NCBI GenBank assembly: GCA_949358305.1
Contig: OX442314.1
Location: 63,869,369 to 63,933,368, forward strand
From: Strigamia acuminata
Lineage: Eukaryota; Arthropoda; Chilopoda; Geophilomorpha; Linotaeniidae
Direction of reading: 5' to 3'
DNA: 64,000 nucleotides
A program made the position numbers and the translations under genes. Every line of letters begins with the position of its first letter. The first letter of the stretch is position 1. Shown one piece after another: positions 1 through 64,000 of the stretch. The notes below the pieces were generated by a model. That model had not been told where the DNA came from. It did not search any database and saw nothing but the letters and a program-made list of their open reading frames with translations.

Positions 1-1
1 T

Positions 2-940
2 AATACTATTTCCAGAGTTAGCATCGCGACTTTGCCCTCGCCTGGCTCGATCAACCAAGTGGACGCGAAGTTTGTAATGTTATCACCCGCGGAGTTATTT
101 AAAACGCAGGAGCCCATAATCGAAATCACCAAACGCGATAGATTTAAGGCAGATGCACCATGTGTAAGAATTGCATGGTCTGACGTCTCTTTCATCGCGA
201 TTTTCGATTCTGGGGCACAAACCTGCATAATGTCGGACAAACTTTTCAACCAATTAAAGGACAAAATGGAACTGCAAATGATGCCGTTAAATGAATTTGT
301 CAGAACTGCAACAAACGACACTGTCAAAGTGACAGGCTCTGTACAACTTGCAGTTAGAGGACCCCGCGCAATTATTAAATTTGTCTGTCTTGTGGTTCCC
401 GAAACATCTCAAGATCTGCTTTTGGGACGCGACTTTTGCCGTGCAGTAGGCCTCTGCACGTTGCATGGTCGACAAGAATGGTATTTAGAGGGATCTGAAG
501 AACGACGTAAGTTTTTGACAATTGATGAGGCATCACGATCAGAACCAGTTTTGTTGCTACCAATTGATAGAAAATATAGCAATGAACCTAAATTAGCGAT
601 ATTACCTACTCCTACATCCCAAATCAATTGTGTTCTGCTTGACCATCGCCCACTCGCACGAGAAGTGTTCGAATATCCAAACGATGATGCACAATTTCGT
701 GTCAAAAAGATCAAACATCGCGATTCTAATGAGTGGTCAAATATTTGGTCGCCTAAACGGCAAGAAAGATCAACTTCTTTTTCGTGTAGAGTTTCTAGTT
801 TTCAGATAAAACCATCATTCAGTCAAGTTCAACGTTGGAAACTGTTGGTATTTGGAGCAGGCATATGGTGTCAGTCAGCTAAAGTCGCGTGTTTCCGGTT
901 AAATGCGACTGCGACACATCAAGTGTTTTACCGTATTTAG
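2..940 (+). pseudogene. Ty3/gypsy-type Pol, protease segment (5' partial)
   Basis: The frame is open from the window edge, so the true start lies upstream. It carries an aspartic protease (retropepsin) signature: the catalytic D-S-G-A at about 194-205 in the context F-D-S-G-A-Q-T, and the downstream L-L-L-G-R-D-F at about 415-435, the usual flap-distal motif of Ty3/gypsy proteases. Such proteases cut the Gag-Pol polyprotein in the particle. Reverse transcriptase should follow, but no RT motif appears. From about 843 the frame runs into an unrelated LTR-like sequence and stops at 938-940. I infer that Pol is truncated here by insertion or rearrangement, so the last 30 or so residues are not original. 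The protease call is firm; the gypsy assignment rests mainly on the RNase H and integrase found downstream. Confidence 0.8.
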
Positions 941-1316
941 TCTCGAGGTCGAGAGTCGCTTGATTCTGGTTTTTATCTCGCGTGTTTATATATCGCAAGC
1001 GGCTCATATAGCACGGTAATCATTGTTAAGTCGTCTGCTCGAAAGACCTTATTGTTTAGTCTGTTTTGGTGTGTTATCACTTGATAATGCATGATTTTAC
1101 CTTTATTTATGTAAAGGACAAATCAATGATGGTTATCCATTGATTTGTTCTCTTTTGTTATGTACTTGACTTGAGGAGAACAAATCTCAAGTCATGACAC
1201 TTGTTTTTATGATTTGGTCAAATAAAATGGCTGCCGACAGTTTGTCAGCAATGTCAGCACATTTTAACTATGGCTGCATTTTTCCAACTCACTACACATT
1301 TAGTAAATCCCAATAA
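843..1316 (+). mobile_element. LTR of a truncated retroelement (relative of the copia-1 LTR)
   Basis: This lies directly before a perfect initiator-Met primer-binding site, as a 5' LTR must. It starts near TGTTGGTATTT and ends near CCCAATAA, but no second LTR is present, so both ends are approximate. It shares with the copia-1 LTR, read on that element's sense strand, the string GTAAAGGACAAATCA preceded by TTTAT, a CGTCTGCTC-x-AAAGA motif, and a stem-loop in the same place (CAAATCAATG...CATTGATTTG). A second stem-loop, GACTTGAG...CTCAAGTC, follows at about 1168-1195. It appears to be a diverged member of the same lineage, in plus orientation. Confidence 0.6.
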
Positions 1317-1332
1317 TGGTAGCAGAGGATGG
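1317..1332 (+). other. Primer-binding site, tRNA-iMet type
   Basis: TGGTAGCAGAGGATGG is the exact complement of the 3' end (including CCA) of metazoan initiator-Met tRNA. It directly follows the LTR-like sequence and marks where minus-strand DNA synthesis would begin. Confidence 0.8.
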
Positions 1333-2345
1333 TTTACAACGTTAGGACAACGTTGTAACAACTTCTATTGGGTCGACAGTGAGTAGGAAGTCGTTTCACT
1401 TCATTTTCGCGAAGTTCCAAAAAGCACGGGAATTCACGGACACGCGGGCGGAAGCGGGGACGCCTTCTTGGGCATCGAGTGACGACGATCTCCCATCGAA
1501 ACGGAAGAAGTGATTTCGAACGAAATTTTCGCCGATTTGAGTGCCGAAACGTTGAGGGAAAGCATTGATACGACCGTAAGAACTGAATTATATAGTTTGT
1601 CGAATTTATCACGGTGCATTTTTAGTAAAATGACCACATCAAGTGCTTCACCCACGGACATTTCCAAGATGGCGGCGCCCATCGTGAATCGAGCTGGCTG
1701 TTGATTTCGGACGATTTTCGTTATTTGTGAGCGGTTTCAGCGCTGGAAATACGACGCTGGAACACATAAACGTCCAAGGAAACACAGGAGCCTGGTTTGG
1801 AATTTATTCTTCGACGGAATTTTGCGAAAACAACGTTTTTCGGCGGCGACGAGTGCGAACTTAGTTCGCCAACGTTTCAAAGCAGAACTCACGTATTAAA
1901 TACGTGCCCACCGATTCGAAAACGTTTAGGAAACGTATTTCGGTGGAAAGAGAAGATTTTCGTGTCCGGGACACGATAAACGAGCTGGTTTTACAGCGTT
2001 TGTGGAGCGACGAGACACGCTACGGACTAGCGGTGTCGCATGCGACGATAAAGCGTCAACGAGAAGCGGAATTCGTTTGGAATTTACGTGAAACAACGTG
2101 TGGAAAAGGACTAGGATTGTCAAAAGCCAGTAGGTTTTTATTATTTGTCGAAATAATTATTTTGCCGTTGTATTTTTGCCGAGATGCGCGGAACAGCCGA
2201 ATCCAAGATGGCGGCGCCCACGACTGTACGAGTCTGAGGCCGTGTTTGGACTGTTTTCGGGCCGAGACGTGGATCCCAGCGCTGGAAAATACAACGTGGG
2301 ACCTCATAAAGGTCTCATTCAGGTCTTGGGGCTGCTTTGATGTAA
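1333..2345 (+). mobile_element. Untranslated leader of the truncated retroelement
   Basis: About 1 kb after the primer-binding site has no convincing ORF. It contains an imperfect internal direct repeat about 540 bp apart. Both copies contain CCAAGATGGCGGCGCCCA (near 1665 and 2205), followed by CAGCGCTGGAAA and a further shared stretch ending in CATAAA (near 1738 and 2278). The AAGATGGCGGC core is a YY1/TISU-type motif. The stretch ends abruptly where the gypsy RNase H resumes; an in-frame TAA at 2343-2345 separates the two. No gag start of the donor element is retained. Confidence 0.5.
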
Positions 2346-4262
2346 ATTGATAATGAAGGAAATCGTTATCCAGTCGCATTTGCTTCGCGAGCTTTAAACA
2401 GCGCCGAAAAAAATTATCCAGTGACCGAAATTGAATGTCTTGCGGCTGTCTGGGCAGTTAAAAGATTTAGACCTTATCTTGAAATGATGGACTTCTATTT
2501 AGAGAGTGACCACATGTCACTCAAATGGCTTTTCCAACAACGCGAACCACGAGGTAGACTCGCAAGATGGGTTTTATCCCTAAGTGAATATCGTTTCACA
2601 TTCATCTACATCTCAGGATGCAAAAATCGTGTCGCGGATGCACTAAGCCGCGCACCTGTCGATCCTGCAGAAGAAGAGGAAGAAGATGATAGTCCTCTTG
2701 TGGATGAAGCGTGCTATATTGCATTTTTTGACGATATCTCAGACTGGCCAGAACTAAGAGTCATCGAAGATCTAATAGACGAACCACAATTCGCGTACTG
2801 TAAGTTAAAAAAGAATTTTTGTAATAATAGAAATCATTTCATTTCAGCCTTGACACCAACAAAATCTAAAAAAAAGAAAAAGACGTTAAAACATGGACCA
2901 ACGTTGAAACGACCAGTGGGACGACCCCCAAGGGACCCCACAGTTCCAACATTTTCACCGCGATCTCGTCGTGCCATTTCAACAAGAACAAGGGCACGAA
3001 TCCAAGATCCAACGTTGATACCACCAACTCCGGTGCCACCAACGCCACCAGTTGGAAAACGCTCAGTAGGTAGACCAAGAAAAAGGAAAGCAGTGGATCC
3101 AATCGCTGTTCCTACATCACCAAAAACACGGCGTTTAATTCCACCAGCAATGGTGAAAAGGCCAGTTGGTAGGCCCAAAAAACAATTAATTGTGCCACCT
3201 CCATTTCCACCAATTGTGGTGCCACAACCACCGCAAATAATAATTACACCGCCAACACCACCGCTTCCTGATGATGAACTTCCAGTTTTGCCATCAGTAC
3301 CAGAGGAAATGGTTCCGAAACGTGTGCCAGGACGTCTAAAAAAGCGTAAGACTGGAATTCCGGAACCAATTGTGCCGTCACCAAGGTTACGAAAACCTAC
3401 GGCACCTGTGCTGCCACCTGAAGAGGTGCCATCAAAACGTCGAGTTGGCAGACCACGTAAAACGCAGTCTGGTATTCCAATACCAATTGGAAAACCTAAA
3501 CCAATTTTGAAACCAACTCCTACCCCAATTTATACACCATCACCACCAATCTCTCCTATTCCTTCACCCATAAGTCCTCATCCATTTTCCAAGCCTTTTG
3601 CAGAACCAGAAGAGCCACAAGCTGGACCATCGGGTTACAGACCCGAACCTTCCTTCGCGACGTCGGACAGCTCCGAATCATCATCAGACGAGAGCTACGG
3701 GCCAAATTTGGGCACGCAAACGCCCGAAACGATTTATTTTCGCCCATCTTTAACTCAGAAAAGAACTCCGAGACCACAACGTAGACCGCGAAGGAATTAT
3801 GATGAGGATGATGGTGACGAGCCGCCAAACGAATTGGAGAGACAGGCGGAATTGGACCACGACCCACCAGTGGACCATCCAGCGTTTGTGGTACTACCTA
3901 GTGCGGCCGAAATCATCGCAGCTCAGCAAGATGATCAAGATTCGCGGGAATTGATAGAGTATTTGACTCTTCACACACTTCCAGACGAACCGGAACGTGC
4001 TAATTTTATTTTGAATCATTCAAATGATTTTGGCATGTCAAAAGGTTTGTTGTGTCGTTTTCCTCCCAGAGACATAAATAAATTTCGCAAACGTCGCCAA
4101 ATTTATTTGCCTAACGCTGAGCTTCGCGAACGCTATTTCCGAGCACTACATTATCCACCAATTGGAGGGCACATGGGAATAGAAAAAACCCTCCAAAGAC
4201 TTAAATCACGAGTATTGGCCAAAAATGCGCGAAGATGTGCAGACTTGGGTATTGGTTTGTGA
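2346..4262 (+). pseudogene. Ty3/gypsy Pol: truncated RNase H, AT-hook linker, start of integrase
   Basis: The frame begins inside RNase H. The first catalytic strand (T-D-A-S) is missing, but the later acidic residues are present: E in T-E-I-E-C-L, D in E-S-D-H-M-S-L, and D in V-A-D-A-L-S-R. A proline-rich basic linker of about 400 residues follows, with at least four AT-hooks (V-G-R-P plus basic residues, near 2915, 3068, 3168 and 3440) and a degenerate one (P-G-R-L-K-K near 3330). After an acidic patch comes the integrase N-terminal part (G-G-H-M-G-I-E-K-T). The frame is lost near 4215: the expected Y-W-P-K-M-R-E-D-V continuation is in another frame, consistent with loss of one base. A linker this long between RNase H and integrase is not usual for Ty3/gypsy. 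The frame uses no ATG of its own; it is a fragment of a polyprotein. Confidence 0.85.
2800..2847 (+). other. Candidate 48-nt intron inside the gypsy Pol frame
   Basis: A consensus donor GTAAGT at 2800-2805 and an acceptor preceded by pyrimidines (TTTCATTTCAG, ending 2847) enclose 48 nt, a multiple of three with no stop. Both spliced and unspliced forms stay open. The encoded segment (C-K-L-K-K-N-F-C...) looks unlike the flanking protein. It may equally be coincidence. Confidence 0.3.
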
Positions 4263-5280
4263 CGCATGCCAGCGAGCAAAACCTTTAAACCGATTGCCAT
4301 ATGGCAAATTGCTCATGTCTAAACCGCGACATTTATTTTCGGCCATTTATATCGATTATTATGGCAAAAAGCCTCGCTCGACAGGTGGAAATTGCTATGC
4401 ATTCGTGATGGTGGACGCTGCAAGCAGATGGCTGGATGTCAGGCTTACTGAAAATGCGAATATTCCCACTACTGTTAAACAAATTGTCAAATTCTGTAAA
4501 AGATGAGGGTTTCCAAAGGTCATAATAAGTGACAACGCACCAACATTTCGATCCCCCGAATTCCAGAATCAATGCCAACAATTAGGAGCAGTGAACAGGT
4601 ACACAGCGGTGTATCATCCGCAGAGCAATCTGGTGGAGAGATTAAATCAGTCGCTAAAAAACTGCATCCTGGCCTACATTGATGACCACTCAAGATGGGA
4701 CATACACATTGGATATTTTGTACTCGCGATAAATTCCGCATATCAAGTGTCGTTAAAATTCTCGCCCTTTAAAATGGTTACTGGCCAAGAGGCCAGATTT
4801 CCGGGAGATTTGGACAGCGATTCAGATGATGGCGAACCTTTGCCGCCATCAGAAGCGGAGAATTTACACGAATACATGCGAACCTTACGTTCACAGGCAG
4901 CGGCGAATTTGCAAGCTGCAAAAATCAGGCACAAACGATGGTTTGATCGTGGCAGAAGGCCTCATGATTTCAAACCAGGTGATTGGGTAACTTTAAAAAA
5001 TCGCCAACAATCATCTGCCGATCGCCAATTTGCCGCTGGATTGCGACAACAAACTGAGGGAATTCATATTATCCACAGATTAGTTGGTCCAAACACTGTA
5101 ATATTAATGGACAATGAGGGAAGAAAATCACCCCCATATAATGTAATCGAATTAAGACATTGGCATTTTGATGATGCAGAAGCACCAAATGTCGAAGAAA
5201 TTAACTTGATCGATTTACACGTTGAAAAATTCATTTTATCGACTTTTGACATTTTTTCCGCTCATGTGATTGCATCTTAA
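4217..5280 (+). pseudogene. Ty3/gypsy integrase core and C-terminus (one stop)
   Basis: This continues the integrase in a new frame. It has the second half of the zinc finger (C-D-A-C near 4261), then the catalytic D in Y-I-D-Y-Y-G, D in I-S-D-N-A-P-T-F, and E in L-V-E-R-L-N-Q-S, the D,D-35-E triad of the strand-transfer enzyme. A TGA at 4504-4506 interrupts it between the first and second Asp; CGA to TGA by CpG deamination would explain it. After the core comes a basic C-terminal domain with the G-D-W-V pattern common in gypsy Pols, ending at TAA 5278-5280. With the upstream frameshift and the stop this copy cannot make integrase. Confidence 0.85.
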
Positions 5281-5685
5281 GTTTAAAAAAAAAAAAAAAA
5301 AACTAATGTAGCCATGCGGATTTTGATTTGGGTTTTTGTTGATTGAAATTTTTATTTATGTGTCTTTTGTGTTTATGAGGAGTTGTCTAAAGTTTTGTTG
5401 ATTTCGTTTTGTTTCGTTCATTTGTCTTCGTTTGTTTGTGTTCGTTTCCGTTCATTAACTGACTTAATGTTTCGTACGATGTTTGTCGTTGTCTGTGTTG
5501 CATTGTGGTATTGATAAAAGTTAGACCATCTACTCTGAGGTTTATGGTCATCATTTTTGTCACTAGGTGACGTTGTTGGTTTAGCCTCGCACAGGGCACA
5601 TGCAATTCACTGACGAATAAATGTCGCAAAGCTTAATTTTAATAATCAAATGAATTTATTATTTTTTATTTTTATAATTTAAACC
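5281..5685. other. Noncoding stretch after pol, with A-tract
   Basis: An A-run of about 20 at 5285-5303 directly follows the integrase stop. The rest is T-rich and holds an AATAAA at about 5617. I see no LTR and no coding frame. It may be the intergenic or 3' region between pol and the post-pol genes. Confidence 0.4.
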
Positions 5686-5961
5686 ATGCGTATTGTTCTT
5701 AAAGAAATTTGGTCAAGAATTAAACCTTTTGGGGGAATAACTTATTGGTTTGCGCCTGGAAACAGATATGATTACTCAGCATTCTTTAAACTGACCAATC
5801 CTAGAGAGCTAGCCTCTAAGGCCATGCATCTTTTATTCCGTACATGCCGGTACTTAGTTTATAACACGCGGTTGATCTCGCGAACATTCCGTGTTGTTTA
5901 CTATGTAGTTTATCGCGTGCCGTATTTTGTGCTATCAATTATAGCATTTCGTTTTATGTGA
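5686..5961 (+). CDS. Small post-pol ORF with hydrophobic C-terminus (91 aa, unknown)
   Basis: An ATG-initiated frame of 91 codons on the same strand as pol, about 400 bp after it and 94 bp before the next ORF. The N-terminal half is basic and polar. The last 25 or so residues (V-V-Y-Y-V-V-Y-R-V-P-Y-F-V-L-S-I-I-A-F) are hydrophobic enough for a membrane segment. I recognise no family. Position suggests an accessory gene of the gypsy-type element, but the frame is short and could be fortuitous. Confidence 0.3.
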   Translation: MRIVLKEIWSRIKPFGGITYWFAPGNRYDYSAFFKLTNPRELASKAMHLLFRTCRYLVYNTRLISRTFRVVYYVVYRVPYFVLSIIAFRFM

Positions 5962-6055
5962 GTACTAACTAAGTGTTTCCCATTGTTGCCAATTTAATAT
6001 TTAACTTAATTTTGTTCTCTAAAGACCGTATAGTTACTCGCGAATTACCACTATC

Positions 6056-6802
6056 ATGTCAAATAGCAAACACCAAAATGGCGACCCACAAAAGAAGCTC
6101 AAATATCCAAAAAACCTGCCCATACCACCAATACGAGCGACATGCGAGTGGATATATCCGCATTTCCATCCCGATGAGCCTCTTGAACAATCCTTCCCAA
6201 ACTTCGAAGTATGCTGTATTTGCTCAGGTTGGGGAATTGAGACCACGCCACCAGTGAAGGAGATTGTGTGCCGCGCGTGCAAGGGCGCCGGAGAATTGCG
6301 TCGGTGCAAGTTCAGGGAATGGATGCGGATCTATTTTAATTGGGTCCTCCATTTCAAATACGCGGATGGAGTGCGCATTTACGAGTGGGTCCTGCCGCCG
6401 ACTCGCATTTTACAAGGAAGCATTGCCGCGATTCTGAGGTTTCGTTTCACCCATTATTGGTACTGGGCCAGAATCCAGCAACTGGCCGAGGAACGCGGTA
6501 TAGCACCTCGTCAATGGATCTACGCGATGGGAAACGCAATACGATGCCAACATGAGGCGGTGCCTCGCATGACGAACGAAGAAATCGCGGAATTGACCGA
6601 CTTTGCCAGGGAGCAGTACTTAACGGATCTTCAGTATGCTGGGATGATCAAGACCCTACCTGCATTCCTGGGTACCAATGCTAACTCAGAACAGGCGAGA
6701 CTTTGGATCGAAGATTTAAATCGCGAAATTGATCTACTGACGGCCGAAGCACGATTGCAGCCGATGCCTGAGCCATTGTTATATGTTCCAAAAGGACACG
6801 AA
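6056..6802 (+). pseudogene. Post-pol gene, first part: twin CxxCxGxG zinc motifs (split by copia-1)
   Basis: An ATG frame of 249 codons up to the copia-1 insertion. Near residues 48-80 it has two C-x-x-C-x-G-x-G motifs (C-C-I-C-S-G-W-G and C-R-A-C-K-G-A-G), the pattern of DnaJ-type zinc centres, followed by an aromatic, helix-like region. After 6802 the frame runs 14 codons into the LTR and stops. Removing copia-1 and one 5-bp target repeat makes the frame continue at 13830 without a shift. I infer one gene in pieces: 6056-6802, 13830-14031 and probably 22799-23886, the arithmetic giving 679 codons. I do not recognise the product. Its place after pol is that of env or accessory genes, but I see no signal peptide or membrane anchor in it. 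It could also be a host gene invaded by elements. Confidence 0.6.
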
Positions 6803-7281
6803 TATAAAGCGATTTCCTGGCCAAAACATCGGTTAGAAAGGAGTTGACGAGTGTCTAAACAGGTGCGCGACACCGACATGCGTGCGCCATGTTTAATATC
6901 ACATAAAAGTGTACACGCTTCGAGGCTAACAACTGCACTCGGAAAAATAGGATAAATCATTGTTGGATTTCAATGATTTGTCCTTTACATTATAAAATAA
7001 AAGCAATGACATTCATAATCGATAACTAAGCAATAATAACAATACAGGACTCGCTCTTTTGAGCAGACGATGTTATCAGCGCATGCTGCTAAATGGAAAC
7101 GTTCAACCGCGGTACAGAACCAGCATTAATAAAAATCGAGATCGATTGAACGCGACATCGAGACATTAAATAGCAGCACATTCATTACACATATCCGGAA
7201 AGTGTGTAATGTAAATATTCACAAACTATACAATATGGCGACAAACAACCAAACACACAATATTTCCACCACAACTCAATA
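6803..7281 (-). repeat. Copia-1 3' LTR
   Basis: 479 bp, the same as 13346-13824 at an offset of 6543. On the sense strand it begins TATTGAG and ends CTTTATA, so the ends are TAT...ATA rather than TG...CA. The limits are fixed by the ACGAA target repeat and the primer-binding site. It includes a stem-loop CAAATCATTG...CAATGATTT next to GTAAAGGACAAATCA, shared with the LTR relic at 843-1316. Confidence 0.93.
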
Positions 7282-7298
7282 TATCCCCCTTTGTTTGG
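7282..7298 (-). other. Copia-1 polypurine tract
   Basis: Sense strand ACAAAGGGGGATA lies directly between the gag-pol stop and the 3' LTR, the expected plus-strand priming site. Confidence 0.75.
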
Positions 7299-10200
7299 TT
7301 ATTTGCGCCTTACAAATAAATGCTCACACAAGGTGTTAAGTCTGGGCTTGGGTAACCATTTGGTCATCACATCGGCGACATTCAGGGCCCCTGGAATATG
7401 CTTAATAGCAAACGTTCCGCGCTCAAACCAGTCCCTGAGGAAATGAAGCTTTACGTCGATATGTTTATTCGCCCTATTCTCTATTCGGTTTTTGGCGTAT
7501 TGTATCGCGGGCATACTGTCCGCGTACACGCATGGGGTGTTCCGATTGATGCTGAACATGATGTCGGCATCGTAAAGCCTCTCTAGCCATATAATCTCCT
7601 TTACGCCATCGACCACGGCCAGAAATTCACTCTCCATGATCGATAACGCAGTCATTGACTGCTTATGGCAGTTCCACATGATCGGAACGCCACCCAAATA
7701 GACTATGTGACCCCCGAAGCTTCTCCTTTTGTCTGCATCGAGGGCAAACGACGCGTCGGTATACACAGTTAGATTATCATTTCGGCAATTGGAAAGATTA
7801 ATCATATAATCCGACGTATTTGCCAGATATCGCAAAATTTGCAATAACATACTAATGTGACGCGTCGAATGTTTCTCATTGTATTGTGAGAGGACAATGA
7901 CCGAGAACAGGATGTCTGGCCTTGTCCTGCTCGCCAAGAACAAGAGACTTCCCACTAAGTTGCGATAGGGGAAAGTGGAATCAACCCGCTCCTTTTCCGT
8001 CACGCCCTGAATAATCGTTCCTGGCGTCCCAGGTACTCTAATCCGAAGGCATGAGTCGACCCCATACAACTTACAAAGTTTTTCTATGTATGCCCTTTGA
8101 TGGATCCTAATTTGGCCCCCAGACCTATCAAAGGCTATGCCTAACAAGAGGGTCACGGGACCCAAATCAACCGTGTCAAAGGATTCCCTAATCCATCGAA
8201 CAACGCATTCCTCGACGTAGTCATCCTTGGAGAAGAGAACTATGTCGTCCACGTAAAAGATAAGAATTGCGTCGTTGTCTAACGCATAAACACAGTTAAG
8301 ACCCAACAAGGGCACAAATCCCAGTTGGAGTAGACGGTCGTGGAGGGCTTGGTACCACATCCGTCCACTCTGATGTAGTCCATATAATGACTTCAACAGC
8401 ATCCAACACTTATGTTGGTTTTCGGCTGTTCTGTAGCCCTTGGGAATCTCCATGAATTGGACCTTATCAAGGTCCCCGTACAAGTACGCGGCCTTGATGT
8501 CAAGGTGGACATCTCTCCAACCTTTCAGTATCACCAAGGTACAGAAAAACACTATAACGAGGACGAAATTGACTACGGGGGAAAATACCTCCGTAAAGTC
8601 AATGCCCGGCCTCTGCTTGAAGCCTTGTGCTACCAAGCGAGCCCGGTAGCGCGCGACTGCACCCGACTGGTCCCTTTTCATTTTATAAATCCATTTTGAT
8701 CCCAAAAGCAACTCTCCTTCGGGCTTATCAATTTCTTTATAGACAGTTCGATCGTCGAAGATATCTGTCTCTTCTTTCATCGCCTTTTCCCAGTCCCGTT
8801 TGTTGGTGTGCCTCATTGCCTCCTCGTAGGTATCAGGCTCTACGGCACAGAAACCGGCAAAAGGGAGTTCGGGTTCTTCACCCTCTAAGGTTTTGAAGTC
8901 AAAAAGATCTGGGTCGTAGTGGTAACCCTCTGCGTCGCACCATCGCGCAACGTCAGTCCGACTTCTAAGTTTGTCTTCATTGGGCGAGAAATAAACCACA
9001 TCAATTTTCCCAGCCGTTGCCCCGGCTTTCCGGACAGACTGGACCCGTCTCCACTTAGTCATATCCAGCGGCAGCGACAAAGGATCTTTGACCTTCTTTC
9101 CCTTTTTGCCCGAACCACGACGAGCTTGTATCGTAGGAGGAAGATCAACCTCCTCATCGTCGTCAGGATAAACATTGAAGTAATTCTCGCCATCGCCGTT
9201 ATCCCCCTTCGCCCCACCAATTTCTTCAACTGGATTATCCCCAGCACCAGCATCCCCAACCAAGTCACCTTCAACAGTTTCTATCGCAGGCTGTTGTATC
9301 GCTTGTTTTACAAGCGGCCTCAATTCAGGTCTGAAAACAGGCTTTGGGGTTGTGGGTAAAGGAGGCTTCTCCTTCGGAACCGGGGGTTCAACAGGGGGCG
9401 GAATAGGAGGTGGTAGTGCCTCTTGCACTTCCTCAACAATTTCAGGGATAGGGGCAACGGAATCATCATCATCTCCCTCGGTGTCCGAGGAAGAATCCCC
9501 AAAATGTTTGAATTGGCCACCCTGCGGTTGCTTGATGGGCTGTTGTAGCCGTTTGCCAATCTCATACCAATATGAGTCTTCGAAAATTCGGACATGTTTG
9601 GACGCAAAAACTTGATTCCGTACAGGATCCCAAACCCTGTAGCCCCTAGTTGATATTGCGTATCCAATGAGTGCTCCCGCCCAAGCCCTTCCTTCCAGTT
9701 TGCCCTTTCTGACCTGGGACGGGATATGTACAAATGTCTTCGACCCAATACACCTGATGTGTCGCAAAGACAATTTCTTGCCGAAAAACACGGTATAGGG
9801 CACTTTTCCTCCAAGCCCTTCATGGGGGAATCGGTTCTTTAAGTAAACTATGGTCGTCGCTAATTCAGCCCAAAGGGGATAGGGGAAATCATTTTCCAAC
9901 ATTAAAGCTCTGACGCCACCGACAATGGTACGGTTTGCACGTTCTGCAACAGAATTCATTTCCGGGCTATATGTATTCGTACGAATACATTTCAAACCAA
10001 TTTTGGATGCATAATCATCCCAATTCCGCGAAATAAATTCTCCTCCATTATCAGTTTTAATGCATTTCACTTTCCGTGATGTCGTTCTTTCGACTTCCGT
10101 CAACCAACGTTTAAAATGGCCCAAAACTTCCCCTTTGGTCTTCATCGTTATGATCCACATATAACGTGAATAATCATCAACCAATATAAAGTAAAAATTA

Positions 10201-12146
10201 GCCCCACCCAAGGAAGTAGCTTGTGATGCCCCCCAAACATCCATGTGCACTAAATCTAATACTCCCTTAGTGGAAATGGTAATTATCGGGGGAAAACTCG
10301 CCCTAGTGCTCTTAGCACGGGCACATGCGTCACAAGTGGATAATTCTTTGTTAGACAAATTGATCCCAAAAACGTCCTCGGATTCGGTTAATTTAATAAT
10401 GCCTTTAGCATTATGGTGGCCCATTCTGGAATGCCACGTGTCCATACTCTGGGATATTTCTTTCTTTCTCATTTTGATCCCAGTATCCCCGCTTTTGTTA
10501 ACTTTCGCAGTCGCATTAGCTTCGGGAACAATAGCAGGAGGTGTCTGAACCTCATTCACTGTTTTCTGTAAATTAATCGCCGCAGGCGCATTCGCTTTGG
10601 TTGGCTCGCTTACTTGCGTACTCAAATTAGATGCGGATTTTCCCATATCCGGCTTACAGAAACTTTTTAGTAAAGCTGACTTAAAATCTAAAATGGTTAG
10701 TAGCGGTTGTACAAATTTTTCATCCTTCACGGATGATTTGATTAAATCGAGGACAGCAGCTGTATCCTGTTGCGCAGTTAATGCAGCTGTGTTTACAGAA
10801 TTAACCTCGACCCGGCAGTTGACTTTGTACAGCCTGTCGCTAGTCCGAACTGCCGAAATCAATGGTTCCTCGATTTTATCTTTGAAAATACTCATCTTCC
10901 CATCTTTAACAATTGTGCACAACCCAGCCTCATCGGTGCGCCCGAGCGAAATAAGGTTTTTCCGAAAATTCGGTGCGAAGAATACATTCGTCAAAGTTAT
11001 TTTCCTCGTTCTTTGTCCATAGAGCGAAGTGAGGACGATGTTGCCCACACCTTCAATCTTCGATTTTCCTTCTCCTTGTAGAACGCTGAAGTTAGACAAC
11101 GGTTTGAAGTTTGAAAACCAATTCCGGTTGAAGGAAAAGTGGTCGGTCGCTCCCGTGTCCACGTACCACTGTGAATCGTAGTTTCCGTGCGACACAAGAG
11201 ATAAGGGCACTGTGGGCTTCTCTTCCGACACCGCAGAATACAAAGTGTAGGGCTCATCTGTATAGGGGTCCAGTTGTGTGAGATTTGCTCTCTGTGGACC
11301 CCCTCTGCCTCGTCCTTTGCCACGGGTGCCTCCACGATTCAATTGGGCTGGCGAGCCAGCGCTGGCGGGGAAAGTCCCTTGCTGTTTCGGCGGCGATGGG
11401 CACTCCCTGGCGAAGTGTCCCGACCCACCGCAAGTAAAACATGTTCCACGCGAAGTTCCGGGGGAATTTGGGGTTTTTCCACGAGGTTTCCATTTCCCTT
11501 TAGTATAGAAAGCGGTAGTATTGTCTGCCAATACAGGTGGGACGCCAAATTCATTGGTCTGTTCATAAAGGCGATTGTACTCGCCAAGTAAACGTTCTTT
11601 AACGTTTTTCGCTGTGAATTCCGTATCCGACCAGTGATACGCGGTCTGTTTCACAGCCTCGTATTGTGGGGGCAGAAGATCTAAATATTGGAATGCCTGG
11701 AATTCATCGGTGACCTCAATTTTAACGTCCTTCAGTTCGACGATTTTGCGGTCGACCCGCCCGGTGAAAACTAGCATTTCCTCATTATCTCGAAGTTTCA
11801 TGTTGAGGAATTCACGTCGCAACCGAGCACGACGTGCCCTCGTCGTCGGTTGATAAGCGTCCTTTAGGGCTTCCCAAACTTTCGCAGCGGTGGGGCAGGC
11901 AACAGCTATCACTTGCTGCGGCTCAGCGCAACTCATGCAGATAGTGGACATTGCCTTGTCCTCTCGAGCGTTAAACTCTCGCTTCTCTTTTGCAGTGGCT
12001 GTTGCAGCCAGTGGTGGCTCAGAGCCACTAACATGTCCCCAAACGCCGTTGTATTTGAGCAATAACTGGACCTGCACGGACCAGGTGGCATAGTTCGTGC
12101 CATCGAGCTTTTTAATATCCTTGTAATCGTCGTGCTTTGAAGCCAT
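7299..12146 (-). CDS. gag-pol: Copia-1 Gag-Pol polyprotein (1615 aa) with MBD-like domain
   Basis: A single intact frame; I use the ATG at 12146 (Met-Ala-Ser-Lys) rather than an upstream GTG. In order: Gag region (1-230); CCHC knuckle C-F-T-C-x4-H-x4-C (236-249); aspartic protease D-T-G-A (330-333); integrase H-H-C-C finger (about 571-608) and D636, D699, E735 with the 35-residue spacing; acidic and proline-rich linker (880-1020); an MBD-like segment (about 1031-1086); RT with Y-V-D-D (1298-1301); RNase H with T-D-A-S and the C-terminal A-D-V-M-T-K-W. The MBD match is W1032, R1039-K1040, A-G-K-x-D1049-V-x-Y-F, R1061-S, then F-D-F-K-T. The tyrosine that in MBD proteins contacts methyl-CpG is valine here, but both Arg-finger positions are kept. 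All catalytic residues I can check are present. No frameshift separates gag from pol. Confidence 0.95.
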   Translation of the reverse strand: MASKHDDYKDIKKLDGTNYATWSVQVQLLLKYNGVWGHVSGSEPPLAATATAKEKREFNAREDKAMSTICMSCAEPQQVIAVACPTAAKVWEALKDAYQPTTRARRARLRREFLNMKLRDNEEMLVFTGRVDRKIVELKDVKIEVTDEFQAFQYLDLLPPQYEAVKQTAYHWSDTEFTAKNVKERLLGEYNRLYEQTNEFGVPPVLADNTTAFYTKGKWKPRGKTPNSPGTSRGTCFTCGGSGHFARECPSPPKQQGTFPASAGSPAQLNRGGTRGKGRGRGGPQRANLTQLDPYTDEPYTLYSAVSEEKPTVPLSLVSHGNYDSQWYVDTGATDHFSFNRNWFSNFKPLSNFSVLQGEGKSKIEGVGNIVLTSLYGQRTRKITLTNVFFAPNFRKNLISLGRTDEAGLCTIVKDGKMSIFKDKIEEPLISAVRTSDRLYKVNCRVEVNSVNTAALTAQQDTAAVLDLIKSSVKDEKFVQPLLTILDFKSALLKSFCKPDMGKSASNLSTQVSEPTKANAPAAINLQKTVNEVQTPPAIVPEANATAKVNKSGDTGIKMRKKEISQSMDTWHSRMGHHNAKGIIKLTESEDVFGINLSNKELSTCDACARAKSTRASFPPIITISTKGVLDLVHMDVWGASQATSLGGANFYFILVDDYSRYMWIITMKTKGEVLGHFKRWLTEVERTTSRKVKCIKTDNGGEFISRNWDDYASKIGLKCIRTNTYSPEMNSVAERANRTIVGGVRALMLENDFPYPLWAELATTIVYLKNRFPHEGLGGKVPYTVFFGKKLSLRHIRCIGSKTFVHIPSQVRKGKLEGRAWAGALIGYAISTRGYRVWDPVRNQVFASKHVRIFEDSYWYEIGKRLQQPIKQPQGGQFKHFGDSSSDTEGDDDDSVAPIPEIVEEVQEALPPPIPPPVEPPVPKEKPPLPTTPKPVFRPELRPLVKQAIQQPAIETVEGDLVGDAGAGDNPVEEIGGAKGDNGDGENYFNVYPDDDEEVDLPPTIQARRGSGKKGKKVKDPLSLPLDMTKWRRVQSVRKAGATAGKIDVVYFSPNEDKLRSRTDVARWCDAEGYHYDPDLFDFKTLEGEEPELPFAGFCAVEPDTYEEAMRHTNKRDWEKAMKEETDIFDDRTVYKEIDKPEGELLLGSKWIYKMKRDQSGAVARYRARLVAQGFKQRPGIDFTEVFSPVVNFVLVIVFFCTLVILKGWRDVHLDIKAAYLYGDLDKVQFMEIPKGYRTAENQHKCWMLLKSLYGLHQSGRMWYQALHDRLLQLGFVPLLGLNCVYALDNDAILIFYVDDIVLFSKDDYVEECVVRWIRESFDTVDLGPVTLLLGIAFDRSGGQIRIHQRAYIEKLCKLYGVDSCLRIRVPGTPGTIIQGVTEKERVDSTFPYRNLVGSLLFLASRTRPDILFSVIVLSQYNEKHSTRHISMLLQILRYLANTSDYMINLSNCRNDNLTVYTDASFALDADKRRSFGGHIVYLGGVPIMWNCHKQSMTALSIMESEFLAVVDGVKEIIWLERLYDADIMFSINRNTPCVYADSMPAIQYAKNRIENRANKHIDVKLHFLRDWFERGTFAIKHIPGALNVADVMTKWLPKPRLNTLCEHLFVRRK

Positions 12147-13329
12147 CACGACGACACCAGGAAAATGCACAATAATAATTGGTTATGCACAGAGAGAACA
12201 CAATTTCGGAATTTATTCCGCACACACACTTCACAGGAGCACTTAATCACACAATGCACAATTGTCTCTAGTCCCAAAAACCAAAAAGGAAGGCGAAAAT
12301 ACAGTTTCAACCCGGGGAATCTCAATAAGTGAGATTGGAAAACCTTGACTGGCAATCCACCAACTCTTCCGTCCGACCTCCTGGGGTCGCGGGATGGTTG
12401 GGGGCCCTGGATAAGCCCAGCCAAGAATACAGTGCTACGTGCCCGACTGGACGTAGGGTAGCACCGAATCTAACAAGGGACCAACAACAAAAACTTAAAA
12501 CTATACAGAGTTTCACGAAAGTATGCAAATAAATCAAAACAGTCTAGATGTGAAGTTGGCCAATTACGGGATCCTTGCGCCGTAATCGGTTCCCACGGTG
12601 TGTTCAACGTCGGCTTCACGTGTCGAATTAACTCACACGCACGCCGGGGTGCTAATGTGAGGAGAAACCCTCTCAACTGGTGCACCCTGCGTGCAAAACC
12701 AGGGTTTCCTCTTGAAATCGTCGTTGCGCACGTCCGCGCCTTCGTAATTCCACGTCGGGTGTAAATCACGGCTCTTCGTGCTAAATATGGCTGTGTACGT
12801 GGACTTACACGTAAACACAGCTCCAAAACGAATATTCACCGTCGATGGCGATGAAAAACGATCAAAATGGTCGCCACAGAACAAATCTTCGTCCTCGACG
12901 ATCCTACGACAAATATCGGTCGTTTTGCGTCGAAACTCCGTCGTGTCGACGTGAATGGGCGTCGTCTCGCTGGCAATACTGATTGCCTCGGCAAAATAAC
13001 GTCGTGTTGGCGTGTATCGGTTCAGATGCACGTCTGGGCTGCGATTCGCTTCACGGCCGAATCCAAAATGGCCGCCGCAGGAGAATTTCACAACGACGTC
13101 GGAAAAAGTGCTTATTTCGCACAGAAAAATTTCGAAATAAAGCTGCTTACACACTAAAATGTCCGTAGTAATGTCCGCACACGTTGCCGATCGTTTCCAA
13201 TCGATTTGGCGAAGAAAATCCGTCTGCGTCGGTCGGTTCGCGTTTGCGGCGAAGTCGGGCGACGTCTTGGCTTCGTCTCGCGTCCAAAAAGGTCGGAAAT
13301 CCTTTACAAACTGGTCAGGCCGTCGAGAA
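12147..13329 (-). mobile_element. Copia-1 5' leader
   Basis: About 1.2 kb between the primer-binding site and the gag-pol ATG. It has no conserved ORF; open frames on either strand show no recognisable domain. It is richer in CpG than the flanking host DNA and includes GAATCCAAAATGGC near 13063. Confidence 0.7.
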
Positions 13330-13345
13330 CCATCCTCTGCTACCA
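13330..13345 (-). other. Copia-1 primer-binding site (tRNA-iMet)
   Basis: The plus strand reads CCATCCTCTGCTACCA, identical to the 3' end of metazoan initiator-Met tRNA including CCA. Sense strand TGGTAGCAGAGGATGG directly abuts the 5' LTR. Confidence 0.92.
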
Positions 13346-13824
13346 TATAAAGCGATTTCCTGGCCAAAACATCGGTTAGAAAGGAGTTGACGAGTGTCTA
13401 AACAGGTGCGCGACACCGACATGCGTGCGCCATGTTTAATATCACATAAAAGTGTACACGCTTCGAGGCTAACAACTGCACTCGGAAAAATAGGATAAAT
13501 CATTGTTGGATTTCAATGATTTGTCCTTTACATTATAAAATAAAAGCAATGACATTCATAATCGATAACTAAGCAATAATAACAATACAGGACTCGCTCT
13601 TTTGAGCAGACGATGTTATCAGCGCATGCTGCTAAATGGAAACGTTCAACCGCGGTACAGAACCAGCATTAATAAAAATCGAGATCGATTGAACGCGACA
13701 TCGAGACATTAAATAGCAGCACATTCATTACACATATCCGGAAAGTGTGTAATGTAAATATTCACAAACTATACAATATGGCGACAAACAACCAAACACA
13801 CAATATTTCCACCACAACTCAATA
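13346..13824 (-). repeat. Copia-1 5' LTR
   Basis: Same sequence as 6803-7281 (I found no difference). Followed by target repeat ACGAA at 13825-13829, after which the interrupted ORF resumes in frame. Confidence 0.93.
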
Positions 13825-13829
13825 ACGAA

Positions 13830-14031
13830 GACTTTGCAGTACGCAACAAAGAGAGCGGTGGCCAAGTTGTCCATGCAATAATGACGGGTGGCACAACATT
13901 GCCGAGAGATCGTTCACGTGACGCCCATTTCACTCCAGGAGTCCGCTACGCACCCAAGCCGGTACAGTCGGTTCAACCAACTACATCTGTCAAGAAGGAA
14001 GAAATCGCGATCTTGGAAAAAATTCCATCCA
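13830..14031 (+). pseudogene. Post-pol gene, second part (between copia-1 and foldback element)
   Basis: This continues the frame that stops at 6802 once copia-1 and one ACGAA copy are removed (codon GAC at 13830 follows codon GAA at 6800-6802). It encodes about 67 residues, rich in basic and proline residues, with no recognisable motif, and is then broken by the foldback element. The frame remains open by chance to 14117 inside the foldback arm. Confidence 0.55.
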
Positions 14032-14953
14032 ATGGCAGAGTTTACAGTTACGTCACTGTGACAACACATCCGTTCGAAAACGAGGCTAAGGGGTATAAAC
14101 AAACCCAAATAGCATAGGATTCTCAATACAATGTACATAAAACCTGATTATTTCTTTGGCAAATTTTATTTTAAAGATGAATCGCACATTTTCAAAATTT
14201 TTATATGTTTATTAACATACTTTTACTTCTTTTTAATTATTTTCCACATTTTTTCACTGGTTTAAAATGTTTTTTGGTTTGGTCATTTTTGTCTTCAGAT
14301 CAGCGGATGGACTAATTGTCAGCTGTCAATCGTCAGCCGACAATTTTTGGCATTCTGCTTGCGAATTTTGGCCGTCAGCTGTCTACTTTTGCATCCGACC
14401 ATCAGCCGTCAATTGTCGCGGCCGTCAGCTGTAGTTTGTCTTCGCCCGACGATTTGTTGGCCGTCAGCTGACGATTTTTGGCCATCGCCGTCGACTGACG
14501 CGGCCATCGCCGTCGACTATCGCGGCCATCAGCTGTTGCGTCCGACTGCTGTTGCGTCCGACTGTCAGCTGGCGATTGTTGGCCGACAGCTGACAATTTT
14601 TGGCCGTTGCTGTCGACTGTCGCGACCGTCAGCTGCAGATTGACGCGGCCGTCGCTGTCGACTGTCGAGGCCGTCAGCTGACGATTTTTGGCCGTCAGCT
14701 GCCGACTGTCGACAGTCAACAATCGCCAGCTGACGACCGCGACAGTCGACAGCAACGGCCAAAAATTGTCAGCTGTCGGCCGACAATCGCCAGCTGACGG
14801 CCTCAAATCGTCGGGCGAAGGCCGCGACAATCTACGGCGAAGGCCGCAACAATCTACAGCTGACGGCCGCGACAATTGACGGCTGATGGTCGGACACATC
14901 AGTCGTCGGCTGACGGCCAAAAATCGTCAGCTGTCGGCCAACAATCGCCAGCT

Positions 14954-15483
14954 TGTTGGTCAAAAGACCATTTTGTATCGATGAATATATTTGCTATTTC
15001 TTAGATTTCCCATTGTGTTTAGGTATACAGCGCATTTTTGTCATTATTTAATTGATTTCGATGTTACTATTCGTTTTTGCGCTGTCCCGTATGTAATTCC
15101 ATACTCCTGTATCCTTTAGACTATGATTTGTTCTCCAATTCAATGATTTGTTCACACTTAATGTTAATTTCCGGCACCAGAGTGCCCCTGTCACTGTATC
15201 CATAAAATCCAAGATGGCGCGATCCTTTGATTCCAGCTCCTTGGATATTTTCCACCTGTTTTGTAATGTATATCTTGATTTATAAAGTGTTTTATATATT
15301 TTTGACATTGTGTTGGGTCTATTCATTGCTTTAGAGCAGCCCACAGTGCATATAAGCGACCTTACGTCGCGCACTTTGTTTGCAAGCGATACGGATCGTA
15401 TCGCCGCTGTCCGCGCGTGTAGTGCGGCTCCAATCACGCTTCCAATCGGTGACAACCGATATTTTGCGCATTCTCTGTCTACA
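14954..15483 (+). repeat. Copia-2 5' LTR
   Basis: 530 bp, TGTTGGTC...TCTACA. A TATAAG at 15351 preceded by CAGTGCA is a plausible TATA box, which would leave about 130 bp of transcribed R/U5. It includes ATCCAAGATGGCGCG near 15210, a YY1-like motif. Confidence 0.93.
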
Positions 15484-15484
15484 T

Positions 15485-15500
15485 TGGTAGCAGAGGGTGG
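15485..15500 (+). other. Copia-2 primer-binding site (tRNA-iMet, one mismatch)
   Basis: TGGTAGCAGAGGGTGG follows the LTR after one base. It matches the complement of the initiator-Met tRNA 3' end except G for A at position 13. Confidence 0.85.
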
Positions 15501-16392
15501 TTGTTCAGTGAACAACCGTTCCATTTGCCTAATTTTTCGACGCTTTTTCGCGAAATTCGCGAATTTGCGCCGATATTTTTATTTTCAGATTTTCGGTGGC
15601 CATTTTGTCTCGATTTTCGTCTCGACTACGACGCCGACGTTCTACCGACGTTCACAGACGACCAGGGTCGTCAATCACATCAACATTTGTCTAATTTTCT
15701 CCGAAATTACGCGGGATTCGCGAATTTCGAGAGAAATATTTTATATTTTCAGATTATTCGTCGATTTTCCTTTCGCCAGTGTCGAAGTGACACTTTTCAA
15801 CGAGAAACGGATCGAATTCCGCTGTGTATACCCCGGCGTATGCACAGTATCGTTGATCTATTATTTTCCGGACGAAGAGCCTCGATTTATCGAGAAGAAA
15901 TTCGGATTTTTCAATCCGAATTTGCGCTTTTTCCAGTTTTTCGAGAAAACTGCGCCGTGCCTTCATTTGCACGAGGATCGCAACCGCGATCGATTCAGCT
16001 ATTTCTCCTTCTGTCGAAATACCATTGTTAATCTTAAGATATTATTAAGGCTTTTGGGGGTTCCTTTAGAATCGTGTTTGCCCTTGGATCGAGTCCGGTC
16101 AAGCTTACACGTATTCTCCGGTTGTGCTTGTCGCGGTACAAGTGAGGTTTCCCGCGGCTCCAGGAAGCCGATCGGACCCTCTCAGACTGGCAACCGGAGG
16201 TTATTTGATTCCTTCAGAAGGAATTGCCCAATTTGTGGTTTTTCGCCTCGAACACCGAGGGAACCGTGCAGTGAAGTGCTCCGAATTGCGAAAATTGTGA
16301 AAAGTGCTCCAATCTCGTGCGACATTTCAGTGCCTCTCTCTGAGCCGGTGTGATTTTCGCGTTGTGTTACGCTCTTCGCGAATCGATCTACG
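15501..16392 (+). mobile_element. Copia-2 5' leader
   Basis: An approximately 0.9-kb leader before the gag-pol ATG. It holds an imperfect duplication: two segments about 165-180 bp apart (near 15540-15600 and 15705-15770), each with CGCGAATTT and then a pyrimidine-rich TATTTTCAG resembling a 3' splice site. Long open frames cross it from the LTR, but they lack an ATG of their own, lack domains and continue through the primer-binding site, so I do not call them genes. Confidence 0.65.
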
Positions 16393-19300
16393 ATGCAGAA
16401 AGCGGCCAACTCGAACAGTTTAATTCCAGTTCTCGGTGTCGACAATTATGAACAATGGCGATTGTCGATGCAGTTTCTCTTAAAATCGGAGGGGCTTTGG
16501 CGTCACGTAACAGAAGATAAGGAGGCAGAGCACATTGCCACGCTGACGCCTAAAGAACTTGATCGCTTTATGGTGAAGAAGGACAAGGCCCTAGGCCACA
16601 TATACATCCATGTGAGCCCCGCCAAGCGTACAGTTTTGGAGACCTGTAACACGCCAAAGGAGGCGTGGGACAAGTTGGCGAAAACCTACGCACCCAGCTC
16701 TAGAGCCCGTCAAGCGGCGATGCGCTGGGAGTTTCTCAGCCTCCAACTCCAACCTGGCGAAGATATGCCGGACTTCATTGCCCGCGTCGATAATTACGTG
16801 CGGCAACTAAGCGATGTCAACGAGATTATTAGCCCGGTTCACCACGCATACCAGTATTTGAAGTGTCTGCCGCCCGAATATGCTCAGGCAACATTCGCCA
16901 TATACCACTGGCCGGATCCCCAATTCACGCCGAAGGATGTCGCCGAGCAGCTGATTTCGGAGCACATGCGGCTCAAATCCATCGGGTTACTCGGAACGAG
17001 CCAATCAACAGCTCACGCGTCTATGAAGGGACAATTCCGACCCCGAAATAAATCCGGACCTCGTGATATCTCGACAGTGAAGTGTTTTAATTGCGACCAG
17101 CTCGGACATTACGCGAACCGATGTCCATGTCCGCCTCGTCAACAACAGGGACAACCTACGGTTTCACTCCAACGTAATTCTCGGAGCAAGAGTCGCCGGC
17201 GCAACAAGAACGCTGCTGCGAAGGCCAACAACGCGCGTCCCCGAGAAAGCTCGCATCCACACCGAGAGGGGACATATTTTGTCAATGCGCCGCAGGTTAT
17301 CCAACATCCAGTCGCTCATTTTATGCAATCCAATGAGTGGATTCTGGATTGCGGCGCTACAGATCACGTATCTCACGTGCGTGCCGGTTTCACCGAGTTC
17401 ACCGATGTCATTCCATTCGACATCGAGTTGGGACAGGGAAAGTCCCAAGTGACGGGAAAAGGAACGGTTCGTTTGCTAATGGCGATCGATAAGACCCGAT
17501 GCACCGTGAATTTAACAAACGTCCTTTACGCGCCGAATTTCGAGGCAAACTTGATTTCGGTTTCGAAGATAGACAAGGCGCGACATCACATCCACATTTT
17601 TAATAGTGAGATACATGTTTACGAATCGGACATTCGCAGCCCTCTTATCCGTGCAAAGGAGAGAGGAGGTCTCTATTATGTGGACGGTTTGTGTTCGAAT
17701 CCGACATTTGCGACAACGGTTTCTCCCATTGTACAACCGACTCCAACGTCACCGCCGCAAATGTACGTGACAACAGAAGAGGATTTTATTAAAATTCCCA
17801 AACCGAAAAAGGGAAAAGGACAGCAAAGAGAAATTACGGATTTTCGGATTGAAATGCCGCTAGTTGAACCCGTGAAGCAAATTCCCATTCAACAAGCTCC
17901 CATTCCAACCAATCCGACTCCTCCTCCTATCCCTACTCAAATCCACAACGATTTGACCACCCCTCCTTCTTATGCGAGTGCCCTACAGTCAATCCCAACG
18001 GCAACTCCTATTGCAATTCCAAATGCAAATTCCTTTCCTCCCCTCGGCAACCCGTCTCAACCGAAAAAGAAGGTCATCGCCAATCCAGCCTCCGTCAAGG
18101 ACGCCACCGGCTTATGGCATAGCCGTCTTGGCCACCTTCATACGAACGGAATGAAGCTATTGGCCGCAAACGACCAAGTTTACGGAATGTCACCAGGGGA
18201 AGTAAGCAGAGAATTGGCCTGCAATGACTGCAGAATAGCCAAATCGACAAAAGCGTCTCATAAGCCTGATCCGAATCCCTCGACTACGAAGCCTTTGGAC
18301 CTTCTCCACATGGATATTTGGGGGCCAGCCCCAGTTCCATCGTTTGGAGGAGCACGTTTCGTCCTTACCGTCATCGACGACGCAACACGCTATTGCTGGA
18401 TTATACCGCTAGCCCAGAAATCGCAGGTTTTCGCAACCTTTAAGGACTTCGTCGCTCGAGTGGAGAGAATCCAGGACACGCAAATCAAAGCGATTCGGAC
18501 TGATCGAGGCGGAGAGTTTATGTCAAACGAATTTCTCCGATATCTACAAGACAAGGGCATCCAAGGCCAACGAACAAATCCGTCATCACCACAGATGAAC
18601 GGCACGGCCGAGCGCATAAACCGGACAATGGCCGACAACTTTCGTGCAGTTTTATCCGAAACCAAGTTGCCGGAGGCGCTCTGGGCCGAGCTAGCGGTCA
18701 CGTTTGCCTACATCAAGAATCGGAGCCCTCATTCTCGACTTCACAATCAAGTTCCGTATATCCTTTGGCGACAGAGAGCCCTTTCGTTACGACATCTACG
18801 AAAAGTCGGTTCCAAGTGCTGGGTGCACTACACCGCACCAGGCCGCAAGAAGCTGGATCCGCGGGCCTGGGAGGGATATTTAGTCGGCTACGCTTCAGGG
18901 ACCCGTGGATACAGAATTTGGAACCCAACTGACAACCAAGTCTATGAATCTATTCACGTTAAGATCGATGAGCGGCAGTCGTATCGGAAATCCATCAAAA
19001 TTTCGACGCAGCAGCCGCAACAATCGTTTACTGGTCCCGGACAGCAAACCGTTACATTTGATGATAACCTACATTACCATCAGTGGCCGAAAGGATCTGA
19101 TTCCGAGGCGTCAGAACATTCCGCGAACGATTCCGAACGTGTGTCGACGGCATCTGCTTCGATGCACACGCCTCTGGCTTTTCCGCACATCCACATACCA
19201 CCACCGACAACTCCGGAACGGGCATTGCTGGATTTATGTGCGACATTACCTCCAGGTTCTGCGTCTCTTCGTCAATCCCATCATATTTCGTACGAAGAAG

Positions 19301-21396
19301 AACGTGACACCGACCATGACATCCGAGAGATGGACGAATTGTCGATTTATCCGGAAACATCCGAACACGTTGATGCGTCAGCGGAACAGTCGGCACGACA
19401 ATCGCCTCCGACAACTCCTCGTACATCCGCTCCGCCATCACCTCAGCGATCGGCAGCGCCTTCTTTTCCCCGTGAAACCCCGGTACCGACGCCGAGATTT
19501 ATTACGACGCGTCGTCAGCAACGTGTTGATGATCAGCCTACGCAAGGGTTGCAAATTTTTGACCCCGATCCCAATTCGCCGGCGACTGCGCGCCACACCA
19601 CTCATAAGTGGCGATTTGTCGGTGGAGACAGCGAGTGCCGTGAATGGGTACGCGAGGAACATCTAAGAAAGGATCAGAAGCCCGGAAAGATCTTAATCGA
19701 CGTTTATTATTTTCCAACTCCGAAGATCCGTCTAAGATCTTATCACGACATCGAGGAGTATTGCATGTTGAACAACATCGATTACGACCCCGGACTGTTT
19801 TTCTTCGGTAATCTCGAACATAAGTTACCAACTCTTCCGGGTGTTCGTCATGCGGCTCACCTATGCCGAACCGAGCCGGCTTCATTCGCCGAAATTCCCA
19901 AGTTCAACGACGCTCCGAAATGGCGTGACGCAATTGGAGAGGAGCTCGATATGTTCAAAGAACGAGAAATCTATAAAGAAGTTCCCCGACCACCGGACAC
20001 CACTATTCTCGGTTGTAAATGGATTTTCAAATTAAAGACCGATGCAGCCGGAACCGTCACCCGATACCGAGCACGCTTAGTAGCGCAAGGCTTTTATCAA
20101 ACTCTCGGAGTCGATTTTGATGAGGTGTTTAGCCCAGTCGTGAACTTCATATTGATCCGTCTGTTTTTCTGTCTTCTCGTCGTATTACGTGGTTGGCAGG
20201 ACGCCCACCTCGACGTGAAAGGTGCGTACCTGTACGGGGAGTTAAAGCATAAAGTATATATGAGAATCCCTGCAGGTGCCACATGCACCGATCCAAACAA
20301 CGTGTGGCTTCTTCTCAAATCGCTTTACGGCCTCCACCAATCCGGGAGACAATGGTTCGAGAAACTCGACGAGACACTTCGGGCCCTCGGATTTCGAAGA
20401 CTGCCAGCATGTAATTGTGTTTACGTGTTTGGGAATACAGCTGTTATGCTGGTCTACGTGGACGACATCGTCGTGTTCTACGCGTCCGACAGCGTTTTCA
20501 AGCAACTCATCCGTCTCATCTCTTCGAAATTCGACATAGTCAACCTTGGTCCGATCACGAAGTTATTAGGCGTCGAATTTATCCGCGACGCCGGACGCAC
20601 GTTCATAACGCAACGTGCTTATATCGCCAAACTGGTTAAGAAATTCGGGGCGTCGACCAACAACCTCGTCAAGACACCAGTGACCCCGGGAACGACACTC
20701 GTTAGGGGATCGACCGAAAACTTGGAAGATTTTCCATACCGATCTCTAATCGGTTCACTTCTGTTTTTGGCATCGAGAACTCGTCCCGACATACTCTATT
20801 CCGTCATCGCTTTGGCACAGTACAACACGTGCTATAATCGAACCCACATCCGCGCCCTATTGCAGGTTCTGCAGTACGTGGCAAACACTGCGGAGCTTTG
20901 CATCGAGTTATCCGGTTGCTCTTCTAGTCAACTATCTGCATTTACCGACGCGTCGTGGGCAAGCGATCCGGAGACATCTTTGAGCTTCGGAGGATACATC
21001 GTATACGTTGGAAATGTCCCTATTGGCTGGTCCTGTCGCAAACAGTCGACCGTAGCGTGCTCAACCATGGAAGCCGAATTTATCGCCCTGGTTGAGTGCG
21101 TGAAGGAGATTTTCTGGCTCGACAGCGTGTACACCGAATTCCCGATTCTCAATCGTCTATCCCGACCTATCGTGTATTCGGACGCCCTGGCCTCGATTCA
21201 ATTCACATCTAATGATATCGAGAACGCGAAGACGAAGCATATTCGCGTGAAGTTTCACTGGCTCAGGGAGTGGTTTACTGCAGGAGTCTTCGATCTTCGA
21301 AAGGTAGCCGGCGAAGCTAATACCGCCGACATATTCACAAAGTGGCTATCTTCGGAACGTTTACGATCATTGATTTCGAAGATCTTCCGAGCATAA
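16393..21396 (+). CDS. gag-pol: Copia-2 Gag-Pol polyprotein (1667 aa) with MBD-like domain
   Basis: A single intact ATG frame. In order: Gag region (1-215); CCHC knuckle C-F-N-C-x4-H-x4-C (231-244); protease D-C-G-A (319-322), with Cys where Ser or Thr is usual; integrase H-H-C-C finger (about 575-613) and D641, D704, E740 (35 apart); a Ser/Pro-rich linker (880-1065); an MBD-like segment (about 1073-1140); RT with Y-V-D-D (1355-1358); RNase H with T-D-A-S and the C-terminal A-D-I-F-T-K-W. The MBD match is W1085-V-R-E-E-H-L-R1092-K, G-K-x3-D1103-V-Y-Y-F, R1115-S, then F-F-F-G. Unlike copia-1, the D-V-Y-Y-F tyrosine is kept. The segment lies between integrase and RT, where Ty1 and other copia integrases carry targeting functions. 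Only the protease Ser-to-Cys change could affect activity. Confidence 0.95.
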   Translation: MQKAANSNSLIPVLGVDNYEQWRLSMQFLLKSEGLWRHVTEDKEAEHIATLTPKELDRFMVKKDKALGHIYIHVSPAKRTVLETCNTPKEAWDKLAKTYAPSSRARQAAMRWEFLSLQLQPGEDMPDFIARVDNYVRQLSDVNEIISPVHHAYQYLKCLPPEYAQATFAIYHWPDPQFTPKDVAEQLISEHMRLKSIGLLGTSQSTAHASMKGQFRPRNKSGPRDISTVKCFNCDQLGHYANRCPCPPRQQQGQPTVSLQRNSRSKSRRRNKNAAAKANNARPRESSHPHREGTYFVNAPQVIQHPVAHFMQSNEWILDCGATDHVSHVRAGFTEFTDVIPFDIELGQGKSQVTGKGTVRLLMAIDKTRCTVNLTNVLYAPNFEANLISVSKIDKARHHIHIFNSEIHVYESDIRSPLIRAKERGGLYYVDGLCSNPTFATTVSPIVQPTPTSPPQMYVTTEEDFIKIPKPKKGKGQQREITDFRIEMPLVEPVKQIPIQQAPIPTNPTPPPIPTQIHNDLTTPPSYASALQSIPTATPIAIPNANSFPPLGNPSQPKKKVIANPASVKDATGLWHSRLGHLHTNGMKLLAANDQVYGMSPGEVSRELACNDCRIAKSTKASHKPDPNPSTTKPLDLLHMDIWGPAPVPSFGGARFVLTVIDDATRYCWIIPLAQKSQVFATFKDFVARVERIQDTQIKAIRTDRGGEFMSNEFLRYLQDKGIQGQRTNPSSPQMNGTAERINRTMADNFRAVLSETKLPEALWAELAVTFAYIKNRSPHSRLHNQVPYILWRQRALSLRHLRKVGSKCWVHYTAPGRKKLDPRAWEGYLVGYASGTRGYRIWNPTDNQVYESIHVKIDERQSYRKSIKISTQQPQQSFTGPGQQTVTFDDNLHYHQWPKGSDSEASEHSANDSERVSTASASMHTPLAFPHIHIPPPTTPERALLDLCATLPPGSASLRQSHHISYEEERDTDHDIREMDELSIYPETSEHVDASAEQSARQSPPTTPRTSAPPSPQRSAAPSFPRETPVPTPRFITTRRQQRVDDQPTQGLQIFDPDPNSPATARHTTHKWRFVGGDSECREWVREEHLRKDQKPGKILIDVYYFPTPKIRLRSYHDIEEYCMLNNIDYDPGLFFFGNLEHKLPTLPGVRHAAHLCRTEPASFAEIPKFNDAPKWRDAIGEELDMFKEREIYKEVPRPPDTTILGCKWIFKLKTDAAGTVTRYRARLVAQGFYQTLGVDFDEVFSPVVNFILIRLFFCLLVVLRGWQDAHLDVKGAYLYGELKHKVYMRIPAGATCTDPNNVWLLLKSLYGLHQSGRQWFEKLDETLRALGFRRLPACNCVYVFGNTAVMLVYVDDIVVFYASDSVFKQLIRLISSKFDIVNLGPITKLLGVEFIRDAGRTFITQRAYIAKLVKKFGASTNNLVKTPVTPGTTLVRGSTENLEDFPYRSLIGSLLFLASRTRPDILYSVIALAQYNTCYNRTHIRALLQVLQYVANTAELCIELSGCSSSQLSAFTDASWASDPETSLSFGGYIVYVGNVPIGWSCRKQSTVACSTMEAEFIALVECVKEIFWLDSVYTEFPILNRLSRPIVYSDALASIQFTSNDIENAKTKHIRVKFHWLREWFTAGVFDLRKVAGEANTADIFTKWLSSERLRSLISKIFRA

Positions 21397-21591
21397 ACTT
21401 ATCGTGACATTCCTAGTTTCTTTTCACCCGACTTCGAGGATCATCGGGTTTCTGTGGGAATACCGAGCTTAGTTAAGTGATAACCACGACAGTACCCGGC
21501 CCGATGGTTCGACTTTATCTTTTATTTCTCAACGATTATCAACTGTAATTCCAGTTTACGTTCATCTTGTCCCCTGATAAATATTTCCATC

Positions 21592-21603
21592 GAAGAGGGG
21601 ATT
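21592..21603 (+). other. Copia-2 polypurine tract
   Basis: GAAGAGGGGAT directly before the 3' LTR, the expected plus-strand priming site. Confidence 0.75.
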
Positions 21604-22133
21604 TGTTGGTCAAAAGACCATTTTGTATCGATGAATATATTTGCTATTTCTTAGATTTCCCATTGTGTTTAGGTATACAGCGCATTTTTGTCATTATTTA
21701 ATTGATTTCGATGTTACTATTCGTTTTTGCGCTGTCCCGTATGTAATTCCATACTCCTGTATCCTTTAGACTATGATTTGTTCTCCAATTCAATGATTTG
21801 TTCACACTTAATGTTAATTTCCGGCACCAGAGTGCCCCTGTCACTGTATCCATAAAATCCAAGATGGCGCGATCCTTTGATTCCAGCTCCTTGGATATTT
21901 TCCACCTGTTTTGTAATGTATATCTTGATTTATAAAGTGTTTTATATATTTTTGACATTGTGTTGGGTCTATTCATTGCTTTAGAGCAGCCCACAGTGCA
22001 TATAAGCGACCTTACGTCGCGCACTTTGTTTGCAAGCGATACGGATCGTATCGCCGCCGTCCGCGCGTGTAGTGCGGCTCCAATCACGCTTCCAATCGGT
22101 GACAACCGATATTTTGCGCATTCTCTGTCTACA
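21604..22133 (+). repeat. Copia-2 3' LTR
   Basis: 530 bp, matching 14954-15483 at an offset of 6650 except for one substitution at 22058. Followed by target repeat CAGCT at 22134-22138 and the right arm of the foldback element. Confidence 0.93.
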
Positions 22134-22798
22134 CAGCTGACGGTCGAACGCAACAGCTGATGGCCGCGTCAGTCGACGGCGATGGCCAAAAATCGTCAGC
22201 TGACGGCCGCGACTGTCGACAGCGATGGCCAAAAATTGTCAGCTGTCGGCCAACAATCGTTTGCTGACAGTCGGACGCAACAGCAGTCGGACGCAACAGC
22301 TGATGGCCGCGATAGTCGATGGCCGCAACAGTCGACGGCGATGGCCGCGTCAGTCGACGGCGATGGCCAAAAATCGTCAGCTGACGGCCAACAAATCGTC
22401 GGGCGAAGACAAACTACAGCTGACGGCCGCGACAATTGACGGCTGATGGTCGGACGCAAAAGTAGACAGCTGACGGCCAAAATTCGCAAGCAGAATGCCA
22501 AAAATTGTCGGCTGACGATTGAATGCTGACAATCCGCTGATCTGAAGACAAAAATGACCAAACCAAAAAACATTTTAAACCAGTGAAAAAATGTGGAAAA
22601 TAATTAAAAAGAAGTAAAAGTATGTTAATAAACATATAAAAATTTTGAAAATGTGCGATTCAAATAAAATTTGCCAAAGAAATAATCAGGTTTTATGTAC
22701 ATTGTATTGAGAATCCTATGCTATTTGGGTTTGTTTATACCCCTTAGCCTCGTTTTCGAACGGGTGTGACGTCAACTGTAAACTCTGCCATTCAACCA

Positions 22799-23886
22799 GT
22801 GATTCTCCTGAAATCAGCCCCGACAGGATGCAATCAGCGCGGCCAGGAATTCTATCGCTAATGAAGAATTTTCCACAGCCGATCAAACCCGTCCCAACGT
22901 TAAAATCGGTCCCAGACCCATCACAACGCCGATTGGACGACTACATGGACCGGAACCGGGACATAAGATTTTTAAATGCGTCGCCTCAGCCAACCGATCA
23001 GGAATTAACGGTAAAAATTGTACCAAATATTGATAATAATTCGCGATTAAATCAAGAAAAGGAAAAGCTGAAGGAAGAATCCAAAGCTGATGCGTGTTCG
23101 ACCGAGCATTCTGTCAAGAGAGTGCCGACACCTTTTAAGAGCCAAATCCCAATCAAGACCACCTCCACCATGACTAAGACGACCACAACAGTCGTGAACA
23201 CCACTGCAATTACAAGTATGGTGTCAACAACGACCCGAGCTCCGTCAACACGCAATACATCACAAGATGGCGTTCTTTCGACTACCAAAACCACCCAAGT
23301 TGTTTCTCGACCGCCGAATTACACTCAGACGGACCAATACGGAGTTTCTGAATGTCCCATTTTCACACTTCACTATATTCGCGACATTCTCCAGCCTTTT
23401 GAACTTCAGGTCTTGAGGAGAAGCGCCACTATCAGCAACTCCCGTATGGAGTTGGAACCAAAAGGTTGGAGGGAATTGTTTAACGTGATGGCCACCCGAG
23501 ATTTCGATATAAATCAATACGACATTTATCCCGTCAAAAATGCGACTTTTAAGGAGCTGAAGAATATCGCTGTCAATGTCGAAAGTCGAATGGACCAAGA
23601 GGCTCACATGGACGAGGATCGATTTTTCGCTGTGCTGGTGTGGGAGACACATTTAATAATGGGTAAATATGTCAAGAAATTCGCGATCGACCGGCAGAAA
23701 AAACAATATGCCGTTCAGGAGAGTTTAAAGAAAGAAGCAGCCAGAATGGCTGCAGAAAATATCGAATTTGAAAAGAAAGAAAAAGCCAGGAAGGAAAAGA
23801 AAAAAAAGAGAGGAAGGGACTTCAAAAGAGGATGGATGAAGAAAAAAGAGTTCGAGAAATTCAGGTGCAGGAGATGTCAAAATTAG
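22799..23886 (+). CDS. Post-pol gene, third part (unknown, Thr/Lys-rich)
   Basis: A frame open from the foldback boundary; the first ATG is at 22828 (352 codons from there). If the 9-10-bp flank duplication is removed, it joins the 13830-14031 piece in frame, so the ATG may be internal. The N-terminal third is basic and proline-rich. A Thr/Ser-rich tract (roughly residues 105-160 from the ATG) is followed by a probably folded region (D-Q-Y-G-V-S-E-C-P...). The C-terminal 60 residues are a Lys/Glu-rich helix or coiled coil ending C-R-R-C-Q-N. No family is recognised. It overlaps the next ORF by 55 bp in the -1 frame, so ribosomal frameshifting or a one-base indel could fuse them. Confidence 0.55.
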
Positions 23887-24344
23887 CGATTTCTTCGCGA
23901 TATATGGCACCCACATCTACGGATAAGTCATTAAAAGACCTCATTTCTGTTCCGGGCTCTAAGGAGAAACCAGAGATAACGATCCTAATGTCGAACACTA
24001 TCATCCCAGCAATGAACATTATATGTGATTTTACCTTTCAGCCCACCAGGTGCACAAAGTTGATGATCCCTTATCACACCCAAAGTGCACTTTTCCGGTC
24101 TCTGGCACTGTCAGATTTAAACCTGACTCTTTCCGAAACTGAGGAAGTTATTGACCTAATGGACACGTTCTTTCGCGATGCATTTATTGATTTATGCCTG
24201 CAGGAAATCAATCGTCGAGGGGCCGCAAATGTGGCACGGGCCCGATTAATCATCATTGATGTGGCGTTCGATTTGGTAAAACATTACTCAGAACCGGAAC
24301 AACGCCTATACGCTCGAGAACTTCATCAAGAAATGGTGGCATAA
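23832..24344 (+). CDS. Overlapping ORF at the end of the post-pol region (170 aa, unknown)
   Basis: ATG at 23832 lies inside the end of the previous ORF, in the -1 frame. The first 17 residues are charged and continue the coiled-coil character of the upstream C-terminus; the rest is a mixed, probably folded domain with a hydrophobic middle (I-I-I-D-V-A-F-D-L-V). I recognise no family. It is either a separate cistron, a frameshift product, or the true C-terminus of the upstream gene displaced by an indel. Confidence 0.5.
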   Translation: MDEEKRVREIQVQEMSKLAISSRYMAPTSTDKSLKDLISVPGSKEKPEITILMSNTIIPAMNIICDFTFQPTRCTKLMIPYHTQSALFRSLALSDLNLTLSETEEVIDLMDTFFRDAFIDLCLQEINRRGAANVARARLIIIDVAFDLVKHYSEPEQRLYARELHQEMVA

Positions 24345-25780
24345 ATTTCTATCTGCCGGGTGGTGTCGAGAAGGGAAACCCTCGGTCAGGCCAACGTGCG
24401 ACCTTTCGGCAGAATGGAAATACTCCCCAAAAGTGATTTTTGTTTAGTGTAGTGCCGTGTTTAAGTGTGTTTATTTTCGCGAAGTGTTTCATTTATTTTC
24501 TTCTTTCATATTCCGTTATTTGAATTATGTAATCTGTCCTGTCTTCTGTCTTCATTTACTTTTATTTTACACTCGCATAACATCGCGATATAAGGACTAT
24601 TGTGAACATTTAACATCACCATGGTGACAAACTTCGTGTGAAATTAGAACTATATTATTTTCTGCGTGGACATTTATGATACCAATGTGGTATTGTGTGA
24701 AATTCGCGAAATATCCGCGATCCTCCAATGTGAACTCACATTTTCGAAGTGCCAAATCATCATTTTATAAGTTTAATCAAATTGTTTTTTATTTCTCTTC
24801 ATATTTTAATGTCCAGTGTTCATATTTTAATTGAAAATTTTGAATCATTGATCTAGTCTAATTAATATTTTATTTCCAGACGTTTATTCCATGTGATATT
24901 ATTATTTTATTACCTTCTGATACCGACACGGGAAGTGTTGATGATTCTAATCCGTGATATGATTCCTTCATTTTCTGAAATGTTTAAATGCTGAAATGTT
25001 TATTGATAATTGTTTAATTTTCGCGAAGGGTTTCGCAACGTCACATCACTTTTATTTTATTTTGAATTTCATCCGCGAAAGTCATCGCTATTGTATCTGA
25101 TTTCATTGATTGTTAATCATTCTTTTTTAAGTACCATGGTACCTTTGTTAATTTTATCAAATATTGTTTTTATGTTGATGTTATATCTTTTGCGATCCTT
25201 TGGATCACCCACTCTTTTGTTCACGATGCAATAAAAGTCTGGGTGGCGGAGGAAGTCACGGGTGAGCTTTCCTAATTCTTAATTTTCAATTTTATTCCTC
25301 ACCTGTTCTCATTCTTAATTTATGCGCGCGACCTTGTCGCGGTTTTTATTTTAACCTCATTTGTTAATTTTGGTCATGTGACAATCGATCAGCTGATCAA
25401 TCGATCAGCTGACCGATTGTTATAAATATCGCGACGTGTCGATTTTCCGACACTTCGCGACCGATACTAATTTGGACCACAAGTCATAATTTATTTGCTA
25501 TCTATAATTTCTAACCGAACTTGCTCAACTCCCATACTTTTATTCTGCCCGGTGACATTCGAAGCTCCCTTTTGCGATTGAATTATCTGGGTTTTGGTCG
25601 ATTATTTTCGATACACAAACATTTCGATATCAGGAATCGAGTCGACTAAATAACTTCAACGAAACTGGAGTTTTCATATGACCGACACCCACGCTGAAGG
25701 TCATACTTTCAAAGGAAATTCCGCGAACCAGCGAATACGTGTTTAACGCACGAACATTTTATAACCTCCGCGTTATAAAT
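24345..25780. other. AT-rich noncoding stretch, possible 3' region/LTR of the gypsy-type element
   Basis: No coding frame is convincing. An AATAAA lies near 25231, followed by a purine-rich GGCGGAGGAAG that could be a polypurine tract. At 25381-25420 is a near-perfect 40-bp palindrome centred on paired CAGCTG sites, then TATAAATA at 25421, then a 32-bp stem-loop (25429-25460). These look promoter-like, but without the element's other LTR the assignment is inference. Confidence 0.35.
25381..25460. promoter_or_regulatory. Palindrome, TATA box and stem-loop cluster
   Basis: A 40-bp near-palindrome with arms ACAATCG/CGATTGT and two ATCAGCTGA cores is followed directly by TATAAATA and by the stem-loop TCGCGACGTGTCG...CGACACTTCGCGA. 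The order resembles a promoter with paired E-box-like sites. No transcript evidence is available. Confidence 0.3.
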
Positions 25781-28700
25781 CTTTAAAAATCTTTGAAAAT
25801 GTTTCAAAATCTTTGAAAATGTTTCAAAATCTTTGAAAATGTTTCAAAATCTTTGAAAATGTTTCGAAATCTTTGAAAATGTTTCATACTCTTTGAAAAT
25901 GTTTCGAAATCTTTGAAAATGTTTCGAAATCTTTGAAAATGTTTCGAAATCTTTGAAAATGTTTCGAAATCTTTGAAAATGTTTCGAAATCTTTGAAAAT
26001 GTTTCGAAATCTTTGAAAATGTTTCGAAATCTTTGAAAATGTTTCGAAATCTTTGAAAATGTTTCGAAATCTTTGAAAATGTTTCGAAATCTTTGAAAAT
26101 GTTTCGAAATCTTTGAAAATGTTTCGAAATCTTTGAAAATGTTTCGAAATCTTTGAAAATGTTTCGAAATCTTTGAAAATGTTTCGAAATCTTTGAAAAT
26201 GTTTCGAAATCTTTGAAAATGTTTCGAAATCTTTGAAAATGTTTCGAAATCTTTGAAAATGTTTCGAAATCTTTGAAAATGTTTCGAAATCTTTGAAAAT
26301 GTTTCGAAATCTTTGAAAATGTTTCGAAATCTTTGAAAATGTTTCGAAATCTTTGAAAATGTTTCGAAATCTTTGAAAATGTTTCGAAATCTTTGAAAAT
26401 GTTTCGAAATCTTTGAAAATGTTTCGAAATCTTTGAAAATGTTTCGAAATCTTTGAAAATGTTTCGAAATCTTTGAAAATGTTTCGAAATCTTTGAAAAT
26501 GTTTCGAAATCTTTGAAAATGTTTCGAAATCTTTGAAAATGTTTCGAAATCTTTGAAAATGTTTCGAAATCTTTGAAAATGTTTCGAAATCTTTGAAAAT
26601 GTTTCGAAATCTTTGAAAATGTTTCGAAATCTTTGAAAATGTTTCGAAATCTTTGAAAATGTTTCGAAATCTTTGAAAATGTTTCGAAATCTTTGAAAAT
26701 GTTTCGAAATCTTTGAAAATGTTTCGAAATCTTTGAAAATGTTTCGAAATCTTTGAAAATGTTTCGAAATCTTTGAAAATGTTTCGAAATCTTTGAAAAT
26801 GTTTCGAAATCTTTGAAAATGTTTCGAAATCTTTGAAAATGTTTCGAAATCTTTGAAAATGTTTCAAAATCTTTGAAAATGTTTCGAAATCTTTGAAAAT
26901 GTTTCAAAATCTTTGAAAATGTTTCGAAATCTTTGAAAATGTTTCAAAATCTTTGAAAATGTTTCAAAATCTTTGAAAATGTTTCAAAATCTTTGAAAAT
27001 GTTTCATAATCTTTGAAAATGTTTCAAAATCTTTGAAAATGTTTCATAATCTTTGAAAATGTTTCAAAATCTTTGAAAATGTTTCAAAATCTTTGAAAAT
27101 GTTTCAAAACCTTTGAAAATGTTTCAAAATCTTTGAAAATGTTTCAAAACCTTTGAAAATGTTTCAAAATCTTTGAAAATGTTTCAAAATCTTTGAAAAT
27201 GTTTCAAAATCTTTGAAAATGTTTCAAAATCTTTGAAAATGTTTCAAAATCTTTGAAAATGTTTCAAAATCTTTGAAAATGTTTCAAAATCTTTGAAAAT
27301 GTTTCAAAATCTTTGAAAATGTTTCAAAATCTTTGAAAATGTTTCGAAATCTTTGAAAATGTTTCAAAATCTTTGAAAATGTTTCGAAATCTTTGAAAAT
27401 GTTTCAAAATCTTTGAAAATGTTTCGAAATCTTTGAAAATGTTTCGAAATCTTTGAAAATGTTTCGAAATCTTTGAAAATGTTTCGAAATCTGTGAAAAT
27501 GTTTCGAAATCTTTGAAAATGTTTCGAAATCTTTGAAAATGTTTCGAAATCTTTGAAAATGTTTCGAAATCTTTGAAAATGTTTCGAAATCTTTGAAAAT
27601 GTTTCGAAATCTTTGAAAATGTTTCGAAATCTTTGAAAATGTTTCGAAATCTTTGAAAATGTTTCGAAATCTTTGAAAATGTTTCGAAATCTTTGAAAAT
27701 GTTTCGAAATCTTTGAAAATGTTTCGAAATCTTTGAAAATGTTTCGAAATCTTTGAAAATGTTTCGAAATCTTTGAAAATGTTTCGAAATCTTTGAAAAT
27801 GTTTCGAAATCTTTGAAAATGTTTCAAAATCTTTGAAAATGTTTCGAAATCTTTGAAAATGTTTCAAAATCTTTGAAAATGTTTCAAAATCTTTGAAAAT
27901 GTTTCAAAATCTTTGAAAATGTTTCATAATCTTTGAAAATGTTTCAAAATCTTTGAAAATGTTTCATAATCTTTGAAAATGTTTCAAAATCTTTGAAAAT
28001 GTTTCAAAATCTTTGAAAATGTTTCAAAACCTTTGAAAATGTTTCAAAATCTTTGAAAATGTTTCAAAACCTTTGAAAATGTTTCAAAATCTTTGAAAAT
28101 GTTTCAAAATCTTTGAAAATGTTTCAAAATCTTTGAAAATGTTTCAAAATCTTTGAAAATGTTTCAAAATCTTTGAAAATGTTTCAAAATCTTTGAAAAT
28201 GTTTCAAAATCTTTGAAAATGTTTCAAAATCTTTGAAAATGTTTCAAAATCTTTGAAAATGTTTCAAAATCTTTGAAAATGTTTCAAAATCTTTGAAAAT
28301 GTTTCAAAATCTTTGAAAATGTTTCAAAACTTTGAAAATGTTTCAAAATCTTTGAAAATGTTTCAAAATCTTTGAAAATGTTTCAAAATCTTTGAAAATG
28401 TTTCAAAATCTGTGAAAATGTTTCAAAATCTTTGAAAATGTTTCAAAATCTTTGAAAATGTTTCAAAATCTTTGAAAATGTTTCAAAATCTTTGAAAATG
28501 TTTCAAAATCTTTGAAAATGTTTCAAAATCTTTGAAAATGTTTCAAAATCTTTGAAAATGTTTCAAAATCTTTGAAAATGTTTCAAAATCTTTGAAAATG
28601 TTTCAAAATCTTTGAAAATGTTTCAAAATCTTTGAAAATGTTTCAAAATCTTTGAAAATGTTTCAAAATCTTTGAAAATGTTTCAAAATCTTTGAAAATG

Positions 28701-30692
28701 TTTCAAAATCTTTGAAAATGTTTCAAAATCTTTGAAAATGTTTCAAAATCTTTGAAAATGTTTCAAAATCTTTGAAAATGTTGAAAAATCTTTGAAAATG
28801 TTGAAAAATCTTTGAAAATGTTGAAAAATCTTTGAAAATGTTGAAAAATCTTTGAAAATGTTGAAAAATCTTTGAAAATGTTGAAAAATCTTTGAAAATG
28901 TTGAAAAATCTTTGAAAATGTTGAAAAATCTTTGAAAATGTTGAAAAATCTTTGAAAATGTTTCAAAATCTTTGAAAATGTTTCAAAATCTTTGAAAATG
29001 TTTCAAAATCTTTGAAAATGTTTCAAAATCTTTGAAAATGTTTCAAAATCTTTGAAAATGTTGAAAAATCTTTGAAAATGTTGAAAAATCTTTGAAAATG
29101 TTGAAAAATCTTTGAAAATGTTGAAAAATCTTTGAAAATGTTGAAAAATCTTTGAAAATGTTGAAAAATCTTTGAAAATGTTGAAAAATCTTTGAAAATG
29201 TTGAAAAATCTTTGAAAATGTTGAAAAATCTTTGAAAATGTTGAAAAATCTTTGAAAATGTTGAAAAATCTTTGAAAATGTTGAAAAATCTTTGAAAATG
29301 TTGAAAAATCTTTGAAAATGTTGAAAAATCTTTGAAAATGTTGAAAAATCTTTGAAAATGTTTCAAAATCTTTGAAAATGTTTCAAAATCTTTGAAAATG
29401 TTTCAAAATCTTTGAAAATGTTTCAAAATCTTTGAAAATGTTTCAAAATCTTTGAAAATGTTTCAAAACCTTTGAAAATGTTTCAAAATCTTTGAAAATG
29501 TTTCAAAACCTTTGAAAATGTTTCAAAATCTTTGAAAATGTTTCAAAACCTTTGAAAATGTTTCAACATCTTTGAAAATGTTTCAAAATCTTTGAAAATG
29601 TTTCAACATCTTTGAAAATGTTTCAAAATCTTTGAAAATGTTTCAAAATCTTTGAAAATGTTTCAAAATCTTTGAAAATGTTTCAAAATCTTTGAAAATG
29701 TTTCAAAATCTTTGAAAATGTTTCAAAATCTTTGAAAATGTTTCAAAATCTGTGAAAATGTTTCAAAATCTTTGAAAATGTTTCAAAATCTTTGAAAATG
29801 TTTCAAAATCTGTGAAAATGTTTCAAAATCTTTGAAAATGTTTCAAAATCTTTGAAAATGTTTCAAAATCTTTGAAAATGTTTCAAAATCTTTGAAAATG
29901 TTTCAAAATCTTTGAAAATGTTTCAAAATCTTTGAAAATGTTGAAAAATCTTTGAAAATGTTTCAAAATCTTTGAAAATGTTTCAAAATCTTTGAAAATG
30001 TTGAAAAATCTTTGAAAATGTTGAAAAATCTTTGAAAATGTTGAAAAATCTTTGAAAATGTTGAAAAATCTTTGAAAATGTTGAAAAATCTTTGAAAATG
30101 TTGAAAAATCTTTGAAAATGTTGAAAAATCTTTGAAAATGTTGAAAAATCTTTGAAAATGTTGAAAAATCTTTGAAAATGTTGAAAAATCTTTGAAAATG
30201 TTGAAAAATCTTTGAAAATGTTGAAAAATCTTTGAAAATGTTGAAAAATCTTTGAAAATGTTGAAAAATCTTTGAAAATGTTGAAAAATCTTTGAAAATG
30301 TTGAAAAATCTTTGAAAATGTTGAAAAATCTTTGAAAATGTTGAAAAATCTTTGAAAATGTTGAAAAATCTTTGAAAATGTTGAAAAATCTTTGAAAATG
30401 TTGAAAAATCTTTGAAAATGTTGAAAAATCTTTGAAAATGTTGAAAAATCTTTGAAAATGTTGAAAAATCTTTGAAAATGTTGAAAAATCTTTGAAAATG
30501 TTGAAAAATCTTTGAAAATGTTGAAAAATCTTTGAAAATGTTGAAAAATCTTTGAAAATGTTGAAAAATCTTTGAAAATGTTGAAAAATCTTTGAAAATG
30601 TTGAAAAATCTTTGAAAATGTTGAAAAATCTTTGAAAATGTTGAAAAATCTTTGAAAATGTTGAAAAATCTTTAAAAATGTTTTTGAAAATG
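25781..30692. repeat. 20-bp satellite array, about 245 units
   Basis: Uninterrupted head-to-tail copies of CTTTGAAAATGTTTCGAAAT. Variants occur in blocks: TTTCGAAAT (mainly 25860-26940 and 27340-27860), TTTCAAAAT (most of the remainder) and TTGAAAAAT (28780-28960, 29060-29360, 30000-30670), with rarer TTTCATAAT, TTTCAAAAC and CTGTGAAAAT. The variant pattern at 26881-27400 recurs at 27801-28320, a 920-bp (46-unit) higher-order repeat. One unit near 28321 lost a base. Since 20 is not a multiple of 3, a stop-free unit gives long open frames with a 20-residue period on the minus strand; these are not genes. Confidence 0.98.
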
Positions 30693-30709
30693 CATTAAGC
30701 AGCTTTTTA

Positions 30710-31655
30710 TGTTGTTTTGCCATAATATGCATGGAGTATCATGCACCATGTAACCAGTTTTATTTTTGTAACGCTTGTCATTAACACCAAATGATGTTGT
30801 TCTGTTCTCACCTATATCCAACTTGTTTCCAATCAAAATGGAACTCCATTGTAAGCAAAATGTTAATTAAACTATTTATTTTATATTTTTATACAATTGT
30901 TTATTAATTCCGCACTTTAATAAGTGCGTTTACAGCTTATTCACGCACATACAACTCAAAGACATGAAATTAGAATACACACCTCTGTCAAAACAAAAGT
31001 TGTGTTTGAAATTACATCACACAAAAAATAAGCAATATATAACCAAATGTTTATTTTTCCCAATACAATGAGCATAAAATGAATCAAACAAACCAAATTT
31101 GATGGAAATTGATCAATTTTTTCAGAAGTTATCATGAAAAATGATTGGGACCTGCAAGACACTAAATTAGAATCCTCAAGAATTAGAGGCATGAAAATAG
31201 AATATTGAGCAGGAATGCAAATTATAATGTGTAATCATCCCAAATTCACCTGCAATTAATGAGCTAAGCTCAAAAAGTGAATATATAGTCATTATTTGTT
31301 ATTACATTATGCCAATGTCACTTCAAATTGAATCCAAGATGGGAAAGCGATCAGACTTAACTAATCGTGAAAAAATTGATCAATTTCCATCAAATTATGT
31401 TTATTTAATTCATTTTTTGCTCATTATATTGGGAAAAATAAACATTTGGTTATATGTTGCTTATTTTTTGTGTGATGTAATTTCAAACACAACTTTTGTT
31501 TTGACAGAGGTGTGTATTCTAATTTCATGTCTTTGAGTTGTATAAGCTACCTTACGTCGTGTGCGCCATCGTCTCGGGCAAAGACGACTCCATTTCATTT
31601 ATTAACGCTTATTTTCGGTATTTGTACACCGCCACTGCGCCTCATAAGTCTACAC
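30710..31655 (+). mobile_element. Relic LTR related to copia-2, split by a MITE
   Basis: The last 115 bp (31541-31655) match the copia-2 LTR end in pattern: TATAAGC-x-ACCTTACGTCG near the start and GTCTACA at the end, directly followed by foldback sequence CAGC. The left end TGTTGTTTTGCCATAAT resembles copia-2's TGTTGGTCAAAAGACCAT in form only. Excluding the MITE it is about 355 bp. It is much more diverged than the intact copies. Confidence 0.45.
30952..31540. mobile_element. Palindromic MITE (TA target, about 180-bp inverted arms)
   Basis: The ends CAACTCAAAGACATG and their inverse are flanked by TA at 30950-30951 and 31541-31542, as for Tc1/mariner-type elements. The arms match for about 180 bp, so the same open frame appears on both strands. 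Removing it restores the CA-TATAAGC string of the LTR. No transposase. Confidence 0.75.
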
Positions 31656-32492
31656 AGCCGTCGATTGTCACGGCTGTCAGCTGTATATTGTCGCGGCCTT
31701 CACTGTAGATTCTCGCGTACTTCGCCCGACGATTTGTGGCTGTCAGCTGGCGATTTTTGGCCATCGCCGTCGACTGTCGACCGTCAACAATCGCCAGCTG
31801 ACGGCCGCGACAGTCGACAGCGACGGCCGCGTCAATCTACAGCTGACGACCGCGACAGTCGACAGCAACGGCCAAAAATTGTCAGCTGTTGGCCAACAAT
31901 CGCCAGCTGACGGCCACAAATCGTCGGGCGAAGTCCGCGAGAATCTACAGCAAAGGCCGCGACAATCTACAGCAGACGGTCGGACGCAACAGCTGACGGC
32001 CGCGACTATCGACGGCTGATGGTCGGACGCAAAAGTAGACACATGACGTCCAACAGTCGTCGGCTGACAGCCAAAATTCGCAAGCAGACGGCCAAAACTC
32101 GTCGGCTGACGATTGACAGCTGACAATTAGTCCATCCTCTCATCTGAAGACAAAAATGGCCAAACAAAATACATTTTAAACCAGTGAAAAAATGTAGAAA
32201 ATGATTGAAAACAAGTGAAAAAATGTAGAAAATGATTAAAAACAAGTGAAAAAATATGGAAAATGATTAAAAACAATTAAAAACATGTGAATAATCACAC
32301 AAAATGTTTGAAAATGTGTGATGCATCTTTAAAATAAAATTTGTCAAGTAATAATCAGGTTTTATGTACATTTGTATCGAGAATTCTATGTTGTTTGTGT
32401 TTGTTTATACCCCTTAGCCTCGTTTTCGAACGGGTGTGACGTCATCATGACGTAATTGTAAACTCTGCCATTGAAAATTTTGAAAAATTTTG
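31656..32492. mobile_element. Foldback family, second copy (right arm)
   Basis: CpG-rich CAGCTG/GGCCGTCAGCTG palindromes, then the AT-rich outer arm ending GTAAACTCTGCCATT, matching the right arm at 22139-22791. It lacks the AT-rich left outer arm. It starts exactly at the 3' end of a copia-2-like LTR, the same junction as at 22133/22134. Confidence 0.7.
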
Positions 32493-33562
32493 TTACAAAC
32501 AGATGTTTGCAATTAGTAAGTTCACTAATATGCGATTTGCTCTGTAATAGAATTATTTGTCCATCATGGAATTATGCATCTTAAGAAGTAAAGTTAATAA
32601 AACAAATGTCATTTACTACTGCTTTTATGTTTACAAAATACAATGAAAACAATCATATAACATACATTATAAGTTATTTGTTCAAAATGCAATAGAAAAT
32701 ATAATTTCAATTATAATTACCGTATTCCCCCTCCATGGAGGGAATGCCATAAAAGTCGCATTTAACTAGATTTGGCGTTCAGGTTAGCTGGACCCTTTTT
32801 TGGCATGCCCTAAAATTCTAATCCCTGAAACACGAGTTTGTTTTTGCTTTATTATTTTATGTATTGGTTTGCACTCCACAGAAGGAAAAAACAAAAATTA
32901 CAGGTTATTCAAAGTGGTTTTGGTCGTTTAGTATAAAATTGTGTATATGAAGATGTTTACAGTGAAAATTGTACCTCAGTGCAGAACAAGAAAACAGTTT
33001 CCCCGTGCGAGAACTTGTGAAAATTATAAAAATTTTTTCTTAGTTATTTTGAACATATATACGCATGCACCAAATAATTATTTACTGAATATTAAAAGCC
33101 CAATAACCTAACAGTACTGTCAAATTAACGGAAAATTTTTTCAGAACTCTTAAATGGAGCCAAGCCCATGCTAAAAAGCTGTTTGTTTGTTGCCGATGAA
33201 GTCATAAAAAGCGCCACCAACAGCAACTTTTTGAAACTTTCGTAAACTAAAAATGGATGACGTTTAATAATTTTTCAAGGTTTAAACAAACGGTATAATA
33301 ATCTGGAAACAATTGATCACTCACGAACAACGGATTTGGTCTAATAATGACATAAGTAATCTTCTTGTCAATTTTTGTTTTTCTCTTCCCATAACCTTTA
33401 ATTTCACACAATGGGAAACGTTTCAAAGGGTGACATTTGGTAGAAACAAGGCCTAAGGGCGAATTTTGTGAGTGTCACCCTTAAGCATTTCGCCGTTGGT
33501 ATCGTTACCCCGAATAATATCCAAATCGGAAGCAATATCGTGATTTTTTTTATCTTACTACA
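32493..33562. other. AT-rich noncoding stretch
   Basis: I see no ORF with protein-like composition and no clear element ends. It could be intron if the exon at 33563-33670 is real. Confidence 0.4.
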
Positions 33563-33670
33563 GGCTTCGATTCCACTCATTTTGACGCAAATCGCATCTA
33601 GGGCTTTGATGGCATCTAAGAGTTCTTGGTGTTGCAGTAGCTCCATAGACGTGCAACCATCGTCGGCCAT
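33563..33670 (-). CDS. Possible first coding exon (unknown gene)
   Basis: On the minus strand an ATG in the context AAAATGGCCG opens an acidic, helix-like peptide of about 36 residues (M-A-D-D-G-C-T-S-M-E-L-L-Q...), ending at a consensus donor GTAAGA. Composition changes to hydrophobic read-through after that donor. No downstream exon was found and no family is recognised. Confidence 0.25.
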
Positions 33671-35224
33671 TTTGAATTTGTTTTCATTTTCCTATTTCTC
33701 CTTCTCTTAGCCAACTCAACCAAGTTGCTTTCATAGCAGTTTTAAATGATTTGTTCCAGTAAACGTCGGCTGGTTGCAGAATTGGAGTAATCCTCCAGGA
33801 ATGATCACAACCAGGCCCCATTTACAGTGGTGAGCATTGAGGCAGTAGCCTCAGGGCGCCGCTTGACTAGGGGTGTCGAGTAGAGCAACCAAAAAATGTT
33901 TTCTCCACTTTTTGCTGCCACACCATTTTTTGGCACCCCTTAAAACAAAAAATATCTTTTACAAAGGAGGGGCAGCAAAAAGACTTTTCTGGTGGCCTCA
34001 ACACCATAAAGTCCTTTTTTCGGGGAGGGGGGGAGAGGGGGGATAAAGACTTTTTTCTAACTGGGGTGGGGGAGGGGCAATATTTGCACTGAATTAGCAC
34101 TCTAAATTTAGGAAATGGGCCTTGTTTTATTCAGAAGTGCCAGATAATTAGAATTTAGGCCATTTCCTCCAAGACAGGAAAATACGGTACATTTTTTTAA
34201 ATGATTGTAAGCAAAAGCTTTTTTTAGTAAATTAAAATAAGTACTGCATTTGCAAATCATACAACTCAATGGAATAACATACAGGATAATTAAAATAACG
34301 TGAATCACTATAGCTGCATTCAAAAATTCAAACATTTTGTTTTACTTCAATTTAAAAAAAAAAGTTATTATTTCCTGTCCTATTTATTAAATTAAACTAT
34401 ATTAATTATTTAGTTATAATTGCAATTATATTTTTATAATATATTTATTTTAATTACGAGTATAATAAGAAATCAAAATTTAAATTTAAAATACACTTAA
34501 ATGCAATAAAATTACAGAGTATTTTTTATTTTTGAATGCAGCTATTGTTTTTAACAGAAACATAAATTGTGTTTGAACTTAAATTAATAAGTAATATTTG
34601 TATAAAAATTCAATAAGACGTAAGTGCATTCTTGTTGTTTAAATGTCAAGCGCATGCCCACTGCGATTGTAAACAGACTAAATCGGCCACCATTTTTGAA
34701 GTTAGATCGAAATAATCAGTTTAAAAATCAGTTTAAAATACTGTTTACTCCAGGTGTTCGCAAACATTTTAACAATCTATTGCAACCCACTTCAACCCTG
34801 ACGCACTGAATTTCGTACTTATTGACTACAGCTTGAAAAAGTCATCTTATAACCTCCTCTACAAGTTTTATAGAAGTGCAATCACTATTGCACCTTATTT
34901 TGTCTTCCCTTATGACTTAATTTTTATATCTTAAAAAAAAAAAAACACATTCAATAACTTTTGTGACCCACCAAAAATCGGCTCTGCTGAGTATTTCAAT
35001 TTCGTACATTACAAGTTCTTATGTTTCTGTGAGAATCAGAGTGGTGCAAATTATTTGAATCAACCTGCACAAAACATTTCATTTTCTGTCTCTCGCTCTT
35101 TCTCCTGTGGCAGTCATTCAAACTTGGCAGTGTTGGACTAGTAGTGCTAGAAAATATATTTTAAAACTTATAATAAATAAATGGAGATAGTAGCAAAACA
35201 ACATCAAAGAAAATCACAATTTGT
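33671..35224. other. Noncoding, between possible exon and prolyl 3-hydroxylase stop
   Basis: AT-rich, with a G-rich/C-poor patch at about 33960-34080. It includes the 3' flank of the hydroxylase gene, where AATAAA motifs on the minus strand would be sought. Nothing else is supportable. Confidence 0.4.
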
Positions 35225-35581
35225 TTATAACAAAGGTTTTCGTTTCAAAGATGTTGAAGGCCTTGTGTCCGCAAAATCGACTTCCGTATAGATTAAATAC
35301 TCTTTTAAGTGGCAAACCGGTGAAACAACCATTTCTTTTTTTAAATTTGGCTGAATATAATTTAATACATCTGCTACTGGTTGATCATTTGGAGATTCAT
35401 TGAGAATATCTTGTATAATTTCTTGAGCTATTTCTCGTTCCTTTTCACGGTACGAGTGGTCCAATGTATACCACATCGCTAGTGCGCAACGCCGACCAGA
35501 CGTAATAGCTTGAACGCCGTGTAAGTTTTCAAATCCTGCCGAAAAACCAACCAAACGACCACATTTTGGTCTAACAACTGC
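35225..35581 (-). CDS. P3H: Prolyl 3-hydroxylase last exon (distal His, Arg, C-terminus)
   Basis: 119 codons including TAA, after acceptor CTGTTTAG. It carries P-K-C-G-R-L-V-G-F-S-A-G, the third iron ligand H in L-H-G-V, and the 2-oxoglutarate-binding Arg region before A-L-A-M-W-Y-T-L-D. A variable tail of about 75 residues ends K-R-K-P-L-L rather than KDEL or similar. The ORF track start codons are internal; the exon begins at the splice acceptor. Confidence 0.92.
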   Translation of the reverse strand, partial: AVVRPKCGRLVGFSAGFENLHGVQAITSGRRCALAMWYTLDHSYREKEREIAQEIIQDILNESPNDQPVADVLNYIQPNLKKEMVVSPVCHLKEYLIYTEVDFADTRPSTSLKRKPLL

Positions 35582-38500
35582 CTAAACAGGAAGAAAAAAA
35601 CTGTAATGACGAGAATCCTCGCAGGTGTGAAGTGTACTTTTATATTCGTACAAGTACACACCATTCCTGGCTGAATTTATATACAACCTGAATTGAGTCC
35701 TTATCTTTAGCAAAAATAAAATCTCCTCCCTGGAAATCATCATTTAAATAAATGACAGCACTGTAATCCCGATACGTAAATGCTGGTTTTTCTTTCAAAC
35801 AGCTCCCATCCGTTTGCAGTATACAATTATCTGCATGCACTGGATGGCTTAAATCAAACCTTTCGACATTTGGATCTATAATGAAAAATTAAATTAGCGG
35901 CGTACCGTAAAACATTTTGAATACCGTATTTCATTGAATAACTACCATGCTCGAATTCGAATTTGAACCAGTTTCAAAAGTTATATGCTCTGTACATGGT
36001 TCTTGTTGTCAAATTGTTTAGCAAATAGACGACGTTACAACCACTGAACCATACACGTACAGGGCTGGAGTGGGAACAAATTTAGTGCCGGGAAATCTGG
36101 ATGTCCGGGCCACAATTAATCAAGTCGGGACGGGCCACAGCAAGCCACGACGGGCCACAGCGGCCACGGGCCACCGGGAAATTCCCTGTATCCCGCCTGG
36201 CCAGTCCAGCACTGTACACGTAAGTGATGAGTTGGAAGTAGTGAGTGGTCTACGCTCGACTGTTGGACAATGTAGACATTTCGAATGAAATTCAAAGATA
36301 CCAAAGAATGTTAGCGCATTTTCAAGCTTGCTTTGCTGTAAAATATACAGTGAAATATATTGCATTTCGGTTAATGCATTCCAAACTGTATAGCATTTCG
36401 CGAAATCTAAGTGTATTATTTGTGCATTAAATCAAGGCCGCCGTAAGGCACGATCCAGCAGTGCATATAAGCGCCCCAAAGTTACCGACTTGCTGAAAGG
36501 TTTCCAAAATTATCCAAATCAGTTTTCGTGGATTCAAAACAATGTTGGGGCGGAGAAAAAAATCGCACTAGGCAATGGTAGACCCATATTTTGATTGCAA
36601 TTTTTAAAAAAAAAATTATAATCAAAGTGCCGCTTTTCTATTCTGTGTGTTGTAACGGTCTCGTGTGATAATTTTCTTGCGTAATTGCCATTGTGTCATT
36701 ATAAAAATCACAAAGAAAGTACGGAAGGTGCATAACTGTACTTAAAAGCTTAATCCTGTAAATGTCACAGTAAATGCCCAGAGTTTATTTATGATAATGT
36801 ATTTATGACACCCACTAACCACTTGTGACAAATGCCACTAAATAGTAAAAAATTGTTGGATTTCGACGCAGTTACAGTATTTAGGTGCGACACGCATCAA
36901 TGAAAAAATCTCACTTGTAAGAGAATATCTTTTTTGGCAATAATCTAATCTCTCGTGTCCTGTTTTTATCTTTTCAAGAACTTTTTGTTCGGTTTCTATT
37001 CCCTCGAACATTTGGTTCTAAGGTTTCCATACAGCTTTAACTTATATGCATAAAGGAAAGACAATCGTAGATAATGCATATACTGTAGGCACATCTATGT
37101 TTAATGTGCACCTTTTTCATCTTCTTCAGACAATGCTTTACTGGTGATTAAAAAATAGTGCAATACTGGTGAATGACTCAGACACAATACTTGTGATTTC
37201 TCCAATGAAATTCGGTAAATTTGATTCTAATTTGTTGTCTCATCAAATTTGCAATCATACCTTTGAGAGCGGTTCGACAAACAAGATGAGTGTAAGTAAA
37301 TAACAAATCGTTTTTGAGCTTGAAATATTTTTGTACAAAATCACGACCTTTTTCACTTACATCAAGTAAAAGTTTTGTTTTATGAACATCAACCAAACCA
37401 AGTTTGGCCAACTGAAAAAAGAACCAAAAAGATTACAACTAGAAAAGGTTGAATAACGTCTTACAATTCTTACAATTGCTGCTCTTCCCATGGTCAAACC
37501 TTCAAATCTCTCATGCTGCGTGTGTGGAGACTTTTTCCCATTATAACCATCACCATTCACTGCTGCCACCTAGTGTCAAAATATACATTACAATTCTTAC
37601 CTACCATTTGATGAATTATAAAAAATAATAAATAAAACAAAACAAAATCATATTATTAATTAATACAATATTTTCAAAAAATAAAATAAAAATCACTTGT
37701 GCCAAATATAGGAGATGGTTACACTCCTCAGCTGTAGCAAATCCATCAGCAACAAAACGTCTGCTACCATTTAATTCTTTTTCTCCCATCACTACAGTAA
37801 TTTTATCTTCTTTCATCTTTTCCGTAATATTCTTGGTCCTTTGGCCGTTTCTTGAAGCTTCTGTTGATAATGGAATTGTTGTTTCTATTTTTTCTTCCTG
37901 TATAGTGATACCGTACATAGTATAAGCTTATGTTGTAGAAAAAAAGAACAAATATTCATTCTGATTAATCAAATAACATTTTCGTCAAAATGGGGGACTA
38001 ACATTAAAGTTAATTAATTAATTAATTAATTAACTCGGGTTTAGTTAAATTCTCAATATTTATTCAGTGGTAAACTCAGAGAAATTAAGGGTATAATAAT
38101 AATAAAAAATAATAATGATATTTGATAATGCTTTAATACCTTATATATCACAATAAATCAGATTTTAGATAATGAAAGAAAGAAATGGTATAGCTGTTGC
38201 GAGTGTAATTAAATTTGCTTAACTTAATAAATTTATTTTTTGGTTTAACACATGGAATCATAATGAGTATACTTAATAAATTATTTTTTTGTTTGATTAT
38301 GGATGTTTTAAATGTCTTTTAATATTGCAAAAATTGGCAGTCATATGTTTCTACCGACAAGGCCTTTTTGTAATCCATCTTTCTAAGGTCAGCACCAGAT
38401 TATTTATACACCGTACAGAAGAGTCGTAAATGAAAAGCGATACACACGCATACACCGGTTACTGCTACAAGACAACAGCTCGCTAATTCCCTCAAAGTTT

Positions 38501-41500
38501 GAGGGAAGTAGCTAACAAGTCATGTTTTGTTGTATGGCTAAAATCCTATTACGGCACGATGACACAATGGCACATATCTATTTCGATTATCGTAAACTGT
38601 ACGCAGGTCAGAAAGTCAACTAGCAAGTAAGCCAGCTGTGTGCCAGACAAATGCTGATTCAAAGTCAGTTCGTTGTTGAGCCAGACATCGGTCGAGGGAT
38701 GGGATGGTATGGGACAGGCTGGGACAAGCTAAATTCAATTAAATTGGGCGTGTAGGTGGATAAGCCTTGAAATTAAATGGAATGAGACGGATAAACTGCA
38801 CTGTAGGTTATTGGTTATTATAACAAACAAATATTTACCATTAACTTCAAATACATATCGTTACCGAAACTATTTACAAAACATCTGGTATAATCTGGCT
38901 AACTCGGGCTAACTACACGATTGTCTTGACTCCCATTGGTTGAGTATCATTACTGACTGTGTACGACCACCAGGAAAAGTAGTTTTGTTTTTTATTCAAT
39001 TTTGTGATTATTATAATGATTAAAATAACATCATTTTAATTGTATTTTATAATAAAATGTTTTTTCCATTCACGAAATACAGTTTTTTGTTGTTTGTATA
39101 TTAAAATAGATGTTTCTTCAGTTTATTGGTTGCTTTGTCAGGAAAGCAAACTGTTTTTGAATTTTATAGGTAATTGATTACAATGTCTGTACATCTAATG
39201 CAATTCTGGTGTTTGGGTCTATTTTTTATATCACTGCACAAGTGAAATGGCTCAACCAATGGGAGTCGAGACACTCTTGTAGTTAGCCAGAGTATAGTGA
39301 GTTATCGTACATTGGTCAGACGCAAAGGAAGCTTTTAACTAGAGTTAGGGAACTTCTCATTAGTCTTTGCACAAATTACAAGTCTCTAGTGGCACACCAC
39401 AGCAGGACATTTTATACATTGAGGCAATCCAAAAAGCCTACATAGAGCACAGTGCCTGTTCCGAGTACAACGGTTACCATCTTTCCCCGAATATAACACC
39501 ATGGTGTTGTATTCGTCAAATAACATGTAAGTTTGTAAAGAAAAAAAAAATTGCTTTCCATAGCCTCTAACAACACTAACTAACTTGAATTCACACATTT
39601 CTAAACAACCCTGTTCGCAGCACTGCACAACACATCTTCAATAAACAAATCTGTTAAATGTGTATGTTTAATGTGTAAAATCCAGTGCACGTTTCGGTAG
39701 CGTTTTGGAAGCGTACACTGTACGTCTTTCATAGTTTTCTAAAAATTCGAATATAACACCATGGTGTTATAGCTGAAGTGGTGTTATATTCGAATTTTTG
39801 CTCAATGTTTACAAACTTGCCATTTTGACCAAAACTGGAATATAACACCATGGTGTTATATTCGGGGGAAGACGGTAGTCTTGAGGGGCTCGGAATAATT
39901 TGAGCAATGGTGCATGTTTCAACTTATCGAAGCAATGAGGTCCATCACCCGAGTAGTCTTTCCGGATAGAGAGAAATCTGTGAAGAAAAACCTATTCACA
40001 CGTGTGCTTGAATGGCATGTGGGTAAATGTTCATTACATACAGGATTTAAAAAAAAAAACACTTGGTGCGGTCTAACTAAACCTATTGGACAAATCAAGT
40101 CAGGTCTGCGAAAGGTTTCTCTAACAATAGATCCGTCATTAAAGAAATGACATTTCATTGCCAATTGCACATTTCCCACATGTATAGAGTACTCCCACTT
40201 TAGTCCGGCTTCGACATCCATTTAATTACGAGTCCGGATTTTTGTTGCAGTGCGTACGGTTTCTGGCTTAGCACGTTCAAACAGCACTTTCACTTCACAG
40301 ACCTTTATGTACCATGTTTACAGTATTTTCTATACAGTACGTGCTTCACTTTGCTTGCGCGTCCTAATTTTTTGCTAGTACACAAGTTTTCTCTCGTTGC
40401 CAATAAATGTTTGTTCGTATAGAAGTTTTATCTCGTTGCCAAAAAGCATCCGTCTCGATTATGGCTACGACCCGATAGTTGAACTTGTAACGTGCTTGGG
40501 TGATCATTAATCGTGAATACTGTTTTCGTATATACAGTAACTGCGTGTATTAATAGAATTTTTTTTAAAACTTGTTTCTTTAAATTGTTTCACCGTGTCT
40601 TTGGACATAGACAGTTGTGATTTTTAGAAGTCACAGTTTTGATATCTCTATTCATTTTCTTTTAATTACACCGCATGTATACAACTTACCAATAAATGGC
40701 TGAACACTCGTACTGTACCAGTGATAATTGCAGGGCATCCTGGCTTTGGTAGTTCGAACTACATACCTAGCTTAGATTGCACTATGTGCGTGCGTGAATT
40801 GTTTAAACCATGTTCTGTGGCTCATGCTCATGCGTATTATGTGTAGTCATATTAAAACGAAGAATCAGAAAGGAAGGTAGAGTAGTGATTGAACAACAGA
40901 AGCAAACATTTAAAAAAAAATGTAATTAGTAATAATAATAAAAAATTATTTTTACCTCAGTAAATTCAAATTCTTCGGAGTCAAACTTGTAATATTCTTT
41001 AATATAGTTGAGAAGTTCATTTTCGGCTTTATCTCTCTTGAAATACACCACAGCTTCCTGCAAGACCAATAACTCTAACCCGTTATCCAGACACTCACAC
41101 ACAATAAAAAAAAATAAAAAAAGAGTAAAAAAAATAACCTCAAATGGTAAGAAATCCTCTTCCGTAACTCCCTCTAGTGACAAATAAAATTCGCGGTTTC
41201 TTTTCATAGTGTTATCGTCACCATGAAATAACAGATAAGTGGCCACTGCTCCGCAAGCTTTTTTGATCTCACCAACTGCAAATGTATGTCCAAGACAGTT
41301 ATGATCTCATTCATTTCAGACGGTTGGTTGCCAACCATTTTGTCTCGAGTTAAATTGCTAATAATGTACCTTTGAAGTAGGCAAACTGCAAGTAATGGTA
41401 GTGGCTGGGTAAGTAGTTTTTGTACTGCTCTCCGTACATAAACGATAACTTTTGCGCACAGTTCCGTTTGCATTTTAATGAGAATGCAAAATGATCTGAA

Positions 41501-43792
41501 AACAAAAATCTGATTATTTTTCTGCATTCGCCAATTATCCAAACATTTTCTTTTTCTGTTTAATTCAATCCGATCATAGCTGCTATTCCCATCAAATCCT
41601 CATACCAATATAAAATATACGGTATTTACACGTATCTAGAGACCACCATCGTCAGTTTTACTTCTGTCGTAATTATTCAGCTAGGCTAATCATTAATCCT
41701 GTTAACTTTGTAAGATGTGTACAGGTTGGGCCTTTCCTTTCTGGCAGCGCTTTTTGGGCTCCCATTTGTTGGAATTCATAGAACCTTTATTCCGCAACAA
41801 CTGTCAGAACCTATAAATCCAGCCCTGTGTTTAGTATCTGCCCTGCCTGGTAATTAATTTTATTCCCTGTAATTTACTTTGGTTTTAGTTAGACCTAGGA
41901 AAAAATTGGATCAAGAGCAAACTAGTGTTACAACATTTAGACAAAAAAAACTTTAAAAACCCTTAAAAATGGTGTAGAGTCTGATACGTCAAGACTCGGA
42001 CGAACAAACTGAATTCTTTACATAATTTTTTTGTATACATGTAAATAAATTCAATTTGTCAAAGTAATTGCTTGCACTACTTTCGATAGGATTTACCTTC
42101 AACTTTCAAATGTAACGAACTTTCTTCATTATTGATAATAAATATTAATTTTTTAAATTGTAACCACAGCTCACGGACCACGGAGGGGAAAATATTAATT
42201 TTTATTTATTTTTTATGCGAAGATATAGCATCAAAACACTAGCTACACTCAAAAAGTCATGTTTCTGGTGTTCTAGGTGTATATGTACAAAAAGTAAATT
42301 GAAAAAAGCGTTATACGAACAAGTTGATACGGTATTTAGGAAAAGAGTCAATTGTAGCAGCTGTAACGCACTTATTGCAATGTGTTCACGACTCATCTTC
42401 AGAACGAAGAAGAGTCCTGTAAGACTCATTTTCAGTCTACGACTTTGAGGACTTTTAATTTTTAAAGACCGCTAACAGGAATTGGTACGGAGTTCGCAGA
42501 AATTCAATGAAAAGAAAAGAAAATTAAAGAGTGCTCAATTTGTCGTTGTTCTGACTCAACGTTGAATTTGAAATAGCAATTTTGATTAAAAATAAAAAGC
42601 AAAACTGTGTTCAACTTATGTTTAACTTTTTACTTTTCTATTTGCTTTTGTGTTTCCTTACTTGCAATTGAAACGACGAAATCTTGCAAACTGTTCCTTT
42701 CAAACGTTCCTTCGCAGAGCAATCTGCACTCGTCCTCGGCAACAAAATACTCTTCCAAAGCAGTTTCAAAGTAATGCATCACTTCGTGGTACTTTTTACT
42801 ATTGTATGCCTCGTTGCCCATCAAATATAACTCCTGAAAGAATAAACAGCCAAGTCCAATTGGTGAGAAAAGCGACATCTGCTGCGATGACATTCAATAC
42901 ATACCAAGCAAAGATTCATTGTACACACACTTTTAGATGACAACTGGCAGGGGCTCCCTGCCCCCCATCTTACACAAACCATCATCAACGTCAAATCCCA
43001 CACCACAAAAGGACAAATTTCATCAACACCGAATACAGTACGGAGTAATTTCACTTACCACTCTAAAGCTTTTTACGTGTCTATTTTTTTCCTATTCTTC
43101 TAATTTCGAGACAGAACATGTAAACACACAGTCAATGGGAAGCGATCAATTTGACTGCCTAGACTTTGCTGCCGGAATAATGCGAGGCTCGCAAAGTGCA
43201 AACAGCAATCTCAAGTTTGTTTTACGTTCATTTCTTTTTCCCGACTAAAAAATGGCAGTTGGAATTTTAATAACAATAAAAGTGAATTGACACATAAAAA
43301 GCGCAACATTCTATTTATCGATAAAAACAGTGCTTTTTCTACTTTGCCATTCACGGTTTCAAATTTATAGACCTAATTTGGGGCGATTAAGAGTGGCTCG
43401 TGTTGACAGCATTCATACTCACCCATCAAGATGTTTGTCGATTAGAAACTAAGGAATGTAGACCACCTTCGAAATATCTTAACATTGTACCACCACAACT
43501 CGCCTTATCTTTCCACCACCCACCACCCAACCCCTAACAAGATAATAACCCCGAGTTTGGCTCACAAACTGCTTAGCAATTCTAATTACCGCACAAATTT
43601 GGAACGAAAAAAAAGAAGAAGATTATTTTAATGATTCACCTGAAAAGTGCGCGTTTCCAAATTCTTCACTTTGTCCAACTCGATGTTTTCGAGATTCGAA
43701 TAATACTTAAAGTTATATTGCATCACTTCGTTGTTAGGATTCCACGACAGGAATGTGTAGGCCGCACTGGCCGCTTGTTGAATGTTCCCTAC
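35225..43792 (-). CDS. P3H: Prolyl 3-hydroxylase (leprecan family), C-terminal ten exons
   Basis: An Fe(II)/2-oxoglutarate dioxygenase that 3-hydroxylates collagen prolines in the ER. Exons, 5' to 3': 43792-43640, 42833-42662, 41495-41370, 41275-41139, 41057-40956, 37897-37697, 37569-37465 (or to 37474), 37411-37261, 35875-35688, 35581-35225. All are bounded by AG/GT and phases agree throughout, giving 563 residues plus stop. The first exons match the N-terminal repeat domain of the family, with C-x3-C motifs C-R-L-L-C and C-K-R-N-C and the S-H-Y-H-Y-L-Q-F-A-Y motif. Later exons carry N-G-D-G-Y-x-G-x-x-S-P-H-T, T-H-L-V-C-R-T-A, H-A-D-N-C (iron His and Asp), R-D-Y-S-A-V-I-Y-L-N, then G-F-E-N-L-H-G-V (iron His) and R-R-C-A-L-A-M-W-Y-T-L-D (2-oxoglutarate Arg). 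Family members have about 700 residues, so roughly 150 N-terminal residues (signal peptide, two more C-x3-C) are missing upstream. The C-terminus lacks a KDEL-like signal. Confidence 0.93.
35688..35875 (-). CDS. P3H: Prolyl 3-hydroxylase exon with iron-binding His-x-Asp
   Basis: Between acceptor TTTCATTATAG and donor CAG|GTTGTA. It encodes H-P-V-H-A-D-N-C (H-x-D iron ligands), a variable loop, then F-T-Y-R-D-Y-S-A-V-I-Y-L-N-D-D-F-Q-G-G-D-F-I-F, the core of the double-stranded beta-helix. Confidence 0.92.
36060..36214. mobile_element. hAT-type MITE in hydroxylase intron
   Basis: 155 bp with 8-bp target repeats TACACGTA (36052-36059 and 36215-36222) and imperfect terminal repeats CAGGGCTGGAGTGG / CAGTGCTGGACTGG. 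The GC-rich interior has tandem GGGCCACAGC-like repeats. The 8-bp duplication and CAG ends are diagnostic of hAT. Confidence 0.85.
38895..39291. mobile_element. Inverted-repeat element (MITE), superfamily unclear
   Basis: Both ends carry CTGGCTAACT and GACTCCCATTGGTTGAG in inverse orientation about 0.3 kb apart; TATA occurs just outside each end. It lies in the 3-kb hydroxylase intron. Ends are approximate. Confidence 0.55.
39477..39875. mobile_element. MITE with TA target and palindromic TIR
   Basis: About 399 bp, ends CC(A/G)TCTT(T/C)CCCCGAATAT in inverse, TA at 39475-39476 and 39876-39877. The self-complementary motif TAACACCATGGTGTTA is in each TIR and again in the middle (near 39755). 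Tc1/mariner or pogo-like by target site. In the same intron as the 38895 element. Confidence 0.7.
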
Positions 43793-46700
43793 CTGTCAAA
43801 ATACACAAAACCAGGAATGTTTTATTTCAATAAAATAAAAATAATAATAATAAATAAAGAAATAAAGAAATAAAGAAATAATTGACATATAGGTCATAAA
43901 AAGGCAAAATAATTTATTGTTATCAGCTAATGACAAGCTTTGACGTCATCAATGTGTACGAGGTGATGAGACGTTGTTGATTGGAGCGCAGTTGAAGAGG
44001 GAAAGACGAAAATTATAGAGTGAGACCCGTTGCATAACTACAGGTAATTACGGAATATGAAAGGCGCCGAGATGTGCCTGCAGTCATCAACAAGGCCGAA
44101 GACCTTTTTTTCCTTCCTCCCCTTCTCCACCTCCACTTTGATTTCCCCTCTCCATCCCACTTACCGTAGTTCCTTTTGGCTAAGCCCTAGGTCCTTTTCA
44201 ACTTCAGGCCTCCAAAATCTCTCTCGCATACAACAATTTCCTCCATTTTCTTTTACATTTTTGGATAAATTAAAAAAAAAAAATTTTTTCAAATAATAAG
44301 AAAAAAAATTCCCCTCCTCATTTAAATCTATAAATTGTGACCATATTAAATAAATAACATTTTTATGTCCAAATAATGACCCATAAAAAAATGTCAATCA
44401 TCAACGATAGAAAAACAACCATTTTTAAACGTAATCAGTTTTTTTTTTACTCAAATTAAAACCACGTTCAACCTTGAACTTATTCCCCCAGGACATCTTC
44501 CCATCACCCCTCGCGCCCAAACGTTCACCTGGTGAGAAAATTACAGGTGAGATGGCATTTACCTCACGCCAATCATCCAATCATTCTATTAGTAGAGTCC
44601 TACATGCTCCCTGTCTCCACCTCCGAACTCTTACCCCAACAAAAATTCACGAAAAGTCGCAACAAAGGCAAAAATATTGCAACGGTAAAAAAAATAAAAA
44701 TTCAAAATTTATTTTAAAATAAAAAGACTACATCGCCAAATGCTGCATTTTAAAAAAAAGATAGTAAAAAAAATTAAACCGGTCACTGTACCGAGGGCCT
44801 CATCGTGTCAACGTAATTAAATTTGACAGAAAAGCGTCTGTAGATTACATTAATATTCCCAGCATCCCTCATTCATCCCCTCGCTCAATGATGTCACGCA
44901 AAGCACCTACTGGATTAGGCTTATTTACTGCTCCCCTTTGTCAAGACTAGAGTAACAAAAAAAAACGAAAAAAAAAAAAGAAATACTTTTATTTACATTA
45001 AAGCAGATGATGGAAAAAGTGAGGAGGTGGTCACGTGACCAATGGTATTATATCCTGTAGACGTGTTTGCCAATATGTTGTATGGTATCTGAGAAGACCC
45101 TTCTTCGCGGACAGGAAATTGAAGTCTTTGGAAGCTGTGGACTTGATCATTTGACATGTGAGTAAAATCAATGGCGACTTTTTTTTCGCAAGTGGGAGTG
45201 GGCGAGGTTAAAGCAGTACAAGTACACGTACAGTACGTAATTGTGTGGTTGTGAACAGTCACAAGTGCAAGGGGTAGCACGAGGAGTTAATCATCAAGTA
45301 GAAATTAAATTTGGACTTATCGCGTCTGTGGCTTTATTTCTATTAAGGGGTTTGTGTTTGTGGTTTTACTGGTTTTGTGGGTTGTTCCTTCCAAGTGATT
45401 TTCAAGTGGGATTGCACACAGTGAGGATAAAATTAAAATTTCATTGATTTTTATGTTTAAAACTGCATTTTATTGTGAGTATATTTTCCCGCTATTTAGA
45501 ATAGGAAAATCGATGTGGCCAAAATCCTAGGACATTTGCAGGTTTGCTAAACAGCAAATTGTTCAATTAAAACCTTATTGTTAGGTGACTACTCACCTCA
45601 CTAAACATGGATGATTGATAGAGGCAAAGAGGGTTCTACCCGTACAAAAGACAGGTAACAAAGCCACGTTTGCTTGTAAATTCAAGGCAGGTGAGAGGAA
45701 CCCCAACTAAGTTATATAGACTCAACTGACTTCATCAACACACCTTTACTCGCTCCCCCAACCACCTTTTCCTAACCTTTGAAAAACCAAACCCCCAAAC
45801 AATGTAAAGCAAGGGTCTGAATTTTTCTCATTTCTCGACGTGTGGAATGCTTTTGTACTTAAACCAGAAGAGAAAAAAAAATCCATATTACTTGCAATTC
45901 CTATTTCCTACCCCCATTTCAAATCAATTTTTTAATTTTTTTTAAAACTTATTTATAGTGTCAAAAATAATTTCGATGCAAAAATGTGTAGAATTTGGTT
46001 GTATTAAGACACACCACGTCCACTTTGGACGTTTGTTCGTCCTTATTGCTTTTATTTTATTTTATTTTATTTTCATTATCGATGAAATAAATCAGCTACA
46101 TAAAAAAACCAATTCGTAGTAAATTAAAAATGAATACTACCGTATATACTGTATGTATGGTAAGGATTAAGTGAGAACAGGTACTTGAATCTACAAAAAG
46201 ATAATGAAATAAAATAAAAGTAGAATAATTGATCGATAAGCAAGTTAAGGACGTAAAACTTGCTGTCACTATTAGCACGTCTTGAAAAATTCAACTGCGA
46301 GCAGTTGAAAAAAAAATGTAGGAACCGTCGTGTGTCTACACTCTATAGCTCTCCCTTGGGTAATATTAAGTCGTTGAGTGTTGCATTCTAGGATTGGATA
46401 GACAGTAGCCCATTTTGACTGCGCTCTTTCCAAACTTACCCCACTTCATGCATTTCAAGTAGAGACTTATTTAGAAACAATGTCATTTCTTCTCACTAGA
46501 TGTCCCTCTTCCAGCCATTCCAAAGTACATTTGAGAAATGGATGAAGTTTCAAAGCCCCTGGACACCCTGAGGAAATAACAAAATTGTCAAAAAAGCTAT
46601 TTTCTAAATTGCAACAATGCATTTTCCAAACAAAACCTGTTTTGTTTTTGCTTGATAAAGTTCAAAAAGTTTCTTGGAAAATTTATTATCTTTAATGACT

Positions 46701-47304
46701 TTTCTCTACAGTTAAAAAGGAAAAAGGAAAAAAAGAAAGAAAGGAAAAAAGAAAAAGGAAAAAAAAAAGAAAAGAAACGAAAATGTAAAAATGATGTTTG
46801 AATTTGCAAAATGGTTTCCTAATGTGGAAATATGACAATTTGAGCTGTCAGCAGTTAAGCGCATGCCTGGTGAATTTAGGAATGAAATTTTCATTTCACA
46901 ACGCAGTTGGAGACGGTTAGTTAAAATTTAGACGTTTTCATCTCGGTTTGGAATCACGCCCAATTATTATCGTTATTTTAAAGTCTTGTAAAAACAAAAA
47001 CCAGCGAGTAAATAAAAGAATGAAATTGAAATTGAAATTATTTATTTATTGTTATTATAATTAGGAAATTATTGCTTTTTTTTATTTACAGAAGCAAAAA
47101 AAGTTCCCATTTCTTCTCGAATATTACACGTCTCGAAATGTGAGAATGGGAAAACATTTGCATATCATAAAATTTAATATTTTTTGTCTTCCAAAATCGG
47201 TTAAAAAGCGATGGAAAAAAAGATGGGTGTTTGATATCCACTTTTCTTTTATCCTTTTTCCTCTTTATTTTTTGCAAATCAATTTTGCAATTTTGCAATA
47301 ACCA
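43793..47304. other. Noncoding stretch upstream of the identified hydroxylase exons
   Basis: It should include the intron before exon 43640-43792 and perhaps N-terminal exons of the hydroxylase, but I could not identify any. A possible donor (ACG|GTAAGT) on the minus strand near 44163 follows about 20 open codons with weak resemblance; not called. Poly-purine and A/T microsatellite tracts occur at 43840-43880, 46710-46780 and elsewhere. Confidence 0.4.
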
Positions 47305-50300
47305 AGTTGTTGAATGACTAAAGTTTCGAAGCGATCCCCCAAAAGAAAAGAAAAGGAAAAGAAAAAAAAAACAATCAACAATGGATCATGTGAAATTTTA
47401 TATATACACTGACTCGTTTTGTGTGTAATTGAATCCATCCAATCACAAAGATTCTGTACTTGGCACAAAAAAATAAAGAAGAAAAGAAAAAACATTTGAT
47501 AGACTTCAATTATAGGAATACTGTATCATAGATCAATAACTACAATTTTCAAAAGAAATGTTCGAAAAAGTAATAATAATAATAATGATAAATCAAGAAG
47601 ATGAGAAAGAAAAAAAATCCTTTCTATGCCATGATTAAATAACTTTTTAAAAAAAAAATGAAAATAAAAGAAATAGAAATAAAAGAAAAGTTAGTTAGTT
47701 TGATATAATCAATACGGTAATTGTTTTCGAGCTAAGCTTAAGTTCTCCTCCAGACTGCATAAATTGGAAAGAAAAAAGAAACTTGGATCACGTATTTTCA
47801 TTAATCACAAAGTTTTAGAAAGCCATGACAGAAAATGGTACTTTTCTGTGTGATGAATTACACACTACATTTCTAACATGAATTTGCTCTATTCAATTTC
47901 AACTTCCTAAATTACAGTTATTGCAGTTACATGTGAAACCAAACACACTCAACAGTGCAAAGTCATCCTTCTCTCAGATTGCCAGCCACAGATACGCAAC
48001 TCTCTTATTGCAAGTCCAAGAAAAAAGATCAAGGAGAAAGAAAGAGAGAGAAGAGAAGGGGAGTTATGTGTAGTGTGTGGCAAAGTGGGAGTGCTTGTCT
48101 ATCAACCCCCCTTGCTATATTCCCCTAAATGTGATTAAAAACAATGATAAGCATGGCCACTTTCAAGTTGCAATTTAAAATACTCAATTATTCAACACAA
48201 AGAGGGGTGGAGGTGGCGCCTCGTATCGGTTTTGTGCGTGCAGGGGACGAGAAAAATTATGATACATTTGTAATCAGAGTGCACCACTTGGGATGATAAG
48301 AAATCAAATTAAATTTCTCAACTATCTAATTAATAGTTTGTAAATATTCTTCATCAATTGCTAATAATTTCAAGGTAAATATCATTAATCTGTTGTTTTA
48401 ATTCCTAATTATCTCCGCTTTACGTGTTCTGTGTGCACTCCAACAAATCTATACTCACGTCTTTCTCACTCTCACTATGGGTCAAATAATAAATTTTCTT
48501 TCCGATATTATTAAGAAAAATAGAAATGCTCAGCTTTAATCTATTTCGCTGAAAGTTTCATGGGGATAATGTGAGATTCTAAATATTCGATCTTTATTGC
48601 AGCTTTACTGCCTGCTCACTGCATCAGTTTGTTGGTTTTGCAACTGAATAAGTTGCAAGTGCCTTCCTTTTTCGCCCTTTCACATGCCAATTTTCCAAAT
48701 ACACTCTACTTGTATACGTTAACGTAATGTCTTTAATTTGTTAATTAGTCCATTGTGAACGACAAGATGATAGATGGACTTTTTCTTATTATTTCGCTAC
48801 TTGTATTGAATTACCGCAAATCACTGATGCGCGTATTCAAAAAAGACATTTAATTTATTTTGTCCAATTACTGCATATTATTTTTCTTTTCCACAAACAC
48901 AATCATGATTTCCCTTAACAACAACAATAAGCTAATTCTGTTGATTCGTTTTTAAGTACGTATTATCTTTCCTAACAAAAAAAAACCAATCAAGCTTGCA
49001 GAAAACAGCAAAAGAAATACGGTATTTTCATTTCATCCGAAAAATATGGTACATCTCCTTCCCTTTTGTGCAAGATAAAGATATAATCAATCAAAGATGC
49101 ACGCTGCAGTTGACTATGATTCAATTAAAACCCACAAACATTTGCAGCCTGAAGAACAATTAATACAAACACTCCACAAAGTGAAGAGAATAGAAAAGAC
49201 ACGTCAACTTCACCCTCTCACGGCCTAATTAGAAGCAACCTGACCGAACCATATCCAACAAGTAATTGCACTCACCACACCACAACATGCAACAACTGTA
49301 ATATCACTTGTATCCTCTATTACCATTCTAACATTATTAACCAACTCATCACGTTCTTTATGAATTGTCCATTTATGCTCAATTGGCTGGCTATTTTTGT
49401 TTCGACTTCTACGAGTAAAATGTGATATAATTTGGTGGAAAAACAAAACTAATGTGCTGGAAGTGAAGTTTTCCACGAGGATGCCGACCTGATTTACGTC
49501 TTAGAGCAGCTGCTAACAATTGATCACACATTTCTTTTTAACGGGCTAACTCCATGTATTTCAACTCGAAAAAGAAAAGGATATTTTGCTTACATGCTAC
49601 ATATTAAACGATTATCGATCTTCTCTAAAATATTCAATTTTTTTAATACCCACAATTACCATTACAATTTACAAGGCTTTTTTTTTTTGCTTAAATCAAA
49701 CATGAACGTATCTCTTGCTCTTGACGATGTCATTGCTACTAGTGAATATTCATTGAGCTTTGAAGGGAACGTCAAATCTCTTAATCACACCACCAGGGGT
49801 TTGGAAATTCGTTGCAAAACAAGGTAACCTTGTCTAAGAATTCATTCCAGCTCATTATAAATAATCCAGCAGTATTAATTTAATTCTACTTCTATCTTTC
49901 TATGTTTATTTTTTGTTTAGTAATAAGCATAAAATTTTAAAAAAGAAAAAAAGCCTTTCAACAGCACTAAATGCACGGATCATTTCTTGTAAAGATTGAT
50001 GAGTTGAAATGTACAAAAATTTCCAGTTGATTCTCAATGACCGGATCATGAAAATTCACTTGACACATAATTTATAACATGGCCGCCCAGCGAAAGTGAA
50101 GTTATTTATCGGTGGGTGGAGTGCACACCTTAAGCCTACTTTAAGGTGAAACCTGTGACAAGTACATAAACGACCCAGCTGACATTGAATTATTCGACAA
50201 AATTTATCCCTTTTCCTAGCCCGATTTACATCTCTTCGTCAACATCCATTTTTTTAATGAGTGGAAAATAACTGACAAGTGACTATCGCCAATTATGTCA

Positions 50301-52741
50301 AAACGGAACAGTTTCACTTGTCAAGAGCAGATTAAAAAGCACGCCAGGTGTAAATATATAAAAATTAAGAAGAAGATTAAGGTGCAGTCTTTAAAGCTTT
50401 GCTTCGGGCGCAGTACACTGACTTCGAGGCTCCTTCTCACTACCTCCGCTTTCACTTCACGAGAATTTAATAATTTTAAAATGTAAATAAAATATTTTTA
50501 CAAACAAGAACGTTTTGGTTTTTCTCCTTTTTTTTACATCTTTGTTTTACCAAATCAGAGTGCAAAATAATTGGTTATTTGTGTAAAGCCATTTAAAGCC
50601 AACAAAATGCTCTTCTCGCCAAGAGCTGCAGCAGATTTTCACCTTTACATTTGAGCCATAAAAACATATTTAATGTTCACGCAGCAGTTTAAGCCGACTT
50701 ACCCGTTAAGTGAAATTAGCCTACCGGCATTAGCTGACGAATGTAAATATTTTCTATTTAGTGAAATGGTATTAGTCTAGCGCTAGTTACTTTAAACATA
50801 CCGCAATGCTACGCCGTGATAGAACGTACCTTTTCGTTATTGTGTAACGATGTTACTGAATGTTTTCTCAACCAAGACGTTTCACCCAAATAAATTAACT
50901 ATAGATGCATTCTTATTTTTGCCTCGTATTCACTCTCTGGCGTTCTAGCGCTAGAACTCACTTCAAAAATTCCACGCTATGAATGACTAGTCGCTTGAGT
51001 CATGAGACAACGAAGAACACTGCACAATTTGACCGCACAAACACACATCAACATAAAAATAATGTTTCTTCACATTCAATTTGCTTAATTACAAAGAATC
51101 ACTCTTGTTGCGTATATAATGTATAAATGGAAGCAAGGAACGGGTCGGGTGTTGGATGTACAGCACCCGAGTGAAATCGCACCATCAATCCAAGAGTGAC
51201 AGAGATAAATTACCATAGCGCCGTCCAAACACTGGTTTTGGGAAACAAACAAAAAAAAAGAAGCAACACACCGCAGAAAAAATGACGACGAAACGAGAAC
51301 ATCAGTAATTTGTCTGTCAACATTCAACAATTGCGCATGCGTCAAAAATGAGAAGAATGAAAATAAAGATAAAGATGTTCACCACACACAGGTCTACAGC
51401 GCATGAAACGCAGCTTGCTTGAAACAAAAAGGAAAAAACAAAAAATAGAAGAAAGAAGAGGAAACAATATTTTGGTGTAATTACAAACTTGCTTTGCAAT
51501 TATGAAAACCAGTTGCAATTAAAGAAAGACGTTGCATTCCTATTCAACTTTATGAAGCAGAAATTTGAGTTTGGTGAAAATTGATAATTGCATTGGAGTT
51601 TCGAGCGAGAGAGAGGGAAAGAGAGAGTTTGTTAGATGAGCTAGGAAAGTGGAAAAGGTGAGCCGTGATCAAAGTTCAGCCTGTACAAGTGACAGTCACA
51701 TTTGGACACGACGACAGAGTTTGGGTTAAAAGGGTTAGAGCCAGATCTGTCAACAACAGCCATCAAAGAGACCGCAAGTTCAATTCGAGGAAGACCCCAA
51801 TATTCTTTTATGGCGGGTGCGGTCGTGAAGATGGCGCCAAAATTTAGGAAGAAGGGCGTCGAGCCAAGAACAGCTGTCACCTTTACCTTAGTCCAAGATC
51901 TGTCATTTAGCTTCATAAAGACTACACTAATGTGCAGTTTAATGAGCAGAAAAAATTGAACGCACTCTACAATTGCTTCTAAATATTTGATTAAAAAGTG
52001 TTATTATTTTTTTTTTAAAGAAGAAGAAAGACTAAGCATCTGCTCGCGTCGTTTTGCACATTTCACACTAATGTTCTTCCACTCAGACACACCGCAGAAA
52101 TTAAATCAAACTGATGTATCCTTTTTTTCACTTTTCCTTTTTCTTTTTTTTTTAATTTATTTAATTTGATTTTCAAAGTTGAAATGAAAAATGTGTGAAG
52201 CTTGTCGAGGGAGTTGTCGCTCGTCATGTCCTGTCACCCCGAAGCATTGCCCGAATCAGTCTGCGATTATTTCCAAGTTAACGTCACGGCGACCGCTAGG
52301 TGATGAGTGGGTGCAACGTAGAAAAATGACAAGATCATTTATTACGCTATTACCACACATCGAGCGACTCGCTTAGCGTTCATAACACACATCGTTCATC
52401 GTCCCAGACGGCAACGCAAGTCATCGTCATCTACGACTCGGTCAATTTGCAAAGACAGATTCATGTTTTGCTTTAATTTTCTAAATGAGCAAGGTCGCCT
52501 GGCTTTTCTCCGCTCTGCTGCTGTCTCTTCGGCACACATATTGCCACTATAATAAACTATGGGTGTGGTTATAATTATTAATTAAGATAAATATTTTTCA
52601 TTCAATTTCTTCGGCTGCATTTTCATATCGCATTAAAACTTGTGCGGAAATGAAATATCATGAAAACCATCACTAAATTCGCATCATTTAATTCTTTTCC
52701 ACATTTCCACTCACACTGAACTCAATTTCCGAACTCAACCT
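47305..52741. repeat. First copy of a 5.4-kb duplicated segment
   Basis: It matches 58564-64000 at an offset of 11259; every stretch and open frame I compared is the same. The content is AT-rich with short open frames and no recognisable domain. The only start context of note is at 51810-51959 (+), where ATGGCGCC is preceded by GAAG, a TISU-like context, opening M-A-P-K-F-R-K-K-G-V-E-P-R-T-A-V-T-F-T-L-V. Segments of 48-51 kb contain nothing I can support as a gene. Confidence 0.9.
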
Positions 52742-53316
52742 TTCAGGGTGGATCAGATCAGACAGACTCTTTCCGGCCTCCTATGCATTTCTTCAATTCT
52801 TCTAAGAATCTAAATCTAGGTTTAGAAATTAATCAAAATGCAAAGAAATTGCAAACATGGGTGTCATAAATTTTCTTTCGCGTAGACGAAAAAAAAATTA
52901 TACCAAAACTGCCGTAATTATCCCGTTGGTTTTATTTTAAGTTATGATATTTTCCTATTTTTAGATTAAGATTCATACGAACAGTAATCTATTTTTGAAT
53001 ATACACCAGTATATTATTACACAAAAAAGAATCAGTTCGTGTTATGTTGTTGCAGTATACGCATACAGATAATCTGTATCTGTATCTGTACAGTATCTGG
53101 AAAGTTCAAGCACAGCATAAAAAGCTAATATCTGCTACCGGTAGGGTCATGCCACATCTGTGAGCAATATTCAAGAGCAATAATTATATGTGTAAAAAGC
53201 AATTTTTAAAATAACAAAAAAATAACGAAAAATATTACAGTACTTAAAACTGTTAAAAGTTTTTCTGTGAGTGGATTGTGCGGACTATTATTACGTATAT
53301 GTTTTATGCGTATATG
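52742..53316. other. Noncoding AT-rich stretch
   Basis: No ORF or element end is evident up to the hAT target repeat at 53317. Confidence 0.4.
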
Positions 53317-53324
53317 TTTTAGGC

Positions 53325-54641
53325 CAGGGGTGTCCAACCCGCGGTCCAGGATGGCTGTGAATGCGGCACAACACTGCCTAAAAAAAATTTTAGTCTTTAC
53401 TTTCTTCGGGCAGCAAATAGCATTAAAATTAACAGTATTAGGCGAGGACTTTTTGCTTATCTGTGGTGGTGTGTATTAAGGGACGAGGACCAAAGTGGCA
53501 ATGGCCAGATTGGCGATTAATGTAAACTGGCAATGAATGGAAATTGGCGATTGACGATTGACGATTGCGTACGTGGGACGTACGTTATGCGTACAATAAA
53601 CCCATTCAGTCTGAAATGACGAACAGCGTAATATGAGAAATAATTCTGACCACTGACCAAATGCAATTAAAAGGCTTATTCGATAAGTATTGGATGTTGC
53701 ATTGCAAATGCAACCCAATAATTGTGGATAAATTTTTAAAGGGCTGGCAGATGGCAGAAATACTCGATCAACACGGTTCAAACATTCGTTTTAATGAACT
53801 TGAAACAGATCTCGGAGTCGGACAGGTTTTCGAACATGACTTTGACACAATTAAAAAGTCTCGTTTTAAAGATCACACCAAATAAATTGGGGAAATTTGT
53901 CATATTTCTGCTCAACTGGAAAATGAAGTCGCGCGACCAACGAGAAAACAAGAGGAGACACGTTGTAATGGACTTGCTCACCACACGCATTTTGGAGAAC
54001 CTAACAGACTATTCGCTCCGGCAGCTGTTATCAACTGGAATGGTTAATAAATCAGTCATTTTGCACAACGTTTTAAGCAAGCTATTCATGTCTAGGTGGT
54101 TGACTATTCTTCCGCGAAAAGTTCAAATTGGGTGTAACACCAGCACAGTACTAATACATCTGGTCGACGACGAAACACCTACCGACTATATTCCGACAGT
54201 TTCAAGCACGGAAAACGTATTTAATTTCAAATCATCTGAGGATCATTTGAGGTTTAAAGTCACTAACGACAGGGGCGAGAAGTTCTTAAGTGCGGCGGAA
54301 ACGACTATGAATTTGGATATTCTTCCGACACACGAAAGTCGCCAATTTGGGACAACATTTTTTAGCAGTCGCCAATTTGAAAGAATATTGATTCTCAAAT
54401 TTTTTTTAAAGTAATTACTTTAAAATCGCCAATTTGAAAGCTCGTCTATGCGGTCCCCACTTAATGGTTTCGACCATCGCCGATTTGACCATCGCCAATT
54501 TGGTCCCCACCAGAAAATTATGTAGGAACTTTTTTTTTCTGCTTATCAGGTATTGTTAGCTAACTTTAGAGTCAGTGTGGCCCAAGACAATTCCTCTTCT
54601 TCCAATGTGGCCTGGGGAAGCTAGGATGTTGGACACCCCTG
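53325..54641. mobile_element. hAT-type element, 1.3 kb, with internal cargo
   Basis: Terminal inverted repeat CAGGGGTGTCCAAC at both ends and an 8-bp target duplication TTTTAGGC (53317-53324, 54642-54649), both diagnostic of hAT. The right subterminal part has GGCCCAAGACAATTCCTCTT. No hAT transposase (no recognisable dimerisation domain) is encoded. Inside is a second pair of inverted segments built on GGACCAAA and TGGCGAT (from about 53484 and to about 54516), so another inverted-repeat unit may be nested in it. Confidence 0.85.
53794..54414 (+). CDS. Unidentified 206-aa ORF carried in the hAT element
   Basis: ATG-initiated, uninterrupted, about half the element's length. It looks protein-like in composition (N-terminal helical, basic K-M-K-S-R-D-Q-R-E-N-K-R-R, then a mixed domain) but I recognise no family. 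An overlapping frame upstream (53661-53885) may be its displaced N-terminal part. Its last 20 or so codons read through TCGCCAATTTG repeats, so the C-terminus is doubtful. It could be a captured host exon set or a remnant of a nested transposon's protein. Confidence 0.35.
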   Translation: MNLKQISESDRFSNMTLTQLKSLVLKITPNKLGKFVIFLLNWKMKSRDQRENKRRHVVMDLLTTRILENLTDYSLRQLLSTGMVNKSVILHNVLSKLFMSRWLTILPRKVQIGCNTSTVLIHLVDDETPTDYIPTVSSTENVFNFKSSEDHLRFKVTNDRGEKFLSAAETTMNLDILPTHESRQFGTTFFSSRQFERILILKFFLK

Positions 54642-54649
54642 TTTTAGGC

Positions 54650-57135
54650 AATTACGTGTGCATCCATTCTTTCGAATGGAAACAACATAGCTATTAACCA
54701 TTATATTGTCTATTGTATCAATCTAGGCAATTTGTTCGTAAGTAATATAATAACAACAAAATTTGAGAAAAATCTATTACAGTACAGACTACACAATGAC
54801 CACCCCAGTTCCCTCATTTAAATCGAGCAACGCACTCAGCGTCTAACTTCTATTCGATTCAAAATGATGTTTCAACTTCGATTAGACTACAACTTGGAAT
54901 AATACTTAATAATAATAACAGTATTCTCAGGGTTACGGCCGGTATTCGTGGTGTTAAGCACGAGCTTAACAGTATACCATGAATTGCATCAACTTTCAGA
55001 CTGTTTAATTTAAAAACCAACACGTTCCTTGACTTAAATCTCATTCAGGGAAAAAGCATCAATGAAAGAATAAATAAGAAGTTGATTTTCTAGAAGATGC
55101 AACAAAGGTCAAAGTTAAATAAACACAAATAGAAACCAATATCAAGTGCAAGCAAGGTTCAGGTCATGAAAGGTTTGTTTGTTCCTTTTAGTAAAAAAGT
55201 TACAGAAATCTCACAAATCTTTAATGCCTCCAAGGTAATTTATCTGCATTCTGTGCAACGTGATATACAGAATATACATAAAATGTTGCAGAGACTTGAA
55301 ATACGTAAATATATTGTCCTAAAAATTCCTTTTGGCCCATACATTTTTTGTGTGAATAAAGCATTTGCACACGCCAAAAAACTGTAGAAAAATAGTGCAA
55401 TGCTCATTACACAAATATAAATCTTATTGAATGGCTTCAGTGGCTACCAACTTAATTTGTAATGGATTTTCCATAAGATTTACTATCAACCTCGTTTTCA
55501 TTAAAAGTTGGCAAATCTCTTGTTAAAACGGGATTAATCTGACTTCGAATGAACTCAGCCCCATTAAAGAATTAAAAAACGACTGGTATTCTTAGTTTCA
55601 ACTGGAGTCGATTTCAACTGTTTATTTTGCGAGAGTAGTTTGGTTGCTAGGGATTACCCTAGCAACTCTACATTATTGATGGTCAGATGTGATGTTATTG
55701 TTTACATGTTTAGACATATAACATCTCTCTCTCTCTCGCTCTTTTATCAAACGTATTCAATCCATTTTCTCAAAACGTTTCTACAAGAATTCCGTTACCA
55801 CTGTTCCGGTGTTCCTAACGTGGCACGATATCCAATCTGGTAAAACGACCACTTTAGTTTATACCATACCATATTCTGAAATGCTTCCTGCTGGCTTAGA
55901 TTCATGAAAATTAACACCAGTTGTTTTCCTGTTATTAAACCCTATCGATTAACTTTTGCTCCGTTTCCCATAACCGTAGGTGATGCATTTGAATTTTGAA
56001 TCCTTAGAGGTAGAATTCCAGTCCAATGTTAGGAGAATACTATGGGACAACTTCTCTTGCACCAAGCACTGTAAAAACCAAAGAAAAACTCAGTTGGAGG
56101 TGAGTGGCAGATGTTCTTGATGCCGTGGAAAGGGTATTTCAAATCAGAAAAGGCTGTAAAACAACTAATTCCAAGCCATTCAAGTTGTGACCGTTAGTGC
56201 TTAACTCCTACCATCAGCATGGGTCACTGCACAGTGCACACCTACACTGACATTAGGATTAGAATCAGACAAATCCAAGGAATTAAAGAAAGTGAGCTTC
56301 GTTTGAGTGGGAAATAGACATTTAGGTAAATAGACTGGAAATGTTAGAAATTTACAAGAAATTTTGGTTTAGCACGTGCAGAATAATGTTCTCACCTCTC
56401 TAAGCTTAAATTCAATGAATTCAGAATAAAAAATAAATTTCAAAAAGATTTCATCAACAAAAGAAAGTGGTGTTCCTCTGAGAAGACTATTTCTATTTTC
56501 TATTTATTCTACACTTGTTTATTTAAATCAGTAGATTTACTCTATCAAGTTAACTTACATTGCTAGCCATAGTGAAATACACTTTATGAAAATGCCACAA
56601 AGAAGTAAGTTTATTATGACACCTGCAAGGTGTATACCCGTAGACAAAAAAAACTTCCCTGCAGTAGAGCTGTTTTAAGTTTGTCCACAAGGAGGCATAA
56701 AGAGCACTGAGATTTAATGGCATCATCATTTGCCTGGTCGATCTTTTAATACTGTTGTTAAGGCAAGACAAGAGACAAGGTCAAGATTGATGTCATTGAA
56801 TCTCAATGGATTTTCATACCACCTGGTAGATAAACTTAAACTTCAAACAGTTAAACTGAAGGCAAGTTTTTTTGTCCATGGGTAATATTTATACCTCATG
56901 TTCATTACAACTCATTGGTGTAATTTAACCCAAAAAATATGGACAAACATTTTACACTTAAGTATACGTTTAAAAGTCTTGTATTCGAAAGTGATTTTTT
57001 GTTGCGACTGGTAATTGAAGGCAACTTGACATCGAAGGCGACTTTAATTCAAACAAATGCAGCATTGAATTAAACTGAATTAAATTAAATTAAATTAAAT
57101 TAAATTAAACAAAACAAAAACAATACAGTAATTGA
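54650..57135. other. Noncoding AT-rich stretch
   Basis: No ORF above background, no inverted ends noticed. A CT microsatellite lies near 55723-55740 and a TTAAA run near 57080-57110. Confidence 0.4.
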
Positions 57136-57309
57136 CTAAGGCACTTTGGTCCTTCTTCTAGAGAAGATTCTTGAACTCTCATTGACAATTTCACAATCAC
57201 CTACTACTTCTTCTTCTTCTTTGTCTTTCTTAGTTGGCTTGACTTTCTGCTGGTGCTCCATGGCGACACTGCACCAGATTTGGTCACTAAGGCCGACATT
57301 ACCGTTCAT
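57136..57309 (-). CDS. Possible small ORF or terminal exon (57 aa, charged)
   Basis: From ATG at 57309 to TAG at 57136. It contains K-P-T-K-K-D-K-E-E-E-E-V-V-G-D-C-E-I-V and ends S-R-R-R-T-K-V-P, a charged protein-like tail. The opposite strand is also open (57175-57624, 149 codons, no ATG at its beginning), so the coding strand is uncertain. No family recognised. Confidence 0.25.
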   Translation of the reverse strand: MNGNVGLSDQIWCSVAMEHQQKVKPTKKDKEEEEVVGDCEIVNESSRIFSRRRTKVP

Positions 57310-57941
57310 GTCTTATCTTTACCGTTTGGTTTGTTCAATATAAAATGCTTCGAGGGTCCTTCTCTGAAGGATGTAAGGTTCGTTTATGACCATTTTTTGC
57401 CTCCTCCCAATCGATTGAATGTCTTCCCTTCCATTCCCTTCCCTCGTGGTATTGGTATTGGATCTGTTTGTAGATGGCACGGTTGTCATCTTGATTTTGT
57501 ACGGATATTTGGTACCCAAAAAGCAGTTGTTTCCGAGATGTCTGGGTTTCTCCAATATAGATTTTCTCATCTCACAGTATTTGCTGAGAATGCTGTAAAC
57601 CCCAATGCCAGCAGTTCAAAATAGAGTCTGTAATTAACAATTTATTTTTGTGATACCAATTAATTCGTTGGTACTACTTCATATACGCCATTATGGAATC
57701 TAAATCAGAGAATCATATACAATTTGGCATTTTTTGTGTCCTGATAGATTTGAAACACGCCTTAATCTCAGACTAATTCATCCAACTTCAAACTCTCAAG
57801 TAAATCTTTACTTGTGTGTAGGCTCATATGTCACTGCCAAAATATCCCAGGCCTTCTTCTAATTTCTTTCTGCACTTACAGAAATTGTAGAAAATTTCTA
57901 TTCGTATACATAAGCTTATATACTCATATATACAGGGTGAA

Positions 57942-58363
57942 CAAAAAGTCTGTATCTTTACTTAATATTTCTGAACGTGCTGACAATTCATCTAATCTAA
58001 TAATGGCAAAGTACTAAAGTTGGGTGGGGCAATCTTTTGGTGACTTGAAATTTGACCTTGGGATGTTCCTTCAAGGTCATTTGAAAATTATCTCGGAAAC
58101 CGTTAGAGATAGACAGAAATTTCCAATTGTAAACTTGTAGAGCGACATTTATTTAGTCTAAAAATGACTACTCCTCAAATCTTTTGTTCTAAATTTTTTA
58201 AGAAAATTGCAATTTTCTAAAGTAGACACAAGTCAAAGGCTAACATGGCCAAAATGAAAAAGTGCCAAAAACGTGCTAATTAGACGTAAAATGACCCAAA
58301 AAATCGATTCCCCTTGTTGGAATTTGCATTTCTGTCACCGTTGCAGAGATATGGGCAGAAAAC
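57942..58363. mobile_element. Left part of a Tc1/mariner-like element, cut by gap
   Basis: TA followed by CAGGGTGAACAAAAAGT, the common start of Tc1/mariner-type inverted repeats. The body is AT-rich without a transposase and runs into the N gap, so the right end cannot be seen. Confidence 0.4.
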
Positions 58364-58563
58364 NNNNNNNNNNNNNNNNNNNNNNNNNNNNNNNNNNNNN
58401 NNNNNNNNNNNNNNNNNNNNNNNNNNNNNNNNNNNNNNNNNNNNNNNNNNNNNNNNNNNNNNNNNNNNNNNNNNNNNNNNNNNNNNNNNNNNNNNNNNNN
58501 NNNNNNNNNNNNNNNNNNNNNNNNNNNNNNNNNNNNNNNNNNNNNNNNNNNNNNNNNNNNNNN
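58364..58563. other. Assembly gap (200 N)
   Basis: Exactly 200 N, a round figure typical of a scaffold gap of unknown true length. Confidence 0.99.
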
Positions 58564-61500
58564 AGTTGTTGAATGACTAAAGTTTCGAAGCGATCCCCCA
58601 AAAGAAAAGAAAAGGAAAAGAAAAAAAAAACAATCAACAATGGATCATGTGAAATTTTATATATACACTGACTCGTTTTGTGTGTAATTGAATCCATCCA
58701 ATCACAAAGATTCTGTACTTGGCACAAAAAAATAAAGAAGAAAAGAAAAAACATTTGATAGACTTCAATTATAGGAATACTGTATCATAGATCAATAACT
58801 ACAATTTTCAAAAGAAATGTTCGAAAAAGTAATAATAATAATAATGATAAATCAAGAAGATGAGAAAGAAAAAAAATCCTTTCTATGCCATGATTAAATA
58901 ACTTTTTAAAAAAAAAATGAAAATAAAAGAAATAGAAATAAAAGAAAAGTTAGTTAGTTTGATATAATCAATACGGTAATTGTTTTCGAGCTAAGCTTAA
59001 GTTCTCCTCCAGACTGCATAAATTGGAAAGAAAAAAGAAACTTGGATCACGTATTTTCATTAATCACAAAGTTTTAGAAAGCCATGACAGAAAATGGTAC
59101 TTTTCTGTGTGATGAATTACACACTACATTTCTAACATGAATTTGCTCTATTCAATTTCAACTTCCTAAATTACAGTTATTGCAGTTACATGTGAAACCA
59201 AACACACTCAACAGTGCAAAGTCATCCTTCTCTCAGATTGCCAGCCACAGATACGCAACTCTCTTATTGCAAGTCCAAGAAAAAAGATCAAGGAGAAAGA
59301 AAGAGAGAGAAGAGAAGGGGAGTTATGTGTAGTGTGTGGCAAAGTGGGAGTGCTTGTCTATCAACCCCCCTTGCTATATTCCCCTAAATGTGATTAAAAA
59401 CAATGATAAGCATGGCCACTTTCAAGTTGCAATTTAAAATACTCAATTATTCAACACAAAGAGGGGTGGAGGTGGCGCCTCGTATCGGTTTTGTGCGTGC
59501 AGGGGACGAGAAAAATTATGATACATTTGTAATCAGAGTGCACCACTTGGGATGATAAGAAATCAAATTAAATTTCTCAACTATCTAATTAATAGTTTGT
59601 AAATATTCTTCATCAATTGCTAATAATTTCAAGGTAAATATCATTAATCTGTTGTTTTAATTCCTAATTATCTCCGCTTTACGTGTTCTGTGTGCACTCC
59701 AACAAATCTATACTCACGTCTTTCTCACTCTCACTATGGGTCAAATAATAAATTTTCTTTCCGATATTATTAAGAAAAATAGAAATGCTCAGCTTTAATC
59801 TATTTCGCTGAAAGTTTCATGGGGATAATGTGAGATTCTAAATATTCGATCTTTATTGCAGCTTTACTGCCTGCTCACTGCATCAGTTTGTTGGTTTTGC
59901 AACTGAATAAGTTGCAAGTGCCTTCCTTTTTCGCCCTTTCACATGCCAATTTTCCAAATACACTCTACTTGTATACGTTAACGTAATGTCTTTAATTTGT
60001 TAATTAGTCCATTGTGAACGACAAGATGATAGATGGACTTTTTCTTATTATTTCGCTACTTGTATTGAATTACCGCAAATCACTGATGCGCGTATTCAAA
60101 AAAGACATTTAATTTATTTTGTCCAATTACTGCATATTATTTTTCTTTTCCACAAACACAATCATGATTTCCCTTAACAACAACAATAAGCTAATTCTGT
60201 TGATTCGTTTTTAAGTACGTATTATCTTTCCTAACAAAAAAAAACCAATCAAGCTTGCAGAAAACAGCAAAAGAAATACGGTATTTTCATTTCATCCGAA
60301 AAATATGGTACATCTCCTTCCCTTTTGTGCAAGATAAAGATATAATCAATCAAAGATGCACGCTGCAGTTGACTATGATTCAATTAAAACCCACAAACAT
60401 TTGCAGCCTGAAGAACAATTAATACAAACACTCCACAAAGTGAAGAGAATAGAAAAGACACGTCAACTTCACCCTCTCACGGCCTAATTAGAAGCAACCT
60501 GACCGAACCATATCCAACAAGTAATTGCACTCACCACACCACAACATGCAACAACTGTAATATCACTTGTATCCTCTATTACCATTCTAACATTATTAAC
60601 CAACTCATCACGTTCTTTATGAATTGTCCATTTATGCTCAATTGGCTGGCTATTTTTGTTTCGACTTCTACGAGTAAAATGTGATATAATTTGGTGGAAA
60701 AACAAAACTAATGTGCTGGAAGTGAAGTTTTCCACGAGGATGCCGACCTGATTTACGTCTTAGAGCAGCTGCTAACAATTGATCACACATTTCTTTTTAA
60801 CGGGCTAACTCCATGTATTTCAACTCGAAAAAGAAAAGGATATTTTGCTTACATGCTACATATTAAACGATTATCGATCTTCTCTAAAATATTCAATTTT
60901 TTTAATACCCACAATTACCATTACAATTTACAAGGCTTTTTTTTTTTGCTTAAATCAAACATGAACGTATCTCTTGCTCTTGACGATGTCATTGCTACTA
61001 GTGAATATTCATTGAGCTTTGAAGGGAACGTCAAATCTCTTAATCACACCACCAGGGGTTTGGAAATTCGTTGCAAAACAAGGTAACCTTGTCTAAGAAT
61101 TCATTCCAGCTCATTATAAATAATCCAGCAGTATTAATTTAATTCTACTTCTATCTTTCTATGTTTATTTTTTGTTTAGTAATAAGCATAAAATTTTAAA
61201 AAAGAAAAAAAGCCTTTCAACAGCACTAAATGCACGGATCATTTCTTGTAAAGATTGATGAGTTGAAATGTACAAAAATTTCCAGTTGATTCTCAATGAC
61301 CGGATCATGAAAATTCACTTGACACATAATTTATAACATGGCCGCCCAGCGAAAGTGAAGTTATTTATCGGTGGGTGGAGTGCACACCTTAAGCCTACTT
61401 TAAGGTGAAACCTGTGACAAGTACATAAACGACCCAGCTGACATTGAATTATTCGACAAAATTTATCCCTTTTCCTAGCCCGATTTACATCTCTTCGTCA

Positions 61501-64000
61501 ACATCCATTTTTTTAATGAGTGGAAAATAACTGACAAGTGACTATCGCCAATTATGTCAAAACGGAACAGTTTCACTTGTCAAGAGCAGATTAAAAAGCA
61601 CGCCAGGTGTAAATATATAAAAATTAAGAAGAAGATTAAGGTGCAGTCTTTAAAGCTTTGCTTCGGGCGCAGTACACTGACTTCGAGGCTCCTTCTCACT
61701 ACCTCCGCTTTCACTTCACGAGAATTTAATAATTTTAAAATGTAAATAAAATATTTTTACAAACAAGAACGTTTTGGTTTTTCTCCTTTTTTTTACATCT
61801 TTGTTTTACCAAATCAGAGTGCAAAATAATTGGTTATTTGTGTAAAGCCATTTAAAGCCAACAAAATGCTCTTCTCGCCAAGAGCTGCAGCAGATTTTCA
61901 CCTTTACATTTGAGCCATAAAAACATATTTAATGTTCACGCAGCAGTTTAAGCCGACTTACCCGTTAAGTGAAATTAGCCTACCGGCATTAGCTGACGAA
62001 TGTAAATATTTTCTATTTAGTGAAATGGTATTAGTCTAGCGCTAGTTACTTTAAACATACCGCAATGCTACGCCGTGATAGAACGTACCTTTTCGTTATT
62101 GTGTAACGATGTTACTGAATGTTTTCTCAACCAAGACGTTTCACCCAAATAAATTAACTATAGATGCATTCTTATTTTTGCCTCGTATTCACTCTCTGGC
62201 GTTCTAGCGCTAGAACTCACTTCAAAAATTCCACGCTATGAATGACTAGTCGCTTGAGTCATGAGACAACGAAGAACACTGCACAATTTGACCGCACAAA
62301 CACACATCAACATAAAAATAATGTTTCTTCACATTCAATTTGCTTAATTACAAAGAATCACTCTTGTTGCGTATATAATGTATAAATGGAAGCAAGGAAC
62401 GGGTCGGGTGTTGGATGTACAGCACCCGAGTGAAATCGCACCATCAATCCAAGAGTGACAGAGATAAATTACCATAGCGCCGTCCAAACACTGGTTTTGG
62501 GAAACAAACAAAAAAAAAGAAGCAACACACCGCAGAAAAAATGACGACGAAACGAGAACATCAGTAATTTGTCTGTCAACATTCAACAATTGCGCATGCG
62601 TCAAAAATGAGAAGAATGAAAATAAAGATAAAGATGTTCACCACACACAGGTCTACAGCGCATGAAACGCAGCTTGCTTGAAACAAAAAGGAAAAAACAA
62701 AAAATAGAAGAAAGAAGAGGAAACAATATTTTGGTGTAATTACAAACTTGCTTTGCAATTATGAAAACCAGTTGCAATTAAAGAAAGACGTTGCATTCCT
62801 ATTCAACTTTATGAAGCAGAAATTTGAGTTTGGTGAAAATTGATAATTGCATTGGAGTTTCGAGCGAGAGAGAGGGAAAGAGAGAGTTTGTTAGATGAGC
62901 TAGGAAAGTGGAAAAGGTGAGCCGTGATCAAAGTTCAGCCTGTACAAGTGACAGTCACATTTGGACACGACGACAGAGTTTGGGTTAAAAGGGTTAGAGC
63001 CAGATCTGTCAACAACAGCCATCAAAGAGACCGCAAGTTCAATTCGAGGAAGACCCCAATATTCTTTTATGGCGGGTGCGGTCGTGAAGATGGCGCCAAA
63101 ATTTAGGAAGAAGGGCGTCGAGCCAAGAACAGCTGTCACCTTTACCTTAGTCCAAGATCTGTCATTTAGCTTCATAAAGACTACACTAATGTGCAGTTTA
63201 ATGAGCAGAAAAAATTGAACGCACTCTACAATTGCTTCTAAATATTTGATTAAAAAGTGTTATTATTTTTTTTTTAAAGAAGAAGAAAGACTAAGCATCT
63301 GCTCGCGTCGTTTTGCACATTTCACACTAATGTTCTTCCACTCAGACACACCGCAGAAATTAAATCAAACTGATGTATCCTTTTTTTCACTTTTCCTTTT
63401 TCTTTTTTTTTTAATTTATTTAATTTGATTTTCAAAGTTGAAATGAAAAATGTGTGAAGCTTGTCGAGGGAGTTGTCGCTCGTCATGTCCTGTCACCCCG
63501 AAGCATTGCCCGAATCAGTCTGCGATTATTTCCAAGTTAACGTCACGGCGACCGCTAGGTGATGAGTGGGTGCAACGTAGAAAAATGACAAGATCATTTA
63601 TTACGCTATTACCACACATCGAGCGACTCGCTTAGCGTTCATAACACACATCGTTCATCGTCCCAGACGGCAACGCAAGTCATCGTCATCTACGACTCGG
63701 TCAATTTGCAAAGACAGATTCATGTTTTGCTTTAATTTTCTAAATGAGCAAGGTCGCCTGGCTTTTCTCCGCTCTGCTGCTGTCTCTTCGGCACACATAT
63801 TGCCACTATAATAAACTATGGGTGTGGTTATAATTATTAATTAAGATAAATATTTTTCATTCAATTTCTTCGGCTGCATTTTCATATCGCATTAAAACTT
63901 GTGCGGAAATGAAATATCATGAAAACCATCACTAAATTCGCATCATTTAATTCTTTTCCACATTTCCACTCACACTGAACTCAATTTCCGAACTCAACCT
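58564..64000. repeat. Second copy of the 5.4-kb duplicated segment
   Basis: It begins at the first base after the gap and equals 47305-52741 to the window edge. Same orientation. Starting exactly at a gap suggests an unmerged overlapping contig or haplotype copy rather than a biological duplication. It adds no new genes. Confidence 0.93.

Follow-up and report, generated by a model that had tools for sequence, protein, structure and literature searches.

A methyl-CpG-binding domain in the Pol of a copia retrotransposon group of the centipede Strigamia acuminata

Copia elements of the window

The window, that is the whole stretch of 64,000 nucleotides that was analysed (contig OX442314.1 of assembly GCA_949358305.1, positions 63,869,369 to 63,933,368), is situated on chromosome 1 of Strigamia acuminata, some 3.05 Mb from the chromosome end, and contains two copia elements. 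Element 1 is complete and about 7.02 kb long (6802..13824, minus strand, edges accurate to 1 bp either way), with a 5' LTR at 13345..13824 and a 3' LTR at 6802..7281, each 480 bp long on the minus strand and the two 100% identical, and with an apparent 5-bp target duplication (TTCGT). The letters that follow the 5' LTR fit what we take to be the primer binding site of the initiator tRNA-Met. A single intact Gag-Pol ORF (7299..12170, minus strand) encodes 1623 amino acids from a GTG start as listed, with an ATG eight codons downstream.

Along this ORF, Pfam recognises, in order and all on the minus strand, DUF4219 and the copia Gag (PF14223; 11559..12071, aa 34-204), a zinc knuckle, a Pol beta-barrel, a GAG-pre-integrase domain, the integrase core (PF00665; 9963..10247, aa 642-736), which at 30.5 bits falls just short of its cut-off of 32.6, an SH3-like domain after the integrase (PF25597; 9567..9785, aa 796-868), a methyl-CpG-binding domain (MBD, PF01429; 8889..9056, aa 1039-1094 of the GTG-started ORF), which was also found by phmmer, and the reverse transcriptase (RT) domain RVT_2 (PF07727; 8031..8744, aa 1143-1380). 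The SH3-like domain and the MBD are separated by a fast-changing linker (9057..9566, minus strand, aa 869-1038). With Gag and an integrase that precedes RVT_2 in one ORF, with LTRs and with a target duplication, element 1 is a Ty1/copia LTR retrotransposon, the integrase core standing just under its cut-off, and it is a young, intact one of this centipede.

Element 2 (14953..22133, plus strand, edges again accurate to 1 bp) has LTRs of 531 bp that are 99.8% identical and an intact Gag-Pol ORF of 1667 amino acids (16393..21396, plus strand). Its MBD (19642..19818, plus strand, aa 1084-1142) has diverged and by itself reaches only 14.9 bits with the Pfam profile, below the cut-off of 21, and 40.8 bits with a profile built from eight other copies, namely seven further loci and element 1. 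In the RT tree described below, element 2 is a distant member of the MBD-bearing side.

Two other features of the window deserve mention. In a Gypsy ORF on the plus strand (2421-4262), RNase H and the zinc-binding domain of the integrase are separated by a stretch (2919-3479) with five AT-hook-like motifs, four of which have a GRP core and one a GRL core, and an open frame of a repeating peptide on the minus strand (25804-26907) is likely a tandem satellite.

The domain and its DNA-contacting residues

The assignment of the element 1 domain rests on several searches. The Pfam MBD profile, for which the curated cut-off is 21 bits, scored 40.7 bits on the whole ORF (E 1.8e-10) and 46.4 bits on the domain stretch alone (E 3e-12). 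In a single-sequence phmmer search, the nearest PDB chain was MBD2 (E 1e-8), followed by MBD1, MBD3, MBD4, MBD6 and MeCP2, the matches at E values of up to 0.1 all being MBD proteins, and a nine-copy profile matched MBD2 in the PDB at E 3.3e-15. With one or two input sequences, AlphaFold gave only weak models, whose mean pLDDT was 62.2 and 49.9; a Foldseek search with the low-confidence model of the domain gave MBD2 as its first match at an E value of only 0.059. When aa 1015-1125 were compared with 5.8 billion proteins, none of the 128 candidates reached E 0.01, which is ascribed to poor coverage of eukaryotes, and a search of viral contigs with six peptide patterns returned no match. On the evidence of the sequence matches, it is established that element 1 carries a true MBD, which lies between integrase and RT, where the integrase region ends.

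The first-pass annotation of this DNA had proposed an MBD-like domain at this point of the copia Pol and had called for a search with PF01429; the domain and its position are borne out, the score being well over the cut-off. The residues it named, 1031-1086, were the right ones when counted from the ATG and correspond to aa 1039-1094 above, but its nucleotide span of 8892-9057 was out of frame and should read 8889-9056. Both of the Arg positions that it had singled out as contacting methyl-CpG are indeed found in element 1. It had left unremarked that the Tyr which in MBD2 stands two residues after the conserved Asp is absent from element 1, where the position is occupied by Val.

An alignment of nine copies of the domain has seven invariant columns, W7, R9, R14, G21, D24, R36 and S37 in the numbering of the first sequence. 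We take R14, D24 and R36 to be the equivalents of R111, D121 and R133 of MeCP2, and the Arg/Asp/Arg set to be the DNA contacts; these contact positions are kept in all nine copies. The second residue after the Asp is more variable, being Tyr in element 2 and in loci L019, L021, L023 and L031, Val in element 1 and L035, Ile in L026 and Trp in L032. In MBDs this Tyr contacts the methylated C, and some members of the family, for example MBD3, do without it, so that its state bears on methyl selectivity and less on membership among the MBDs. Lineages D, F and G, as assigned by score groups, account for 141 of the 150 listed MBD matches, and in the copies read from them the Tyr is replaced by Ile, Trp or Val, a replacement that could mean weaker methyl selectivity in these lineages.

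The rate at which the domain changes was gauged by amino acid identity and not by dN/dS, because most segments show saturation at silent sites. Between element 1 and the two lineages nearest to it, L035 and L037, identity was 0.90 and 0.87 in the MBD, 0.83 and 0.82 in the RT, and 0.67 and 0.69 in the linker (computed on aa 885-1030). In comparison with five more distant elements the ranges were 0.41-0.59 for the MBD, 0.52-0.76 for the RT and 0.20-0.43 for the linker. In each of the seven pairs the MBD is thus better conserved than the linker, and against the five distant elements it is less conserved than the RT.

Distribution in the genome

The genome searched comprises 237,517,015 bases in 157 contigs, and it holds at least 150 matches to the Pfam MBD profile, all above the cut-off, these being the best 150 scored of 1092 first-look candidates. 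Twenty loci, picked among them for diversity, were fetched: the MBD lies within an open frame in every one of the 20, and the RT shares that frame in 17 (the exceptions being L020, L023 and L024). An LTR pair is present in 13 of the 20 and in both elements of the window, with identities of 98.1-100%, so few differences that the pairs of the MBD loci do not lend themselves to a test of CpG decay. For comparison, 14 copia loci without an MBD were drawn from the best 150 RVT_2 matches, and in none of these 14 did the eight-copy MBD profile find a significant match. In an RT tree, a branch with 100/100 support separates 16 MBD rows from the 14 MBD-less rows; six further MBD rows, whose RT was short or missing, were not included. 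The simplest reading of this topology, for the 14 MBD-less rows compared, is that the MBD would have been captured once, in a common ancestor of the copia group.

In the pre-RT linker, seven of the 14 MBD-less loci (L039, L040, L041, L042, L048, L051 and L052) show AT-hook-like GRP motifs at the position taken by the MBD in the other group, and the remaining seven have neither MBD nor GRP motifs. It is conceivable, if rather doubtful, that in S. acuminata the stretch between integrase and RT is a changeable targeting slot, filled with an MBD, with AT-hook-like motifs or with neither, and that the commonest MBD lineages have changed the DNA signal to which they respond. Were this so, the lineages with a swapped Tyr might read a changed signal, and two of the three (D and G) would do so while keeping the same address; the MBD-less copia, counted over both motif classes together, are as a whole dispersed.

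The address in question would be the chromosome end. On the nine autosomes, 63 of 111 MBD matches from the best 150 are found 3 Mb or less from an end (a uniform spread would give 26%), and the corresponding count for the best 150 copia RVT_2 matches, taken as MBD-less, is 21 of 135 (Fisher p 1.2e-11 against the MBD matches). Two points underlie the treatment of the RVT_2 list as MBD-less: with this profile the two elements of the window reach no more than 177 and 194 bits, whereas the list ends at 233, and all 14 of the loci read were without an MBD. The difference persists among long open frames (at least 1500 aa for MBD and at least 1288 aa for RVT_2, a filter that dropped 31 and 53 of the 150), with 50 of 91 MBD and 12 of 89 RVT_2 matches near ends (p 3.3e-9). 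Among the best 150 Gypsy H2C2 matches, 43 of 94 are near ends. The end bias therefore distinguishes the MBD-bearing copia from other copia; Gypsy shares it. These counts leave out the rows off the nine autosomes (39 MBD, 15 RVT_2 and 56 Gypsy), and the lengths of chromosomes C4, C6, C8 and C9 were taken by fit from the S. acuminata genome note. By lineage (score groups, with nine matches unassigned), the near-end counts are 14/21 for D, 46/79 for G and 1/6 for F. At the distance of the window from the end of chromosome 1, element 1 is itself just beyond the 3-Mb limit.

One end is richer in MBD matches than the other on seven of the nine autosomes (C1, C3, C4, C6, C8, C9 and C11), for example 14 to 1 on C1, 12 to 0 on C6 and 8 to 0 on C9; the exceptions are C5, with 2 to 2, and C10, with none. 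This one-ended crowding suggests one-sided heterochromatin, and perhaps acrocentric centromeres. Chromosomes C12, which fits the X (9.63 Mb), and C13, which is taken as the Y, hold 20 and 28 of the best 150 Gypsy H2C2 matches, 8 and 4 of the RVT_2 matches, and 11 and 12 of the MBD matches, respectively.

Methylation as an address, and comparison with known systems

DNMT matches were found at about five loci of the S. acuminata genome, some of them DNMT1-like by reading, and an SRA domain was found as well. For Strigamia maritima, Lewis et al. 2020 report high methylation for a fraction of 0.758 of the 719 TEs that bear domains, and they count the species as one of two arthropods with strong TE methylation; published work also gives it a methylation level of 33.18%, four Dnmt1 and one Dnmt3. 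Given such strong TE methylation in S. maritima, the element and the mark can be studied together within the genus.

We consider it likely that a copia group gained an MBD2-like MBD that tethers integration to methylated DNA. According to this scenario, the Pol of one copia group would have taken up the domain at the C-terminal end of the integrase, just before the RT; assuming that it stays on the integrase after processing, it may bind methylated CpG within silenced DNA rich in TEs and tether the pre-integration complex there, with the outcome that new copies would avoid genes. The domain would thus probably help the element to insert into silenced, methylated parts of the chromosomes. That the element reads methylation in choosing its integration sites had been put forward in the first-pass annotation, and indirect evidence speaks for it: the position of the domain in Pol, its slower change relative to the linker, the retention of Arg, Asp and Arg, and a location unlike that of the MBD-less copia. 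The idea is qualified by Gypsy, which has the same location bias.

Indeed, with nearly half of the autosomal Gypsy matches near ends, the end bias of the MBD copies may stem from survival in gene-poor DNA. An alternative would therefore accept the MBD as real but attribute the crowding to the longer survival of long LTR elements at gene-poor ends, the MBD serving another role, for example to let methylated copies of the element itself stay transcribable or to compete with the MBD repressors of the host. In line with this, MBD and Gypsy matches per Mb are correlated (Spearman 0.39). It is weakened by the dispersal of the other copia, which do not crowd at ends even when only long frames are counted, and by the near-identity of the LTR pairs, which leaves little time for selection to have acted on these copies; the Gypsy result keeps it alive, and we judge it unlikely. 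A second alternative, to which we give a distinctly lower probability, holds that in the commonest lineages the MBD is no longer a reader of methylation and now serves integrase or RT as a general clamp on DNA. That three lineages have the Tyr replaced in the copies that were read would fit such a change, but the Arg, Asp and Arg are retained throughout the alignment and lineages D and G are still crowded at the ends. That the domain is a chance resemblance or a generic copia linker, for which the low Pfam score of the element 2 domain might be cited, is refuted by the score of element 1 far above the cut-off, by PDB matches confined to MBD proteins and by the lack of a significant profile match in the 14 MBD-less loci.

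Tethering to methylated DNA, the reading that we prefer, would make a retrotransposon with a host-like reader of DNA methylation a clean case of selfish DNA for which a silencing mark serves as an address. The combination of an MBD with a copia-type retrotransposon is already on record. De Mendoza, Pflueger and Lister 2019 (Genome Res 29:1277, PMC6673714) described a family of arthropod retrotransposons in which an MBD has been captured, one called functionally active in their title, and Lewis et al. 2020 cite that paper for a recent TE family of S. maritima that becomes highly methylated. The view of the first-pass annotation that no known copia architecture includes an MBD must consequently be given up, since the combination had been reported in 2019 in the sister species S. 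maritima. In both cases an MBD has been captured in an arthropod retrotransposon, apparently of the same kind; the species differs within the genus. What the chromosome-scale assembly contributes is the location pattern and the natural variants of the MBD. The earlier family goes by the name CopiaMBD, and copia elements with a host-derived MBD reportedly bind CpG-dense methylated regions, with young copies reported to accumulate in CpG-dense regions of S. maritima and, in a spider, in methylated gene bodies. If so, the targeting idea of the first-pass annotation is the one already published.

Comparison may be extended to other systems. MBD2 and its relatives are the closest MBDs by sequence and have the same Arg/Asp/Arg; the copia domain differs in sitting within Pol, in having three extra residues ahead of its last conserved stretch and, in element 1, in the replaced Tyr. 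The integrases of Ty5 and Ty1 likewise have a C-terminal targeting region situated before the RT, but their partners are chromatin or Pol III proteins and not modified DNA. The chromodomain of chromoviruses is also a reader of a mark of silent chromatin fused to an integrase, although the mark that it reads is histone methylation and the elements that carry it are Ty3/Gypsy and not copia.
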